NCBI RefSeq assembly: GCF_902729425.1
Contig: NZ_LR746532.1
Span: 1-58,234, forward strand
DNA: 58,234 nt
Direction: 5' to 3'
Source: Magnetospirillum sp. SS-4
GTDB taxonomy: Bacteria; Pseudomonadota; Alphaproteobacteria; Rhodospirillales; Magnetospirillaceae
The notes beneath the pieces are model-generated. The model ran no database searches. It had not been told where the DNA came from and saw nothing but the letters and a program-made list of their open reading frames with translations. Positions 1 to 58,234 of the stretch are shown here, piece after piece; position 1 is the stretch's first letter, and every line of letters starts with the position of its first letter. The position numbers were made by a program, and so were the translations under genes.

Positions 1-1
1 T

Positions 2-1012
2 GACCTGATGGGGCAGATCATGCAGTCCAAACTGCATGGCGCCGAAGGGAAGGCCATCGCCGCCGCTGAAATAGTGGCAGCCATGCCGGTGGTCAAGAAG
101 GCTTTCGCCGCCCGCGACCGCGCCCAGCTTCTGGCGGCCACCCAGGACGCCTATCAGGTGCAGCATGAGAAATACGGCATCAGCCAGGCCCAGTTCCATC
201 TGGCGCCGGCCGTGTCGTTTCTCAGGGTGCATCGCCCTGATAGATTCGGAGACGATCTGTCCAAGGCCCGGCAGATGGTCGTCGAGGTCAATCGCAGCAA
301 CGGAATCCGCAAGGGAATCGAAATTACGAGCACGGGTATCGGCGTGTTCGGCACGATGCCGGTGGCCGATGAAGCCGGCAAGCCCATCGGCAGCTTCGAG
401 ATGGGGTTTGAAATCGAGCCGCTGCTGGAGGAAATCAAGAAAGCGTACGGCTTTGAAGTGGGGTTCTTCGTTGACGAGAAAATTCTGCGGGAGACCGCAA
501 CCCACATCAAAGGCGATATCTTCAGCGACCAGAAACGGGTCGGCTCCTTCGTCAGGTTCAGTTCGACTCACCCTGACTTGCTGAAGGCGCTGGTGACCGA
601 CGGCGTTATCAATGTGACCGAGCAGACGCACTACCTGCACGAGGTGAACGGCGTGCCGTACGGCGTGCTGCTTCAGCCGGTTTATGACTATGCCAAGAAG
701 CCGATCGGAGTCATGGCCATAGCCGCTGATTTCACCGATACCCGTTCCGCCGATGGCCAGGCGGTGGTGTGGCAGATATTGTTGGCGCTGGTATCCGGCG
801 TATTGCAGATCGGCGTCATTCTGGTCATGGTCCGGGGCAAGATCCTGCGTCCGCTGGAAGTTCTGAACGAGCGCGTCGCAGCCCTGGCCGATGGGGCCGA
901 GGGCCGCGACCTTCCCGAAGCCTTGTGCGGTGAAATGCAGGTTCTGGCGGAAAGCTGCGAACGTCTTGCCGCGCGGGCGGCGGGCGAAGCCGGCAAAGGG
1001 GATGCGCCATGA
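2..1012 (+). CDS. Double-Cache (dCache_3-like) membrane sensor without output domain, 5' truncated by window edge
   Basis: The reading frame is open to the first base, so the true start and probably an N-terminal membrane helix lie outside the window. The visible part resembles the periplasmic dCache_3 sensor of chemoreceptors: helical start with AAMPVVKKAFAARDRAQLL, then FHLAPAVSFLRVH and FGDDLSKARQMVVEVNRS, typical of this ligand-binding fold. A transmembrane helix follows (about bases 757-837) and then a short HAMP-like start (KILRPLEVLNERVAALADG). The protein ends there, with no methyl-accepting, kinase or GGDEF domain. Its stop overlaps the start of the channel gene by ATGA, so translation is probably coupled. 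I infer a small-molecule sensor serving the downstream channels. A degraded chemoreceptor is the alternative. Confidence 0.75.
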   Translation, partial: DLMGQIMQSKLHGAEGKAIAAAEIVAAMPVVKKAFAARDRAQLLAATQDAYQVQHEKYGISQAQFHLAPAVSFLRVHRPDRFGDDLSKARQMVVEVNRSNGIRKGIEITSTGIGVFGTMPVADEAGKPIGSFEMGFEIEPLLEEIKKAYGFEVGFFVDEKILRETATHIKGDIFSDQKRVGSFVRFSSTHPDLLKALVTDGVINVTEQTHYLHEVNGVPYGVLLQPVYDYAKKPIGVMAIAADFTDTRSADGQAVVWQILLALVSGVLQIGVILVMVRGKILRPLEVLNERVAALADGAEGRDLPEALCGEMQVLAESCERLAARAAGEAGKGDAP

Positions 1013-2151
1013 TCCGCGCCGTCTTCCGCGCTTCAGGACCGTTTCTGGCGATTCTGCTGGGGGTTGCCGCCGGCATCGCGACGTTGGCGGCGACGGCAGA
1101 TGCGAAGCCTCCGGAACCGGCTCTGTCCTCCGTCGGCGCTCCGCCGCTGACTTCGATTCCCACCGGGAAGGGACTGCCGGTCGTCGTCCGGACCGGCCTG
1201 TTCGTCAATCACGTCGAATCCTTCGACGACAATAAAGGGACCTTCGAGGCGACCACCGATTTACGCCTGACCTGGTTCGACACCAGATTACGCTACCCCG
1301 CCGAAGAGGGGCTGCACGGTTACAAGGAATACCGCGCCTCGGCGGCGGAAGAAGAGCTTGCCAGGATTTGGACCCCACGGATACGGCATCTGAACCGCGT
1401 CGGCGAACCCTCGTTCATCGAAAGGCGATTGCGGCTTTTTCCCAACGGAATGGTCGAGGTCATCGCCCGCACCACGGCGGTCTATAAGGTGACGGTCGAC
1501 ACCACGAAATTTCCGTTCGACCGTCAGGCGCTGCCAATCGAACTGATGGTGCACGAAGACACGGTCGAGACGGTGGACATGGATTTCACCAGCGATGATG
1601 TCAGCTTCAGCCGCGTCGCCAAGTCCGTCGAGATCGGAGGGTGGACGCCCGGCCTGGTGAGACTGAACCGCGATCTCGTCAAGGGCTGGAACGGCGATCG
1701 TTACGCCAAGGTGGCGGTGATGATCGATGTCGGGCGGGTCGCCGTCGAATCCCTCTCCACCATTTTCATCCCGCTGTTCGCTTCGCTGCTGATTCCCTTC
1801 CTGGCGACCTGGATGAACAAGGCCGTAGAGGGAGAGTTCGAGGTCGAAGCGTTCGAACTCGGCAACGTCATCATCGGCGGACTGTTTGCCGTAATCGCCC
1901 TAAGCTTCACCATCAGTTCCGCGTTTCCGGCGCTTATGGCGGGCGACAACACGGTCACGCGGCTTCTCGCCTTGAATTACGTCGCCCTGGCGGTCGGCAC
2001 GATAATCACGGTGGTGTTTTACCGCTATCGCCTTCCGGCCACCTGGTTCGGTCCTTACGTGCAGGAACAAGCGTTCGGTTTCCTGTCCTGGGCCTTTCCA
2101 GTTCTGTTCATCGCCACCGGCGTGGCATTCGTCATGATCGCGGCGGCATAG
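1009..2151 (+). CDS. Prokaryotic pentameric ligand-gated ion channel (Cys-loop/pro-loop family)
   Basis: 380 residues. A signal peptide (about 1-32, ending ATADA) is followed by an extracellular beta-rich ligand-binding domain and four membrane helices, the layout of GLIC and ELIC. The family signature FPFDRQ lies at residues 168-173. The two Cys-loop cysteines are absent, as in other prokaryotic members. M1 (about 247-268) carries the usual proline. M2 begins near E283, close to the -2' position that is acidic in cation-selective GLIC, and ends at SSAFP. M3 and M4 follow, and there is no large intracellular loop. The length fits the family, with a slightly long proline-rich N-terminus. Overlap with the Cache gene and the sodium channel 36 bases downstream suggest one transcript. 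Cation selectivity is inferred, and the ligand cannot be read from sequence. Confidence 0.9.
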   Translation: MIRAVFRASGPFLAILLGVAAGIATLAATADAKPPEPALSSVGAPPLTSIPTGKGLPVVVRTGLFVNHVESFDDNKGTFEATTDLRLTWFDTRLRYPAEEGLHGYKEYRASAAEEELARIWTPRIRHLNRVGEPSFIERRLRLFPNGMVEVIARTTAVYKVTVDTTKFPFDRQALPIELMVHEDTVETVDMDFTSDDVSFSRVAKSVEIGGWTPGLVRLNRDLVKGWNGDRYAKVAVMIDVGRVAVESLSTIFIPLFASLLIPFLATWMNKAVEGEFEVEAFELGNVIIGGLFAVIALSFTISSAFPALMAGDNTVTRLLALNYVALAVGTIITVVFYRYRLPATWFGPYVQEQAFGFLSWAFPVLFIATGVAFVMIAAA

Positions 2152-2187
2152 TCGCCGGCCGAGGGTGGATAAGGGGGATTTTTGTAA

Positions 2188-3030
2188 ATGGATGCGACAA
2201 CAGCTCCGGTCGGGGTGTGCGAGAGAGCCGGCAAGTGGGTGGAAAGCAGTCAGATACAGCTTTTCATCACGGTCCTGATCATCATTAACGCCATCATTCT
2301 CGGCCTTGAAACCTCGGCCGTCGTGGTGGCGCATGTTGGCCCGTTCCTGAGCATTCTCGATGACGCCATCCTGGGTGTCTTCATCGTTGAACTCACCTTG
2401 CGCATCGCGTATCGGCGGGCGGAGTTCTTCAAGGATGGCTGGAGCCTGTTCGATCTGGCCGTGGTGTTGATTGCCGTTTTGCCGACCGGCCCGGGCTTGG
2501 CGGTTCTACGGTCGTTGCGCGTTCTGCGCGTGTTGCGTCTGATCACGGTCTTGCCGCGCCTGAAGATGATTGTCCAGGCACTGCTGTCGTCGCTGCCGGG
2601 ATTGGGAATGATCGCGCTGCTGCAAAGCCTGCTGTTCTATGTGGCCGCCGTCATTTCCACCAAGACGTTCGGCGAGGATTTTCCCGAATGGTTCGGCTCT
2701 TTGGCTGCGTCTCTCTATAGCCTGTTCCAAATCATGACCCTGGAAAGCTGGTCCATGGGTATCGTCCGCCCGGTAATGGAGAAGTTTCCCTTGGCCTGGG
2801 TGTTTTTTGTTCCGTTCATCCTGATTGCCACCTTCACCATGCTGAATCTTTTCATCGCAGTGATCGTCAACGCCATGCAAACCTTGCATGAACAGGAACG
2901 CGGCGAGATCGAGCATGACATTCAAGATATTGCCCACAAGGAATCGGCGGCGATCCTTGCGGAGGTGAAGGACCTGAGGGCCGAGATCGCCGCCTTGCGG
3001 CAGGACATGCAAGCCCGGCGGCAAGATTAG
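2188..3030 (+). CDS. Bacterial voltage-gated sodium channel (BacNav, NavMs-like)
   Basis: 280 residues forming one six-helix channel domain that would assemble as a tetramer. S4 has four arginines at three-residue spacing (R108, R111, R114, R117) in RSLRVLRVLRLITVLPRLK. The selectivity filter TLESWSM (184-190, with E186) is, as I recall it, identical to that of NavMs and belongs to the sodium-selective NaChBac class. S6 (FTMLNLFIAVIVNAM) is followed by an acidic neck and a C-terminal coiled coil (HKESAAILAEVKDLRAEIAA), as in BacNav tetramers. It lies 36 bases downstream of the ligand-gated channel on the same strand. Known roles of BacNav include motility, chemotaxis and pH homeostasis. I infer that it could amplify depolarisation started by the upstream channel. 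Confidence 0.93.
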   Translation: MDATTAPVGVCERAGKWVESSQIQLFITVLIIINAIILGLETSAVVVAHVGPFLSILDDAILGVFIVELTLRIAYRRAEFFKDGWSLFDLAVVLIAVLPTGPGLAVLRSLRVLRVLRLITVLPRLKMIVQALLSSLPGLGMIALLQSLLFYVAAVISTKTFGEDFPEWFGSLAASLYSLFQIMTLESWSMGIVRPVMEKFPLAWVFFVPFILIATFTMLNLFIAVIVNAMQTLHEQERGEIEHDIQDIAHKESAAILAEVKDLRAEIAALRQDMQARRQD

Positions 3031-3194
3031 GGCAAAGGTACGGTTAGCCCCAAGATGGCCGGTGCGGCGAGCCCCATATCCGCACCACCCTGATGGATCG
3101 GATTTGGCTCTGGATCAATGAAAAGGGTCTTTGCCTTCGTGACAGCGTGGGAAATCCGGGGTAAACCTCCGGCCATCCTGCGAGAGGGAAGATC

Positions 3195-3773
3195 ATGCTG
3201 AAGCGGCTTTACGACTGGATGATGGACAAGGCGGCGCATCGGCACGCCATCTGGTGGCTGGCGGCGGTATCCTTCATCGAAAGCTCGTTCTTCCCCATTC
3301 CGCCCGACGTCATGCTGATTCCCATGGTGATCGCCGCGCCCACCCAGTGGCTGCGCATCGCCATGATCTGCACCCTGTCCTCGGTGGCCGGCGGCTATCT
3401 CGGCTACGCCATCGGCTACTTCGCCATGGACAGCATCGGCGCGGCGATTCTCGGCGCCTTTCACCTGAACGACAAGTTCCTGGCGCTGAAGCCGATCATT
3501 GACGAGTGGGGGGTGTGGTTCATCATCATCAAGGGGATGACGCCGATTCCCTACAAGCTGGTGACCATCACCGCCGGCGCGTTCGATTTCGATCTGGCCA
3601 ACTTCACCTTCGCCTCGTTCCTGGCGCGCGGCATGCGGTTCTTCCTGGTGGCGGCGCTGCTGTGGAAATTCGGCCCGCCGATCCGCGACTTCGTCGAGAC
3701 CCGTCTCAAGCTGGTGACGACGGTGTTCGTCGTCCTGCTGATCGGCGGATTCTTCGTGGTCAAGCTACTCTGA
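3195..3773 (+). CDS. YqaA/DedA family (VTT-domain) inner-membrane protein
   Basis: 192 residues with several hydrophobic helices. The SNARE-associated/DedA (VTT) fold is recognisable from FIESSFFPIPPDVMLIPM near the N-terminus, the glycine-rich GGYLGYAIGYF segment and KGMTPIPYKLVTITAGAF, the re-entrant signature of the YqaA branch. DedA relatives are implicated in undecaprenyl-phosphate or phospholipid flipping and membrane homeostasis, but the substrate of the YqaA group is not established. The start follows a GAGAGGGAAG Shine-Dalgarno stretch. The 3' end overlaps the convergent hpnL gene by nine bases, so there is no room for a separate terminator between them. Confidence 0.85.
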   Translation: MLKRLYDWMMDKAAHRHAIWWLAAVSFIESSFFPIPPDVMLIPMVIAAPTQWLRIAMICTLSSVAGGYLGYAIGYFAMDSIGAAILGAFHLNDKFLALKPIIDEWGVWFIIIKGMTPIPYKLVTITAGAFDFDLANFTFASFLARGMRFFLVAALLWKFGPPIRDFVETRLKLVTTVFVVLLIGGFFVVKLL

Positions 3774-4736
3774 GGCGTTCTGGCGGGATTTGGCGGCGGC
3801 GCCCTCGGCGAAATGCCAGGCCAGCAATGCCGGCAGGCCCAGCAGCAATTCGCGGCCGCGCTTGAGCAGGGACACCGCCAGGGCGATTTCGGTCGGCAGG
3901 CCCAGCAGGGCGCCGACGATCATGTAGCCGCCTTCCTGAACCCCGATGGCCGCCGGCACCATGAAGGCGATGCTGCGGATGGCGAAGATGATGCTTTCCA
4001 GGGCCAGGACGTCGGCGAAGTCGAGGGGGTGGCCCAGCAGATGCAGCGCTACCCAGGCCTCTCCCGCTCCGGCGATCCAGGCGGCGACATGCCAGGCCAC
4101 CGACGATAGAACCCGGCGGCGGTCGGCATAGACGGCGTGGATGGCGGCATGGATGCCGGCATCGGCATCGGGAGCCTCCCAGGTCCGGGGCATCAGCCGC
4201 GACGGCAGGGTTTCGAGAAAGCGCGTCAGCGCCGAGCGTTGCAGCGCCACGAAGGCGGCCAGTCCCGGCACGCTCAGCGCCATGGCGATCAAGGCCCAGC
4301 GGGTGACCTCGGATTCGGGATAGTTGCGCAGCCACAAGGCGACGCCAAGCAGGCTGAAGATGGCCTGGGCGACGGCTTCGGCGGTGACGTCGACCACGAC
4401 GACTGCGCTGGCGTCGGCGGTTCGCATCCCCCGCGCCGCCAGCAATCTGACCCCCGCCACCTCGCCCGACAGCGGCAGGAAGCCGGCCAGTTCGCCGATG
4501 CCGTCGCGAATCCAGCGCCCCATCACGAACAGCCGCAGCGGCAGGCCGGTTTGCAGGACGTTCCAGCCGAGGCCGCACAGCGTCATCGGCAGCATGTGGT
4601 AGAAGGCCAGAATGACGACCCCGGTCCAACCGGCGGTGTCCAGCGCTCCCTTGACGTCGCCGAAGCCCTCGCGCAGCCACCATGCGACGCCGAGAACGAC
4701 GCCGATCAGGGCGAGGCGCAGGACCGCCGCCGTCAT
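3765..4736 (-). CDS. hpnL: HpnL-type hopanoid-associated membrane protein (LPG synthase TM / UPF0104 family)
   Basis: 323 residues, almost entirely hydrophobic, belonging to the lysylphosphatidylglycerol synthase transmembrane (UPF0104) family. Hallmarks are GELAGFLPLSGEVAGVRLL in the middle, FAIRSIAFMVPAAIGVQEG near the C-terminus and the KRGRELLLGLPALL tail. The ATG overlaps the stop of hpnK in an ATGA arrangement, which fixes the start and argues for coupled translation. Membership of an hpnN-hpnK-hpnL operon supports the HpnL assignment over a generic flippase-like protein. Family members are proposed to move or modify membrane lipids or lipid precursors. The exact reaction in hopanoid biology is unsettled. 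Confidence 0.85.
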   Translation of the reverse strand: MTAAVLRLALIGVVLGVAWWLREGFGDVKGALDTAGWTGVVILAFYHMLPMTLCGLGWNVLQTGLPLRLFVMGRWIRDGIGELAGFLPLSGEVAGVRLLAARGMRTADASAVVVVDVTAEAVAQAIFSLLGVALWLRNYPESEVTRWALIAMALSVPGLAAFVALQRSALTRFLETLPSRLMPRTWEAPDADAGIHAAIHAVYADRRRVLSSVAWHVAAWIAGAGEAWVALHLLGHPLDFADVLALESIIFAIRSIAFMVPAAIGVQEGGYMIVGALLGLPTEIALAVSLLKRGRELLLGLPALLAWHFAEGAAAKSRQNASE

Positions 4737-5596
4737 GCCCGCTCGGCTTCCCTGGCGAAGGTGGTCAGGACGATGCCGCCGTCTTGCACCTTGGCGCGGT
4801 TGCCGGCGTCGGTCAGGGCCGAATACTCGTCGGCCACGCGGTAATGCGGCGGCATCGGACGTTCGTCCCAATGGCGGGTGGCGGGATGGCTGTAGATTTC
4901 CGTCAGTCCCTCGGGCAGCGCGTCGAGGAAGTCGCCGACCGTTCCGGCATCCATGGCGCCGGAATCGTTGAGGCCGAAGGCCTGTCCGTTGGCGATCAGG
5001 CCGGCCTGCTCCACCCTTTTCCGCATGCGCTCCGTCCGGCGCCAGTGGAAGATTCCGTTGAACAGCCGAAGGCCCAGGCGGTTCCGGCGCGCCCGCCACG
5101 ACGGCAGCGGCGGTTCCCACGGGATACGGATGCCGGGCGCCCCGTATTCCACCGCCAGATCCAGCATCAGGTCGAACACGGTGGGATGGAGATGGTAATG
5201 GTGGTGACTGTCCACATGGGCCAGGGGCAGGCCGGTGGCCTTGAACAGCTCGAACTGGGCCCGTATTTCGGCGGCGACCTGATTCCGCACCGTCCTGGAC
5301 AGGTAGATGCGGGTGCCCAGCCGCACCAGATCCAGGGTGAAGTGGCCGTTCGCGTCCACCAGATCGGGAATCTCGGACGGCGGCAGGGCGGGAACGCCGT
5401 CCACCAGCGTCATGTGCAATCCGACGCCCAGCGACGGCAGCGCCCTGGCCCGCCGGACGGCATCATCCCGGGCGGCTTCGGTCACCATCAGGCTGGCGGC
5501 GGTGAGGATGCCGTTGACGTGGGCGTCCTCCACCGCGTCGTTGACCGGCAGGGAGCGGCCGAAATCATCGGCGGTGACAATCAGCCGTCTGCTCAT
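4733..5596 (-). CDS. hpnK: HpnK, YdjC-type carbohydrate deacetylase of hopanoid cluster
   Basis: 287 residues with the YdjC/ChbG deacetylase fold. The metal and catalytic motif TADDFGRS is at residues 7-14. H96 (GVGLHMTLVDG) and the HVDSHHHYHLHP cluster supply further metal ligands, and EIYSHPA lies near the C-terminus. HpnK proteins are assumed to remove an acetyl group from an N-acetylated sugar headgroup during maturation of glycosylated or amino-modified bacteriohopanepolyols. The start overlaps the hpnN stop by four bases (ATGA), and its own stop overlaps hpnL in the same way, so the three genes form a tightly coupled operon. All catalytic residues visible in the family appear intact. 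Confidence 0.88.
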   Translation of the reverse strand: MSRRLIVTADDFGRSLPVNDAVEDAHVNGILTAASLMVTEAARDDAVRRARALPSLGVGLHMTLVDGVPALPPSEIPDLVDANGHFTLDLVRLGTRIYLSRTVRNQVAAEIRAQFELFKATGLPLAHVDSHHHYHLHPTVFDLMLDLAVEYGAPGIRIPWEPPLPSWRARRNRLGLRLFNGIFHWRRTERMRKRVEQAGLIANGQAFGLNDSGAMDAGTVGDFLDALPEGLTEIYSHPATRHWDERPMPPHYRVADEYSALTDAGNRAKVQDGGIVLTTFAREAERA

Positions 5597-8166
5597 GGCC
5601 TGGGCTTTCCGACGAGGTGGACCAGGGCCGGCAGCACCAGGAAGGTCGCCGCCACCGTCATGGCCAGCGACAGGGTCAGCAGCAGGCCCATGGAGGCGGT
5701 GCCGAGATGGGGCGACAGCGCCAGCGAGCCGAAGGCCGAGGCGGTGGTGAGGGCGCTGAACAGGACCGCCCGGGCGGTCGGCGATTGCAGATGGTCGGCG
5801 AGGCCATTGCGCCAGTTGACCACGAAGTAGATGTTGAAGGCGACGCCGATGCCCAGCAGCAGCGGCAGGGCGATGACATTGGCGAAGTTGAGGGCGATGC
5901 CGAGGAGGTGGGCGGCGATCACCGTTCCCATCGCCCCCACCAGCAGCGGGGCCAGCACCAGCAGCGAATCCAGCATCCGGCGCAGCATCAGCCACAGCAG
6001 CAGGCCGATGGCCACCAGGGCGGTGGCGGCGGCGATGGCGAAGGCGCCGATGACCACCCGGCCGGATTCCTCCATGGTGATGGGCGGGCCGGCGACCAGC
6101 GGCGTCACCGCCTTGACCGCGTCGGCGAAACGGCCGCGGGCGGCCTGGTCGGACATGTGTTCCTTGGGCAGGACGCGGATGCGGGCGCGCCCATCGGCGG
6201 CGATCCAGTCGGCCTTGAGATCGGGCGGCAAGGTCTCCAGGCTGACCGGCCCGACGTCGAGGCTGCGGCGCAGGCTTGACACCAGCGTGGCGAGGCCGGC
6301 GGCGCCGGCCCGTTGCAGCGCCTCGGCCGCCTCGGGGCCGGCGGCGGCGATGCGGCGAAGATTGCCGGCCAGGGATTGCGACGGCTGGTGCCCGGGGGCG
6401 GTGGCGGCCAGTTGCTCGGCCACGCCGGCGATGGTGGCGCGCAATTCGTCCGGCGTCGGCGGCGGCATCGTCGTGGCCGGCGACAGGGTCGGTCCCAGAA
6501 CGGTGGCGATGTCGGCGATGATCGCCAGCTTCTCGTCCTGCGCCTCGGGAACGAAGGTGTTGATGGTCATGGCGCGCAGCACCAGCGGCGAGTCCTCGAA
6601 GCGATCGGCGAGGGCCGGCATCTCGGCCAGCGACGGCGCCAGCGCCTCGACGGCGTAGACGCCGGAATCCGGATTTCTCGCCATCTCGAAGAAGGTTGCC
6701 ACCGCCTCGGCCTTGGGGTCCTGAAGGTTCAGCGGATCGAAATCAAGCGGCAATGTCGGCAGCAGCGCCGCTCCCGCCGCGCTCACCAGGGCGGCGGCGG
6801 CGACGATGGGCCTCGCCCGCCGCTTCACCCAGGAATCGGCGGAGGCCAGGGGAAAGCCCACGGCCCCCTTTTCCGCCGGCGGCTTCAGCAGGGCCAGCAG
6901 GGCGGGCAGCACGGTGAAGGAGGTCGCCAGGGCGATCATCATGCCCATGCCGGCGATCAGCCCCAACTGGGACACGCCGGTATAGGCGGTGGGCAGGAAC
7001 GACAGAAAACCGGCCGCCGTGGTGATGGCGGCCAGCGACAGCGGCGCCATCATGGTCCGGGCGGTGGTCAGGACCGCCTGGGAGGACGGGACGCCGTGAA
7101 AGCGTTCGGCGCGGTAGGCGGTGACGAACTGGATGCCGAAATCCACTCCCATGCCGACGAACAGCACCGCGAAGGCGACCGAGATCGGATTGAGGGTGCC
7201 GATGGCGAAGGCGGCGAAGGCGGCGGTGGCGATCAGTCCCATCATCAGGCTGATCATGATGGCGGCCACCACCCGGGCGGAGCGCACCGCCCAGAACAGC
7301 AGGCCCAGCACCGCCAGGATCGACAGCGGCCCGGAAATCTCGATGCCCTCGGCCACGGTGGCGAAATTGGCGTCGGCCAGGGCCACCGATCCGGTGATGC
7401 GGATGCGGTAGCCCCGTTCCGGCAGCAGGTCCAGGGATTCGGCGGTGCGGCGGATCAGGCGGTCGGCATCCGCCCCGGCCTCCAGCGCTCCGTAATTCAG
7501 CGCCGGCTGGACCAGCAGGATGCGCCGGGGCTCGTCGCGGCGTTCTCCTCCGGCCATCATGGACTGCCAGTCCACCGGCTCGGCCCGTCCGCCGCCGGCG
7601 ATGGCGGCGGCGGCTTTGTCCAACTGGCGGATCAGCGGCTCCATGTCCTCTATCCTGGCCTGGCCGCGGGCGACGCCCTGGAGGATCATCTCCACCGACG
7701 ACAGCAATCCGCGTAGGCTGGGGTCGCGCGCCACCGCGCCCAGCATGGGCTGGGCCCGGATCAGCTTGTCCGCCATCTCGCCAAGTTCGGAAGCCGACAG
7801 GAACAACAGGCCGTGACGGCGGAAGAACATCTCCTCCGACGGACGGTTCACCCGCAGGATCAGGCCGGTCTCGGCCGCCAGGGCCGCCGCCAGCCGTTCC
7901 ACCGCGTCTTCCGCCAGATCGGGGGAGGGGGCGTCCAGCATCACCACCATGCGGTCGGTGGATTGGGGAAACGCCCGGTCGACCACCCGTTCGGCCTGGC
8001 GGAACGGCAGGTCGGCCGAGATCAGCTTGCTTTCGTCGGTGTCCATGGAGAGATGGGTGGCGGCATAGGCGGCCAGCAGCCCCGATGCGACCAGCGACAG
8101 GATCAGCACCGCCACCGCGTGCCGCCAGCACCATTCCACCACCACCACCGTCAATCGACCCAGCAT
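5593..8166 (-). CDS. hpnN: HpnN, RND-family hopanoid transporter
   Basis: 857 residues, consistent with the HpnN subgroup of RND/MMPL transporters. The layout is one N-terminal helix (AVLILSLVASGLLAAYAATH), a large periplasmic domain starting with the MDTDESKLI motif, a bundle of helices including AVLFVGMGVDFGIQFVTAYR, a second periplasmic domain and a second helix bundle ending VLPALVHLVGKPRP. HpnN moves hopanoids from the inner to the outer membrane. The GVDFGIQF segment corresponds to the sterol-sensing-like helix carrying the proton-relay aspartate. It is the first gene of the operon. The 92-base gap to the upstream gene on the same strand could hold the promoter. Confidence 0.92.
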   Translation of the reverse strand: MLGRLTVVVVEWCWRHAVAVLILSLVASGLLAAYAATHLSMDTDESKLISADLPFRQAERVVDRAFPQSTDRMVVMLDAPSPDLAEDAVERLAAALAAETGLILRVNRPSEEMFFRRHGLLFLSASELGEMADKLIRAQPMLGAVARDPSLRGLLSSVEMILQGVARGQARIEDMEPLIRQLDKAAAAIAGGGRAEPVDWQSMMAGGERRDEPRRILLVQPALNYGALEAGADADRLIRRTAESLDLLPERGYRIRITGSVALADANFATVAEGIEISGPLSILAVLGLLFWAVRSARVVAAIMISLMMGLIATAAFAAFAIGTLNPISVAFAVLFVGMGVDFGIQFVTAYRAERFHGVPSSQAVLTTARTMMAPLSLAAITTAAGFLSFLPTAYTGVSQLGLIAGMGMMIALATSFTVLPALLALLKPPAEKGAVGFPLASADSWVKRRARPIVAAAALVSAAGAALLPTLPLDFDPLNLQDPKAEAVATFFEMARNPDSGVYAVEALAPSLAEMPALADRFEDSPLVLRAMTINTFVPEAQDEKLAIIADIATVLGPTLSPATTMPPPTPDELRATIAGVAEQLAATAPGHQPSQSLAGNLRRIAAAGPEAAEALQRAGAAGLATLVSSLRRSLDVGPVSLETLPPDLKADWIAADGRARIRVLPKEHMSDQAARGRFADAVKAVTPLVAGPPITMEESGRVVIGAFAIAAATALVAIGLLLWLMLRRMLDSLLVLAPLLVGAMGTVIAAHLLGIALNFANVIALPLLLGIGVAFNIYFVVNWRNGLADHLQSPTARAVLFSALTTASAFGSLALSPHLGTASMGLLLTLSLAMTVAATFLVLPALVHLVGKPRP

Positions 8167-8258
8167 TCCGTGACCCGCGATCCGAATTCACACAAGGCGC
8201 GGGGACTGTGCCCGCAAGGGGGCCGCAGGGCAAGCGCGATCAGGGCGGGGCGGCCATG

Positions 8259-9059
8259 TCAGATCAGGAACAGGTTATCCAGCGCCTTGAACAGATCGTC
8301 GGCGAAGCTGGCCCCCTTGAACAGGACCGGAACGCGCTTGGGCAGCAGTTTGAGGGACTCGTCGTCCTTGTCCAGGCTGGTGATCACCGCCAGGGGGATG
8401 TTGCGGGTGGACGGCATCGCCGACAGCGCCATGGCGAGATCGATGCCTTCCAGTTCCGGCATCACCGCCGATATGATCACCAGATCGGGCTTGGTCTGCA
8501 CCACCATGGCGAAGGCGTGGAGCGAATCCGGCATCATGGAGACGCGATAGCCGCATTGCTGCAACTCGCGTTCGACGAAGCGCGTCTGCGCCCCCGGCGG
8601 CATCACCAGCAGCACCTCGACATTGCGGATCTCGATGTCGCCCAGGTCGAAGCCGAGCTTGGCCGGAAGTCCCCGGACCAGGGTGGCGGGGTCGCGTTCG
8701 CGTTCGATGTCTTCCCTGCCCTGGGCCAGCCGGGTCATCAGGTCGAAATACCCGATGACGTCGTCCCACAGGCGTGGCGGGGCGATCTCGGGGGCGTTGG
8801 TCAGGTACTCGTCCAGGCGGTGGGCGACGGTGGCCAGGCGATGCATGGTGAAATTGGCGGCCTGGCCGCGCAGCAGCACGGCGGCGCGGCGGCAATCGGT
8901 GATGACGCCGCGCAGGTCCCGGTGGCCGTTGCGGGCGGCATCGAAGGCCATGTCCAGGGATTGCAGGGTTTCGGTCAGTTCGTCGATGAATTCGAGCCGA
9001 AGCTGCTCGACGACTTCCTGGGCGGCCTTGCCATGGTGATTGCTTCCGGGATCAGACAT
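8259..9059 (-). CDS. Degenerate HPt plus pseudo-receiver domain protein
   Basis: 266 residues. An N-terminal helical region (about 15-115) resembles a histidine phosphotransfer domain (AAVLLRGQAANFTMHRLATVAHRLDEYL), but the position of the phosphorylated histidine in the usual HxLKG motif is V61. The C-terminal part (about 146-266) has the outline of a receiver domain (TKPDLVIISAVMPELEGIDLA), but the phosphoacceptor aspartate is S197 and the acidic pair after beta-1 is replaced by MPP. A lysine in PVLFKGASF near the end is kept. Conventional phosphotransfer is therefore unlikely, and a phosphorylation-independent adaptor or scaffold is more plausible (inference). The gene stands alone between the hopanoid operon and a dehydrogenase. 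Its partner is unknown. Confidence 0.75.
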   Translation of the reverse strand: MSDPGSNHHGKAAQEVVEQLRLEFIDELTETLQSLDMAFDAARNGHRDLRGVITDCRRAAVLLRGQAANFTMHRLATVAHRLDEYLTNAPEIAPPRLWDDVIGYFDLMTRLAQGREDIERERDPATLVRGLPAKLGFDLGDIEIRNVEVLLVMPPGAQTRFVERELQQCGYRVSMMPDSLHAFAMVVQTKPDLVIISAVMPELEGIDLAMALSAMPSTRNIPLAVITSLDKDDESLKLLPKRVPVLFKGASFADDLFKALDNLFLI

Positions 9060-9163
9060 GCATCAGGACTCTCTATCCAGAGTTCGCATTCCCCCGAGAC
9101 CCGGACGGCAGTGTAGTCGAGCTTGTCCCCCGTGACCACGGATTTAGAACGGACGAAAGACAA

Positions 9164-9199
9164 CGCCCGGCGGCCCCCGGTGAAGGGGGGCGCCGGGCG
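9164..9199 (-). terminator. GC-rich hairpin downstream of the D-2-hydroxyacid dehydrogenase gene
   Basis: A near-perfect inverted repeat, with CGCCCGGCG and a C run on one arm and a G run with CGCCGGGCG on the other, encloses a short loop about 15 bases beyond the stop of the minus-strand dehydrogenase. Reading the minus strand, it is followed by TTGTCTTTCG, a weak T-rich tail. This fits an intrinsic terminator for that gene. Confidence 0.6.
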
Positions 9200-9214
9200 G
9201 GCGGGAATGCGGTC

Positions 9215-10201
9215 TCAGAACATGGATGCCAGGACGCGGTCCGGCGGATGGTGGCCGTCGGCGAAGGTCTTGATGTTGATCAGCACCTTTTCGCCCATGT
9301 CGATGCGCCCCTCGATGGTGGCCGAGCCGAGATGGGGCAGCAGCACCACGTTGTTGAGCGACAGCAGTTTCGGGTTAACCGCCGGTTCGTGCTCGAACAC
9401 GTCGAGGCCGGCGCCGGCCAGATCGCCCCTGATCAGCATGCGGGTCAGCGCGTTCTCGTCGACGATCTCGCCGCGCGCCGTGTTGACCACGTAGGCGTGC
9501 TTGGGCAGCACCTCCAGCCGGCGGGCGGACAGCAGGTGGAAGGTGGCCGGAGTGTGCGGACAATGGACGGTGACCACGTCCATGCGGGCCAGCATCTGGT
9601 CCAGGCTTTCCCAGTAGGTGGCCTCCAGCTCGGCCTCGATGTCGGGATGGACCTTCTTGCGGTTGTGATAGTGGATCGACATGCCGAAGGCCTTGGCGCG
9701 CCGCGCCACCGCCTGGCCGATGCGGCCCATGCCGATGATGCCCAGGCGCTTGCCCCAGATGCGGTGGCCCAGCATGAAGGTGGGACCCCAGCCCTTCCAC
9801 TCGCCCGAGCGGATCAGGCGCTCGCCCTCGGAGATGCGGCGCGGCACCGCCAGGATCAGGGCCATGGCCATGTCGGCGGTATCCTCGGTCAGGACGCCGG
9901 GGGTATTGGTGACGGTGATGCCGCGCTGCCGGGCGCTGGCCAGGTCGATGTGATCGACGCCGGTTCCGAAATTGGCGATCAGCTTCAGATTGGGACCTGC
10001 CTGCGACATGATGGCGGCGTCGATGCGGTCGGTGACGGTGGGGACCAGCACGTCGGCGTCCTTGATCGCCTCGATCAGCTCGGCCTTGGTCATGGGATGG
10101 TCATCGACATTCAGCCTGGTGTCGAACAGTTCCATCATCCGGGTTTCGATGACGTCGGGCAGCTTGCGGCTGACCACGACGACCGGCTTCTTGTGTGGCA
10201 T
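9215..10201 (-). CDS. D-isomer-specific 2-hydroxyacid dehydrogenase (glyoxylate/hydroxypyruvate reductase type)
   Basis: 328 residues, the normal length for NAD(P)-dependent D-2-hydroxyacid dehydrogenases. The nucleotide-binding motif GIIGMGRIGQAVARR lies near the middle. The catalytic Arg-Glu-His set is visible: R in VVNTARGEIVDE, E in GLDVFEHEP and H in LLPHLGSAT. The substrate-site loop NFGTGVDHIDL and the TEDTADMAMALIL signature place it with glyoxylate/hydroxypyruvate reductases rather than phosphoglycerate or formate dehydrogenases. It probably reduces glyoxylate or hydroxypyruvate in the cytoplasm. It is monocistronic, with an AGGAG Shine-Dalgarno about ten bases before ATG and a hairpin terminator after the stop. 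Confidence 0.88.
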   Translation of the reverse strand: MPHKKPVVVVSRKLPDVIETRMMELFDTRLNVDDHPMTKAELIEAIKDADVLVPTVTDRIDAAIMSQAGPNLKLIANFGTGVDHIDLASARQRGITVTNTPGVLTEDTADMAMALILAVPRRISEGERLIRSGEWKGWGPTFMLGHRIWGKRLGIIGMGRIGQAVARRAKAFGMSIHYHNRKKVHPDIEAELEATYWESLDQMLARMDVVTVHCPHTPATFHLLSARRLEVLPKHAYVVNTARGEIVDENALTRMLIRGDLAGAGLDVFEHEPAVNPKLLSLNNVVLLPHLGSATIEGRIDMGEKVLINIKTFADGHHPPDRVLASMF

Positions 10202-10339
10202 TTTCTCTACTCCTCCCGGTGCCTGTTCTCACGACCTAGCAACTCGGAGTGGGCTTGTCCATAGCCGTTTTTCCCACTCGGCCTCCACCCGCCTTGACCG
10301 ACGGGTCCGGGCCGCTCCTATAATGCGGCCGGAGGGACG

Positions 10340-10855
10340 ATGAAGTCGAGATGGTCCGGGGGAATGGTGAAACTGCTTTTGCCGGCATGCGTGCTGCTCA
10401 CGGCAGCCTTGTCCGTGGCGGGGGCGGCCGAGACCAGTGGCCTGCCGCTGCCGCGCTTCGTTTCCCTGCGCTCGGACGAGGTCAATCTGCGTGCCGGTCC
10501 GGGGCAGCGCTACCCCATCGACTGGATCTATGCCCGCAAGGACCTGCCGGTGGAGGTGGTCGCCGAGTTCGAAGCCTGGCGCAAGATTCGCGACTGGCAG
10601 GGAACCGAGGGATGGGTGCATCAGAGCATGCTGTCGGGGCGGCGGATGATGGTGGTGATCGGCGGACAGCGCCAGTTGCGCGGTTCCGATTCCGATTCCG
10701 CCGATACCCTGGCGGTGGTGGAGCCCGGCGTGCTGGGGCGTCTGCTGCAATGCCCGCGCAACCGCGATTATTGCCGGGTCGACGTGGGCCAGACCCAGGG
10801 CTGGCTGCGCCGTGACGAGATATGGGGGGTCTATCGCGGCGAGTGGCTGGAGTAG
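10340..10855 (+). CDS. Secreted bacterial SH3-domain protein
   Basis: 171 residues with a cleavable signal peptide (hydrophobic core LLLPACVLLTAALSVAGA, cleavage near residue 30). A bacterial SH3 domain follows: RSDEVNLRAGPGQRYPIDW, AWRKIRDWQGTEGWVHQSML. A second SH3-like half at the C-terminus ends QGWLRRDEIWGVY. Such domains usually bind peptidoglycan or envelope proteins, and alphaproteobacterial members are mostly uncharacterised. Two cysteines (CPRNRDYC) could form a disulfide in the periplasm. The start is supported by GGAGGG seven bases upstream. It is divergent from the dehydrogenase, with about 140 bases between them for both promoters. Confidence 0.85.
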   Translation: MKSRWSGGMVKLLLPACVLLTAALSVAGAAETSGLPLPRFVSLRSDEVNLRAGPGQRYPIDWIYARKDLPVEVVAEFEAWRKIRDWQGTEGWVHQSMLSGRRMMVVIGGQRQLRGSDSDSADTLAVVEPGVLGRLLQCPRNRDYCRVDVGQTQGWLRRDEIWGVYRGEWLE

Positions 10856-10873
10856 GGCGATCCAGTCAAAGCG

Positions 10874-10914
10874 GATAAAATTTTATCAATCCTATTCTAA
10901 AGTATTGATAAAAT
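10874..10914. promoter_or_regulatory. Overlapping AT-rich inverted repeats, candidate operator
   Basis: Positions 10874-10887 form a perfect palindrome (GATAAAATTTTATC). Overlapping it, ATTTTATCAAT at 10880-10890 is a perfect inverted repeat of ATTGATAAAAT at 10904-10914. Three copies of the half-site therefore lie in 41 bases of unusually AT-rich sequence just upstream of a promoter-like pair and the small Cys-rich gene. The arrangement resembles an operator for a dimeric regulator. The regulator is not identified. It resembles Fur or Fnr sites only loosely. Confidence 0.5.
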
Positions 10915-10944
10915 CCCCTGTCATATAACCTTTCAGTTAAGTTG

Positions 10945-10973
10945 TTCACTTTTTAACTATCCAGACGTATACT
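10945..10973 (+). promoter_or_regulatory. Candidate sigma-70 promoter for the small Cys-rich gene
   Basis: TTCACT (10945-10950) and TATACT (10968-10973) are separated by 17 bases and lie about 90 bases upstream of the ATG at 11066. The surrounding region is AT-rich compared with the rest of the window. The inverted repeats at 10874-10914 lie just upstream of the -35 box, a position suited to an activator or an upstream operator. Confidence 0.45.
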
Positions 10974-11065
10974 AACCGGCGTGGGGGTTGCGGATAGAAT
11001 GTCCGGAACCGGTCACGAGGTGCCGCAGCCGGCATGGCCGGTCGCGACTGGCGGGGGAGGCGTCC

Positions 11066-11287
11066 ATGACGCTCCGTACCGAACACTGCAACTTCCGACT
11101 GGTGTCGGATACCGGCCGGGCTCTGCTCGAAGCCGGCGACCCCAAGGCCCTGGTGGATTTCACCCGCAAGACACTGGCCTGCCCCCGCATGAGCGTCTGC
11201 CCCTTCGGCGATTACTGCACCATCCTCAGCGCCTCGCTGCTGTCCGAACACGGCAAGCAGCACGGCCATGACTGCATCGAGGGATAG
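11066..11287 (+). CDS. Small cysteine-rich protein of unknown function
   Basis: 73 residues starting MTLRTEHCNFRLVSD. I chose this ATG because a strong GGGGGAGG Shine-Dalgarno lies six bases upstream. The longer in-frame start at 10988 adds an Arg-rich stretch that looks non-coding. Five cysteines are present (in EHCNF, LACPRMSVCPFGDYC and HDCIEG), three of them in a compact CX5CX5C pattern that could bind a metal or an Fe-S cluster. There is no signal peptide and no family I recognise. The AT-rich upstream region with inverted repeats and a promoter-like pair suggests tight regulation. Function unknown. Confidence 0.65.
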   Translation: MTLRTEHCNFRLVSDTGRALLEAGDPKALVDFTRKTLACPRMSVCPFGDYCTILSASLLSEHGKQHGHDCIEG

Positions 11288-11308
11288 GGCTCGCCGTTCA
11301 TCCGGCGC

Positions 11309-13243
11309 TCACCGCGCCTTGTCCAGGGCGGCCATCACCTCGGCCTCGGTCAGGAGTTCCGACAGCGCCAGCCCGTCGGGGGCCGAGGGGCCGTAGACGG
11401 CGTTGAAGGGAATGCCGTAGCGGCCGAACGACGCCAGATAGCGCGAGATCGCCTCGTCGGGGCGGGTCCAGTCGGCCCGCATGGCGACGATTCCGGCCGA
11501 GGCCAGCCGCGCCGCCACCTCGCCACGCTCGATCACCGCCGCCTTGTTGACCTTGCAGGTGATGCACCAGTCGGCGGTGACGTCGACGAATACCACCTTG
11601 CCTTCCTTGATCCGGTCCCGAAGGGCGGCCTGGTCGAAGGCGACCCAGGGAACGGCCCCCCCGGCATCGTCGGATGGAGCCGGGGCCAGCGTCGCCGCCA
11701 GCACGGTTCCCAGCCACAGGGCGGTGGCGGCCAGCGCCACCCCCATGGCCTTGCGCGCGGTGACCATCCAGCGTCCCGGCCGGGGCATGCGGAGCGCCGC
11801 GTCGGGCCACGCCGCCACCACCAGGAAGGGAGCGGCCATGCCGAGGCCGAGGGCGGCGAAGATGGCGAGGATGTCCGATGAGCCGCGCGCCAGGGCAAAG
11901 CCGATGGCGGTGCCCAGGAACGGCGCCGAGCACGGCGTCGCCAGCAAGGTGGCGAAGGCGCCCGACAGGAAGTGGCCCAGCAGGGTGTGATGGGGAACGC
12001 CGTTGCCGCCCCGGTTCAGCAGCCAGACCGGCATGGGAATCTCGAACATCCCCCACAGATTGGCGGCGAACAGGCACAACAGCGCGATCATGGCGATCAG
12101 GAAGCCGGGCTGCTGGAACTGGATGCCCCAGCCGACCGCCATTCCGGCCTGCTTGACGGCGATGGCGGCCAGGGCCAGCGCCAGGAAGGACACGACGATG
12201 CCGGCCGACGACGCCAGGAAGCTGGCTCGCACATGGCCGCGCTCGCCGCCGCCATGGCCCAGCACGCCCAGCAGCTTGATGGACAGCACCGGCAGCACGC
12301 AGGGCATCAGGTTGAGGATCAGCCCGCCCAGCAGCGCGATGGCCAGCATGGCGGCCAGGCCGTCGCCGGCCGGGGCGGAAGGGGCCGGGGGGGCGCCGGC
12401 GACCGGCACGGCCTCGGCCTCCATGGAGCGCGGGCCGTCGGTCAGCGTCACCCGCAGGGCGGTGCCCAACAGGGGTTTCAGCACGGTTCCGGGGACGACC
12501 GGCGCCTCGATCACGGCGCGGCGGCGGTCGGACGAGAGGCTGACGCGGGGCTGGCCGAAGGCGGCGACATCCTCGGCCTCGACGAAGGCGTCCGGCCCGG
12601 TCAGGGGCTCGGCGGCGGCGAGGACGAGGCGCAGGATCGAGGAATCGCCCGCGCCGGCGGTCTCGACCGCTTCCAGGCTCAGGCCGTGGCGGCGGCCGTC
12701 GCCGGGAACCAGCGCCATGAACCGGCCGATATCGTGGGCGAAGGCCGAGGGGGCCGCCGCACCTTCCGGCAGGCTCAGGGCCAGATCCGCCTGTTGCGGC
12801 ACGCATATCTGGGCGCAGGCGAGGAAATCCACAGATACCCGCAGGCCGACCGCCCGGCCGGGAGAGGGCAGGGGAATGTCCAGCGGCAGCACCACCTCGC
12901 CGGCATAGCCGTGGTTCTGCAATCCGGCCAGGACGAAGCGGTGCGGCGCCGGCCAGTGCAGCCGGGGCGTTCCGGCATTGGTCGACCCGCTCCAGTCCAG
13001 GCGGGGCGGATAGCCGGCATCGCCGGGGCTGCGCCAGTAGATCTTCCAGCCCGGCTCCATCTTGAAGTGCAGTCCGGCCCTCAGGCCGTCGGACTGGCCG
13101 GCGGCGGTGACCGCGGCGACCAGCCGGACCTTGGCGGATTCGCTGCTCGCCCAGTCCGAGGCCCCCGGCTCGGCGGCGGCGGCGGTTCCCATCAGGGCGG
13201 TCCAGCTCAGCAGGGCGGCGGCGATGGTTCGAAGCATGGTCAT
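11309..13243 (-). CDS. DsbD/ScsB-type protein-disulfide reductase (thiol transporter)
   Basis: 644 residues. A signal peptide (1-24) is followed by a periplasmic DsbD-alpha-like domain with a cysteine pair (C143, C147), then a block of eight or so membrane helices carrying the redox-active cysteines in NLMPCVLPVLSIK and LLATPCSAPFLG. A C-terminal thioredoxin domain has the active site WCITC (C560, C563). This is the full DsbD/ScsB layout, which carries electrons from cytoplasmic thioredoxin to periplasmic proteins, for example in cytochrome c maturation or thiol defence. The long N-terminal domain suggests the ScsB branch. The gene starts two bases after the stop of the second kup gene, so it is probably the last gene of that operon, an unusual pairing. 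Confidence 0.88.
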   Translation of the reverse strand: MTMLRTIAAALLSWTALMGTAAAAEPGASDWASSESAKVRLVAAVTAAGQSDGLRAGLHFKMEPGWKIYWRSPGDAGYPPRLDWSGSTNAGTPRLHWPAPHRFVLAGLQNHGYAGEVVLPLDIPLPSPGRAVGLRVSVDFLACAQICVPQQADLALSLPEGAAAPSAFAHDIGRFMALVPGDGRRHGLSLEAVETAGAGDSSILRLVLAAAEPLTGPDAFVEAEDVAAFGQPRVSLSSDRRRAVIEAPVVPGTVLKPLLGTALRVTLTDGPRSMEAEAVPVAGAPPAPSAPAGDGLAAMLAIALLGGLILNLMPCVLPVLSIKLLGVLGHGGGERGHVRASFLASSAGIVVSFLALALAAIAVKQAGMAVGWGIQFQQPGFLIAMIALLCLFAANLWGMFEIPMPVWLLNRGGNGVPHHTLLGHFLSGAFATLLATPCSAPFLGTAIGFALARGSSDILAIFAALGLGMAAPFLVVAAWPDAALRMPRPGRWMVTARKAMGVALAATALWLGTVLAATLAPAPSDDAGGAVPWVAFDQAALRDRIKEGKVVFVDVTADWCITCKVNKAAVIERGEVAARLASAGIVAMRADWTRPDEAISRYLASFGRYGIPFNAVYGPSAPDGLALSELLTEAEVMAALDKAR

Positions 13244-13245
13244 GG

Positions 13246-15135
13246 CTACATCTGTACCTGGGTGCCCAGTTCCACGACCCGGCCGGCGGGAACCCGGAAG
13301 AAATCGGTGGCGCTGACGGCGTTGCGGCTCATGACCACGAACAGGCGCTCGCGCCATTCCGCCATTTCGGGATGGGGGGCCGAGACCAGGGTCTCGCGCC
13401 CCAGGAAGAACGAGGTGTCCATCATCTCGAACTCCAGGCCGAACGCCTTGCACAGCCGCAGCACCTTGGGAATGTCCGGCTCCTGCACGAAGCCGTAGCG
13501 CACGGTGATGCGGTAGAAGCCCTCGGCCAACCCCTCCACCACCACCCGGTCGCGGGCCGACACCCGGGGGATGTCCTCGGTGATCACCGTCATGAACACC
13601 ACCCGCTGGTGCAGCACCTTGTTGTGCTTCAGGTTGTGCAACAAGGCGATGGGGACGGTCTCGGCGTCGCCGGTCATGTAGATGGCGGTGCCGCGGACCC
13701 GCAGGATGCTGGCCGAGTCCTTCTGCTGCTGCAAGAACAGGTCCAGCGGCATGGCGCCTTCGGCCAGGCGTCGGCCCAGGATCAGCCGGCCCTTGCGCCA
13801 GGTCGCCATCAGCAGGAACATCAGCGCCGCCGCCGCCAGCGGGAACCAGCCGCCATGGGTGAACTTCAGCAGGTTGGCGCCGAAGAAGGCCAGATCCACC
13901 ATCAGGAACAGCGCTCCCACGGCAATGCATACCCCCAGCGGCCACCGCCAGCTGGCGCGGGCCACCACCAGGGCCAGCACCGTGGTGGCGGCCATGGTGC
14001 CGGTCACCGCGATGCCGTAGGCGGCGGCCAGGTTGCTCGACGTCTTGAAGCCGACCACCAGGGCGATGATGGCGGCCAGCAGCACCCAGTTGACGCGGGG
14101 GATGTAGATGTGGCCCTCCTCCTCGTCGGAGGTGTGGCGGATGTCGAGGCGGGGGGAGTAGCCCAGCTGCACCGCTTGGCGCGACAGCGAGAACACGCCC
14201 GAGATCACCGCCTGGCTGGCGATCACCGTCGCCATGGTCGACAGGATCACCATGGGATACAGCGCCCAGCCGGGCGCCAGCAGATAGAACGGGTTGCTGA
14301 CCGCGTCGGGACGGGCGATCAGCAGCGCCGCCTGTCCAAGATAGTTCAGCATCAGGGCGGGCAGCACCAGGACGAACCAGGTCAGCTGAACCGGCAGCTT
14401 GCCGAAATGGCCCATGTCGGCGTACAGCGCCTCGCCGCCGGTCACCGCCAGCACCACCGCGCCCAGGGCGATGAAGGCGACCCAGCCGTGCCGCGCCATG
14501 AACGAGATGCCGTGGACGGGTGAGAGCGCCTTCAGGATTTCGGGGTGCTCGCGGATTTCCAGTCCCCCCAGGACCGCCAGGACCAGGAACCACACCACCA
14601 TGACCGGGCCGAACAGGCGGCCGACCAGTTCGGTTCCATGCCGCTGGATCGAGAACAGGCCCACCAGCACCAGCAAGGTGAGCGGCACCACATAGGGCTC
14701 GAACGCCTTCGAGCCCACCTGAAGCCCCTCGACCGCCGACAGCACCGAGATCGCCGGGGTGATGACGCCGTCGCCGAAGAACAGGGCGGCCCCGATCATG
14801 CCCAGCGCCATCAGTAATCCCAGCCGGTTGCGGTCGGCGCCGGCGGCGCGCTGCGCCAGGGCCAGCAGGGCGAGGATGCCGCCCTCGCCGCGATTGTCGG
14901 CACGCATGACGAACAGCACGTATTTCAGGGTGACGACGATGATGATGGCCCAGAACACCAGCGAGGCGATGCCGTAGACGTTGTCGGGGGTCAGCGGCAC
15001 GCCGTGATCCGGGTTGAAGCATTCCTTCAAGGTGTAGAGCGGGCTGGTGCCGATATCGCCGTAGACCACGCCGATGGCGGCCAGGGCCAGGGGGGCGAGA
15101 CGGCGGGAATCCGGCTTGGCGGCGGGCGTTTCCAT
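13246..15135 (-). CDS. kup: Kup/Trk-D low-affinity potassium transporter, second copy
   Basis: 629 residues. The Kup family signature GVVYGDIGTSPLYTLKE is near the N-terminus. It is followed by VMRADNRGEGGILALLAL, FFGDGVITPAISVLSAVEG, the conserved YADMGHFG segment and twelve predicted helices. The C-terminal cytoplasmic domain contains VPIALLHNLKHNKVLH and ends VVELGTQVQM, as does its neighbour. It imports potassium by proton symport. The ATG overlaps the stop of the upstream kup gene by one base (TGATG), showing translational coupling. The two copies are clearly related but diverged (MRADNRGEGG and VITPAISVLSAVEGLQV are shared; the loops and C-termini differ), so this is not a recent duplication. 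Confidence 0.93.
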   Translation of the reverse strand: METPAAKPDSRRLAPLALAAIGVVYGDIGTSPLYTLKECFNPDHGVPLTPDNVYGIASLVFWAIIIVVTLKYVLFVMRADNRGEGGILALLALAQRAAGADRNRLGLLMALGMIGAALFFGDGVITPAISVLSAVEGLQVGSKAFEPYVVPLTLLVLVGLFSIQRHGTELVGRLFGPVMVVWFLVLAVLGGLEIREHPEILKALSPVHGISFMARHGWVAFIALGAVVLAVTGGEALYADMGHFGKLPVQLTWFVLVLPALMLNYLGQAALLIARPDAVSNPFYLLAPGWALYPMVILSTMATVIASQAVISGVFSLSRQAVQLGYSPRLDIRHTSDEEEGHIYIPRVNWVLLAAIIALVVGFKTSSNLAAAYGIAVTGTMAATTVLALVVARASWRWPLGVCIAVGALFLMVDLAFFGANLLKFTHGGWFPLAAAALMFLLMATWRKGRLILGRRLAEGAMPLDLFLQQQKDSASILRVRGTAIYMTGDAETVPIALLHNLKHNKVLHQRVVFMTVITEDIPRVSARDRVVVEGLAEGFYRITVRYGFVQEPDIPKVLRLCKAFGLEFEMMDTSFFLGRETLVSAPHPEMAEWRERLFVVMSRNAVSATDFFRVPAGRVVELGTQVQM

Positions 15136-17024
15136 CAGATTTCGACCTGCGTTCCCAGCTCGACCACGCGGTTGCTGGGCAGATGGAAGTAATCCATGGC
15201 GCTGGTGGCCATGCGCGCCAGGGCGGCGAACAACTGGTCGGTCCAGCCCCTGATCCCCGGCTTGGGCAACGGGATCAGGGTCTCGCGCGAGACGAAGTAG
15301 GAGACCGACATCGGCTCGTAGAAGAAGCCCAGCTCGTCGCTGCGGGCATGGGCCAGCGCCTTGGGGATGTTGGGGCTTTCCATGAACCCGTAGCGCAGGA
15401 ACAGCCGATGGAAATTGGGCGCCAGCAGCGTCGTCTCCAGCCGCCGCTCCTCGGCGACGAACGGAATCTCCTCCACCTGCACCGTCAGCAGCACCACCCG
15501 TTCGTGGATGATCTTGTTGTGCTTCATGTTGTGCAGCAAGGCGATGGGAACGCCCTCGGACGTGCCGGTCAGGAATACGGCGGTGCCGGGAACGCGCGGC
15601 ACCCGGTCGGACAGGCTGGCCAGGAAGTCCGCCACCGGGAAGGCGTCGGCCCTGAGGCGGGCCAGCAGCCGGCGGCGGCCGTCCTTCCAGGTATTGAGGA
15701 TCAGGAACAGCACGGCGCCCACCACCAGCGGGAACCAGCCCCCGTCGGGAATCTTGGTGGCGTTGGCCAGGAAGAAGGCCAGATCGACCACCAGGAAGCA
15801 GCCGACGAAGATCTTGACCTTGCGCGGGCTCCACTTCCAGATCAGCAGCATCACCGTGCCGATCAGCAGGGCGTCGATCACCATGGTGCCGGTCACCGCC
15901 ACCCCATAGGCGGCGGCCAGGTTGCCCGACGTCTGGAACCCGACCACCAGGGCCATGACCGAGACCATCAGCAGCCAGTTGACCAGGGGCAGATATATCT
16001 GCCCCATCTCGTCCTTGGAGGTGTGGATGATCTCCATGCGCGGCAGCAGGCCCAGCTGGATGGCCTGGCGGGTCACCGAGAACGCGCCCGAGATCACCGC
16101 CTGCGAGGCGATGACGGTGGCGGCGGTGGCCAGGACCACCAGCGGCATCGCCATGGATTGCGGCGCCAGATTGAAGAACGGATTGACGATGGCCTCGGGA
16201 TGGACCAGCAGCAGGGCGCCCTGGCCCAGATAGTTCAGCATCAGCGCCGGCAGCACGAACAGGTACCAGGCCAGGCGGATCGGCAGGCGGCCGAAATGGC
16301 CCATGTCGGTATAGAGCGCCTCGGCCCCCGTCACCGCCAGCACCACCGTGCCCAGCGCCAGGAAGGCGCGCCAGCCTTCGTGATAGATGAACAAGATGGC
16401 GTGATGGGGGCTGAGCGCCGCCAGCACGCCGGGGGCGAGGCCGATGTTCTTGATGCCGAGGACGGCCAGGGTGGCGAACCACGCCAGCATCACCGGGCCG
16501 AACATCCTGCCCATCAGGTCGGTGCCGTGCGACTGGATGGCGAACAGCACGAACAGAATCGCGATGGTCAGCGGCACCACCCATTGCGACAGGTGCGGCG
16601 CCGCCACCTGAAGCCCCTCGACCGCCGACAGCACCGAGATCGCCGGGGTGATGATGGAATCGCCGTAGAACAGGGCGGCGGCGAAGATGCCGAGCGCGCT
16701 CACCATGATCGGCAGCCGGCCGCGACCCTCGGCGGCATGGCTGACCAGGGCCATCAGCGCCAGGGAACCGCCCTCGCCGCGATTGTCGGCGCGCATGATG
16801 ATGATGACGTATTTCAGCGAGACGATGATGGTCACCGCCCAGAAGATCAGCGACAGCACGCCCAGGATGTTGCCGCGGTCCAGCGCCAGCGGATGATGGC
16901 CGGCGAAGGTTTCCTTCATGGCGTAAAGCGGACTGGTGCCGATGTCGCCGAACACCACGCCGACGGCGGCGAGCATCAGCGCGGGCACGTTCCGGGACTT
17001 TCCGTCGCCGGGATGGGCCGTCAT
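15135..17024 (-). CDS. kup: Kup/Trk-D low-affinity potassium transporter, first copy
   Basis: 629 residues, a second full-length Kup transporter. It shows GVVFGDIGTSPLYAMKETF, IIMRADNRGEGG, YGDSIITPAISVLSAVEGLQV, YTDMGHFGRLPIRLAW and the C-terminal VPIALLHNMKHNKIIHERV. I chose the ATG at 17024 because AGGGGAAG precedes it. A GTG 27 bases further upstream is in frame but lacks a good ribosome site. It is the first gene of a kup-kup-dsbD unit. Many Rhizobiales and Rhodospirillales carry several kup paralogues. The two proteins may differ in affinity, pH response or regulation, which sequence alone does not show. Confidence 0.93.
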   Translation of the reverse strand: MTAHPGDGKSRNVPALMLAAVGVVFGDIGTSPLYAMKETFAGHHPLALDRGNILGVLSLIFWAVTIIVSLKYVIIIMRADNRGEGGSLALMALVSHAAEGRGRLPIMVSALGIFAAALFYGDSIITPAISVLSAVEGLQVAAPHLSQWVVPLTIAILFVLFAIQSHGTDLMGRMFGPVMLAWFATLAVLGIKNIGLAPGVLAALSPHHAILFIYHEGWRAFLALGTVVLAVTGAEALYTDMGHFGRLPIRLAWYLFVLPALMLNYLGQGALLLVHPEAIVNPFFNLAPQSMAMPLVVLATAATVIASQAVISGAFSVTRQAIQLGLLPRMEIIHTSKDEMGQIYLPLVNWLLMVSVMALVVGFQTSGNLAAAYGVAVTGTMVIDALLIGTVMLLIWKWSPRKVKIFVGCFLVVDLAFFLANATKIPDGGWFPLVVGAVLFLILNTWKDGRRRLLARLRADAFPVADFLASLSDRVPRVPGTAVFLTGTSEGVPIALLHNMKHNKIIHERVVLLTVQVEEIPFVAEERRLETTLLAPNFHRLFLRYGFMESPNIPKALAHARSDELGFFYEPMSVSYFVSRETLIPLPKPGIRGWTDQLFAALARMATSAMDYFHLPSNRVVELGTQVEI

Positions 17025-17076
17025 GGGCTTCCCCTGTGGTTCAACCCGCACATGCCTACCCGGAATGGCCCAGGAG

Positions 17077-17808
17077 TCAAGCGTCCTGACGATGAAGCAA
17101 TTCGTCGACGAAGGCCGGAACCAGCTCCGACGCTGGTCCGGTGCGGGACTCGTGGAACAGGCCGGCGCCTTCGGACCTCTCCAGATTCAATTCCAGGGTG
17201 TGGGCGCGGCCGTGGCTGCGCACCTCGGCCACGAAGCCGGCGGCCGGATAGACGTGGCCGGACGTGCCGATGGAGACGAACAGGCCGCATTCCGACAGCG
17301 CCTCGGAAATCCGCCCCATCTCCAGCGGCATTTCGCCGAACCACACCACATGCGGGCGCAGGCTGCCGGCGCGGCGGCAATCGGGGCAGACATGGGCGCA
17401 ATCGAGGTCGGCCCGCCACTCTCGCGGGCGGTTGCAATGGCGGCATCGGATCTTGAGCAATTCGCCGTGCATGTGGATCAGCGCGCGCGAACCGGCCCGT
17501 TCGTGCAGGTCGTCGATGTTCTGGGTCACCACCACGATGCGGCCGGGCCAGTCGCGCTCCAGCCGGGCCAGGGCGGCATGCGCCGGATTGGGGGCGATAC
17601 CGTCGGAAATCAGGCTTCGCCGCCGGGCGTTGTAGAAGGCGTGGACACGCTCGGGATCGCGGCGGAAGCCTTCGGGGGTGGCGACGTCCTCCAGACTGAC
17701 CCTGCTCCAGATTCCGTCACGGTCGCGGAAGGTATCGAGTCCGGATTCCTTTGAAATTCCGGCGCCGGTCAGGATGAGGATGGTGGTGTTCGAAGCTATG
17801 CCGATCAT
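17077..17808 (-). CDS. cobB: NAD-dependent protein deacylase, CobB/SIRT5-type sirtuin
   Basis: 243 residues. Sirtuin motifs are in order: TGAGIS (14-19), TFRDRDGIW (26-34), TQNID (95-99) and the catalytic H114 in MHGELL. A zinc site is built from CRHC (122, 125) and CPDC (141, 144), and GTSGHVYPAAG lies near the NAD pocket. Y59 and R62 (YNAR) form the YxxR pair that marks class III sirtuins, able to remove succinyl and other acidic acyl groups as well as acetyl. It probably regulates acyl-CoA-producing metabolism such as acetyl-CoA synthetase. The start is supported by CAGGAG eight bases upstream. Longer in-frame starts run through unlikely sequence. Confidence 0.9.
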   Translation of the reverse strand: MIGIASNTTILILTGAGISKESGLDTFRDRDGIWSRVSLEDVATPEGFRRDPERVHAFYNARRRSLISDGIAPNPAHAALARLERDWPGRIVVVTQNIDDLHERAGSRALIHMHGELLKIRCRHCNRPREWRADLDCAHVCPDCRRAGSLRPHVVWFGEMPLEMGRISEALSECGLFVSIGTSGHVYPAAGFVAEVRSHGRAHTLELNLERSEGAGLFHESRTGPASELVPAFVDELLHRQDA

Positions 17809-17959
17809 GCGGGACTCCTGGCGGATGGTCGGGTTCCAGTCTAGCCATAGGTCATGGAGGCGTCGATTGTCACATTTCAACGCTTCGTATTGGCAGAATC
17901 CGCCGTCATTATGAATGCTAATAATCAGAGTCCCGATCGGGACCGCCAGGGAGAGATCT

Positions 17960-18181
17960 ATGTCCGAATTATCGCAGGATATGGCTGGCGGCGGCTCATC
18001 GCTTTCGTCACCGGCCAAGGAAAAGGCGGCCAAGCCCAGAAGCTGGCTGGGCGGCGCGGCGCGTGCCCTTGGACTCGGCGGTTCCGAAGCCGAATCGGCG
18101 TCGCGGCAGGGGGGCTTCGACTTCATCGCCCTGCACAGGTCGCTGGCCAGTCTGGAACGAAAGTCGGCAGCGGGCGAATAG
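17960..18181 (+). CDS. Small hypothetical protein
   Basis: 73 residues starting MSELSQDMAGGGSSLS, with GGGAGAG just upstream of the ATG. The protein is rich in Ser, Ala and Gly, has a basic stretch (KEKAAKPRSWLGGAARALG) and ends with an amphipathic segment (FDFIALHRSLASLERKSA). No signal peptide, cysteine motif or known domain is visible. It is divergent from cobB and 54 bases upstream of the phosphatase gene on the same strand, so the two may be cotranscribed. Function unknown, and coding status is moderately supported by codon usage and the ribosome site. Confidence 0.5.
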   Translation: MSELSQDMAGGGSSLSSPAKEKAAKPRSWLGGAARALGLGGSEAESASRQGGFDFIALHRSLASLERKSAAGE

Positions 18182-18235
18182 GGCTTGCGACCTCCGCCGG
18201 GAGGGGTTAATTCCCAGACCCGGAGGGAAGGCGCC

Positions 18236-18709
18236 ATGGTCAAGGTCTTGTTCGTCTGCACCGGCAATATCTGCCGTTCGCCCACCGCTCACGGCGTGTT
18301 CCGCGCCCTGGTCGAGCGCGAGGGGTTGTCCGGGCGAGTCGCGGTCGATTCCGCCGGCACCCATGCCTATCATGTGGGGGAACCTCCCGACCGCCGCTCG
18401 GCCGAGGCGGCGCGGCGGCGCGGCGTCGAGATCAAGGACTTGCGCGCCCGTCAGGTGGCGCTGTCGGATTTCCGCGACTTCGACCTGTTGCTGGCCATGG
18501 ATCGCGGACATTTTCAGACGCTCCAGGCCAATTGCCCTGACGGTCTCGGGCCGCGTCTGGCCATGTTCCTGTCCTTCGCGCCCCATCTCAACCTGCTCGA
18601 CGTGCCCGACCCCTATTACGGCGGTCCCGACGGCTTCGAGAAGGTGCTGGACATGATCGAGGCCGGTTCCGCCGGCCTGCTGGCCCATATCCGCGGGACC
18701 ATGCTGTGA
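18236..18709 (+). CDS. Low-molecular-weight protein-tyrosine phosphatase
   Basis: 157 residues. The P-loop VCTGNICRSP contains the nucleophile C8 and R14. The general acid D125 lies in DPYYGG, with the two tyrosines that are phosphorylated in some relatives. DSAGTHAYHVGEPPDRRS is the usual second conserved block. It would dephosphorylate tyrosine-phosphorylated proteins in the cytoplasm. Bacterial members often control tyrosine kinases of polysaccharide export, but no such kinase is nearby. A related family, arsenate reductase ArsC, has the same fold but a different cysteine set, so it is unlikely here. CGGAGGGAAG upstream of ATG supports the start. Confidence 0.92.
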   Translation: MVKVLFVCTGNICRSPTAHGVFRALVEREGLSGRVAVDSAGTHAYHVGEPPDRRSAEAARRRGVEIKDLRARQVALSDFRDFDLLLAMDRGHFQTLQANCPDGLGPRLAMFLSFAPHLNLLDVPDPYYGGPDGFEKVLDMIEAGSAGLLAHIRGTML

Positions 18710-18774
18710 CCGGGCCGTGAAATGGCGTGGAAAGCCGTGGGGAATTGACGCATAATTAAGGGGTCGGGGAGGCG

Positions 18775-19110
18775 ATGCCTCCGCGCCTGGACGTTGGGCA
18801 TGCCATGGCTGTCGAATTGGTCCCTTACGGATATCCTGAACCGGTCAGCTACCGACAGCGGGTCGCGGATGCGCGCCTGCCTTCCACCGACGGAATCCCG
18901 CGCGAGGTCGGCAGGCCGACCCCCTACGTCAATACCGGCGGCCTTGTCCTGGCCCAGGTGATATCCAAGTCGACCGAGGCGGTGGGGCTGGCCCTGACCG
19001 AGGCCAACGCGGAAGTCCGCGCCAGTTACCAGGGCTATGGCAGCACCGGCGCCGCGACCACGGACAGTTCTTCCGCCAGCCGCGGCACCAGGGTCGACAT
19101 CACCGCCTGA
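18775..19110 (+). CDS. Hypothetical protein, small and possibly exported or filament-associated
   Basis: 111 residues, preceded by GGGGAGG five bases before ATG. A second ATG at 18805 (MAVELVPYGYPEP) is also possible. The N-terminal half is proline and arginine rich and has no signal peptide. The C-terminal half (VLAQVISKSTEAVGLALTEANAEVRASYQGYGSTGAATT) is helix-forming, then Ser/Thr/Gly-rich. I recognise no family. The gene is followed immediately by a hairpin with a T run, so it appears to end a transcript and to be separate from the nir cluster downstream. Confidence 0.55.
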   Translation: MPPRLDVGHAMAVELVPYGYPEPVSYRQRVADARLPSTDGIPREVGRPTPYVNTGGLVLAQVISKSTEAVGLALTEANAEVRASYQGYGSTGAATTDSSSASRGTRVDITA

Positions 19111-19129
19111 CGGCGGTCGCGGCTTTTTT
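19102..19129 (+). terminator. Intrinsic terminator overlapping a stop codon
   Basis: ACCGCC-TGAC-GGCGGT forms a six-pair stem that includes the stop codon of the upstream gene. It is followed by CGCGGC and a run of six T residues (19124-19129). It separates the small hypothetical gene from the nir cluster. Confidence 0.6.
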
Positions 19130-19152
19130 CGCCACCCCGACTGGAATCGCTC

Positions 19153-19166
19153 TTGCCTAACGTCAA
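19153..19166 (+). promoter_or_regulatory. Possible Crp/Fnr-family (Fnr/Nnr/Dnr) site upstream of nirC
   Basis: TTGCCTAACGTCAA keeps the outer TTG and CAA of the TTGAT-N4-ATCAA consensus, but its inner bases differ. Its centre lies about 60 bases before the nirC ATG, and an AT-rich stretch (GATATCACTATC) lies at a plausible -10 position. Anaerobic activation by an Fnr- or NO-responsive regulator is known for nir genes. The match here is degenerate. Confidence 0.35.
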
Positions 19167-19218
19167 ACCGCTTGGCCCTAGCGCCTGATATCACTATCTC
19201 TGTGCATCGGAGGTGATG

Positions 19219-19539
19219 ATGGCGCTGCGGGTGTCCCTGGGGGTGATCGGACTGGTTCTGGCCGTTGCGTTTCCGGCCGTCGCCGAACCGTCGGAGGCGC
19301 GTCGGCATCAGCTTCGCAACATGGTCGAGCAGGATTGCGGATCGTGCCACGGCATGACCCGTAAGGGCGGCCTGGGATCGCCGCTGCTGGCCGAGGATTT
19401 GGCCAAGGTCTCGGCCGAGGGCTTGGTCGAGACCATCCTGGAGGGGCGGCCGGGTACGCCCATGCCGCCCTGGAAGAGTATTCTGAGCCGCGACGACGCC
19501 GCCTGGATCGTCGCCTATCTGCTGGGAGAGGTGAAATGA
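19219..19539 (+). CDS. nirC: NirC-like c-type cytochrome of the heme d1 cluster
   Basis: 106 residues with a signal peptide (1-22, ending AVAEP) and one heme-binding CGSCH motif (C40, C43, H44). The methionine in GTPMPPW is the probable sixth ligand. This is the size and layout of NirC (cytochrome c55x), a periplasmic electron carrier encoded in nir operons and linked to heme d1 maturation or to electron supply for nitrite reductase. Three starts are adjacent (GTG, ATG, ATG). The third gives the best five-base spacing from GGAGG. Its stop overlaps nirF by ATGA. It opens the cluster, and nirS is not beside it. Confidence 0.85.
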   Translation: MALRVSLGVIGLVLAVAFPAVAEPSEARRHQLRNMVEQDCGSCHGMTRKGGLGSPLLAEDLAKVSAEGLVETILEGRPGTPMPPWKSILSRDDAAWIVAYLLGEVK

Positions 19540-20705
19540 GCCGTCCGATCCTATCCGTCGCCCTGGCCGGATTGCTGTTGGCGGGGTGTTCCGCCCCCTT
19601 GCGCGGCACCGGCGACCTCGGTCTGGTGGTAGAACGGGCCGACGGCCGCGTCATGGTGGTCGAGAATACCGGCTCGACCGTTCTCGCCTCGGTTCCCGGC
19701 CTGGGCGACCTGTCCCACGCGGCGGCCGTCTATTCCCGCGACGCCCGCCATGCCTTCGTGTTCGGCCGCGATGGCGGCCTGACCAAGGTGGACATGCTGA
19801 CGGGAACCATCGGCGGCCGGGTCATCCAGTCGGGTAATTCCATCGGCGGGGCCATCTCGCAGGACGGCTCGCTGGTGGCGGTGGCCAACTACACGCCGGG
19901 CGGAATCAAGGTGTTCGACGCCAAGACCCTGGAACCGGTCGCCGACATTCCCGCCATCGGCGCCGACGGCAAGGCCAGCAAGGTGATCGGCATCGCCGAC
20001 CTGCCGGGCCGCCGCTTCATCTATTCCCTCTACGATTCCGGCGAGATCTGGATCGCCGACCTGACCGACCCGGCCAAGCCGGCCGTGCGCAAGTTCACCA
20101 ATATCGGCAAGCTGCCCTATGACGCCCTGATCACCGGCGACGGCCGCTGGTATTTGGCCGGCCTGTTCGGCGAGGACGGCATCGCCATGCTGGACCTGTG
20201 GAACCTGGACAAGGGGGTGACGCGCATCCTGGATCACTACGGCAAGGGCAAGGAACCGTTGCCGGTCTTCAAGATGCCGCATCTGCGCGGCTGGGCGGTG
20301 GCGGGAAACGAGGTCTGGCTGCCGGCCATCGGCCATCATCAGGTGCTGGTGGTGGACAAGACCACCTGGACGGAAAAGGCCCGGGTCGACGTTGCCGGCC
20401 AGCCGGTCTTCGCCATGGCGCGGCCGGACGGCCGGCAGGTGTGGGTCAATTTCGCGGTGCCGAATTACAACGTGGTGCAGGTGATCGACGTGCCCAGCAA
20501 GACGGTCGTCAAGACCATCGAGCCCGGCAAGGCCATCCTGCACATGGAATTCACCGCCAAGGGCGAACGGGTGTGGCTGTCGGCCCGGGATTCCGACAAG
20601 GTGGTGGTCTACGACACCGAGACCCTGGAACAGGTGGCGGAACTGCCGGCGGCCAAGCCCAGCGGCATCTTCTTCACCTCGCGCGCCCATCGGACGGGGC
20701 TGTAA
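19536..20705 (+). CDS. nirF: NirF, heme d1 maturation protein (dihydro-heme d1 related)
   Basis: 389 residues. A lipoprotein signal peptide with lipobox LAGC (cysteine at 18) anchors it in the periplasm. The rest is an eight-bladed beta-propeller like the d1 domain of nitrite reductase NirS, with repeated blocks such as GRDGGLTKVDMLTGTIGG, AVANYTPGGIKVFD and AGLFGEDGIAMLD. NirF binds late heme d1 intermediates and is required for the cofactor. Its exact step is still debated relative to NirN. It lacks a cytochrome c domain, which separates it from NirN and NirS. It starts inside the nirC stop (ATGA). Confidence 0.93.
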   Translation: MSRPILSVALAGLLLAGCSAPLRGTGDLGLVVERADGRVMVVENTGSTVLASVPGLGDLSHAAAVYSRDARHAFVFGRDGGLTKVDMLTGTIGGRVIQSGNSIGGAISQDGSLVAVANYTPGGIKVFDAKTLEPVADIPAIGADGKASKVIGIADLPGRRFIYSLYDSGEIWIADLTDPAKPAVRKFTNIGKLPYDALITGDGRWYLAGLFGEDGIAMLDLWNLDKGVTRILDHYGKGKEPLPVFKMPHLRGWAVAGNEVWLPAIGHHQVLVVDKTTWTEKARVDVAGQPVFAMARPDGRQVWVNFAVPNYNVVQVIDVPSKTVVKTIEPGKAILHMEFTAKGERVWLSARDSDKVVVYDTETLEQVAELPAAKPSGIFFTSRAHRTGL

Positions 20706-20809
20706 TGTTCGAGCGAGCGCGAGCGAGCGCGGGCGCATTGAGCGCCCCGGAGCGTAGCGGAGGAGCCAAGGGGCCGGATGGCCCCGCCCGGCGTTTGAGG
20801 GGCAATTGA
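20705..20809 (+). repeat. GC-rich intercistronic element between nirF and nirD, possible coupled 34-codon ORF
   Basis: The nirF stop and nirD start are separated by 105 bases with GAGCGAGCGCGAGCGAGCGC repetition and a short hairpin (GGGGCC-GGAT-GGCCCC, 20771-20786). The same bases form an open frame of 34 codons that starts on the TAATG overlap with nirF and stops one base before the nirD ATG. The low-complexity Arg/Ala/Gly product looks like a translated repeat element rather than a gene, but the frame would keep ribosomes moving to nirD. Confidence 0.4.
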
Positions 20810-20810
20810 A

Positions 20811-21260
20811 ATGGACAAGCTTGATCGGCATCTGCTCAACGACTTCCAGCGGGATTTTCCGCTGGTGCCGCACCCCTACGCGGCGCTGGGCGAGCAATTG
20901 GGAATGTCCGAGGCCGAGGTGATCGGGCGTCTTGCCCATCTGTCCGACCAGGGCAGCGTCAGCCGGGTCGGCGCCGTGTTCCGGCCCCATACCGTCGGCG
21001 GCAGCACCCTGGCGGCCATGGCGGTGCCGCCGGCCGACCTGGAACGGGTCGCCGCCCTGGTCAGTTCCTATGCCGAGGTCAACCACAATTACCAGCGCGA
21101 GCATCGCCTGAACCTGTGGTTCGTGGTGACGGCGCCATCCCCCGAGGCGGTGGGTGCGGTGCTGGCCGACATTTCCGCCCGTGCCGGGCTGGAGGTGCTG
21201 GACCTGCCATTGCTGGAACATTTTCACATCGACCTGGGATTCGACCTCAAATGGAGCTGA
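20811..21260 (+). CDS. nirD: NirD, siroheme decarboxylase subunit
   Basis: 149 residues in the Lrp/AsnC-like family of siroheme decarboxylases. The N-terminal winged helix (MDKLDRHLLNDFQRDFPLVPHPYAALGEQLGMSEAEVIGRL) is typical of NirD and NirG. The block EVNHNYQREHRLNLWFVV carries the histidines associated with substrate binding. With NirL, NirG and NirH it removes two acetate carboxyls from siroheme to give 12,18-didecarboxysiroheme in the cytoplasm. It overlaps nirL by ten bases. NirD is told from NirG mainly by position, so the two symbols could be exchanged. Confidence 0.9.
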   Translation: MDKLDRHLLNDFQRDFPLVPHPYAALGEQLGMSEAEVIGRLAHLSDQGSVSRVGAVFRPHTVGGSTLAAMAVPPADLERVAALVSSYAEVNHNYQREHRLNLWFVVTAPSPEAVGAVLADISARAGLEVLDLPLLEHFHIDLGFDLKWS

Positions 21261-21745
21261 GCGACCGCGATCTTGCCCTGGTCTCGGCCATCGGCGACGG
21301 CCTGCCCCTGGTGGAGCGGCCTTATCTCGCCATCGGCGAGGCTGTCGGCATGAGCGAGGTCGAGGTCATCGCCCGCATCCAGGCCATGAAGGAGGCCGGC
21401 ATCATCCGCCGTTTCGGCATCATCGTGCGCCACCACGAATTGGGCTTCAGGGCCAACGCCATGTCGGTGTGGGACATCCCCGACGACAAGGTGAGCGAAA
21501 TAGGACGCCGCCTGGGCGATTCGCCCGAGGTGACCTTGTGCTATCGCCGGCCCCGGCGGCTGCCCGACTGGCCCTACAACCTGTTCTGCATGGTGCACGG
21601 CCGTGACCGGCCGGGGGTGGAACAGGCGATCACGGACCTCATCCAGCGCCACGGACTGGACGGGCACGGCCACGCCGTGCTGTTCTCCACCCGCCGCTTC
21701 AAGCAGACCGGCGCCCGCTATGGCCGCCGCAAGGCGGCGGAGTAG
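21251..21745 (+). CDS. nirL: NirL, siroheme decarboxylase subunit
   Basis: 164 residues, Lrp/AsnC-like, starting MELSDRDLALVSAIGDGLPLVERPY inside the end of nirD, so translation is probably coupled. GIIRRFGIIVRHHELGFRANAMSVW and the YRRPRRLPDWPYNLFCMVHG block are diagnostic for the NirL/NirH branch. It forms a heterodimer with NirD in systems where this was studied. A basic C-terminal tail (RRFKQTGARYGRRKAAE) extends slightly past NirH. A longer open frame upstream runs through nirD and is not used here. Confidence 0.9.
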   Translation: MELSDRDLALVSAIGDGLPLVERPYLAIGEAVGMSEVEVIARIQAMKEAGIIRRFGIIVRHHELGFRANAMSVWDIPDDKVSEIGRRLGDSPEVTLCYRRPRRLPDWPYNLFCMVHGRDRPGVEQAITDLIQRHGLDGHGHAVLFSTRRFKQTGARYGRRKAAE

Positions 21746-21751
21746 GAGTTC

Positions 21752-22195
21752 ATGGACGACATCGACCGCCGCATCATCAACACGTTCCAGGGCGGCTTTC
21801 CCATCGTCGAGCGGCCGTTCGCCGCCGCCGCCCGGATTCTGGGCCTGGACGAGGCCGACCTGATCGCCCGCGTCAAGGCGCTCAGCGAGGCCGGCACCAT
21901 CTCGCGCTTCGGCCCCATGTGGCATGCCGAGAAGATGGGGGGCGGCCTGACGCTCACCGCCATGAAGGTGCCGGAGGACCGCTTCGACGAGGTTGCCGCC
22001 ATCGTCAATTCCTTCCCCGAGGTGGCGCACAACTATGCCCGCGAGCACGCGCTGAACATGTGGTTCGTGGTGGCCACCGAGCGGCCCGGACGCATCCGCG
22101 AGGTGCTGGACGAGATCGAGGCCCGCACCGGCCTTGCCGTCCACGACATGCCCAAGATCGAGGAATTCTTCGTCGGCCTGAGGTTCGAGGCATGA
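21752..22195 (+). CDS. nirG: NirG, siroheme decarboxylase subunit
   Basis: 147 residues, a paralogue of the NirD-type subunit: MDDIDRRIINTFQGGFPIVERPFAAAARILGL, then SRFGPMWHAEKMGGGLTLTAMKVP and EVAHNYAREHALNMWFVVATE with the conserved histidines. It starts six bases after nirL and ends in an ATGA overlap with nirH, matching the usual pairing of NirG with NirH. Having separate nirD, nirL, nirG and nirH genes resembles the Pseudomonas order and differs from organisms with nirDL fusions. Confidence 0.9.
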   Translation: MDDIDRRIINTFQGGFPIVERPFAAAARILGLDEADLIARVKALSEAGTISRFGPMWHAEKMGGGLTLTAMKVPEDRFDEVAAIVNSFPEVAHNYAREHALNMWFVVATERPGRIREVLDEIEARTGLAVHDMPKIEEFFVGLRFEA

Positions 22196-22662
22196 TCGAT
22201 TCCATCGACCGCGCCATCGTCAAGGCCACCCAGGACGGCTTGCCCCTGGTGGAGCGGCCCTATCACGCCGTCGCCGAAATGGTCGGCATCGCCCCGGACG
22301 AGGTGATGGCGCGGATGGAGCGGCTGCTGGAGGCCGGCATCATCCGCCGCATCGGGCTGGTGCCCAATCATTATGCGCTCGGCTATCGCTTTAACGGCAT
22401 GACGGTGTGGGATGTCGCCGATTCCGACATCGCCGAGGCCGGGCGGCTGGTCGGCGGGCTGGATTTCGTCAGCCACTGCTATCATCGGCCGCGCCACCTG
22501 CCCGACTGGCCCTATTCGCTGTTCGCCATGATCCACGCCAGGGAACGCGCCGACGCCGACGCCCTGGTCGAACGGATCGCCGCGGTTCTCGGCCCCCTGT
22601 CGCGGGGGAATCTGGTGTTGTTCAGCTCGCGCATCCTCAAGAAGACGGGGTTGCGTCTGTGA
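22192..22662 (+). CDS. nirH: NirH, siroheme decarboxylase subunit
   Basis: 156 residues, Lrp/AsnC-like, related to NirL: MIDSIDRAIVKATQDGLPLVERPY, GIIRRIGLVPNHYALGYRFNGMTVW and YHRPRHLPDWPYSLFAMIHAR. The start overlaps the nirG stop (ATGA). It is the last of four decarboxylase subunits. Immediately after its stop lies a palindromic repeat that separates it from nirJ, the only sizeable break within the cluster. Confidence 0.9.
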   Translation: MIDSIDRAIVKATQDGLPLVERPYHAVAEMVGIAPDEVMARMERLLEAGIIRRIGLVPNHYALGYRFNGMTVWDVADSDIAEAGRLVGGLDFVSHCYHRPRHLPDWPYSLFAMIHARERADADALVERIAAVLGPLSRGNLVLFSSRILKKTGLRL

Positions 22663-22668
22663 TGACAT

Positions 22669-22748
22669 CCTTCGAGACAGCCCTTCGGGCTTCCTCAGGA
22701 TGAGGTTTCATGTAAATCCTCGTCCTGAGGAGCGAAGCGTCTCGAAGG
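22669..22748. repeat. Palindromic intergenic repeat between nirH and nirJ
   Basis: Outer arms CCTTCGAGAC (22669-22678) and GTCTCGAAGG (22739-22748) are perfect complements. Inner arms GCTTCCTCAGGATGAGG and CCTCGTCCTGAGGAGC pair almost completely. The whole block would fold as one long hairpin in RNA. The sequence resembles dispersed intergenic palindromes common in alphaproteobacterial genomes (recalled, not searched). It lies inside an operon, where it could lower or stabilise downstream nirJ-nirN message. Confidence 0.75.
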
Positions 22749-22778
22749 GCGAGGATCTGGCGTTCTAGGAGTTTTGCC

Positions 22779-23921
22779 TTGTTCCGTGTGTCGCAGTTCA
22801 TGCACGAGCTTGTCGCCCCCACTCCGGTGGGGCCGCGCCGCAATCCGCCCGGTCCGGTGGTGATCTGGAACCTGATCCGGCGCTGCAACCTGACCTGCAA
22901 GCACTGCTATTCCATCTCGGCCGACAAGGATTTCGCCGGCGAATTGTCCACCGCCGAGGTGTTCGAGGTGATGACCGACCTGCGCGGCTTCAAGGTGCCA
23001 GTGCTGATCTTGTCGGGCGGCGAGCCGCTGCTGCGCCCCGATATCTTCACCATCGCGGAAAAGGCCAAGGCCATGGGCTTTTACACCGCGCTGTCGTCCA
23101 ACGGCACCCTGATTGACGAGGCTATGGCCGACCGCATCAAGGGAATCGGCTTCGACTATGTCGGCATCAGCATCGACGGCATCGGCGCCACCCACGACCA
23201 TTTCCGGGCGCGCCAGGGCGCCTTCGCCGAATCCATGGGCGGCATCCGCCGCTGCGTGGCGCGCGGCATCAAGGTGGGGCTGCGCTTCACCATGACCATG
23301 GACAACGCCGCCGAGCTGCCGCAGGTGGTGGACCTGATGGAGAGCGAGGGGGTGACCAAGTTCTACTTCTCCCACCTCAACTATGCCGGGCGCGGCAACA
23401 AGAACCGGCTGGACGACGCCACCATCCAGATCACCCGCGACGCCATGGACTTTCTGTTCGACACCGCCTGGAAACACGCCGGGGCTGGGCGCGAGCGCGA
23501 ATTCGTCACCGGCAACAACGACGCCGACGGGCCTTATTTCCTGTCCTGGGTCAAGCGCCACTTTCCCGACCGGGCCGGGCACATCGCCGCCAAGCTGGTG
23601 CAGTGGGGCGGCAACGCGTCGGGCGTCAACGTCGCCAATATCGACAATCTGGGCGAGGTCCATCCCGACACCATGTGGTGGAACCACAATCTGGGCAATG
23701 TGCGGAACCGGCCGTTCTCGGCCATCTGGCAGGATGTCTCGGACCCGCTGATGGCGGGGCTGAAGCGCCACCCCCGCCCGGTGGAAGGCCGCTGCGCCGC
23801 CTGCGCCCACCTCGCCGCCTGCAACGGCAATACCCGGGTGCGCGCCCAGCGCGTCACCGGCAACGTCTGGGCCGAGGACCCCGGCTGCTACCTGACCGAC
23901 GAGGAGATCGGACTCGCATGA
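22779..23921 (+). CDS. nirJ: NirJ, radical SAM enzyme of heme d1 biosynthesis
   Basis: 380 residues. The radical SAM motif CNLTCKHC (C36, C40, C43) is followed by the SAM-binding LSGGEPLLRPD block. A C-terminal SPASM-like cysteine cluster (CAACAHLAAC, then DPGCYL) would hold a second Fe-S cluster. NirJ removes propionate side chains from didecarboxysiroheme and helps introduce the oxo groups of heme d1. The start is TTG (22779), seven bases after TAGGAG. The sequence MFRVSQFMHEL matches the expected N-terminus better than the internal ATG. It overlaps nirN by four bases. Confidence 0.94.
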   Translation: MFRVSQFMHELVAPTPVGPRRNPPGPVVIWNLIRRCNLTCKHCYSISADKDFAGELSTAEVFEVMTDLRGFKVPVLILSGGEPLLRPDIFTIAEKAKAMGFYTALSSNGTLIDEAMADRIKGIGFDYVGISIDGIGATHDHFRARQGAFAESMGGIRRCVARGIKVGLRFTMTMDNAAELPQVVDLMESEGVTKFYFSHLNYAGRGNKNRLDDATIQITRDAMDFLFDTAWKHAGAGREREFVTGNNDADGPYFLSWVKRHFPDRAGHIAAKLVQWGGNASGVNVANIDNLGEVHPDTMWWNHNLGNVRNRPFSAIWQDVSDPLMAGLKRHPRPVEGRCAACAHLAACNGNTRVRAQRVTGNVWAEDPGCYLTDEEIGLA

Positions 23922-25465
23922 AGGCCTTGCTGTTCGCGCTGACGCTGCTTGCCGTCACTCCCGCCCTGGCCTCCGACGAGGCGCCGAGGCTGTTCGCCGA
24001 GCATTGCGCCGCCTGTCACGGCGGCGACCGGCTGGGCGCCATCGGGCCGGCGCTGCTGCCCGAGAATCTTGGCCGCCTCAGGAAGCCCGAGGCCGAGAAG
24101 GTGATCGTCAATGGCCGTCCCGCCACCCAGATGCCGGGAATTGGCGACAAGCTGAACGCCGCCCAGGTCAAGGCGCTGGTGGATTACATCTACACGCCGC
24201 TGGCCGCCGTGCCGACCTGGGGCATGGACGAGATCAGGGCGTCGCGGGTCGTCAGCGTCGATCCCGCCACCTTGCCGGCCACGCCGCAATGGAAGGCCGA
24301 TCCCCTGAACCTGTTCACGGTGGTCGAGACCGGCGATCACCACGTCACCATCCTGGACGGCGATTCGCTGACGGCGCTGGCCCGCTTTCAAAGCCGCTTC
24401 GCGCTCCATGGCGGCGCCAAGTACTCGCCCGACGGCCGTTTCGTCTATTTCGCCTCCCGCGATGGCTGGATCACCAAATACGATCTCTACACCCTTCAGA
24501 TCATCGCCGAGATCAGGGTCGGGGTGAACACCCGCAACGTCGCGGTTTCCCATGACGGCCGTTTCCTGATGGCCGGCAACATGCTGCCCCATACCCTGGT
24601 GGCGCTGGATTCCCGCGACCTGACGCCCATCCAGGTGATTCCGGTGGTGGGCGAGAAGGGCGCGACCTCCAGGGTGTCGGCGGTCTATACCGCGCCGCCG
24701 CGGGCCAGCTTCGTCGTCGCCCTGAAGGACCTCAAGGAATTGTGGGAGATTCCCTACGCCGACGACGCCGGGCCGGTGATGAACGGCTTCGTCCATTCCT
24801 ACGAGAAGGGCATGGAGGAAGGCATCAGCCCCGGTGGCCGCTTCCAGGCCATCCGCATCAACACGCCCGATTACCTGGACGATTTCTTTTTCGACCAGAC
24901 CTACGAGCGCGCCATGGGGGCGTCGCGCGACGGCACCAAGGGCATGGTGATGGATCTCGACATCAAGCGCCGCATGGCCGAGATCGACCTGCCCGGCATG
25001 CCGCACCTGGGATCTGGCATCATCTTCAACAAGGACGGCCGCAGCTTCATGGCGACGCCGCACCTGAAGGAGGCGGTGATCAGCGTCATCGACATGACCA
25101 CCTGGAAGACGGTGAAGCGCATCCAGACGCTGGGACCGGGCTTCTTCATGCGCAGTCACGAGAACACCGGCTTCGCCTGGATCGACGTGTCCATGGGCAA
25201 GGAGAAGGACGCCATCCAGATCATCGACCTGAACAGCCTGGAAATCGTCAAGACCCTGCGGCCGGCGCCGGGCCGCACCACCGCGCACGCCGAATTCGAC
25301 CGCTGGGGCAAGAAGGTCCTGATCTCGGTGATGGAGGCCGAGGGCGAGATGATCGTCTACGACGCCGCCAGCTTCGAGGAACTGAAGCGGATGCCGATGA
25401 AACGCCCGGTGGGCAAGTACAACGTCTTCAACAAGATCAATTATTCCACCGGCACCAGCCATTGA
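23918..25465 (+). CDS. nirN: NirN, cytochrome c/d1-type dihydro-heme d1 dehydrogenase
   Basis: 515 residues. A signal peptide (1-19) precedes a cytochrome c domain with CAACH (C30, C33, H34) and an eight-bladed d1-type propeller that makes up the rest. This is the layout of both NirS and NirN. The position at the end of the d1 genes and the short N-terminus favour NirN, which oxidises dihydro-heme d1 in the periplasm and passes the cofactor on. HCAACHGGDRLGAIGPALLPENL is typical of NirN. I cannot fully exclude a NirS-like reductase without alignment of the d1-pocket histidines. The gene ends the cluster before a bidirectional hairpin. Confidence 0.85.
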   Translation: MKALLFALTLLAVTPALASDEAPRLFAEHCAACHGGDRLGAIGPALLPENLGRLRKPEAEKVIVNGRPATQMPGIGDKLNAAQVKALVDYIYTPLAAVPTWGMDEIRASRVVSVDPATLPATPQWKADPLNLFTVVETGDHHVTILDGDSLTALARFQSRFALHGGAKYSPDGRFVYFASRDGWITKYDLYTLQIIAEIRVGVNTRNVAVSHDGRFLMAGNMLPHTLVALDSRDLTPIQVIPVVGEKGATSRVSAVYTAPPRASFVVALKDLKELWEIPYADDAGPVMNGFVHSYEKGMEEGISPGGRFQAIRINTPDYLDDFFFDQTYERAMGASRDGTKGMVMDLDIKRRMAEIDLPGMPHLGSGIIFNKDGRSFMATPHLKEAVISVIDMTTWKTVKRIQTLGPGFFMRSHENTGFAWIDVSMGKEKDAIQIIDLNSLEIVKTLRPAPGRTTAHAEFDRWGKKVLISVMEAEGEMIVYDAASFEELKRMPMKRPVGKYNVFNKINYSTGTSH

Positions 25466-25505
25466 GGGATGCCCGGCCGGTGGAAACGGGCGCCGGAAGA
25501 ACTTC

Positions 25506-25529
25506 CCCCCTCCCGCAAGCGGGAGGGGG
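25506..25529. terminator. Hairpin between convergent nirN and zeta-subunit genes
   Basis: CCCCCTCCCG-CAAG-CGGGAGGGGG is a perfect ten-pair stem with a four-base loop, 40 bases from each of two convergent stops. The T run is poor on both sides, so it may act as a weak bidirectional terminator or an mRNA end stabiliser. Confidence 0.55.
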
Positions 25530-25569
25530 ATAGGGGCTTTCACCTTTATTCCGCTTATGTCGGGTCCGG

Positions 25570-25860
25570 TCAGGCCGGGTCGGCGTGGAGATAGCCGTCA
25601 AGCTGCGCCCTTATCTCGGCCTCGCTCAACCCGGTGGCGGTCAGGTCGGGACCGACCTTGGCCAGGATGTCGTCGTCGCCGACCTCCTCGAAATCGGCCA
25701 TCACCACCTCGCGGGCATAGGTCTCGGCGGCGTCTCCGGCAAGGCCGAGGCGCCCGGCAGCCCAAAGTCCGAACTGCTTGACGGCCTTGGTGCGCCGCTT
25801 GAACTCGCGGTCGTGGTCGAAGGCGGTTTTCGAGCCGGTGGTGCTGCTGTTGAAGGTCAT
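25570..25860 (-). CDS. ATP synthase inhibitor subunit zeta (DUF1476)
   Basis: 96 residues from an ATG preceded by AAGGAGAG. The core FDHDREFKRRTKAVKQFGLWAAGRLGLAGDAAETYAREVVMADFEEVGDDDILAKV (two blocks) is the alphaproteobacterial DUF1476 family, whose Paracoccus member is the zeta inhibitor of F1-ATPase that blocks ATP hydrolysis through its N-terminus. The N-terminus here (MTFNSSTTGSKTAF) is polar and disordered-looking, as in the family. A longer in-frame start at 25941 would add 27 residues without a ribosome site. The protein would matter when respiration slows, which fits the anaerobic genes around it. Confidence 0.88.
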   Translation of the reverse strand: MTFNSSTTGSKTAFDHDREFKRRTKAVKQFGLWAAGRLGLAGDAAETYAREVVMADFEEVGDDDILAKVGPDLTATGLSEAEIRAQLDGYLHADPA

Positions 25861-26120
25861 GACGCTCTCCTTGGACTTCGGTTCGATTTCCCCGTGATGG
25901 GGGCTGTTCCAAGAGATGGGTTCAAAATCACTGATATTCAATTCGGCATCCGTCTATCCTTCAGATAGGCAGAAAAGATCAATGACCATCGTCGTATCCC
26001 GGCCTGAATCGCGTTGCCGCCATTTTCCTGCGGCACTATCTTGTCTTCCACGCGGCGGTTTCCGGGCCGACACGACCGCCGGGGGCCGGGCTGGCGTCGC
26101 GGATGGGTTGGGTGGAGAAC

Positions 26121-27284
26121 ATGTCAGAACCTGCTTCCGTTCCCCGCAGCGGCCGCTATCCCAAGGCGCATCGTCCGTTCTTCCTGGCCGCCTGCCTGTA
26201 CGGCGCCCTGACGGCGCCGCTGTGGTGGGCGGAATGGGCGGGGTGGCTGCCGGGCTGCCGCGACTGCGACCCGGCGGCGCGCCACGCCCATGAGATGCTG
26301 CTGGGATTCGCGGCGGCGGTGCTGGGCGGCTATCTGTTCACCAAGGTGACGTGGCCACGCCTGATCCTGGCCCTGGCGGCCTGGGCGGCGGCGCGCGTCG
26401 GCGCCTGGACCGGGCTTGACGGTCCCGCCGGGCTGGTGCTGGCGCTGGGCTATCCGGCGCTGCTGTTCGCCTTTGGCGGCTGGCCGTTCCTCAAGGCCGC
26501 CAAGCTGGGGCACAACATGGTGTTCGCGCCGGCCATCGCCACCTTCGCCGTGGCCGAGGCGCTGTATCAGGCCGGTCGGCTGGGGCTGATCGAGGCGGGC
26601 GAGCGGCGCGGGGTTCTCACCGCCTTCGACATGGTGGCGCTGCTGATCCTGGTGATGGGCGGCCGGGTGATTCCCGCCGCCATGGCCGGTCTGGTGCGCA
26701 AGGAGGAAAGCCGCCAACTGTTCGACCGCAACCGCCCCTGGCTGGAATGGGTGGTGATCCTGGGGCTGGCGCTGGAGGCGCTGAGCGATGCGCTGGGCCT
26801 GCCTCATGTCGGCGCCATGGCGGTGGCGGGAATCGCCGCCCTGGCGCGCCAGGGCCGCTGGCGGCCGATGCTGTCGTTGACCGACGCCTCCATGGGGCCG
26901 ATCCAGCTTGGCTATTTCCTGCTGGCGAGCGGTCTGGTCCTGGCCTCGGTGGCCGACGTGATCGGCATGGGGCCGGGCACCGACGCGCTGCACCTCGCCA
27001 CCTTGGGGGGCATCGGGCTGGTGACCAGCGCCATGATGCTGCGCATCGACCATATCCGCGAACGCAAGGGGCACCGCTGGCGCAAGATCGGCATTCTTGT
27101 GGCGGCGCTGCTGGTCGTCGCCGCCGATTTGCGCATCACCGCCAGCGTCGCGCCCGAAATCCTGATTCCGGCGTCGGCGGCGCTGTGGTCGCTGGCCTTC
27201 CTGACCCTGGTGGCGGCGCTGGTCCTGGGGTGGTGGCGAGGTGCTGGACTTCGCGAGGCCAAGCCCCATATAAACCAGCCATGA
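26121..27284 (+). CDS. nnrS: NnrS family heme/copper membrane protein (NO stress)
   Basis: 387 residues with about twelve hydrophobic helices. NnrS landmarks are [14 protein letters not shown] at the start, the [21 protein letters not shown] histidine motif, [21 protein letters not shown] and the [19 protein letters not shown] block, whose histidines bind heme and copper in the family. NnrS proteins lessen nitrosative stress under anaerobic growth and are often regulated by NO-responsive Fnr relatives. Its closeness to the heme d1 genes fits denitrification. GGTGGAG precedes the chosen ATG. The stop overlaps dapF by ATGA. The 260-base region upstream (25861-26120) shows no gene and no convincing Fnr box. 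Confidence 0.88.
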
Positions 27285-28138
27285 TCCAGACCGCCGCCTG
27301 GCCCTTCGTCAAGATGCACGGGCTCGGGAACGACTTCGTCGTTCTCGATGCGCGGACTCGCGCCCTCGCCCTGACGCCCGAGCGGGTGCGGGCGCTGGCC
27401 GACCGGCGCACTGGCATCGGCTGCGACCAACTGGTGGTGATCGCGCCGGCCAAGGGCCAGGTCAGCGACGCCACCATGCTGATCTTCAACGCCGACGGTT
27501 CCGAGGTCTCGGCCTGCGGCAACGCCACCCGCTGCGTCGCCTGGCACCTGATGCGCGAAAGCGGCGCCTCCAAGGTGGTGATCGAGACCCGCGCCGGCCT
27601 GCTGGACGCGGAATCCCGCGGCGAGCATCTGGTGGCGGTGGACATGGGCCGGCCGGGGCTGGACTGGCGCGACATTCCCCTGGCCAGGGCGGTCGATACC
27701 CTGCATCTCGGCATCGCCGCCGGGCCGCTGGCCGATCCGGTGGGGGTCAGCATGGGCAACCCCCATGCGGTGTTCTTCGTCGAGAATGCCGAGGCGGTCG
27801 ACCTCGCCGCCTTCGGGCCGGGGCTGGAGCATCACTCCCTGTTCCCCGAGCGCGCCAATATCGAGGCCGCCCAGGTGCTGACGCCACCCGACGCCGCCCT
27901 GGGTCGCATCCGCATGCGGGTGTGGGAGCGTGGATCGGGCATCACCATGGCCTGCGGCACCGGCGCCTGCGCCACCCTGGTGGCGGCGGCAAGGCGCGGC
28001 CTTTCCCCCCGCAAGGCCGAGATCGTGCTGGACGGCGGCCTGCTCGCCATCGAATGGCTGCCCGACGACCATGTGCTGATGACCGGTCCGGTGGCCACCA
28101 GCTTCGCCGGTGTCCTGGACCCGACGCTGCTGCCATGA
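27281..28138 (+). CDS. dapF: Diaminopimelate epimerase
   Basis: 285 residues. [12 protein letters not shown] opens the first half-domain. The two catalytic cysteines are C79 (SACGNATRC) and C225 (MACGTGAC), with [11 protein letters not shown] and VWERGSG also conserved. It interconverts LL- and meso-diaminopimelate for lysine and peptidoglycan synthesis. The dapF-mtaB pair is common in alphaproteobacteria, so this gene belongs functionally with mtaB rather than with nnrS. Overlaps with both neighbours (ATGA on each side) nevertheless put all three on one transcript. Confidence 0.96.
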
Positions 28139-29436
28139 GCGAACCGAAGTCGCAGGTCCTGACCTTCGGCTGCCGTCTCAACGCCTATGAGTCGGAAGTG
28201 ATGAAGGAGCACGCCCGCGCCGCCGAGAGCGGGGTGGAGACGGTGATCGTCAACACCTGCGCCGTTACCGCCGAGGCCGAGCGCCAAGCGCGTCAGGCCA
28301 TCCGCAAGATCCGGCGCGAACGCCCCGCCGCCCGCATCGTGGTCACCGGCTGCGCCGCCCAGGCCCATCCCGAGACCTTCGCCGCCATGGCCGAGGTCGA
28401 CCAGATCCTCGGCAATGCCGAGAAGATGCGGCCCGAGGTGTTCGCGGTTCCGCCGGCCGGGCGCATCGTGGTCGGCGACATCATGGCGGTGCGCGAGGTC
28501 GCCTCGCATCTGGTGTCGGGCTTCGAGGGCCGCGCCAGGGCCTTCGTCGAGGTGCAGCAGGGCTGCGACCATCGCTGCACCTTCTGCATCATTCCGTTCG
28601 GGCGCGGCCCCAACCGCTCGGTTCCCATGGGCCGGGTGGTCGGGCAGATCCGCGAACTGGTCCAGGCCGGCTATGGCGAGGTGGTGCTGACCGGCGTCGA
28701 TGTCACCGCCTATGGCGGCGACCTGCCGGGCAAGCCGTCGCTGGGCCAGCTGGTCCGCCGCCTGCTGGCGGCGGTGCCCGAGCTTCCCCGCCTGCGGCTG
28801 TCGTCGCTGGACCCGGTGGAGGTGGACGACGAGCTACTGGCCGCCATCGCCGGGGAAGAACGGCTGATGCCCCATATCCACCTGTCGGTCCAGGCCGGCG
28901 ACGACACCATCCTGAAGCGCATGAAGCGCCGTCATCTTCGCGACGACGTGCTGCGTCTGGCCGACCGCATCCGCTCGCTCCGGCCCGACGTGGCGCTGGG
29001 CGCCGACATCATCGCCGGCTTTCCCACCGAGGACGAGGACATGTTCCGGCGCTCGCTGGATCTGGTGGACGAGGCTGGCCTTACCCATCTGCACGTCTTT
29101 CCGTTCTCGGCCCGGCCGGGCACGCCGGCGGCCAAGATGCCCAAGGTCAGGGGCGATGTGGTCAAGGAACGCGCCGCCCGCCTGCGCGCCAGGGGCGAGG
29201 CGGCACTGGCCGCCTTCATGGCGTCGCGAATCGGCCGGGGCGCCAGCGTGCTGGTCGAACGCGACGGCCAGGGGCATTGTGGACATTACCTGCCGGTGCG
29301 GATCGACGGCTGCCGGGCCGAGCCGGGCGCCATCGTGCCGGCGACCGTCACCGGGATGACCGGCGGCGTCCTGGACGCGGTCGCGATCGGACAGGCGACG
29401 GAACCCGCGATCATGCCGGCTTCGTCGCGACGTTGA
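28135..29436 (+). CDS. mtaB: MtaB, tRNA t6A37 methylthiotransferase
   Basis: 433 residues. The methylthiotransferase domain supplies three cluster cysteines (C13 in TFGCRLN, C42 in NTCAVT, C73 in TGCAAQ). The radical SAM motif CDHRCTFC supplies C144, C148 and C151, and a TRAM-like domain lies at the C-terminus. FGCRLN, in place of the YGCQMN of MiaB, marks the MtaB branch, which converts t6A to ms2t6A at position 37 of ANN-decoding tRNAs. It ends just before a strong hairpin. Confidence 0.93.
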
Positions 29437-29441
29437 AAAAA

Positions 29442-29478
29442 CAAGGCCCCCCGTCGGAAAATCCGACGGGGGGCCTTG
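29442..29478 (-). terminator. Strong intrinsic terminator for the benzoyl-CoA operon/ferredoxin
   Basis: A 17-pair perfect stem (CAAGGCCCCCCGTCGGA and its complement, three-base loop) sits 15 bases after the ferredoxin stop. On the minus strand it is followed by six T residues. On the plus strand it lies six bases after mtaB and lacks a T run, so it primarily ends the minus-strand operon. Confidence 0.85.
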
Positions 29479-29492
29479 CGTCGTCCGGTCAC

Positions 29493-29732
29493 TCAGCCGT
29501 GAAGCGAGTGATAGCGGGCCATCAGGACATCCTTGCTCTCGACATCGCCCACGACGATGCAGTCGGCCGGGCAGACCATCTGGCACTGCGGGCTGTCCTC
29601 GGCGCCGACGCACTCGGTGCAGGCGGCGGGATTGATCACATAGATCACGTCGCCGGCGGAAATGGCGTTGTTCGGGCACACGGAGACGCAAGCGTCACAG
29701 CTGGTGCAGTCGTCGGTAATCTTCAGAGACAT
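29493..29732 (-). CDS. fdx: 2[4Fe-4S] ferredoxin (Alvin type) for benzoyl-CoA reductase
   Basis: 79 residues with CTSCDACVSVCP for one cluster and CTECVGAEDSPQCQMVCP for the other. The eight-residue insertion in the second motif and the C-terminal extension mark the low-potential Chromatium/Thauera-type ferredoxin. In Thauera-type pathways such a ferredoxin is reduced by 2-oxoglutarate:ferredoxin oxidoreductase and feeds benzoyl-CoA reductase. Both partners are encoded here (korAB and bcrCBAD). It is the last gene of the operon, separated from bcrD by a long hairpin and followed by a strong terminator. Confidence 0.93.
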   Translation of the reverse strand: MSLKITDDCTSCDACVSVCPNNAISAGDVIYVINPAACTECVGAEDSPQCQMVCPADCIVVGDVESKDVLMARYHSLHG

Positions 29733-29770
29733 TTTTTATTCCTCTCCTCTCCTCGCAACCCCGCGGAATT

Positions 29771-29810
29771 CATCCCCGGCCCCCGCATTATTCGCGGGTG
29801 GCCGGGGATG
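29771..29810. promoter_or_regulatory. Intercistronic hairpin between bcrD and fdx
   Basis: CATCCCCGGCC with CCCGC on one side pairs with GCGGG and GGCCGGGGATG on the other, around a seven-base loop and one bulge, giving about 16 pairs. There is no T run on the minus strand. It may block exonucleases or partly attenuate transcription, letting the ferredoxin be made at a level different from the reductase subunits. Confidence 0.55.
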
Positions 29811-29818
29811 GTTCCATA

Positions 29819-30658
29819 CTACGCCGCCTGACCCAGGCGGGCGAGCTTTTCGTGGCGGAAGGCACCCCACAGCGCGGCGCCGATGGCACCGGCATATATC
29901 GAGTCGGGGTGGCTGGTTGCAACCAGATTCACCTTTTCCTGCTCGGCCGCCTCGTTCAAGGCCGCGACCAGACCGGCGTCGAGCGCCAGGCCGCCGGTGA
30001 CCTGGACGATGCCTTCGACCGCGCCGATGGACTTCAGCAGCTTGGCCAGACGCACAGCCATGGACACATGAATGCCCTTGAGGATGTTCGACGCCGAGAT
30101 GCCGCGCGAGACCATGTTGATGACGTCGGTCTCGGCCAGCACGGCGCAGATCGACGACACCTTCTCGGGGTTGTCGGCCGCCTGGCTGAGGCTGCCGATC
30201 TCGTCCTGGGCGATGCCCAGGTAGCGGGCGATGTTTTCCAGGAACTGGCCCGAGCCCGACGCGCACTGGCTGGTCATCTTGTAGGACAGCACCTTGCCCG
30301 AGCCATCCATGCGGATGGCGCGGCCGTTCAGCGCGCCGATGTCGAGCACCGCGCGGGCTTCCGGGTTGAGGTACAGGCCGCCGCGACCGTGGGTGGTCAT
30401 GGAGTAGAAGTGGCCGGTGGCGAAGCTGAGATTCTCGGCGTCGCCGGTCGACGCCACGTAGGCGACGTCCTTCTTGTCGACGCCCGCGGTCTTCAGCATG
30501 TGGTCATAGGCTTCGTTGGTCAGCTGGAAGGGATCGCGGTTACGGATACGCGCGGTTTCCTTGCCCAGCCACTCGACCTTGTCGCCGTTGATCTTGAACA
30601 CGACGGTCTTGATGCAACCAGAACCGATATCGACGCCGGTGGTGATAAGTTCGGACAT
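29819..30658 (-). CDS. bcrD: Benzoyl-CoA reductase subunit D (BcrD), ATP-binding
   Basis: 279 residues, the normal size for BcrD/BadG. It has the acetate/sugar kinase-Hsp70-actin fold: TTGVDIGSGCIKTVVFK is the phosphate-binding loop, and VLDIGALNGRAIRMD and VTGGLALDAGL follow. Two cysteines (QCASGSGQF and SICAVLAETD) would contribute to the [4Fe-4S] cluster bridging subunits A and D. It couples hydrolysis of two ATP to two-electron reduction of the benzene ring of benzoyl-CoA. It is the last reductase gene in the order C-B-A-D, as in Thauera aromatica. Confidence 0.95.
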   Translation of the reverse strand: MSELITTGVDIGSGCIKTVVFKINGDKVEWLGKETARIRNRDPFQLTNEAYDHMLKTAGVDKKDVAYVASTGDAENLSFATGHFYSMTTHGRGGLYLNPEARAVLDIGALNGRAIRMDGSGKVLSYKMTSQCASGSGQFLENIARYLGIAQDEIGSLSQAADNPEKVSSICAVLAETDVINMVSRGISASNILKGIHVSMAVRLAKLLKSIGAVEGIVQVTGGLALDAGLVAALNEAAEQEKVNLVATSHPDSIYAGAIGAALWGAFRHEKLARLGQAA

Positions 30659-30679
30659 TGGTCTCTCCTCCCTTCCAGA

Positions 30680-31972
30680 TCAGTTCACGACGGCGCGGAC
30701 GGCGAAGGTGGCCCCGCCGAGAGCGCCGGTGTAGATCGAGTCCGGGTCGATGTTGATGGTCACGTCGCCGTAGTTTTCCTTGATCAGCTTGCGCAGCTCG
30801 CGCACCGCCGCCTCGTTCTTGGCGACGCCGCCGGTGAAGGTGAACTGGTCCTTGACGCCGCCGGCCCGCGACAGGATCGACATGGCGCGCAGGATGATGG
30901 CGCGGTGCAGACCGGCCAGGATGTCTTCCCGCTTTTCGCCCAGCGCCAGACGGTCGCGCAACTCGGCGCCGGCGAACACGGTGCAGGTGGAGTTGATGCG
31001 GACCTGCTTGTTGGACTTCATGGCCAGCGGGCCGAGTTCGTGCAGGCCCATGTTCATCTCGTCGGCGATGTAGCCCAGATAGCGGCCGCAGCCGGCGGCG
31101 CAGCGGTCGTTCATCTGGAAGTTCTCGACGATGCCGACCGGGTCCACCTGGATGCCCTTGGTGTCCTGGCCGCCGATGTCGAGAACGGTCCGGGTGTCGG
31201 GATACATCATGTGGGCGCCGAGACCGTGGCACAGGATCTCGGAACGGATGTGCTCCTTGGGGAAGGGCAGGCGGACGCGGCCGTAGCCGGTGCCGACCAC
31301 GTAGGTCTCCTCCAGCGGAATGGCCAGCGCGGCCTGGACCGGCTTCAGGATCGAGGAACCGGTCATGGTGCCCTTTTCCAGGGCGCGGACGAACTTGCCC
31401 TCCATGTCGCCCGACGGCGGACGGTTTTCCACTTCGATGATCGACTTGTCATAGACGTTGAGGATCAGGTCGAAGCCCAGGCCGGCTTCCTTGCACACGG
31501 CCTCGCCGTGGCTCATGAACTCGGCGCCGGCCAGATCGCGGAAGAAGTCGGACTTGCGCTTGACGCCGGGGGCGTACTGGGCGGCCGAACTGTCGCGCAG
31601 CCGCGAGAAGGTGCCTTCCAGAGCCTCGATCACCGCCTTCTCGCGGCCGGCGAAGCGCGGCCCCTTGATGTTGGCGATGCAGGTCTGTTGCAGGTCTTCG
31701 AGCTGCTCCAGGAACTGGACGTGACGGAAATTGCGCTCCAGATCCGCCAGGATCTCGTCAACCTTGCCCGACACTTCCGGAACCGAGGCGAGGCCGCGGC
31801 GGAACAGGGTCAGGCGGGTGTCGATCAGCGCTTCCTGCTTGGAAACGGCTGCCGCGGTGTCGTAGTTGGAACGCGAATTGGTGATGCCGCGCCCCAGGAT
31901 CTGGAGGTTCTCGTCCATCACCACGGCTTTGGTGGTGGTGGAGCCCAGATCGATGCCGATGAAACAACGCAT
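30680..31972 (-). CDS. bcrA: Benzoyl-CoA reductase subunit A (BcrA), ATP-binding
   Basis: 430 residues, larger than BcrD but with the same fold. [17 protein letters not shown] is the N-terminal nucleotide loop, and [15 protein letters not shown] and [15 protein letters not shown] come later. The cluster cysteines are in [13 protein letters not shown] and [10 protein letters not shown]. An insertion of about 130 residues after the first motif (roughly 45-180) is characteristic of BcrA/BadF. With BcrD it forms the ATP-hydrolysing activase module that passes low-potential electrons to BcrBC. Shine-Dalgarno AGGGAGGAA lies directly upstream. Confidence 0.95.
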
Positions 31973-31986
31973 TATTCGTTCCTCCC

Positions 31987-33285
31987 TTACGCGGCCACGG
32001 TCTTGGAGCCGCCGCCACGGCGCTTCTGCTCGATCATCTGGAAGTAGCTCTCCAGACGGTTCTTGACGTTGGCCGCCGAGAAGTAGCGCGGGTCGACCAG
32101 ATCGGTTTCGATGAAGGCGCCGGGCTTGCCGGTGCGACGCTCGACTTCCTTCATGATCATCAGCTGGCCGGCCGAGAAGCTGTTGCAGCTCTTGATCGAG
32201 TTGATGAGCAATCCGTCGGCCTGGTATTCCTCGACGTACTTGGCGAGCAGATCGACGCGGGTCGGCAGGTTCAGGTTGGTGTAGCAGCCCAGGCAGTAAT
32301 CGGCCAGGCTCTCCAGCGGGTTCTCGGGATCATGGCGGAAGCCCTGGTCGTAGAGACCGCCCACCTTGGTGTACGAGCTGGCGACCACGACCGCGCCCTC
32401 GTCGTAGAACATCTTCCAGAATTCACGGAAGTTGGTCCAGTTCGGCGGGCCTTCGACGATCAGGCGGTACTTCTGGTCGTTGAAGTAGGTGCCCTCGGGG
32501 GTCAGCGGACCCTGGTGGTTCTCGACGCGACCCTGCACTTCCTTGCGCAGCATCTCGTAATAGGCCACGGCGTCGTCGGTGCCGCGGAAGGCGGTGAAGA
32601 TCGGGCCGATGTAGTAGACGCCGCCGAAATAGGCGTCGATCGGCGACGGAGTCACCTTGCCCTGCTCCAGGCACCACACCAGATTGTCCTCGGCCTTGGC
32701 CGAGTTGCGCAGGTACTGGCGCAGGCGGTCGATGTCGAACTTGACGCCGGAGACCTGCTCCAGGCCGGGGATCACCACTTCCTTGAGCTGCTTGACGATG
32801 TAGTCGCGCATGTTCTTGGTGGAATGGCCGTCGCCCTCGTAGGGCACGTGCAGCATCAGGGTCGGGCACTTGTACTCTTCACGCAGCAGCTCGAACCACT
32901 TCATGAAGGTATAGCAGCCGGTGTAGCTGAGCATCAGCACGTCCGGATTGGGATAGGGCTTGCCGTTGGGCGCGATGTTGCCCTTGGACATCTGGCCGAT
33001 ATCCGCCTTCACATAGGTGCAGACGTCCTCGGAATGGCCGCTCTTCTCGGCCTCCATGATGTAGCCGCCCGAGGCCTTGCGCATGCCGGCCTGGATGGCG
33101 TTGATCTCGGGCAGGTTGTTGACGATATCGAAACACATCAACAATTCGTTCAGGTTGCCCGGAACGAAGGTGGACGACACCTTGCGGCCGGTTTCGTGCT
33201 TGGAAGTGATCGCGTCGTAGTTACGAGCGATCATCTTCTTCTGCATCTCCATCGATGCTTCTTTGACGGCTTCTGGCTTGCTCAT
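31987..33285 (-). CDS. bcrB: Benzoyl-CoA reductase subunit B (BcrB)
   Basis: 432 residues, in the HgdB/FldB-like 2-hydroxyacyl-CoA dehydratase family. The blocks [37 protein letters not shown] and [12 protein letters not shown] contain the cysteines expected to hold a [4Fe-4S] cluster. With BcrC it forms the substrate-binding module where benzoyl-CoA is reduced to cyclohexa-1,5-diene-1-carbonyl-CoA. The ATG at 33285 ([10 protein letters not shown]) is five bases after the bcrC stop. An in-frame start further up would run into bcrC. Confidence 0.95.
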
Positions 33286-33289
33286 GATG

Positions 33290-34465
33290 TCAGCTCCACA
33301 GCTTGATGGAATCGGCAAAGGTGCCAGCCTGCTCGCGGATCGGCTGCATCTGGCCCGAGTTTTCGGCGTACTTGAAGGCGATGTAGGGGATGCCCGCTTC
33401 CGACAGCTTGTTGCAGATCATCGGGCGGTCCAGCAGGGCCGGATCGCAGAAGCTGGGGGTCGCGTAGATGACGCCCTCGGCGCCGCAGGCCTTGATGGCG
33501 TCCACATGGAACTGCCCCTTGACCTTGCCGTCGGGAACGTACTTGCACGAGGTCTCGACCGAGTTCTCGATATAGGTCATGGCCAGGGCTTCCAGCGGGT
33601 CGCCGTCGGTGGGGACGTCGGTCATCAGGAAGCGGTTGTTCAGCGAGTAGTCGTCATCGACCACGTAGCAGCCGGCCATTTCGATCGACTTGATCAGGTT
33701 CAGCGGCGGCTGCTCGCAGAACGAGCCGTAGATGGAGACGCGGACGTTGTCGCGCTTCGGGCGGTCTTCCTTGGCGGCGGCGGCCATGTAGTCCTTGAGC
33801 ATCTGGTTGTGCTCTTCCACGTCCATCATCAGGCCGGCCCGCATCAGCAGGTAGACCTCGGAGGTGGGGGCCAGCCACGGCTGCTTGGCGCGGAAGGAAT
33901 AGACCTCGCGGATCAGGCGACGGTTCTCGTTGTACAGCTTGATGGAATTCTTGATGTCGGCGTCGCTGATCTTGCGGCCGGTCATCTGCTCCAGGCCTTC
34001 CTTCAGCTCGTGCAGCTCCTGGACGTAGTAGGTGCCGCCGATGGACTTGTCGTAGTTCTGGGGGGTGTCGAAGAACTTGCTCCACACGTTGGGGAACATG
34101 ATCTTCCAGATGCCCGACAGATTACGGATCACGTCGCAGACGAACGGGAAAATCATGCCGTCGACGAAGTCGAGACGGTTGGTGACGCCCAGTTCGATGG
34201 TCGAGCGCGGAATGCGGCAGATATAGCTCTGATAGTAGGCGTCGCCGTGGATGACTTCCATCTGGTCGCCACCGCCGAAGATCCCCAGCGGCAGGCAGCC
34301 GGCGGCATGGATCATTTCAAGCGGGGAGTAGACCGGCAGGAAGCCGACGACCTTGCGGCCGGGCTTGGCGGCCTTCCACTTGCGGGCATAATTGAAACTC
34401 AGGTCTTCGAACATCTCCTGGCAAACGCCCACGATGTCGGCGACGGTCCTATTCTTTCCAGACAT
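33290..34465 (-). CDS. bcrC: Benzoyl-CoA reductase subunit C (BcrC)
   Basis: 391 residues, HgdB-like and paralogous to BcrB. Landmarks are GFLPVYSPLEMIHAAGCLPLG, YICRIPRSTIELG, DGMIFPFVCDVIRNLSGIW and ATPSFCDPALLDRPMICN, with cysteines for a second [4Fe-4S] cluster. It completes the BcrBC catalytic half of the class I, ATP-dependent enzyme. The chosen ATG (MSGKNRTVAD) lies one base after the dch stop with a GGAGGACC Shine-Dalgarno inside the end of dch. Gene order and subunit sizes match the Thauera type rather than the more divergent Azoarcus BzdNOPQ type. Confidence 0.95.
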   Translation of the reverse strand: MSGKNRTVADIVGVCQEMFEDLSFNYARKWKAAKPGRKVVGFLPVYSPLEMIHAAGCLPLGIFGGGDQMEVIHGDAYYQSYICRIPRSTIELGVTNRLDFVDGMIFPFVCDVIRNLSGIWKIMFPNVWSKFFDTPQNYDKSIGGTYYVQELHELKEGLEQMTGRKISDADIKNSIKLYNENRRLIREVYSFRAKQPWLAPTSEVYLLMRAGLMMDVEEHNQMLKDYMAAAAKEDRPKRDNVRVSIYGSFCEQPPLNLIKSIEMAGCYVVDDDYSLNNRFLMTDVPTDGDPLEALAMTYIENSVETSCKYVPDGKVKGQFHVDAIKACGAEGVIYATPSFCDPALLDRPMICNKLSEAGIPYIAFKYAENSGQMQPIREQAGTFADSIKLWS

Positions 34466-34466
34466 C

Positions 34467-35237
34467 CTATCGGTCCTCCCAAAGTGCCGCTCTCTTTTCG
34501 ACGAAAGCATTCAGCCCCTCGACTGCGTCGCGGGTGGCCATCAGGCCGTTGAGGTAAAGGTCTTCGACCGCGGCGATCTTGGCCCGGACCCGCTCGTTCA
34601 TGCCGAGACGGGCGGCCTTGACCGCGAAGCGCAACGAAGAGGCGGAGTGTTTGGCCGGTCCGGCATCGAACCAGGCCAGGGCCGCCGCCTCCGGCTCGTC
34701 GGCGACCGCGTTGGCCAGGCCAAGACGGGCGGCTTCCTCGCCGGAGATGGAACGACCGGAGTAAAGCAGATCCTCCGCCGCCACCCGAGGCATGCGCTCG
34801 GGCAGCAGGCAGGACGCCGCCGGGGCGAACACGCCCAGCACGATTTCCGGCTGGCCCAGCTTGGCGTCGGGCGAGACGAACATCATGTGACCGGCCATGG
34901 CCACCTCCAGACCGCCGCCCAGGCACTGGCCGCGCACCGACACCAGAATCGGCACCGGATACTCGACCATGACGAGGACCAGGGCGTGCAGGCCTTTCAG
35001 CATGGCGGCGCACTGGTCGGGCATGTGCTCCGGCACCGAGGCGCCGAAGCTGAAATGCGGTCCCTCGTGGTCGATCAGCACCGCCCGGATGTGGGAATCG
35101 CTGCTACCCTCGACCAGGGCCTTGTGCAATGCCGCGATCATCTCGGCATCGACGATGTTGGCCTTGGGCCGCGACAGGCGAAGCCGGAGCAGCTTGCCGT
35201 CGCGGTCCTTCCAGACCTTGAGTGCGGAATCGGCCAT
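34467..35237 (-). CDS. dch: Cyclohexa-1,5-diene-1-carbonyl-CoA hydratase (Dch)
   Basis: 256 residues of the enoyl-CoA hydratase/crotonase fold. The oxyanion-hole segments are SFGASVPEHMPDQ and RGQCLGGGLEVAMAGHMMF, with the glutamate expected for catalysis in GQPEIVLGVFAP. Dch adds water to the dienoyl-CoA produced by benzoyl-CoA reductase, giving 6-hydroxycyclohex-1-ene-1-carbonyl-CoA. Length (the Thauera enzyme is about 258) and position between oah and bcrC support this over an ordinary hydratase. The gap to oah is two bases, indicating coupling. Confidence 0.93.
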   Translation of the reverse strand: MADSALKVWKDRDGKLLRLRLSRPKANIVDAEMIAALHKALVEGSSDSHIRAVLIDHEGPHFSFGASVPEHMPDQCAAMLKGLHALVLVMVEYPVPILVSVRGQCLGGGLEVAMAGHMMFVSPDAKLGQPEIVLGVFAPAASCLLPERMPRVAAEDLLYSGRSISGEEAARLGLANAVADEPEAAALAWFDAGPAKHSASSLRFAVKAARLGMNERVRAKIAAVEDLYLNGLMATRDAVEGLNAFVEKRAALWEDR

Positions 35238-35239
35238 GT

Positions 35240-36373
35240 TCAGTGACCCGCCTTGGGGATCAGCGACTCGATCAGCTCGGGGGTCCAGGGCGCGCCCTTG
35301 GCCAGGGCCTGACGCAGCGCCACGAAGTCGATCTCGCGATCTTCCTTCGGGCCTTCGTTGAAGGCGCGGAAGCCGGTGCGGGCCTCGGTCATCATGTTGA
35401 GGCCGAGCCAGTCGCGGCTGTTTTCCTTGTTGGCGTTCCAGGCGTTCAGCTTGGGCTTCCTCAGTTCCTGGATGGTCTTGGTGAAGCAATCCGGGAAGGT
35501 GTGCAGGATCTTGGCGCAGATTTCCTCGACCTTGGCGTCCAGCAGGGACAGGTCGATGGTGCCCTTCTTCAGCAGCTCCTTGCCGGCGGCCAGTTCGGCG
35601 CCGGTCTTGGACTCGCCGTGAACGATCTTGCCGAACTCGTCCAGATAGCGATCCGTGATCACCAGCGGGTTGGGAACGAACTTGCCGTCCACCTTCAGGG
35701 CGGGGACCACGTCCATGATGATGCCGGTGCGGTAGGCCTTGTGGGCCGACCAGGGCTCGCACAGCGAACCGGACACCATGGCCTGCTCGCAGCCGATCAT
35801 CACCGGCAGGAAGTCGGTGGCGCCGCCGATGGGGGCGGAACCGTGCTTGGGGCCGGCCTGGCCGAACTTGGCCAGATCCTGGGCGACCGAGAAGTCGGCG
35901 GCCATGCCGATTTCCTGGCCGCCGCCGATGCGCATGCCGTTGACGCGGCAGATCACCGGCTTGTCGCAGCCCAGGATCGACGACACCATGTCGTTGAACA
36001 GCCGCATGTACTGGCGGTATTCCTGCGGATTGCCGGCATAGTACTCGGCGTATTCCTTGGTGTTGCCGCCGGTGCAGAACGCCTTGTCGCCGGCGCCGGT
36101 GAAGACCACCGAGGACACGTCGCGGGCGTTGGAGGCGTCGCGGAACGCCATGATCACGCCCTTCACCATGTCGGTGGTGTAGGAATTGTACTGCTTCTGG
36201 TTGTCCAGAGTGATCCAGGCGTTGTACAGGCCTTCGGCGACGGTGCCGTCGGCCCGCTTGGCCGGACGCTTTTCGTAGAGAACGCCGGGGACCACCTCGG
36301 TGGGGACCAGATTATGGTCGTTCAGGTGGGCGGGGGCCGTCTTCTCGACGATGGCGGCGGTATCCTTCTTCAT
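35240..36373 (-). CDS. oah: 6-oxocyclohex-1-ene-1-carbonyl-CoA hydrolase (Oah), ring opening
   Basis: 377 residues, long for a crotonase because of N- and C-terminal extensions typical of Oah/BzdY. LYNAWITLDNQKQYNSYTTDM near the N-terminus, FTGAGDKAFCTGGNTKEYAEYY for the oxyanion hole, and RVNGMRIGGGQEIGMAADFS with the GPKHGSAPIGGATDFLP block are diagnostic. It adds two waters to the 6-oxo compound and cleaves the ring to 3-hydroxypimelyl-CoA, the committed exit from the alicyclic pathway. This gene is a widely used marker of anaerobic aromatic degradation. The start is MKKDTAAIVEK with GAGGGAGAA upstream. Confidence 0.96.
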   Translation of the reverse strand: MKKDTAAIVEKTAPAHLNDHNLVPTEVVPGVLYEKRPAKRADGTVAEGLYNAWITLDNQKQYNSYTTDMVKGVIMAFRDASNARDVSSVVFTGAGDKAFCTGGNTKEYAEYYAGNPQEYRQYMRLFNDMVSSILGCDKPVICRVNGMRIGGGQEIGMAADFSVAQDLAKFGQAGPKHGSAPIGGATDFLPVMIGCEQAMVSGSLCEPWSAHKAYRTGIIMDVVPALKVDGKFVPNPLVITDRYLDEFGKIVHGESKTGAELAAGKELLKKGTIDLSLLDAKVEEICAKILHTFPDCFTKTIQELRKPKLNAWNANKENSRDWLGLNMMTEARTGFRAFNEGPKEDREIDFVALRQALAKGAPWTPELIESLIPKAGH

Positions 36374-36401
36374 GACGTCGGTTCTCCCTCTTCGGATTTT
36401 C

Positions 36402-37478
36402 TTAAACGTGGGGGCGCAGCACGGCGCGGCGCGACAGCTTGTGGTCATGCACGTCGGCGAAGGTCTCGTTGATCGAGTCCAGCGGCCGGCATTCGACGAA
36501 ATTCTTGACGTTGACCTTGCCCGACAGGACGAGGTCGAGCGCACCCGGATAGAGGTCGGGGGTGCAGCCCCAATTTCCAAGGGCCCTGGCGTGATAGGCC
36601 ATCAGATTAGAAAGACGGAATTCAGCCTTGTTCATGGTGTAGCCGACCACGCAGATGGTGCAGCCGTGGACCATCAGGTCGAAGGCGGTCTGCTGGCCGG
36701 GCACCGAACCCGAGCATTCCATGATGATCCATTCGGTGGAGCGCAGGCCCTGGGCCTTGGCGAAGGCACCGATTTCCTTCTTGATCTCGCGGGTGCCGGG
36801 GAAGTCCTTGGGGTTGAGGGTCAGCGTGGCGCCCGAGGCCTTGACCGCCTCCAGCTTGGAGGGATCGATGTCCAGCGCCACCACCTTGGCGCCCATGGCC
36901 GAGGCCACCTGCACCGAATAGCCGCCGACGCCGCCGCAGCCGATGACGATCACCAGGTCGCCGGGGCCGACGCCGGCCTGGGTGGCCGCCTGGAACGGGG
37001 TGGTCAGCGCGTCGGCCACCACCGAAACCTCGGCCAGTTCGAGACCGGCGGCCTTGAGGCGGGCCTCATCGACCTCGCACAGACCCTTGGCCGGAACCTT
37101 GACGTGGGTGGCGAAGCCGCCCTGGAGGTCGTTGCCCGGCATCTTCTGCGACCGGCAGATGGTGCCCTTGCCGCGCTTGCACAAATCGCACTCGCCGCAG
37201 GGGATGACCGCGGGTATGATGACCGCCTTGCCGAGCCAGGATTCGGCACCCGCACCCACGCCGGCGACGCGGCCGCTGATTTCATGGCCCAGGGCCAGGG
37301 GCAGCGGATGATTGGTGCGGACACCGTTGTAGTAGTAGTCGAGATCCGTATGGCACACGCCGCAGCCAGCAATGGCCACCAGGACTTCGCCCGGTTCCAG
37401 GGTTCCGATCTCCATCGGCTCCTTGATCATGGGCTGTCCCACTCCGGTCATCATCCAGCGGTAAGGTGACGTGGTCAT
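36402..37478 (-). CDS. had: 6-hydroxycyclohex-1-ene-1-carbonyl-CoA dehydrogenase (Had)
   Basis: 358 residues of the zinc-dependent medium-chain alcohol dehydrogenase family. The catalytic zinc motif is GCGVCHTD with GHEISGRV. The structural zinc is bound by [15 protein letters not shown], and the Rossmann motif is [15 protein letters not shown]. It oxidises the hydroxy-alicyclic CoA ester to the 6-oxo form with NAD. It is the first gene of the minus-strand operon, so its upstream region (37479-37760) holds the operon promoter. The ATG at 37478 ([10 protein letters not shown]) is preceded by AGAGAGGGAA. Confidence 0.94.
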
Positions 37479-37519
37479 GCGATTCCCTCTCTTCTGCGGT
37501 GTCCGTCCGTATCGAACCA

Positions 37520-37587
37520 TTGACGCTGATTCGGCTCGGTGTGTATTATTGGGTAAATGCGTACCACAATACCGATTTATCCGTCAA
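37520..37587. promoter_or_regulatory. Divergent promoters with a central inverted repeat between had and korA
   Basis: On the plus strand, TTGACG (37520-37525) and TATTAT (37544-37549), 18 bases apart, form a good sigma-70 promoter for korAB with a leader of about 200 bases. On the minus strand, TTGACG (37587-37582) is a -35 candidate for had, with only a weak -10. Between them, GTATTATTGGGTA and TACCACAATAC (37543-37572) form an imperfect inverted repeat over the plus-strand -10 and start site, a classic repressor position. No TGCA box occurs in 37479-37760. Confidence 0.5.
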
Positions 37588-37760
37588 GAGGACCTTGTGG
37601 TTGGAATCCAAGCGGCGGGATGAAATAACATCTTGTCCGGTTGGCCTGTCGGTCCGCCGGTCCTGGCGGAAAATGCGCGGATGGTCCGCGCGGGTTAACC
37701 CTAAACTGTGGCCCGGCACCCCGCGACGAAGATCAGGGGGCCTTTCGGGGGTAAGAGAAT

Positions 37761-39497
37761 ATGACGACGAGTTCCGGATCGGGATCTGTCTCGATAGCAA
37801 TGTGCGGCAGCGGCGGCGCTGGTGTGATGACCGCCGCCAACATGTTCCTTGACGCCGCCACGGCGGCTGGGTTCTACGCCTTGTTCAGCCGTTCGTCGGG
37901 GCCGCAGATTCGCGGCGGCGAGGCGGCGGCCCTGGTGCGTCTGTCGGTGGACCCGGTCAGCTCGGTCGACGACACCTTCGATATCCTGCTGGCCATCGAC
38001 TGGCTGGGGGTTCAGCGTTTCGCCGCCGAACTGCCGCTGTCGAAGTCCAGCGTGATCATCTGCGATCCCTCCGCCGGCGAGGTCCCCGAGGCCTATGTCC
38101 AGAGCGGCGCCAGCATCGTTCATCTGCCCATGAAGGATCTGGCCAAGGCCATTCCGGGCGGGCGTCCCAACATGATCGCGCTGGGCGCGGTGGCGGCCAT
38201 GATCGGCTTCCCGGTGGCGCAGCTGACCGAGGTGCTGGGCAAGTCGCTGAAGAAGAAGCGCGCCGATGCCTTCGAGGCGTCGGTGGCGGCGGTGAAGTCG
38301 GGCGCCGAGGCGGCGGCTTCGCTGAGCGGGGCCAAGACCATCGGCCAGCCCAAGGCCAAGGACGTGAAGCGCTGGACCATCACCGGCAATTCCGCCGCCG
38401 GCCTGGGCGCCATCAGGGGCGGTGTGCGCTTCTGCGCCGCCTATCCCATTACTCCGGCCACCGAAGTGCTCGAATACCTCACCTCCGCCCTGCCCAAGGT
38501 CGGCGGCGTGTTCGTCCAGGCCGAGGATGAACTGGCCTCTGTCAACATGTGCATCGGCGCCTCCTATGGCGGCGAACCCTCCATCACCGCCACCGCCGGT
38601 CCCGGCCTGTCGCTGATGATCGAGGGCCTGGGCCTGTCCATGGCCTCGGAAACCCCGGTGGTGGTGGTGGACGTCCAGCGCGTCGGCCCCTCGACCGGCA
38701 TCGCCACCAAGTGCGAGCAGTCGGACCTCAACATCGCGGTCTACGGCCTGCACGGCGACGCCCCCCACCTGGTGGTGGCGCCCGATTCCATCGGCGATTG
38801 CATGTTCACCACCCAATGGGGCGTGTATCTGGCCGAGACCCTGCAAAGCCCCTGCATCGTGCTGTCGGATCAGGCCCTGGGCCAGAGCCGCGCCATCATC
38901 GACGCCCCCGCCGACGTCGCCTTCGTCGGCAAGCGGCTGGAGGCGGTCCCCCCCGCCGAGGGCGAGGTGTTCAAGCGCTACGCCAACACCGCCAGCGGCG
39001 TCTCGCCGATGCCGGTTCCCGGCGTCGCCGGCTGCCAGTACACCGCCGACGGGCTTGAGCACACCGAGACCGGCACCCCGACCTCGCAGGCCGCCGACCA
39101 CTCGATGCAGCTGGACAAGCGCCTGCGCAAGCTGACCGGCTTCGATTACGGCAATCACTGGGCCACCATCGAGGGCGAGGGCGACATCGCCGTCATCACC
39201 TGGGGCTCGTGCACCGGCGCCGCCCGCGAGGCGATCGCCCGCGCCAAGGCCGATGGCGTCAACGCCAGGCTGATCTCGGTCCGTCTGATCTACCCGACCC
39301 GTCCCGAGCATCTGGACGAGGCGCTGAAGGGCGTCAAGAAGATCCTGGTGGTGGAGCAAAGCCATCTGGGCCAGTTCACCCGTTACCTGCGTGGCGAGTA
39401 CGATCTGCCGGTCAAGCCCGAGCAGCTCTCGCGTCCCGGTCCGCTGCCCATGCGTCCCGGCGAAATCCACGCCCGCCTCCTGTCGATGGGGAAGTAA
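37761..39497 (+). CDS. korA: 2-oxoglutarate:ferredoxin oxidoreductase, fused gamma-alpha subunit (KorA)
   Basis: 578 residues. The N-terminal gamma domain (about 1-190: AMCGSGGAGVMTAANMFLDAA, SRSSGPQIRGGEAAALVRL) is fused to the alpha domain (GVRFCAAYPITPATEVLEYL, EDELASVNMCIGASYGG, ATAGPGLSLMIEGLGLS), as in the KorA type. With KorB it oxidises 2-oxoglutarate to succinyl-CoA and reduces ferredoxin. In Thauera and Magnetospirillum-type benzoate degraders this enzyme supplies the low-potential electrons for ring reduction, and its location beside bcr and fdx supports that role. The acetyl-CoA produced from the ring would feed the TCA cycle that makes its substrate. Confidence 0.92.
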   Translation: MTTSSGSGSVSIAMCGSGGAGVMTAANMFLDAATAAGFYALFSRSSGPQIRGGEAAALVRLSVDPVSSVDDTFDILLAIDWLGVQRFAAELPLSKSSVIICDPSAGEVPEAYVQSGASIVHLPMKDLAKAIPGGRPNMIALGAVAAMIGFPVAQLTEVLGKSLKKKRADAFEASVAAVKSGAEAAASLSGAKTIGQPKAKDVKRWTITGNSAAGLGAIRGGVRFCAAYPITPATEVLEYLTSALPKVGGVFVQAEDELASVNMCIGASYGGEPSITATAGPGLSLMIEGLGLSMASETPVVVVDVQRVGPSTGIATKCEQSDLNIAVYGLHGDAPHLVVAPDSIGDCMFTTQWGVYLAETLQSPCIVLSDQALGQSRAIIDAPADVAFVGKRLEAVPPAEGEVFKRYANTASGVSPMPVPGVAGCQYTADGLEHTETGTPTSQAADHSMQLDKRLRKLTGFDYGNHWATIEGEGDIAVITWGSCTGAAREAIARAKADGVNARLISVRLIYPTRPEHLDEALKGVKKILVVEQSHLGQFTRYLRGEYDLPVKPEQLSRPGPLPMRPGEIHARLLSMGK

Positions 39498-39500
39498 GTC

Positions 39501-40343
39501 ATGTCCAGCTGCAATTCCACCGCTACCACCTACTCCGCCAGGGACTTCAAGTCCGATGTGAAGCCGGTCTGGTGTCCGGGCTGCGGCGACTATGCCGTGC
39601 TGTCGTCCATCACCAAGGCGTTCGCCGATCTCGGGCTGAAGCCCCATGAAACCTCGGTGGTGTCGGGCATCGGCTGCTCGTCGCGCATTCCCGCCTACAC
39701 CAACACCTACGGCTTCCACTCGATCCACGGGCGCGCGCTGGCGGTCGGCCAGGGCCTGAAGCTGGCCCGTCCCGATCTCACCGTGCTGGTGGCCGGCGGC
39801 GACGGCGACGGCTTCTCCATCGGCGGCAACCATTTCCTGCACGCCTGCCGCCGCAACGTCGATCTCACCTACATCGTCATGGACAACCGGGTCTACGGCA
39901 TGACCAAGGGCCAGCCCTCGCCGACCACCGAGTCGGATTGGGACGCCTCGGCCATGGCTCCGCCCGGCGGCACCGGCCTCACCCCCTTCCATCCGCTGGC
40001 CATCGCGCTGGCGGCGGGGGCCAACTTCGTCGCGCGCGGCTTCTCGGGTGATCCGAACGGCACCGCCGAGATCATCGCCGAGGCGATCCGTCATCCCGGC
40101 TTCTCGTTCGTGGCGGTGATGAGCCCCTGCATCACCTTCCGCGAAGAGCAGCGCGACTGGAAGGACACCATGCGCAAGACCGCCATCGACGCCACCACCG
40201 ACGCGGCCCAGGCCGCCCGTCGCCTGATGACCGACGACGGCTTCAATTGCGGCGTGCTCTATCGCGGCAACCGGGTGTCCTACGGCAAGGAGAAGAAGGC
40301 GGTCGCCAAGATCTCCGACCTGGACGCGGAGTTCGCTCTTTGA
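39501..40343 (+). CDS. korB: 2-oxoglutarate:ferredoxin oxidoreductase beta subunit (KorB)
   Basis: 280 residues, the thiamine-diphosphate and Fe-S subunit. WCPGCGDYAVLSSI and SGIGCSSRIPAYTNTYGFHSIHG carry cluster cysteines. VAGGDGDGFSIGGNHF and MDNRVYGMTKGQPSPTT form the TPP- and magnesium-binding region. It starts three bases after korA. It overlaps the next gene's TTG start. The operon korAB plus ferritin-like plus RidA-fold protein is divergent from the bcr operon, so both share a 280-base control region. Confidence 0.93.
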   Translation: MSSCNSTATTYSARDFKSDVKPVWCPGCGDYAVLSSITKAFADLGLKPHETSVVSGIGCSSRIPAYTNTYGFHSIHGRALAVGQGLKLARPDLTVLVAGGDGDGFSIGGNHFLHACRRNVDLTYIVMDNRVYGMTKGQPSPTTESDWDASAMAPPGGTGLTPFHPLAIALAAGANFVARGFSGDPNGTAEIIAEAIRHPGFSFVAVMSPCITFREEQRDWKDTMRKTAIDATTDAAQAARRLMTDDGFNCGVLYRGNRVSYGKEKKAVAKISDLDAEFAL

Positions 40344-40858
40344 GCGGATCGCCTGATTTCACGGCGGTGAAGACCTCCGCCGACCTGCTCGCCATCGTTC
40401 GACGGATGGAGGAGAGATCGGCGGAGCGGTACCGCGAACTGGCCGAGGCGTTCGAGACGTCGTGCAACAATCTCGAAACCGCCGAGGCCTTTCGCGATCT
40501 GGCCGAGGGCGAGGACCGGCATGCCGCCGAGTTCCCCGCTCTCGCCGGGCCTCGTCCCGACCTGGCGGTCTGGGGCGAGGACGACCCCGAGATCGCCGAC
40601 CCCAGCGCGGTGCATTACCTGATGCATCCCTGGCATGCCTTCGACCTGGCGTTGCGTCACGAGCAGGAAACCCTGGCCCTGTTTTCCGCCCTGGCGGAGA
40701 AGTCCCCCTATCCGGAGGTCAAGGCCGAGGCCGTCCGCCTGGTCCTGCGCGAGCGGGAACATGTGGAGCGGATGAAGGCGAAGCGGGACGATTCGCCGGT
40801 GCCGCCCGATGATTGGGACGACGACGACGACGACCCCAACTGGGAAGCTGGAGACTGA
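40340..40858 (+). CDS. Ferritin-like (rubrerythrin-type) di-iron domain protein
   Basis: 172 residues if the TTG overlapping the korB stop (TTGAG) is the start. The next candidate in frame would remove the first helix. Helical segments carry ExxH-type metal motifs: MEERSAERYRELAE, EGEDRHAAEF, LRHEQETLALFSALAEK and LREREHVERM, the four-helix di-iron pattern of rubrerythrin-like proteins. There is no rubredoxin domain. The tail is highly acidic (DDWDDDDDDPNWEAGD). Such proteins detoxify peroxide or act as oxygen sensors, so it may protect the oxygen-sensitive KorAB and Bcr enzymes (inference). I do not know a named function for it in this pathway. Confidence 0.75.
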   Translation: MSGSPDFTAVKTSADLLAIVRRMEERSAERYRELAEAFETSCNNLETAEAFRDLAEGEDRHAAEFPALAGPRPDLAVWGEDDPEIADPSAVHYLMHPWHAFDLALRHEQETLALFSALAEKSPYPEVKAEAVRLVLREREHVERMKAKRDDSPVPPDDWDDDDDDPNWEAGD

Positions 40859-40860
40859 CC

Positions 40861-41262
40861 ATGGCCCATCAATCCATTTTGCCCGAGGGGTGGGACCCGC
40901 CCATCGGTTACGCCAACGCCATGCTGGCCGAAAAGGGCCGGGTGCTGGCCCTGGCCGGCCAGGTCGGCTGGAACGCCAAGCAGGTGTTCGAAAGCGACAA
41001 GCTGGTGCCGCAATTCGAACAGGCGTTGCGGAACATCCTCGATATCCTGAAGGCGGCGGGCGGCAAGCCCGAGCACATCATCCGCATCACCGCCTTTTGC
41101 ATCGACCGGCCCCAGTATCTGGAGACCCGGCGCGAACTGGGCCGTATCTGGCGCGAGCTGATGGGCAAGCACTACCCGGCCATGAGCATGATCTTCGTGG
41201 CCGATCTGCTGGACCATCCCGCCAAGATCGAACTGGAAGCCACGGCGGTCATTCCCGACTGA
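40861..41262 (+). CDS. RidA/YjgF/UK114-fold protein lacking the archetypal arginine
   Basis: 133 residues of the RidA fold: GKVLALAGQ-like segment (GRVLALAGQVGWN), LRNILDILKAAGGKPEHIIRITAF and KIELEATAVIPD. True RidA imine deaminases have an arginine in a P-x-R-S motif, but here the corresponding stretch is PAMSMIF with methionine, so imine hydrolysis is doubtful. It is the last gene of the korAB unit, two bases after the ferritin-like gene, and relatives are found near aromatic-degradation genes. It may bind or hydrolyse another intermediate. A convergent hairpin follows. The closing glutamate is kept. Confidence 0.82.
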   Translation: MAHQSILPEGWDPPIGYANAMLAEKGRVLALAGQVGWNAKQVFESDKLVPQFEQALRNILDILKAAGGKPEHIIRITAFCIDRPQYLETRRELGRIWRELMGKHYPAMSMIFVADLLDHPAKIELEATAVIPD

Positions 41263-41272
41263 CACCGGCGTC

Positions 41273-41299
41273 GGCGGGCGGGGGAACACCCCGCCCGCC
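41273..41299. terminator. Bidirectional hairpin between convergent genes
   Basis: GGCGGGCGGGG and CCCCGCCCGCC pair perfectly over 11 bases around a five-base loop. It lies 10 bases after the RidA-fold gene and 4 bases from the stop of the convergent PI-PLC gene. TTGCTATTCC follows on the plus strand. It probably ends both transcripts. Confidence 0.7.
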
Positions 41300-41303
41300 C
41301 TTG

Positions 41304-43046
41304 CTATTCCCCGATGTTGAGTTTCGCCACCGCCCCGGCGGCGGCGGGGCGCAGATAATGCATCAGCGCGACGGCGGGGTGCCGGCCAAGGGCGGCGACC
41401 AGTCCCGGATTGGCGGCGCCGGCCCTGTCATAGAGCGAGGGGGCGTCCGTCCCGTCGCCCTGTTCCGCGCCGGACAGCAGGACCACGCCGCCGCCGCCGG
41501 GCCGGTCGGACACGCCCAGATTGCCGGCCACCATCCCGACATGGCGGCTATCCCACGAACGGCCGCCATTACTCGATCCGCACAGGTTCAGCACCGCCGG
41601 AGCGTCGGCGTTTCCGTCCGGCGACGCCGGAAACACGATGGCGTATCCCTGTCCTCCGGTGGCGACCGTCGCCGCCGAACGGCCGGTCGCGGCGGTGATG
41701 GGGATGGGGGCCGGCGCCGTCCAGGTGGCGCCGAAATCCGCCGAGCGAAGGATGGACAGCCGGTCTTCCGGATTGTCGAACACCGGTTTTCCCAAGAGGA
41801 TCGCGCCGCCGTCGTCGTCCATGGCGAGAGCAGGCGGCGTCATGGTGACGAGGCCGTCCACCGGCCGGGGCGGCGTCCACGAGCTTCCGCCGTCGCCGGA
41901 GGTGGTGACGAACAGGGTGTTTTCGGCCAGGACGGCGAGGCACAGCCTTCCCCGGCGGGCGGCCAGCGCCACGGCGGCGGCGGCGGGCAGGCCGGCGACC
42001 GGAATGCGGGTCCAACCGGCCTCGCCATGCTTGCGGCTGGCCAGGACGACGATGCCGCCGCCGCGCCACGCCACATGCAGGACGTCGCCGTCGGGATCGT
42101 GGGCCATGGCCGCGGCCGTCAGGTCCGGCAATTGGGCGATGGTCGCGGCCGGCGACCAGCTTCGCCCCTGGTCCGGGGACGACGACAGCATCAGCCGGGG
42201 ATGGCGGGGGTCTTCCGACCATGCCAGATGCAGCGTGCCGGCGCCGTCCACCGCCACGGCGGGAGGAGTCTCGAACCGGTGGGGCAGGATGGCCCGGTTG
42301 ATGCCCCAGGTTCTGCCGCCGTCGTCGGAGATGGACAAGATCCATGACGGGCCGGCGGCGCGGACCGCGTGCAGGCGGCCGTTTCCGCCACAGGCGATGG
42401 CCGGGGCGGAGAGGGTCGAGACCGGATGGACCCGCCTGCCGTTCACCATGCCGAACAGGCCATCGGCCGGATTGACGAAGCCGTCGAAGTCGTCGAACAG
42501 GCACAAGACGTTGCGGTCGCCGCGCAGCAGATCGTCCAGCGTCAGCTCCGCCAGATCGACGCCGGCATCGCCGTGGGTGATCATCCGCCCGCCCAGTTCG
42601 TTCCTCGTCAGGGCGGCCAACTGGGCTTTCTCGACGGAATCGAAGCCTCGCCACCACAGGCAGTTCCGATAGCCGGAGAACCCCAGGATGATCAGTTCCC
42701 GGGGATTGGCCTTGGCGAAGGTCCGGATGGCGATGAAGGCGTCCCGCAGGATCTCTCCGGTCGAGCCCTGCCAGCCCAACGCCGGATTTTCGGAGAACTG
42801 GCCGCAATGGAAGGCGCCATCGGTCCAGATGGCCGGGCGGATGTCGAAATAGCGGGCGCCGCTTCGAAGCTGCGTCGCGATGCCGTCGTACTGGGTCCGG
42901 GTATTGCCGTGGTTGGAGAACAAGGTTGAATGGGTCAGGTCGTGCATGCCGGCGCCACGGGCGCCGGGCAGGCGGACATCTCCCAGCCGGCGCGGGGAGA
43001 TGCGGTTCATCTGGTCGGTCATCCAGGTGGATGGAATGGTGCTCAT
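41304..43046 (-). CDS. PI-PLC X-domain phospholipase fused to an Asp-box (sialidase-like) propeller
   Basis: 580 residues. The first 200 form a phosphatidylinositol-specific phospholipase C X domain: GARGAGMHDLTHST with catalytic-type H35, RYFDIRPAIW and H80 in GAFHCGQF, and ELIILGFSGY. The remaining 380 form a beta-propeller with five Asp-box motifs (SISDDGGRTWG, SSSPDQGRSWS, TTSGDGGSSWT, RSADFGATWT, SSNGGRSWD) as in exo-sialidases, but I see no obvious catalytic sialidase arginine triad. There is no signal peptide, so export, if any, is by another route. The start (MSTIPSTWMTD) fits; a longer frame of nine residues lacks a ribosome site. Function is inferred as a phosphodiesterase with a binding propeller. 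Confidence 0.75.
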   Translation of the reverse strand: MSTIPSTWMTDQMNRISPRRLGDVRLPGARGAGMHDLTHSTLFSNHGNTRTQYDGIATQLRSGARYFDIRPAIWTDGAFHCGQFSENPALGWQGSTGEILRDAFIAIRTFAKANPRELIILGFSGYRNCLWWRGFDSVEKAQLAALTRNELGGRMITHGDAGVDLAELTLDDLLRGDRNVLCLFDDFDGFVNPADGLFGMVNGRRVHPVSTLSAPAIACGGNGRLHAVRAAGPSWILSISDDGGRTWGINRAILPHRFETPPAVAVDGAGTLHLAWSEDPRHPRLMLSSSPDQGRSWSPAATIAQLPDLTAAAMAHDPDGDVLHVAWRGGGIVVLASRKHGEAGWTRIPVAGLPAAAAVALAARRGRLCLAVLAENTLFVTTSGDGGSSWTPPRPVDGLVTMTPPALAMDDDGGAILLGKPVFDNPEDRLSILRSADFGATWTAPAPIPITAATGRSAATVATGGQGYAIVFPASPDGNADAPAVLNLCGSSNGGRSWDSRHVGMVAGNLGVSDRPGGGGVVLLSGAEQGDGTDAPSLYDRAGAANPGLVAALGRHPAVALMHYLRPAAAGAVAKLNIGE

Positions 43047-43208
43047 TGCGGCCTCCGGCGGAGGACGCGCCATTGATTGATGTAGCCCGGAACTGGCTGC
43101 GTCCTTATGTCGTGACCTTGATCATAATGCGCAGGAGAAATGTTTTCATCGACTTTAAGGCAACTAAAAATACACAATCCATATCGATTGCATCCTTGGG
43201 GTGGCGGT

Positions 43209-43979
43209 CTACGCCATGGCCCTGGCTTCCGCCTCGGTTTCGTCGTGGGCGCGCAGGTCGCCGGCGCGGGCGAACAGCCGGGCCGCCTGGTGCAGGGCCT
43301 TGCCCGCCGAGGCCTTGTCGCCCTCGTCGGCCAGGACATAGGCGATCGATCGGTGGCTGCGGGCCTCGCCCAGCATGTCTCCGACCTCGCGGAACAGTTC
43401 GATGGCCCGTTCGTAATCGGCCCGGGCGCGGTCCAGTTGCCCCAGGATGCGGGCGATGGCGGCCAGCGAGCGCAGGGTGTGGGCCTCGCCCAGGGTGTCG
43501 GCCGCCCGCCGGAAATGGCCCAGGGCCTGCCGATACCGGTCAAGCGCCCGGTCGTGGCGGCCGGCGTCGCGGTCCATGTGGCCGAGGCGGCGGCTGACAT
43601 GGCCCATGCCGGAATGGTCGGCGGCGGAATCGTAAAGCGCCAGCGCCGACAGATAGCAGCTTTCGGCCTCGGCGGCGTTGCCGTCGCGCTGCGCCAGCCG
43701 CGCCAGCCGCGCCAGGATGCCGGCCTGGCCGTGCTGGTCGCCGGCATGGGCGAGAAGGGCGCGGGCCTCCACATAGGACTCGCGGGCGGCGGAGGAATGG
43801 CCGGTCTCGGCCTCCAGGTCGCCAACCTGGGTCAGGGCGCCGGCCTCGCCGGCGGCGTCGCCGGCTTCGTGGTAGAGCAGACGGGCGCGGCGGAACGCCT
43901 CGCGGGCCGGCTGCTTGTCACCGGCCAGCCAAAGTTTCTCCGCCTCGTCCAAGATGGTGTCGGCCTCGGTGCGGGTCAT
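43209..43979 (-). CDS. Tetratricopeptide-repeat protein
   Basis: 256 residues built almost entirely of five to six TPR units of 40 residues, for example AREAFRRARLLYHEAGDAAGEAGALTQ, AESCYLSALALYDSAADHSGMGHVSRRLG and ADYERAIELFREVGDMLGEARSHRSIAYVL. The 40-residue period with LGEA and GDLE motifs is closer to the LGN/Rapsyn-like and NB-ARC-associated TPR subclass than to classic 34-residue TPRs. There is no signal peptide or enzymatic domain. It is probably an intracellular scaffold. It stands alone between the PI-PLC gene and a divergent secreted protein. The 162 bases on its 3' side show nothing recognisable. Confidence 0.8.
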   Translation of the reverse strand: MTRTEADTILDEAEKLWLAGDKQPAREAFRRARLLYHEAGDAAGEAGALTQVGDLEAETGHSSAARESYVEARALLAHAGDQHGQAGILARLARLAQRDGNAAEAESCYLSALALYDSAADHSGMGHVSRRLGHMDRDAGRHDRALDRYRQALGHFRRAADTLGEAHTLRSLAAIARILGQLDRARADYERAIELFREVGDMLGEARSHRSIAYVLADEGDKASAGKALHQAARLFARAGDLRAHDETEAEARAMA

Positions 43980-44099
43980 GGGCCTTGTCCGTCAGTGTTG
44001 CATCCTGGTGACAGCCTAAGCCCTCGCCGGCCGGCGGTAAACCACTCAGCCACAAATAGTTCTTTGACCTGCGTCAACAGGGGGATTAAACCTACCCTC

Positions 44100-44591
44100 A
44101 TGAGGTTGGTTCTGTCCGTCATCGTCCTGCTCGCCGGCGCTTCGTCAGCCATTGCCGCCGATTGCACCGTCGCGGCCGCGCCGGGGGTCGACTGGCAGCG
44201 CTGCTACATGGACGGCCGCGATTTTACCGGCCATGACCTTGGCCGCTCGCGCATTCGCGAGACCAGTTTCCAGCGTTCCAATCTGTCCGGCGTCGATCTC
44301 AGCCGGGTCGACGGCTATCGGGCCCGCTTCATCAGCGCCGCCATGAAGGGCGCCAGGCTGGATGACGGCCTGTTCAGCGAGGCGGATTTCACCAAGGCCG
44401 ATCTGTCCGGCGCCTCGCTGGCGCGGGCCGACCTGCGCCGGGCCAAATTCTTTCATGCCTCGTTGCGTGGCGCCGATCTGACCGGCGCCAGGATCACGGG
44501 GGCCGATCTGCTGAATGCCGACCTGTCCGGGGCTCGCTGGATCGATGGCGTCAAGCTGTGCGCCGAGGGATCGCTGGGGCAGTGCAACTGA
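44100..44591 (+). CDS. Secreted pentapeptide-repeat protein
   Basis: 163 residues. A signal peptide (1-20, ending SAIAA) is followed by about 20 pentapeptide repeats of the A(D/N)LXX type, such as LSGVDLSRVDG, FSEADFTKADLSGASLARADLRRAKF and LTGARITGADLLNADLSGARW. These form a right-handed quadrilateral beta-helix. A cysteine in the first segment and two near the end (CAEGSLGQCN) could make disulfides in the periplasm. The function of periplasmic members is unknown. The ATG at 44100 is the first plausible start. A longer open frame upstream overlaps the TPR gene antisense and is discarded. Confidence 0.85.
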   Translation: MRLVLSVIVLLAGASSAIAADCTVAAAPGVDWQRCYMDGRDFTGHDLGRSRIRETSFQRSNLSGVDLSRVDGYRARFISAAMKGARLDDGLFSEADFTKADLSGASLARADLRRAKFFHASLRGADLTGARITGADLLNADLSGARWIDGVKLCAEGSLGQCN

Positions 44592-44613
44592 ATCTGAGTG
44601 GGCATGGGCTGGA

Positions 44614-45657
44614 ATGAAGACGACTGATCCGATCGATGTGGCTTCCCACTGCGCCCGCGCCGCCCTGGGGCTGATGGAGCGGCACAAGGTGCCGCCGACG
44701 CCCGAGAACTTTTCCATCTGGTACGCCTTCGTCGCCGGCCGCAACCCCGAGCTTACCGCCGCCATCAACGCCATCTTGAACAGCGGCAAGAAATTCACCG
44801 AGAAGGTCAATGAACAGCTGTACGAGCGCTTCGCCGTGTTCGGCCAGGACAAGGCCGAACTGCGCGAGGTCGGGCTGCGGGTCGAGGAGGCGGTGGGCCG
44901 GGTTCTGGAATACCTCAGCAATGCCGGGGATGGAACCCACAGCTACGGCAATGCCCTGGAGACCTTCTCGGGACGGCTGAGCGGTGGGCCGGCGCCCGAT
45001 TACCTCGCCGACGCGGTGGGCGCCATCATGGCCGAGACCAAGGCCATGGCCGATATCAACCGGCAACTGACCAGCAATCTGGAACTGTCGAGCACCGAGA
45101 TCGCCCGTCTGCGCAACGAACTGGACGACCTGAAGCGGGAAGCCGCCACCGACGCCCTGACCCAATTGGCCAACCGCAAGATGTTCGACCACGCCCTCAG
45201 GCACGCGGTCGAGGCCGCCGGCCGCACCGGCGAACCGCTGGGCCTGCTGATGATCGACATCGATCATTTCAAGCAGTTCAACGATACCTACGGCCACCCC
45301 CTGGGCGACCAGATTCTCAAGCTGGTGGGACGCTCGCTGACCGAGATCGTCCAGGTCAAGGACACCGCCGCCCGCTATGGCGGCGAGGAATTCGCCGTCA
45401 TCCTGCCCCGGACGATGCTGGCGGATGCCCTGACGGTGGCCGAGACCATCCGGACCCAGGTGGCGGCCCGGCGGGTGACCAACCGCCGCACCGGCCAGGT
45501 GCTGGGACAGGTGACCCTGTCGGTGGGGGTCGCGGTGCTGGCGGCGGGCGAGGGCGGCGAAGCCCTGGTCCAGCGCGCCGACGAGGCGCTTTATCTCGCC
45601 AAGCGCGATGGCCGCAACCGGGTCAAGTCCGAACTCGACGTGGCGGCCGCCGGCTGA
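44614..45657 (+). CDS. Diguanylate cyclase (GGDEF) with N-terminal helical domain
   Basis: 347 residues. The C-terminal GGDEF domain starts with DALTQLANRKMFD and contains LMIDIDHFKQFNDTYGHPLGDQIL and the catalytic signature RYGGEEFAVILPR, so it should make cyclic di-GMP from two GTP. The inhibitory I-site RxxD five residues before the signature reads QVKD, so product inhibition is probably lost. The first 170 residues are helical (PPTPENFSIWYAFVAGRNPEL, a DUF-type sensor seen in other alphaproteobacterial cyclases) and end in a coiled coil (LELSSTEIARLRNELDDLKREA). It has no membrane helices, so the signal is cytoplasmic. It converges on the regulator gene with one base between stops. Confidence 0.93.
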   Translation: MKTTDPIDVASHCARAALGLMERHKVPPTPENFSIWYAFVAGRNPELTAAINAILNSGKKFTEKVNEQLYERFAVFGQDKAELREVGLRVEEAVGRVLEYLSNAGDGTHSYGNALETFSGRLSGGPAPDYLADAVGAIMAETKAMADINRQLTSNLELSSTEIARLRNELDDLKREAATDALTQLANRKMFDHALRHAVEAAGRTGEPLGLLMIDIDHFKQFNDTYGHPLGDQILKLVGRSLTEIVQVKDTAARYGGEEFAVILPRTMLADALTVAETIRTQVAARRVTNRRTGQVLGQVTLSVGVAVLAAGEGGEALVQRADEALYLAKRDGRNRVKSELDVAAAG

Positions 45658-45658
45658 A

Positions 45659-46531
45659 CTACAGCCCCAGATGCGAGGCGCATAGTCGGGAGAGTTCCTC
45701 CAGGCTGTCGTCGACGCTTCTCGCCGAGGTGTCGAGGGTGGCGTCGGCGCGGCCGTAGAGATGGCTGCGCGCCTCCAGGATCGAGCGCAGGTCCTCCATG
45801 GCGGCGTGGCCCTGGCCCTCGATGGGGCGCAGATCGCCCTGGCTCATCACCCGTCGCATATGCTCTTCCGGGGAAGCCTGTATCCAGACGGTGAAGCACG
45901 ATTGCAGCAGCAGGTCGTAGGTGTGGGGCTCGGACACCAGCGAGCCGCCGGATTCCAGCACCATGCTGGGCTGGCTGGCGATCGAGGTCTCCAGGGCGCT
46001 GAATTCCAGCTTGCGATATCCCTTCTGCCCCATGGACAGCAGGATTTCGGTCATGTCCATGCCGGCGATCTGCTCGATCACCGAGGTGACCCGGACGAAG
46101 GGCACGCCGTAGCGTTCCGCCAGCCGCTTGCCCAGGGTGGTCTTGCCGGCGCCCCGCAGCCCCACCAGGGCGACGCGGCGCGACAGCTTGATGCCGCGCT
46201 TGAACGTCTGGCGCAGCAGTACGTAGGCTTCGGATTGCTGCTCGGGCGACAGGGATTCCAGAAGCTTGCGCGCCAGCGGCAGGTCGGGGTGATGCCCCTC
46301 GGCCTCGGCCTCGATCAGTTCGGCGATGGGCAGGCCCATGGCCTGGGCCAGCAGCCACAAGATATTGTAGCTGACATTGGCCTGACCGCTTTCCAACTGG
46401 GCGAGATAGCGTTCGGAGATGCCGGTGTGCAGCGACAGATCCCGGCGGGACATGCCCCGCCGCGCCCGGAATCCCTTGACCCGATCCCCCAGCCGCTTGG
46501 CCATGGCGGCGAACTCTGCCTGATCTCCCAT
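45659..46531 (-). CDS. BzdR/BoxR-type regulator: XRE helix-turn-helix plus shikimate-kinase-like domain
   Basis: 290 residues from ATG 46531 (MGDQAEFAAM); BzdR of Azoarcus has a similar length. The N-terminal XRE/Cro DNA-binding domain (about 12-72: VKGFRARRGMSRRDLSLHTGISERYLAQLESGQANVSY, two blocks) is joined by a linker to a shikimate kinase I-like domain with Walker A GLRGAGKTTLGKRL (124-137). In BzdR the latter binds benzoyl-CoA and releases the repressor from TGCA-containing operators. Here it probably represses benzoate-degradation genes until benzoyl-CoA appears. It is separate from bcr by 8 kb. TGCA repeats lie in its divergent promoter region. The role is inferred from domain layout and genomic context. 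Confidence 0.88.
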   Translation of the reverse strand: MGDQAEFAAMAKRLGDRVKGFRARRGMSRRDLSLHTGISERYLAQLESGQANVSYNILWLLAQAMGLPIAELIEAEAEGHHPDLPLARKLLESLSPEQQSEAYVLLRQTFKRGIKLSRRVALVGLRGAGKTTLGKRLAERYGVPFVRVTSVIEQIAGMDMTEILLSMGQKGYRKLEFSALETSIASQPSMVLESGGSLVSEPHTYDLLLQSCFTVWIQASPEEHMRRVMSQGDLRPIEGQGHAAMEDLRSILEARSHLYGRADATLDTSARSVDDSLEELSRLCASHLGL

Positions 46532-46598
46532 ACGTAGATACCCTGCCCGGAAAACATTTCGATACTGAAGCATGGTTGTGGCCGTAAGGCCAGCGTCG

Positions 46599-46627
46599 TG
46601 CATAATAGTGCAGGGAGGAGAGATGCA
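46599..46627. promoter_or_regulatory. TGCA repeats in the divergent promoter of the BzdR-like regulator
   Basis: TGCA occurs at 46599-46602, 46609-46612 and 46624-46627. The first two are six bases apart as GTGCATAATAGTGCA, the kind of direct TGCA repeat reported as operator for BzdR and BoxR. The third contains the A of the start codon of the divergent response-regulator gene. They lie 70-95 bases upstream of the regulator's own ATG, so autoregulation and control of the divergent gene are both plausible. Confidence 0.55.
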
Positions 46628-47769
46628 TGATACAGCCACCCGAGTTCGCCCAATGCCGGGCCTTGATCGTCGAGGACAATCCTCTCAACCGTCAGTTGGT
46701 GGAGGCGCTGCTGGGCGCCATGGGCATCGGCACCATCGGAATGGCGGTCGACGGGGCCGACGGGCTGGAACGGCTGGGTCAACTGGTGCCCGACATCATC
46801 ATCCTCGACATCATGATGCCCCGGATGGACGGCTTCGAGTTCCTGTCGCGTCTTCGCGCCGACCCGGATCACGGCGACGTTCCCGTCCTGGTGACCACCG
46901 CCCTGAGCGAGAAGGCGGAACGGGCGCGGGCGTTCGACCTCGGCGCCTCGGATTACGTGGTCAAGCCCATCGACCAGCGCGAGTTCATCGCCCGCGTCTC
47001 GGTGCATCTGCGTAACCGGATGCAGTTGGCGCGGCTGCGGCGCTATCAGGAACGGCTGCGGGCCGATCTGGCGGCGGCGGCGGCCATGCAGGACGGCCTG
47101 CTGCCGGCCCCCAACCGCGTCAAGGCCATCGAGAGCGCCTATGGGGTCCGGATCGCGTCGCTGTTTCGCAGTTCGTCCGAACTGGGCGGCGACCTGTGGG
47201 ACGTGGTCGCCATCGACCCCGACCGTTTCGGGCTCTATCTGGTGGATTTTTCCGGCCATGGCATCGCCGCCGCCATCAACACCTTCCGCCTGCATGTGCT
47301 GATGGCCAAGCTGGCCGATCAGGCCATCGATCCGGCGGCCCTGCTGGAACGGGTCAATCAGGCGCTGCTGTCGGTGCTGCAACGCGGCCAGTTCGCCACC
47401 ATGATCTACGTGGTGTTCGACGTGGCCCGCAACAAGGCGGTGTTCGCCTCGGCGGGCGGCACCGCGCCGGTGCATCGGGCGGCGGACGGCACCGCCGGCC
47501 TGCTGGTCAGCCATTCCCATCCCCTTGGCCTTGTTCCCGAATCCCGCTTCCGGACCATCGAGGTGCCGTTCGGTCCCGGTTCGGCCCTGCTGGTCTACAG
47601 CGACGGCCTCAGCGAGGCCAGCGACGGCCAGGACGGCATGCTGGGCGAGGAAGGGGTGCGCCGGATCGCCGAGACCTGTTCCGGCGATCTGGACGGCGAG
47701 GTCAAGACCCTGGCGGATAGGGGATTTGGCTTCCACGACGACCTGTCGGTGGTCTGGGTGTCGCGCTAG
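46627..47769 (+). CDS. Response regulator with PP2C/SpoIIE-type serine phosphatase output (RsbU-like)
   Basis: 380 residues. The receiver domain (about 10-130) is complete: acidic pair in LIVEDNPLNR, phosphoacceptor in DIIILDIMMPRMDGFEF and lysine in YVVKPIDQ. A coiled-coil linker (LRRYQERLRADLAAAAAMQDGLLP) leads to a PP2C-like phosphatase with metal-binding motifs SSELGGDLWDVV, LVDFSGHGIAAAINTF and LVYSDGLSEA. This layout belongs to partner-switching systems that dephosphorylate an anti-sigma-factor antagonist. No antagonist or anti-sigma gene is adjacent. It is divergent from the BzdR-like regulator, and its start codon overlaps a TGCA box. Confidence 0.92.
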   Translation: MIQPPEFAQCRALIVEDNPLNRQLVEALLGAMGIGTIGMAVDGADGLERLGQLVPDIIILDIMMPRMDGFEFLSRLRADPDHGDVPVLVTTALSEKAERARAFDLGASDYVVKPIDQREFIARVSVHLRNRMQLARLRRYQERLRADLAAAAAMQDGLLPAPNRVKAIESAYGVRIASLFRSSSELGGDLWDVVAIDPDRFGLYLVDFSGHGIAAAINTFRLHVLMAKLADQAIDPAALLERVNQALLSVLQRGQFATMIYVVFDVARNKAVFASAGGTAPVHRAADGTAGLLVSHSHPLGLVPESRFRTIEVPFGPGSALLVYSDGLSEASDGQDGMLGEEGVRRIAETCSGDLDGEVKTLADRGFGFHDDLSVVWVSR

Positions 47770-47827
47770 GCCCAAGGGGCCTCGGCTATCGGCGGTTCCG
47801 ATTGTCGGGATTTGGCGTGAGGGGGGA

Positions 47828-49906
47828 TCAGGACCGGCCGGCGCAGGCGGCCCGCCACATCCCGCGATAGGCCGCTTCCAGGTCGGCCACCACCGGCCTG
47901 GCGTCGCAGACCGGCGAAGCGAGCATCATGGCGCGCAGGCCATGGCGCAGCCGGCGCCGCCGTTCCGGATCGGCGGCCAGTCCGGCGGCGATTTCCACGT
48001 ATTCTTCATCCGTTCGGGCGATCAGGTCGGGCAATCCGGCATTGGCCAGGATCGAGGCTCCGGCCCGCTGCCACGAATTGGGGCCGGCCAGGGTGACCAC
48101 CGGCACCCCCATCCATAGCGGGATCAGCACGGTGGTGTTGCCGGAATGCAGTGGCGAATCCAGCACCGCCGTCAGGCGGGAATAGATCCCCATGTTGCGC
48201 CCCCAGCCGCCGGGTATCCCCTCCAGGTCGACCCGTCCGGCCAGTTCGCCCAGGCCCGCCGGCTCGGCCAGCCGTGCCGCCCAGGCCTGCCGGGTGGGGG
48301 CATCGTTGAACTGGGCCTGCTTGAACAGGATGCGGCTGTGGGGAACCCGTTCCAGCAGCCGGCGCCACGTCGCCATGGTGCGGCGGTCGACGCGGGCGGC
48401 CTCGGCGACGCAGCCGAACACGATGCCGTCGTCGCCGTCGTCGCCGCCGATTTCGGGCCAGTCGTCCCGTGGCTGGAAGGGGGCGATGATGCGGGGCAGG
48501 CGGATCACGGTCTCGCTGAAATCGGCGTCGCGTTCGGGCGGGGTCAGATGGGGATCGCCCAGCAGATAGTCGAAGCCGTCGAAGCCGGTGGTGGCGGAAT
48601 AGCCGATCAGCGTCGCCACCTGGACCGGGGCGGGGCGGTGGGCGAAGACCGGCATCCGGTTGCCGGCGGCGTGGCCGCACAGGTCGACCAGGATGTCGAT
48701 GCCGTCGGTCCGGATGGTTTCCGCCAGCGCCTCGTCCCCCTGGTCCGCGCAGCGGCGCCAGTGGTCGGCCATCGCCTGGAACCGCCCGGTCACCGCGTCC
48801 GGCCTGCCCAACTCGGCATAGCAGAACACCTCGACGGCCTCGCGGTCGTGGTGGCGGATCAGCGGCTCCAGGTAATAGCGGCAGGCATGTTCGCGAAAAT
48901 CGGTCGAGACGTAGCCGACGCGCAGCCGCCGCCCGGGGTCCCAGGAGCGCGGCGGCGGCGGCGGCGGCCGGATGTGGCTGATCAGCCGGTTGCAGCGGCG
49001 GGCCTCGGCCAGCATCTCGGCCGGCGGCAGCTCGGGGACGTATTGCAGGCTGAACAGCAGCCGGCTTTGCACCGGCCACGAAACCGCCGAGACCGGTTCC
49101 CGGCCGGCTTCCCGGCATCGCCGCAGCAGGGCGGCGGCCTCGGCGCCGTCTCCCAGGGTGGTCAGGGCCGCCGCCAGGGCGAAGCCCACATGGATGTCGT
49201 CGGGGGGCGCCAGGGCGGCGGCGGCGCGGGCGGCCTCGATGGCTCCGACCGCCTGGCCCGAGTTCTGGCGGGCGGTGGACAGCGCCACCAGACTCTCCAG
49301 GCTGGGCGAGGAGCGGCCGGCGGCTCGTTCCAGCAGCGGGATGGCCCGTTCGGGCTCGCCCCGCTCCAGGATGACCAGCCCCAGGTCGGTCAGGGCTCCG
49401 GCGTCGTCGGGGGCCAGGTCGAGAGCCCGGCGCAACGGCGGTTCAGCCTCGGCATGGCGGCCGGCCTTGATCAGCTGGCTGGACAGCGCCACCAGGGCGT
49501 CCACCGAATCCGGGCGCAGCCGGAGCAGCCGCTCATAGGCGGCGATGGCGGCGTTTCGGTCGCCGGCGCTGGCCAGCGCGTCGGCCAGATTGGCGATGTC
49601 GTCGGCCTCTGGCGCCTCCAGCGCCGCCAGATGGTCGGCGGCCAGCCGGGGGCGGCCGGCATTGAGCGCCAGCAGGGCGACGGCCCGCCGCAAGGTGGGT
49701 TCGGCCGGGGCCAGGACGGCGGCCCGCTCATAGGCTTCCAGGGCCGCGTCCATCTCGCCCAGCTGGACGTGTATCTCGCCGATGAACTGATGGAAGGCCG
49801 AGGTTTCCGGAGCCAGGGCGACCAGTTCCCGCGCCTCGGCCAGGGCGGTGCGCAGCTTGCCGTCCTGGCGCGCGGTCAGGGCGCGGGCGATGCGTTCGCG
49901 CAGCAT
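47828..49906 (-). CDS. TPR plus OGT-type (GT41) glycosyltransferase, first of pair
   Basis: 692 residues. About 330 residues of TPR repeats (AAIAAYERLLRLRPDSVDALVALSSQLIKAGRHAEAEPPL is cut here into two blocks) are followed by an OGT/SPINDLY-type catalytic domain: VGYVSTDFREHACRYYLEPL, FDYLLGDPHLTPPE, then the UDP-site region. The lysine that binds UDP in human OGT appears as arginine (AEAARVDRRTMATW), and NGHTT is SGNTT, so donor or activity may differ. It would add a sugar to protein serine or threonine, perhaps flagellin. The ATG overlaps the upstream stop by one base (TGATG), so it is the last gene of a four-gene operon. Confidence 0.85.
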   Translation of the reverse strand: MLRERIARALTARQDGKLRTALAEARELVALAPETSAFHQFIGEIHVQLGEMDAALEAYERAAVLAPAEPTLRRAVALLALNAGRPRLAADHLAALEAPEADDIANLADALASAGDRNAAIAAYERLLRLRPDSVDALVALSSQLIKAGRHAEAEPPLRRALDLAPDDAGALTDLGLVILERGEPERAIPLLERAAGRSSPSLESLVALSTARQNSGQAVGAIEAARAAAALAPPDDIHVGFALAAALTTLGDGAEAAALLRRCREAGREPVSAVSWPVQSRLLFSLQYVPELPPAEMLAEARRCNRLISHIRPPPPPPRSWDPGRRLRVGYVSTDFREHACRYYLEPLIRHHDREAVEVFCYAELGRPDAVTGRFQAMADHWRRCADQGDEALAETIRTDGIDILVDLCGHAAGNRMPVFAHRPAPVQVATLIGYSATTGFDGFDYLLGDPHLTPPERDADFSETVIRLPRIIAPFQPRDDWPEIGGDDGDDGIVFGCVAEAARVDRRTMATWRRLLERVPHSRILFKQAQFNDAPTRQAWAARLAEPAGLGELAGRVDLEGIPGGWGRNMGIYSRLTAVLDSPLHSGNTTVLIPLWMGVPVVTLAGPNSWQRAGASILANAGLPDLIARTDEEYVEIAAGLAADPERRRRLRHGLRAMMLASPVCDARPVVADLEAAYRGMWRAACAGRS

Positions 49907-51894
49907 CAGGCCGGTTCCGGAAGGGAGATGCACCATTCGCGCCACATCTCGCGGAAAGCCGCCTCCAGTTCACTCGCATGGAGGTCCGCGTCCAGCAGCG
50001 ACGATGCCCGGATGGCGGGCCGCAGCGAGCGGCGGTAATGGCGGAGGCGATCATGGTCGCGGGCCAGGGCGGTGGCGATGGCGACGTATCCGTCCGGGGA
50101 ATTCGCCGCCAGTTCCGGCGCGCCGGCACGGCACAGGTGGCTGTAGCTGAAGCGGCCGTAGGCGGCGCGGCCAACCAGGGTGACGGCGGGGACTCCCATC
50201 CACAGCGCCTCCAGGGTCGTCCGCCCGCCGGTGAACGGGGTGGTGTCCAGCATGATGTCCATGCGGTCATGGGCGGACAGATGATTGTCGGCGGCAAGCC
50301 ACCCCAGCACCTCGACCCGGTCGGGGGGGAGGCCCCGTTCATGCAGGCGGGCCAACAGATCGCGACGGTTGCCCGGACGGTCGAGATTCCGGCCCTTGAC
50401 CAGCAGCCGGGAATCCGGCGTCGCCGCCAGGACCCTGGCCCACAGCCCGATGGTCGCGTCCGAGATCTTGGATGGATTGTTGAAGCTGCCGAAGGTGACG
50501 TGGCCGTTGGTCAGGACCGGCGGTTCGCCGATGTCCGGCGCGGTGGGGAACGAGGTGACCTGGAAGCCGGACGGCAGTTCAATCACCGTTTCCACCGCCA
50601 GTTCGCGCATGGCGCCGTCCCGGTTCAGCCACGGGTCGGCGATGACGTAATCCATGGCGGCAAGTCCGGTGGTCAGCCCCTGGCACAGATAGGAGACCTG
50701 GACGGGAGCCGGCTTGCGGGCGAACACCCCCAGCCGGTTGCCGGCCCAGTGGCCCATGGGGTCGACCAGGATGTCGATGCCGTCGGCGACCACCCGCGCC
50801 GCCACCTGGTCATCGTTCATTTCGTGGATGAAGGTCCAGGATTCGACCAGGTCGCGCATCCGCCACGTCACCGAATCGGGATTGGGGACATGGGCGTAGA
50901 CGTGGACCGAGACCCGGTCGCGGTGATGGGCGGCCAGCACCGGTTCCACATAGGGAGCCAGCACATGGGAATGCAGCGACGGCGACAAATAGCCGATGCG
51001 GAGCCTGCGCCCGGCATCGGGAACGTTGGAATGGCGGATGGGCCGGATGGACAGGAACGGGGCTTCCAGCGCGGCGCCGGCGCGGCGGGCGGCGGCCAGC
51101 ACCGTTTCCTCGGCCACCCCGGACAGGAACGGCAGGGTGACCACCAGATTGGAATGGGCCTCGGCGAAATCGGGCTTCAGCATGATGGCGCGTTCGTAGC
51201 ATTCCGCCGCCTCGCCCACATGCCCCAGGTCGCCAAGCGCCGTCGCCAGATTGTTATGGATTTCGGCCCGGTCCGGGTGTTGGGCCAGCACCTGCCGGTA
51301 CAGCGCGATCGCGTCGTCCAGCCGGCCGAGATCCTGAAGGATGTTGCCGAGATTGATCCATCCCTCGATCCTTCCGGGCGCCAGCTCCAGCCCGCGTTCG
51401 CAGGCCGGCCGGGCTTCTTGCGGCCGCCCCAGCCCCCTCAGCACGCTGGCCAGGGTCAGGTGGGCGTCCGCCAGCTCCGGCTGATGGAGAATGGCGCGGC
51501 GGCAGCAATCCTCGGCGTCGGACAGGCGGCCCAGGTCACGCAGGGTGATGCCCAGGTTGCACAGGGTCTGGCCGCAATCGGGGCGAAGCGCCAGGGCGTG
51601 GCGATAGCAGGACTCGGCCCGATCGGGATGCCCCAGGGCCCTCAGGATGTTGCCGAGATTGGTGTGGTGGGAATGCGACTGGCCATCATGCCCGATGGCC
51701 TGGCCGAGCAGGTCGATCGCCGCCTCGGCATGTCCGGTCTGGAAGGCGATGATGCCCAGCAGGTCCAGGCAATCGGCATGGCCGGGGTTGGACGACAAAA
51801 TGGCGCGGAGCGCCGCCTCGGCCTCGGCGAGGCGACCGGCCCCGTGCAGCCGGAGCGCCTGTTCGAAGCGGGGCGCGTCCGTGTCCGCCTCCAC
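49906..51894 (-). CDS. TPR plus OGT-type (GT41) glycosyltransferase, second of pair
   Basis: 662 residues starting with GTG (51894) four bases after the aminotransferase stop. Seven or so canonical 34-residue TPRs (ADAHLTLASVLRGLGRPQEA, GWINLGNILQDLGRLDDAIALYRQ, AEIHNNLATALGDLGHVGEA) precede an OGT-like domain: IGYLSPSLHSHVLAPYVEPV, FGSFNNPSKISDATIGLWARVL with the UDP-site lysine kept, and FTGGRTTLEALWMGVPAVTL, in which the histidine of NGHTT is replaced by arginine. The conserved lysine suggests that it is the better candidate for an active enzyme of the pair. Substrate unknown. Proximity to sugar-modifying genes suggests protein or flagellin glycosylation. Confidence 0.87.
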   Translation of the reverse strand: MEADTDAPRFEQALRLHGAGRLAEAEAALRAILSSNPGHADCLDLLGIIAFQTGHAEAAIDLLGQAIGHDGQSHSHHTNLGNILRALGHPDRAESCYRHALALRPDCGQTLCNLGITLRDLGRLSDAEDCCRRAILHQPELADAHLTLASVLRGLGRPQEARPACERGLELAPGRIEGWINLGNILQDLGRLDDAIALYRQVLAQHPDRAEIHNNLATALGDLGHVGEAAECYERAIMLKPDFAEAHSNLVVTLPFLSGVAEETVLAAARRAGAALEAPFLSIRPIRHSNVPDAGRRLRIGYLSPSLHSHVLAPYVEPVLAAHHRDRVSVHVYAHVPNPDSVTWRMRDLVESWTFIHEMNDDQVAARVVADGIDILVDPMGHWAGNRLGVFARKPAPVQVSYLCQGLTTGLAAMDYVIADPWLNRDGAMRELAVETVIELPSGFQVTSFPTAPDIGEPPVLTNGHVTFGSFNNPSKISDATIGLWARVLAATPDSRLLVKGRNLDRPGNRRDLLARLHERGLPPDRVEVLGWLAADNHLSAHDRMDIMLDTTPFTGGRTTLEALWMGVPAVTLVGRAAYGRFSYSHLCRAGAPELAANSPDGYVAIATALARDHDRLRHYRRSLRPAIRASSLLDADLHASELEAAFREMWREWCISLPEPA

Positions 51895-51898
51895 CGGG

Positions 51899-53005
51899 TC
51901 AGTCTTTCCGGAAGAACGACGTCACTCCGCCGATGACGGCGGAAATCTCGGCCTCGGTCAGTTCGGGATAGATGGGCAGGGTCAGGATGCGCCCGACCAG
52001 CGCCTCGGTCACCGGCAGCCCCCCGGGCGGCAGGCGGACGATATCGGCATAGCCGGGATTGGCGTGGGCGGGCAGGGCGTAGTGGATGCCGGCCATGACG
52101 CCGCGCTGGGCCAGATGCGTCTTCAGCGCGTCGCGCGTTCCGGTCTCGACGACGTAGAGGTGATGGGCGGCCTCGGTCCCGGCCACCACCGGCGGCAGGG
52201 TCAGGTCCAGGCTGGCAAGATCGCGGTTGTAGCGTTCGGAAACGGCGGCACGGCGGGCGTTGTCGGCGTCCAGGTCGGGCAGTTTCAGCCGCAGGATGGC
52301 GGCCTGCATCTCGTCCAGGCGGGAATTGTGGCCCGGCCGGCGGCTGACGCGCTCGTCGTCCCAGCCGTACTGGCGCAATTGCCGCACCCGTTCCGCCACT
52401 TGCGGGTCGTTGGTGGTCACCGCGCCGCCGTCGCCGATGGCGCCGAGATTCTTGGTGGGATAGAAGCTGAAGCAGCCGACGTCGCCTATCGAACCGACCC
52501 GGCGGCCCTGGTGCCGGGCGCCCTGGGCCTGGGCGCAATCCTCCACCAGGGCCAGTCCATGCTCGCGGCACAGGGCGAGCAGGGCGTCCATGTCGCAGGG
52601 CTGGCCATAGAGATGGACGGCGACGATGGCCTTGGTTTTGGGAGTGATGGCGGCCCGCGCCGCCTGGGGCGAGATGGTGCGGGTGGCGGGATCGACGTCC
52701 ACCAGCACCGGAACCGCCCCGGTCAGGGTCACCGCCGCCACCGTGGCCAGCGCGGTGTGCGACACGGTGACGACCTCGTCGCCCGGCTCCACCCCCAGCG
52801 CCTGCAACCCCAGCACCAGGGCGTCGGTGCCGCTGTTGACGCCGATGCAATGGCCGGTTCCGGTATGGGCGGCCATTTCAAGCTCGAACGCCGCCACCTC
52901 GCGGCCGAGAATGCAGATTTCGGCGTCGACCACCCGGGCCAGCGCCTCCAGGATGGCCTGGCGGCGGGGCCGGTTCTGCGCCGGGGGGTAGCTGCACAGG
53001 ATCAT
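51899..53005 (-). CDS. DegT/DnrJ/EryC1 family sugar aminotransferase
   Basis: 368 residues, a PLP-dependent aminotransferase acting on nucleotide-activated keto sugars. HCIGVNSGTDALVLGLQALG, VEDCAQAQGARHQGRRVGSIGD and the PLP-lysine motif FSFYPTKNLGAIGDGGAV are all present, with RLDEMQAAIL near the middle. The closest types make 3-amino or 4-amino deoxysugars (for example the dTDP-3-amino group, FdtB-like), which I cannot separate from sequence reading alone. Its ATG overlaps the methyltransferase stop by four bases, so the two probably modify the same sugar, later transferred by the two glycosyltransferases downstream. Confidence 0.88.
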   Translation of the reverse strand: MILCSYPPAQNRPRRQAILEALARVVDAEICILGREVAAFELEMAAHTGTGHCIGVNSGTDALVLGLQALGVEPGDEVVTVSHTALATVAAVTLTGAVPVLVDVDPATRTISPQAARAAITPKTKAIVAVHLYGQPCDMDALLALCREHGLALVEDCAQAQGARHQGRRVGSIGDVGCFSFYPTKNLGAIGDGGAVTTNDPQVAERVRQLRQYGWDDERVSRRPGHNSRLDEMQAAILRLKLPDLDADNARRAAVSERYNRDLASLDLTLPPVVAGTEAAHHLYVVETGTRDALKTHLAQRGVMAGIHYALPAHANPGYADIVRLPPGGLPVTEALVGRILTLPIYPELTEAEISAVIGGVTSFFRKD

Positions 53006-54222
53006 GGGATGAATTTCACCTCGGGGACATAGACCAGCCAGCGGCCGCCGGCGGCGCGGAAGCCGTCTTCCTTGGCGAAGATCTCCTCGGCGTGGTTCCA
53101 GGCGAACAGCAGCGCCACGTCGGGATAGTTCGACGCGAAGGCGTCATAGGGCTTCACCGGAATGTGGGCGCCGGGGCTGCATTTGCCCTGCTTGGTCGGC
53201 GTGGTGTCGGAGATGAACTCCACATGCCTCGGCGTGATGCCGCAATACTGGGTGACCGTGGTGCTCTTCGAGGTGGCGCCGTAGCCGACCACCCGCTTGC
53301 CCTGGGCGGCCAGGTCGTTCAGCGCCGCCATCAGGCCGTCGCGCGACGCCTCGCAATCGCGGCGGAACTGGTCGTAGGTCTCGGGCCTGTCCAGGCCCAG
53401 CGCCTTTTCGTCGGCCAGGGCGGCGGCGACCGAGGCCTCCACCGCGTGCCGGCCCTTGCGGCCGACGACATAGCGCATGGAACCGCCATGGGTCTTCTGG
53501 GGTTCCACCGCCACCAGCTCCAGCCCGTGGGCGCCGAAGATGCGCGCCACCGACATGGCCGAGAACACATAGACGTGCTCGTCGTAGATCTGGTCGTAGG
53601 AGGTCTTGCGGATGACGTCGCCCAGATAGGGGTCCTCGAAGATCAGCAGGCCGTCCGGCTTCAGCAGCAGCGCCACGCCTTCGGCCACCGACTTCAGGTC
53701 GGGAATGTGGCACATGACGTTGGCGGCCTGGATGATGTCGGCCTGGCCGTGTTCGGCCATGATCTCGCGGGCGGTCTCGGCGCCGAAGAAGGCGCAGCGG
53801 GTGTTGACGCCCTGGGCGCGGGCCGCCTCGGCCACATTGGCCGACGGCTCGATGCCGAGATGGCGGATGCCGGCCTTGGCGAAGTGGCGCAGCATGATGC
53901 CGTCATTGCTGCCCAGTTCCACCACGAAGGGGTCCTGCGGCCCCAGCCGCCGCGCCATGGTGTCCTTGGCGAAGGCCTCGAAATGAACGGCCATGGAACG
54001 CGATGTCTGGGAGAAGAAAGCGTATTCCCCATGGAACATGGCTTCCGGCGCGGGCTGGTCGACAATCTGGAATGTATGGCAGGATTCACAGAAGGCTGGT
54101 GCAAGTTCAAAAAAATATTCATCCTTGAACTGTGCTTCTGTAAGGAAGCCGTTTGCTAGAGGCATCCGGCCGAATGTCATGAATTTATCAATTTTATTTC
54201 CACATATTCTGCAATTCGTCAT
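53002..54222 (-). CDS. SAM-dependent C-methyltransferase for deoxysugar (TylC3/NovU-like)
   Basis: 406 residues with three domains: an N-terminal zinc-binding part (MTNCRICGNKI, then FCESCHTFQ), a central SAM-binding Rossmann domain (DPFVVELGSNDGIMLRHF, LGIEPSANVAEAA, IIQAANVMCHIPDL) and a C-terminal C-methyltransferase domain (RVVGYGATSKSTTVTQYCGI). This is the layout of sugar C3-methyltransferases such as TylC3 and NovU, acting on dTDP-keto sugars. It is first in a four-gene operon. An in-frame ATG at 54243 is possible. The upstream 190 bases are more AT-rich than the gene body, and they hold the promoter. Confidence 0.87.
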   Translation of the reverse strand: MTNCRICGNKIDKFMTFGRMPLANGFLTEAQFKDEYFFELAPAFCESCHTFQIVDQPAPEAMFHGEYAFFSQTSRSMAVHFEAFAKDTMARRLGPQDPFVVELGSNDGIMLRHFAKAGIRHLGIEPSANVAEAARAQGVNTRCAFFGAETAREIMAEHGQADIIQAANVMCHIPDLKSVAEGVALLLKPDGLLIFEDPYLGDVIRKTSYDQIYDEHVYVFSAMSVARIFGAHGLELVAVEPQKTHGGSMRYVVGRKGRHAVEASVAAALADEKALGLDRPETYDQFRRDCEASRDGLMAALNDLAAQGKRVVGYGATSKSTTVTQYCGITPRHVEFISDTTPTKQGKCSPGAHIPVKPYDAFASNYPDVALLFAWNHAEEIFAKEDGFRAAGGRWLVYVPEVKFIP

Positions 54223-54416
54223 GATATTTGCAACCTTGATCATGGGCGCGCCAATCATAATGCTGGTGAACAAGGCTTTCAACCGAATTGGGCGGCCTGG
54301 CCTTTCGCGGCCATCCTTGGCCGGGGGGGTGGAATGATGGCTCCTGGACACGGCCCGTCCCCGCACGGTAAAAATGCCGCCTTGTCCGGGTCTTGACCCC
54401 CAGCACGATGGAAGCC

Positions 54417-57053
54417 ATGCAGACAGCCAACGACATCCGCACCACGTTCCTCGACTTCTTCGCGAAGAACGGCCACGCCATCGTGCCGTCCAGCCCCCTG
54501 GTGCCGCGCAACGATCCCACCTTGATGTTCACCAATGCCGGCATGGTGCAGTTCAAGAACGTCTTCACCGGCATCGAGAAGCGCGATTACGTCCGCGCCG
54601 CGACCTCGCAGAAATGCGTCCGCGCCGGCGGCAAGCACAACGACCTGGACAATGTGGGCTATACGGCGCGGCATCACACCTTCTTCGAGATGCTGGGCAA
54701 TTTCTCGTTCGGCGACTACTTCAAGGATCTGGCCATCGAGCTGGCGTGGCGGCTGATCACCAAGGAATACGGCATCGACAAGAACCGGCTGCTGGTCACC
54801 GTCTATCACGACGACGACGAGGCGGCGGCGGCCTGGAAGAAGATCGCCGGCCTGCCCGAATCCCGCATCATCCGCATTCCCACCTCGGACAATTTCTGGG
54901 CGATGGGCGATACCGGCCCGTGCGGTCCGTGCTCGGAAATCTTCTACGACCATGGCGACGGGATTCCCGGCGGCCCGCCGGGCAGCCCCGACCAAGACGG
55001 CGACCGCTTCATCGAGATCTGGAATCTGGTGTTCATGCAGTTCGAGCAGGTGGACAAGGACACCCGCATTCCGCTGCCCAAGCCCAGCATCGACACCGGC
55101 ATGGGGCTGGAGCGCCTGGCCGCCCTGCTGCAAGGCAAGCACGACAATTACGACGTCGATCTGATGCGTTCGCTGATCGCCGCCTCGGCCGAGGCCTCGG
55201 GAACCGATCCCGACGGCCCCCACCGGGTGTCGCACCGGGTGGTCGCCGACCATCTGCGTTCGGCCTCGTTCCTGATCGCCGACGGCGTGCTGCCCTCCAA
55301 CGAAGGGCGCGGCTACGTGCTGCGCCGCATCATGCGCCGGGCCATGCGCCACGCCCACCTGATGGGCGCCACCGAGCCCATGCTGTACAAGCTGTTCCCC
55401 GCCCTGGCGCGGCAGATGGGCGAGGCCTATCCCGAATTGATCCGCGCGCAGGCATTGGTCACCGAGACCCTGAAGCTGGAGGAAACCCGCTTCAAGGTCA
55501 CCCTGGACAAGGGTCTCAAGCTGCTGGAGGAGGAGACCGGCAAGCTGGGCAACGGCCAGTCCCTGGCCGGCGAAGTGGCCTTCAAGCTGTACGACACCTA
55601 TGGTTTCCCGCTGGACCTGACCCAGGACGCGCTGAAGGCCAAGGGCATCGGCGTCGATACCGACGGCTTCGCCGGCGCCATGGAACGCCAGCGCGCCGAG
55701 GCCCGCAAGGCATGGTCCGGCTCGGGCGAGGCCGCCACCGAGGGCCTGTGGTTCGAACTGCGCGACCGGCTGGGGGCCTCGGAATTCCTCGGCTACGACG
55801 CCGAGCAGGCCGAGGGCAAGATCGTCGCCTTGGTGGAGAACGGCAAGAGCGTCGAGGCGGTTCATCCCGGCCACAGCGTCGCCATCATCGCCAACCAGAC
55901 TCCGTTCTATGGCGAGTCCGGCGGCCAGATGGGCGATACCGGCATCATCACCATCGGCGCCCCCGGTTCCGGGGCCAAGGCCATCGTCGCCGTCACCGAC
56001 ACCCAGAAGAAGCTGGGCGACCTGATCGTCCATTTCGGCACGGTGGAAGGCGGCCCCGTCGCGGTGGGCGAGGACGCCCATTTCGCCATCGACGTGGCGC
56101 GGCGCGACGCCACCCGCGGCCATCATTCCGCCACCCATCTGCTGCATTCGGCGCTGCGCGACGTGCTGGGCGACCACGTCACCCAGAAGGGCAGCCAGGT
56201 CGGGCCGGAACGGCTGCGCTTCGACTTCGCCCACAACAAGGCCCTGTCCCTGGACGAGGCCCGCCGCGTCGAGGCCGAGGTCAATGCCCAGGTCCGCGCC
56301 AATGCCGAGGTGGCGACCAAGGTCATGGCCCCCGACGACGCCGTCAAGGCCGGCGCCATGGCCCTGTTCGGCGAGAAATACGGCGACGAGGTCCGGGTGG
56401 TCTCCATGGGCGGATTCTCCACCGAACTGTGCGGCGGCACCCATGCCCGGCGCACCGGCGACATCGGCGGCTTCAAGATCGTGGCGGAAAGCGCCGTGGC
56501 GTCCGGCGTCCGCCGGATCGAGGCGGTGACCGGCCCGGCCTTCCTCGCCTGGGCCCAAGCCCAGGAGGACCTGATCGGGCGGGTGGCCGAGACCCTGAAG
56601 GCCGCCCCCGCCGACCTGCCGGTCCGCATCGCCCAGTTGCAGGAGGATCGCCGCCGGCTGGAACGGGAACTGGCCGAGACCAGGAAGCAGCTCGCCACTG
56701 GCGGCGGCCAGGGCGCCGCCACCAAGACCGTGGCCGGCGTCACCTTCGCTGGCCGGGTGCTGGACGGCGTTCCGGCCAAGGACCTGAAGGGCATGGCCGA
56801 CGAGATCAAGAAGCAGATCGGCTCGGGCGTGATCGTGCTGGTGGGAACCGCCGACGGCAAGGCCAGTCTGGTGGTCTGCGTCACCGAGGACCTGACCGGC
56901 CGCTTCAGCGCCATCGACCTGGTCCGCGTCGGCGCCGAGGCGCTGGGTGGCAAGGGCGGCGGCGGCCGTCCCGACATGGCGCAGGCCGGAGGTCCCGACG
57001 CCGGAGCCGCGCAAGCAGCCATCGACGGGATCGAGCGGGTGCTGGCCGGCTGA
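54417..57053 (+). CDS. alaS: Alanyl-tRNA synthetase
   Basis: 878 residues, typical length. Motifs in order: [16 protein letters not shown] and [19 protein letters not shown] (class II motif 2), [24 protein letters not shown] (motif 3), then the editing domain with [14 protein letters not shown] and the zinc/editing signature [13 protein letters not shown], and a C-terminal DHHA1-type C-Ala domain with [17 protein letters not shown] 54417 ([15 protein letters not shown]) aligns best with known starts. ATG 54408 and TTG 54393 are in frame and close by. It charges tRNA-Ala and edits Ser/Gly mischarging. It separates the glycosyltransferase operon from flagellin. Confidence 0.96.
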
Positions 57054-57177
57054 GCGGGACATTTCCGTTCTGAAAGAAGGAAAATTTTAATAAAGTTCCG
57101 GCCAAAGTCGCCTTTCAGAATCCGATCCGGGCGGTTGACCAGCGGTTGGCCGTCAAGACTCCAGGGAGTTCGCCGTC

Positions 57178-58074
57178 ATGGCCACCGATGTCACGCTCTC
57201 CGCCGCCATCCGCGGCAATCTTCTGTCGCTGCAAGGTACCGGCACCCTGGTTGATCGGACCAACACCCGTCTGGCTACCGGCCTGAAGGTCAGTTCCGCC
57301 ATCGACGATGCGGTCGCGTACTTCCAGAACAAGGCGCTGAAGGATCGCGCCGGCGATCTGGCCGCCCGCAAGGACAACATCGACCAGGGCGTCAGTTCGC
57401 TCCAGACGGCGCTGTCCGGCCTGCAAGCGGTCGAGGCCGTCCTGGTGCAGATGAAAGGCATCGTGCTGTCGGCCAAGTCGGCGTCCGATTCCGAGCGCGC
57501 CACCCTCGGCACCCAGTTGCAGACCCTGGCCTCCCAGATGAACCATCTGGCCAACGACGCCTCCTATCAGGGCCTCAACCTGATCAACGCCACCGTCGCC
57601 AACCTGAAGGTGCAGTTCTCGGAAAAGACCGCCGCCGTCCTCCAGGTCGATGGCGCCGACGTCCGCATCTCCACCGGTCTGGTGCTGACCGCGTTCACCA
57701 TGAACGCCACCTACATCGCCGGCAGCCAGGCCATCACCAAGATCGCCGGCTCCACCGCCGCCGCGGCGTTCTCCGACGTGTCGGCCTCGGTGTCGATCTT
57801 CGACGCCTATATCGACATGTTCGACTCTGGCATCACCTCGGTCCGCACCAGCGCCAAGACCATCGGCGCCAGCGTGGCCCTGCTGCAAACCCGCGCCGAC
57901 TTCACCAAGGAATACATCAACACCCTCAAGATCGGCGGCGACAAGCTGGTGCTGGCCGATCTCAACGAGGAAGGCGCCAATCTGGTGTCGCTGCAAACCC
58001 GCCAGCAGCTCGGCATCCAGGCGCTGTCCTTCGCCAACCGGTCGGAACAGGGCGTCCTGTCGCTCTTCCGGTAA
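57178..58074 (+). CDS. Flagellin
   Basis: 298 residues, with the two conserved helical ends of flagellin (D0/D1) and a short central domain. The N-terminal block reads SLQGTGTLVDRTNTRLATGLKVSSAIDDA and NIDQGVSSLQTALSGLQAVE. The C-terminal block holds the pattern KTIGASVALLQTRADFTKEYI, DLNEEGANLVSLQTRQQLGIQALSFANRSEQGVLSLFR (cited in parts). The residue pattern is that of alphaproteobacterial flagellins with a small variable domain, rich in Ser, Thr and Ala. No further motility genes are visible. GGGAGTT precedes ATG. No clear sigma-28 or sigma-54 promoter is seen upstream. Nearby OGT-type glycosyltransferases could modify its Ser/Thr residues (inference). Confidence 0.93.
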   Translation: MATDVTLSAAIRGNLLSLQGTGTLVDRTNTRLATGLKVSSAIDDAVAYFQNKALKDRAGDLAARKDNIDQGVSSLQTALSGLQAVEAVLVQMKGIVLSAKSASDSERATLGTQLQTLASQMNHLANDASYQGLNLINATVANLKVQFSEKTAAVLQVDGADVRISTGLVLTAFTMNATYIAGSQAITKIAGSTAAAAFSDVSASVSIFDAYIDMFDSGITSVRTSAKTIGASVALLQTRADFTKEYINTLKIGGDKLVLADLNEEGANLVSLQTRQQLGIQALSFANRSEQGVLSLFR

Positions 58075-58106
58075 TCCGATAGCCGGTTGACCGGACCATG
58101 ACCATG

Positions 58107-58135
58107 GGGCGGAAGGTGCCTGGCACCTTCCGCCC
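58107..58135. terminator. Perfect hairpin after flagellin
   Basis: GGGCGGAAGGTGCC and GGCACCTTCCGCCC form a 14-pair stem with a one-base centre (effectively a three- to five-base loop). It is followed by TGTTGTCG. It lies 33 bases after the flagellin stop and 16 bases beyond the stop of the convergent partial gene, so it can serve both. Confidence 0.75.
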
Positions 58136-58150
58136 TGTTGTCGTCTGGGG

Positions 58151-58234
58151 CTACAGCAATCGCAGGATCACCACGTCCGCGCCATCGTGGCCACGGTAGA
58201 CCAGCCGCCAGGGCAGGCCGGGCAGTGGCAATTC
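58151..58234 (-). CDS. C-terminal end of a RelE/ParE-type toxin gene, cut by the window edge
   Basis: Reading the minus strand from the last base, 27 codons end with TAG at 58151-58153: ELPLPGLPWRLVYRGHDGAD, then VVILRLL. The pattern of a proline-rich loop, a W/Y-R-L-V-Y-R strand and a final VVILRLL strand is the usual C-terminus of RelE/ParE toxins. The antitoxin and the rest of the toxin would lie beyond the window end. With so few residues the assignment is tentative. Confidence 0.5.
   Translation of the reverse strand, partial: ELPLPGLPWRLVYRGHDGADVVILRLL

Follow-up and report, generated by a model that had tools for sequence, protein, structure and literature searches.

A membrane-anchored Cache sensor and a pentameric ligand-gated ion channel (pLGIC) form a conserved gene pair whose two members diverge in parallel, and in Magnetospirillum sp. 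SS-4 this pair is followed on the same strand by the gene of a predicted voltage-gated sodium channel (Nav) of the NavMs/NavAb type. The three genes lie at the start of the window, by which we mean the whole stretch of DNA analyzed here (58,234 nucleotides, contig NZ_LR746532.1). Proximity of pLGIC and Nav genes recurs, more weakly, with other subfamilies, and we infer a circuit in which the dCache sensor, the pLGIC, and the Nav act in sequence.

Gene Layout and Protein Families

The sequence-only reading of this DNA had described a single operon encoding a dCache sensor, a pentameric ligand-gated channel, and a NavMs-like channel; Pfam matches and the letters of the junctions bear out the three families and their arrangement (table 1). 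The layout is operon-like, with one strand, an ATGA overlap between the first two genes, and a short gap before the third, in which a ribosome-site-like run precedes the Nav start and no terminator-like site was called. One such site was called, at chance frequency, within the 3' end of the pLGIC gene (2088-2101, plus strand). The next downstream genes that were scanned encode a VTT domain, LPG_synthase_TM, YdjC, MMPL, and a response regulator.

Table 1. Features of the three-gene cluster, in positions of the window.
Feature	Position	Strand	Basis
dCache_3 membrane sensor: double Cache in the periplasm, a single TM helix visible, then a HAMP-like stub	2..1012	+	PF14827
TM helix 2 of the Cache sensor, open-frame residues 259-277	776..832	+	Hydropathy scan
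ATGA overlap of Cache stop and pLGIC start	1009..1012	+	Read from sequence
pLGIC subunit, 380 aa, signal-like N-terminal helix and four TM helices	1009..2151	+	PF02931; hydropathy
Pro-loop motif FPFD, residues 168-171	1510..1521	+	Motif definition in PMC4795631
Acid-rich M1-M2 loop, residues 271-284, five acidic, with insertion, ending at predicted -1' Glu	1819..1860	+	Alignment of 11 pLGICs
pLGIC-Nav gap, 36 bases, with AAGGGGG at 2171-2177	2152..2187	+	Read from sequence
Single-domain voltage-gated sodium channel (predicted), 280 aa, NavMs/NavAb type	2188..3030	+	PF00520
S4 voltage-sensor arginine repeat RSLRVLRVLR, intact	2509..2538	+	Sequence and alignment
Selectivity filter TLESWSMGIVRP, intact	2737..2772	+	Same letters in 4ekw and the Nav of G840

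Position 1 is a contig edge that cuts the 5' end of the Cache gene, which lacks about 42 N-terminal residues with respect to the full-length homologue of locus L002 (378 aa, TM helices at residues 7-25 and 301-319); hence the first TM helix is visible only in that homologue. A search for the missing N-terminus in the organism's own genome, with the full-length homologue as query, returned the window gene and two weak matches (E ~0.1). The frame present in the window matches dCache_3 (PF14827) with E 1.3e-32 and 113.8 bits, the cut-off being 25.7. Its TM helix is followed by a HAMP-like stub that lies below the cut-off (E 0.028), past which the Pfam scan found no cytoplasmic output domain, as the earlier description of this sensor had held; such a domain is usual in dCache_3 sensors, without being required.

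The second gene product belongs to the pLGIC family, in agreement with the earlier reading, and is predicted to be gated by ligand. It matches PF02931, the ligand domain, with 54.6 bits (cut-off 26) and E 1.3e-14, gives no match to the TM-domain family PF02932 in the Pfam scan, and finds its best match among solved structures in GLIC (phmmer, E 8.6e-11); five hydrophobic stretches, one of them signal-like and then four others, run along its length. Pro-loop receptors are marked by a [F/Y]PxD loop, a Trp in beta9, an Arg before M1, and Pro residues in M1 and between M2 and M3 (table 1 of Jaiteh et al. 2016, PMC4795631). The window pLGIC has these marks as FPFD, W212, R243, P255, and P307, and keeps all seven conserved superfamily positions of that table; the M2-M3 Pro is absent in the relatives of loci L025 and L026. 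The insertion between M1 and M2, 7-8 residues long, is present in five of the six Cache-linked pLGICs and absent from that of L047 and from the five others in the alignment. A basic residue occupies the 0' position of M2 in 79% of the family (PMC4795631). Hand counting on the alignments places Leu at 0' and Glu at -1' in the window pLGIC, in a register that is unsure because of the M1-M2 insertion. The channel has an inner mouth rich in acidic residues and is probably cation-selective.

The NavMs-like nature of the third gene product, also claimed before, is sustained by its Ion_trans match (PF00520, E 2.1e-39) and by its best solved chain, 4ekw (E 1.5e-73), which we take to be NavAb, followed by 5hvx (2.3e-71), presumably NavMs of Magnetococcus marinus. 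Given this match, an S4 of the RxxRxxRxxR form, and a filter of the LESW type, the sequence predicts a bacterial voltage-gated sodium channel. In the Nav tree it is sister, with support of 100/100, to the Nav of genome G032, its closest relative (72% identity), near which no pLGIC was found within the fetched 10.5 kb, other neighbors being present there.

The Cache-pLGIC Pair in Other Genomes

Five further pair loci, in genomes G437, G011, G012, G861, and G1113, were found via the pLGIC sequence alone (>120 bits to profile A1, built from the window and three of these loci, so that G861 and G1113 are new to it), and in every one of them a Cache gene lies directly upstream of the pLGIC. The Cache proteins of the window, G861, and G1113 are recognized as dCache_3 by Pfam, and those of G437, G011, and G012 via alignment A2 and its profile. 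The most distant locus is that of G1113, with 23% pLGIC identity. Stop and start overlap at all six loci, as ATGA in the window, GTGATG in G437, G011, and G012, and GTGA in G861 and G1113, the GTG starts of these pLGICs being our own reading. Pairwise identities of the Cache proteins follow those of the pLGICs (r = 0.989 over 15 pairs from six loci, which are not independent), and comparison of the window with L002 gives dN/dS values of 0.117 for Cache and 0.124 for pLGIC, with dS near saturation. The Cache gene is thus tied to this branch of pLGICs, and its product probably contacts the channel physically. No pLGIC match was found in plasmids, and no relative in viral contigs.

This kind of operon is already known: a predicted operon of one stand-alone Cache gene and a pLGIC was reported in Rhodopseudomonas (Tasneem et al. 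2004, PMC549065), and the window pair belongs to the same kind.

Linkage of Nav and pLGIC Genes

Conservation of the neighborhood in other genomes, proposed earlier as the check on the operon, holds for the Cache-pLGIC pair and does not extend to the three-gene order, which appeared nowhere else among the pLGIC matches scanned, three of the five other pairs lying at contig edges. No Nav was found in the stretches scanned around these pairs (L002, L025, L026, L046, and L047), where the contigs of L025 and L026 end just past the pLGIC and that of L046 has its edge just before the Cache gene. In G437, the Burkholderiales genome that carries the closest pair, no Nav match was obtained; the absence is soft, since this genome is a MAG.

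The tie between pLGIC and Nav, seen once with a Cache gene, is found again with pLGICs of other subfamilies: in a pair of Magnetococcales genomes from the same genus and, more loosely, in a member of the family to which the window belongs. The first of the Magnetococcales, G896, has two Nav genes followed on the same strand by a pLGIC fused to PBP-I, the last gap being 42 bases; in the other, G917, the tail of the orthologous pLGIC precedes two Nav genes and is separated from them by a hairpin-like inverted repeat. In the family member, G021, a Nav and a pLGIC-like gene lie on one strand 3.2 kb apart, with genes between, and the pLGIC match is weak (24.7 bits to PF02931, below the cut-off of 26). 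The gene after the tandem Navs of G012 is not a pLGIC. Flanking synteny was found neither in G896 and G917 nor in G861, which carries two Nav genes on contig C62 and its Cache-pLGIC pair on contig C29; both contigs end at those genes, no overlap of their ends was found, and a join between them has no synteny with G896 to be judged by.

Three linkages were seen against 0.045 expected by chance in the 12 other genomes that have both genes, with P ~0.001 when G896 and G917 are counted once and ~0.04 when G021 is also dropped, at a cut-off of 4 kb picked after the data had been seen. Nav was absent near pLGIC-type loci in 36 of the 37 stretches of one set and in 11 of the 12 of another, L050 being common to both. 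Lack of a PF02931 match is no evidence that a pLGIC is absent, because in genus g360 this probe hit one genome of 11 and passed over the fused pLGICs; a pLGIC query from L048 was used instead. The earlier reading, to which no described bacterial system joining all three components was known, needs a qualification: the Cache-pLGIC part was in print in 2004 (PMC549065), while for a pLGIC-Nav operon or linkage limited searching of the open-licence literature found no report.

Apparent Acquisition and Distribution

The three genes have GC contents of 0.609, 0.610, and 0.571, in order, versus 0.670 in the rest of the window, and the first 3 kb have the lowest GC among 110 sliding windows. A whole-window GC3 calculation by longest frames was set aside as unreliable, since antisense frames get picked. 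None of 16 congeners matches the window pLGIC and two match the Nav, one with 38% identity and the other with E 8.9e-4, neither of them close. Owing to the low GC and the lack of the pLGIC in congeners, the three-gene module looks acquired. Of the 55 genomes in the family, 3, the window's own included, match the window pLGIC subfamily; other pLGIC-type sequences, mostly fused to a binding-protein domain and some on MscS, match 17, including 8 of the 16 congeners, so that pLGICs in general are no rarity in the family.

A Possible Circuit and Its Alternatives

In functional terms, this arrangement raises a question: What would a Cache sensor do beside two channels? We envisage that the dCache protein, anchored in the membrane by two helices and devoid of enzymatic or chemotactic output, would bind a small periplasmic molecule and pass its conformational change to the co-translated, probably cation-selective pLGIC, which would be opened or sensitized. 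The ensuing depolarization would open the adjacent NavMs-like channel and convert a graded ligand signal into fast Na+ entry. A similar path from ligand to depolarization had been drawn in the sequence-only reading, and it keeps the firm tie of Cache with pLGIC and the weaker one of pLGIC with Nav; its notion that the Nav amplifies the signal is probably ill-worded. By a capacitance estimate with an assumed cell size, a 1 pA opening would need ~5 ms to depolarize a small cell by 100 mV, so a single pLGIC opening should suffice, and the contribution of the Nav would be a regenerative step specific to Na+, not gain that the signal requires. Functional coupling of the Nav to the pair stands at about even chances; the chain as a whole, as an acquired sensory module weighed against partly overlapping rivals, we hold tentatively, a little below that.

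A serious possibility, if short of probable, is that Cache and pLGIC function as a unit by themselves, with the Nav used separately and adjacent by chance or carriage, perhaps co-transcribed. The five other pairs stand without Nav in the stretches scanned (three of them with contig ends near), G437 has no Nav match, the closest Nav has other neighbors in G032, and no second genome searched has the three-gene order; on the other hand, the low GC is common to all three genes, the congeners lack both the window pLGIC and a close Nav, and the linkage of pLGIC with Nav recurs in other subfamilies. The cluster might also serve ion homeostasis, both channels being used for Na+ re-entry, for balancing pH or osmolarity, or for motor energetics, and the Cache protein sensing the state of the medium, not a chemical cue; a role of this sort has been argued for the Nav of an alkaliphilic Bacillus. 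GLIC, the closest solved relative, is listed as proton-gated, and Tasneem et al. (2004, PMC549065) relate the Nav of Bacillus pseudofirmus to motility, chemotaxis, and the Na+ cycle and describe a predicted operon of Microbulbifer combining a pLGIC with a Na+/H+ symporter; yet neither a Na+/H+ antiporter nor a motor gene is among the nearest downstream genes scanned, and we consider this improbable.

Two further alternatives concern the partner and the action of the Cache protein. The alpha2-delta subunit of voltage-gated calcium channels in animals contains Cache domains (PMC549065), and with three genes adjacent in the window the Cache protein could be a subunit of the Nav, the pLGIC being a passenger; this is very improbable, for Cache accompanies pLGIC at all six loci and Nav in the window only, and none of 16 Nav-bearing stretches scanned matches the window Cache profile. 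The Cache protein might instead do no more than concentrate ligand or present it to the pLGIC, with no direct gating through its conformation; Tasneem et al. (PMC549065) made this suggestion for sensor domains that are fused or share an operon. Such a role would be compatible with one for the Nav. A dCache with a membrane anchor on either side and a HAMP-like stub in the cytoplasm seems built for signaling rather than scavenging, and we judge mere presentation quite unlikely.

The sensory chain from dCache through pLGIC to Nav could also be one case of a recurrent circuit, in which a sensor domain, either a dCache partner or a fused PBP-I, acts on a cation-selective pLGIC and this on one or two adjacent voltage-gated sodium-type channels, the whole having been put together on two or more occasions from distinct subfamilies. 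This extension is conceivable, if rather unlikely; were it true, bacteria would be able to answer a ligand with a regenerative Na+ response of the kind that leads from receptor potential to action potential.

Comparison with Known Systems

According to Jaiteh et al. (2016, PMC4795631), pLGICs of unicellular organisms were without any known biological role. A pLGIC with a classical dCache partner that can be screened for ligands, their gene overlap being kept across distant lineages, offers a direct means of seeking a native trigger. The adjacent Nav is a possible readout. It brings two bacterial channel families that are poorly understood, one akin to synaptic receptors and the other to action-potential channels, into what may be a single signal, and this link renders a bacterial chemical-to-electrical signal testable.

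Among known systems, dCache chemoreceptors and sensor kinases (PF14827) likewise have a double Cache in the periplasm with a TM helix on each side, but they carry an output, whereas the window protein has no kinase, MCP, or cyclase domain and a channel gene next to it instead. Where PBP-I, or MCP-N plus Cache, is joined to a pLGIC (Tasneem et al. 2004, PMC549065), and in DeCLIC with its N-terminal domain (PMC12664993), a sensor or accessory domain likewise acts on the channel, but in cis; here the sensor is a separate membrane-anchored protein. The proton-gated GLIC of Gloeobacter has the Pro-loop, the pre-M1 Arg, the M1 Pro, and the M2-M3 Pro in common with the window pLGIC, but is distant and, when aligned with it, shows nine gap positions between M1 and M2 where the latter is acid-rich. 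NavMs and NavAb share with the window Nav the S4 arginines, the filter LESWSM, and the C-terminal helix region; on their side, an identical Nav occurs in G840 without a pLGIC within the fetched 14 kb, and this genome gave no match to the L048 pLGIC query. Closest of all is the Rhodopseudomonas case (PMC549065), which likewise has a separate Cache gene in a predicted operon, with joint chemosensing proposed. The account given of it concerns one bacterium and mentions no Nav, whereas here there are six genomes, overlapping genes, and an added Nav.

The Cache-pLGIC pair

Contig C3 starts at window position 1, and the first gene of the trio is cut at its 5' end. With this reservation, the sequence-only reading had described the three genes accurately: a dCache sensor, a pentameric ligand-gated channel (pLGIC) and a sodium channel (Nav) on one strand, with an ATGA overlap at the first junction and a gap of 36 bases at the second. 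That gap holds no promoter-like or terminator-like site in a scan of window 1-4000, which gave no signal above chance (one promoter-like site versus 0.9 expected, four terminator-like sites versus 3.7).

Coordinates of the trio and of other features (window positions unless a stretch, L, of another genome is named)
Feature	Position	Strand	Remarks
dCache_3 open frame	2-1012	+	domain E 1.3e-32; one TM helix; HAMP-like stub
pLGIC subunit	1009-2151	+	second gene of trio
Single-domain sodium channel (Nav)	2188-3030	+	third gene of trio
Terminator-like site	2088-2101	+	within 3' end of pLGIC gene; scan total at chance level
LPG_synthase_TM, YdjC, MMPL genes, consecutive	3768-8166	-	row resembles the hopanoid-associated hpnL/hpnK/hpnN set
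Short tandem repeat AAAAGATTT	L163:1-120 (G861, C29)		fills contig edge on Cache-pLGIC side
PBP-I + pLGIC-like ligand domain + MscS channel	L068:124-3258		
Same architecture	L096:94-3456		also cyclic-nucleotide-binding domain
Same architecture	L099:112-3264		
PBP-I fused pLGIC frame overlapping a second, shorter pLGIC-like frame	L125:5918-9446 (G870)		both frames on same strand

How far is this arrangement conserved? The synteny named as a check in the sequence-only reading holds for the first two genes, present in all five other loci above 120 bits; the order Cache-pLGIC-Nav occurs in no other genome searched. A contig scan with the window pLGIC returned a single locus, L002 of a Burkholderiales MAG (G437), whose best pLGIC segment is 73% identical. 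This dCache gene again lies immediately before the channel gene there, and on the downstream side a GGDEF gene was recognised by eye. Of the 55 genomes in the window's family, three match this pLGIC, the window's own included, and both others (G011 and G012) carry the pair; in the class sample the count is 4 of 385, again including its own, and the other three matches are distant, with this Cache absent from their 4 kb stretches. A profile built from four pLGICs matched 3 of 399 genomes in the order to which the Burkholderiales MAG belongs, the MAG itself among them, and 9 of 398 genomes of the phylum with the window's counted in; of these nine, G861 and G1113 carry the pair. All five loci were found by pLGIC sequence alone and have the Cache gene directly upstream, which weaker matches of the same set, below 120 bits, do not. 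In the window and all five others the stop codon of Cache and an in-frame start codon of the pLGIC overlap (as ATGA in the window, as GTGATG in G437, G011 and G012, and as GTGA in G861 and G1113, the start codon used being our reading). Cache and pLGIC identities run in parallel (r = 0.989 over 15 interdependent locus pairs), and dN/dS between the window and L002 is about 0.12 for either gene, with dS near saturation. We take the overlaps, the upstream Cache in five of five loci, the parallel identities and the similar dN/dS as strong evidence that Cache and pLGIC are a functional pair; perhaps they form a complex.

The trio looks like a foreign insert, because its GC is the lowest of 110 sliding 3-kb windows (59.8% in the first 3 kb versus a mean of 66.8%; 0.609, 0.610 and 0.571 for the three genes versus 0.670 for the rest of the window), none of 16 congeners matches this pLGIC and only two match the Nav, one at 38% identity and the other at E 8.9e-4. 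Other pLGIC-type genes are present in congeners, 8 of 16 matching a query from the fused subfamily.

Sodium channels next to pLGICs

The nearest Nav to that of the window, in G032, is 72% identical and has different neighbours; no Nav match was found in G437, the genome of the L002 pair. Linkage of a Nav with a pLGIC does recur. In G896, of the Magnetococcales, two tandem Navs are followed after 42 bases by a pLGIC with an N-terminal PBP-I domain (Peripla_BP_6, E 1.3e-32). In its congener G917 the contig starts inside the orthologous pLGIC, of which the tail is left, and the tandem Navs follow on the same strand, so that the pLGIC lies before the Navs, not after them as in G896, with a hairpin-like repeat in between. 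G021 belongs to the window's family; there a Nav shares its strand with a weak pLGIC match (24.7 bits, below the cut-off of 26) at a distance of 3.2 kb, and other genes intervene. The pLGICs of these linkages differ in subfamily from that of the window, and in the Nav tree their Navs fall within a group of 14 rows with EGWP filters, at a fork of 91/100 that is not among the starred ones; the window Nav (LESWSM) is outside this group and joins the G032 Nav at 100/100. Among 12 genomes, the window's excluded, with a Nav at E <= 1e-15 plus a pLGIC-type match, three linkages within 4 kb were seen versus 0.045 expected, an estimate that treats places as random, uses a limit set after the data were seen and counts one split G917 gene twice; P is about 0.001 with G896 and G917 as one event, and about 0.04 with G021 also dropped. 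No Nav lies in 36 of 37 stretches around pLGIC-type matches in one set and 11 of 12 in the other; the sets share L050, contig ends cut several stretches short, and some hold PBP-LBD-MscS fusions, not true pLGICs.

Other Nav neighbours were noted. Those of G032, G041 and G021 (L027, L031, L032) adjoin, or lie one frame from, frames of ~370-390 aa that begin alike; by eye these may be serine hydrolases, and possibly they are a second recurrent neighbour. Tandem Navs with LEGWPD filters occur in G012 (L029), with an argG-like frame downstream facing them, and in G011 (L030), with a response-regulator-like frame upstream, both by eye.

In the order of G896, 37 of 48 genomes match pLGIC-type sequences, MscS fusions included. 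G840 is not among them; its Nav equals PDB 5hvx without a difference over 274 aligned residues, and since we take 5hvx to be NavMs of Magnetococcus marinus, the order includes this organism. Pfam, run on L068, L096 and L099, found PBP and MscS; similar frames of ~850-1120 aa (L065, L066, L069, L072, L089, L091, L095, L100, L104, L107) were grouped by length and match pattern. With their pLGIC-like part resting on phmmer scores of 30-45 bits, these proteins apparently graft a nerve-receptor-type ligand module on a mechanosensitive-type channel. The overlapping frames of G870 possibly form a heteromeric pair; Pfam, run on L080:297-1505, shows no family for the shorter one.

Channel properties and a possible mechanism

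The closest solved relative of the window pLGIC by sequence is GLIC (E 8.6e-11). The M1-M2 loop of the window pLGIC is acid-rich, with a 7-8 residue insertion found in five of six Cache-linked channels and none of five other aligned pLGICs, and our alignment places a glutamate at roughly -1', where nicotinic receptors have their cation-selecting ring. The channel may well be cation-selective, a prediction of moderate strength only, because Jaiteh et al. 2016 (PMC4795631) warn that this region in general does not predict selectivity in prokaryotes. FPFD, W212, R243, P255 and P307, conserved residues in their list, are present. The Nav has an intact S4 (RSLRVLRVLR) and selectivity filter, TLESWSMGIVRP.

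The simplest reading is that the Cache protein would act in trans on the pLGIC, since it is a dCache protein without output and other bacteria fuse sensor domains in cis to pLGICs (PMC549065). Assuming a cell of 0.5 by 3 micrometres and a membrane capacitance of 1 microfarad per square cm, ~29,000 charges make a 100 mV shift by our calculation and 1 pA delivers them in ~5 ms; thus one pLGIC opening would depolarise the cell. The sequence-only reading had the depolarisation amplified by the Nav; with a single opening already sufficient in a cell of this assumed size, the Nav would instead turn the response all-or-none and Na+-specific, not supply gain.

Comparison with known systems

Tasneem et al. 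2004 (PMC549065) report PBP-I fused pLGICs from two organisms, M. magnetotacticum and B. japonicum, along with Cache fusions from others, propose chemoreceptor roles for such systems, and bring in the Bacillus Nav as an analogy. The main text of Jaiteh et al. 2016 (PMC4795631), searched by term, mentions neither Cache nor operon, and we found no publication on a pLGIC-Nav operon or gene cluster in the open-licence literature. Since Tasneem et al. also describe a stand-alone Cache plus pLGIC operon in Rhodopseudomonas, the pair is already known and the Nav is new as its third member: the window has a pair of the kind described in Rhodopseudomonas, and adds the sodium channel.
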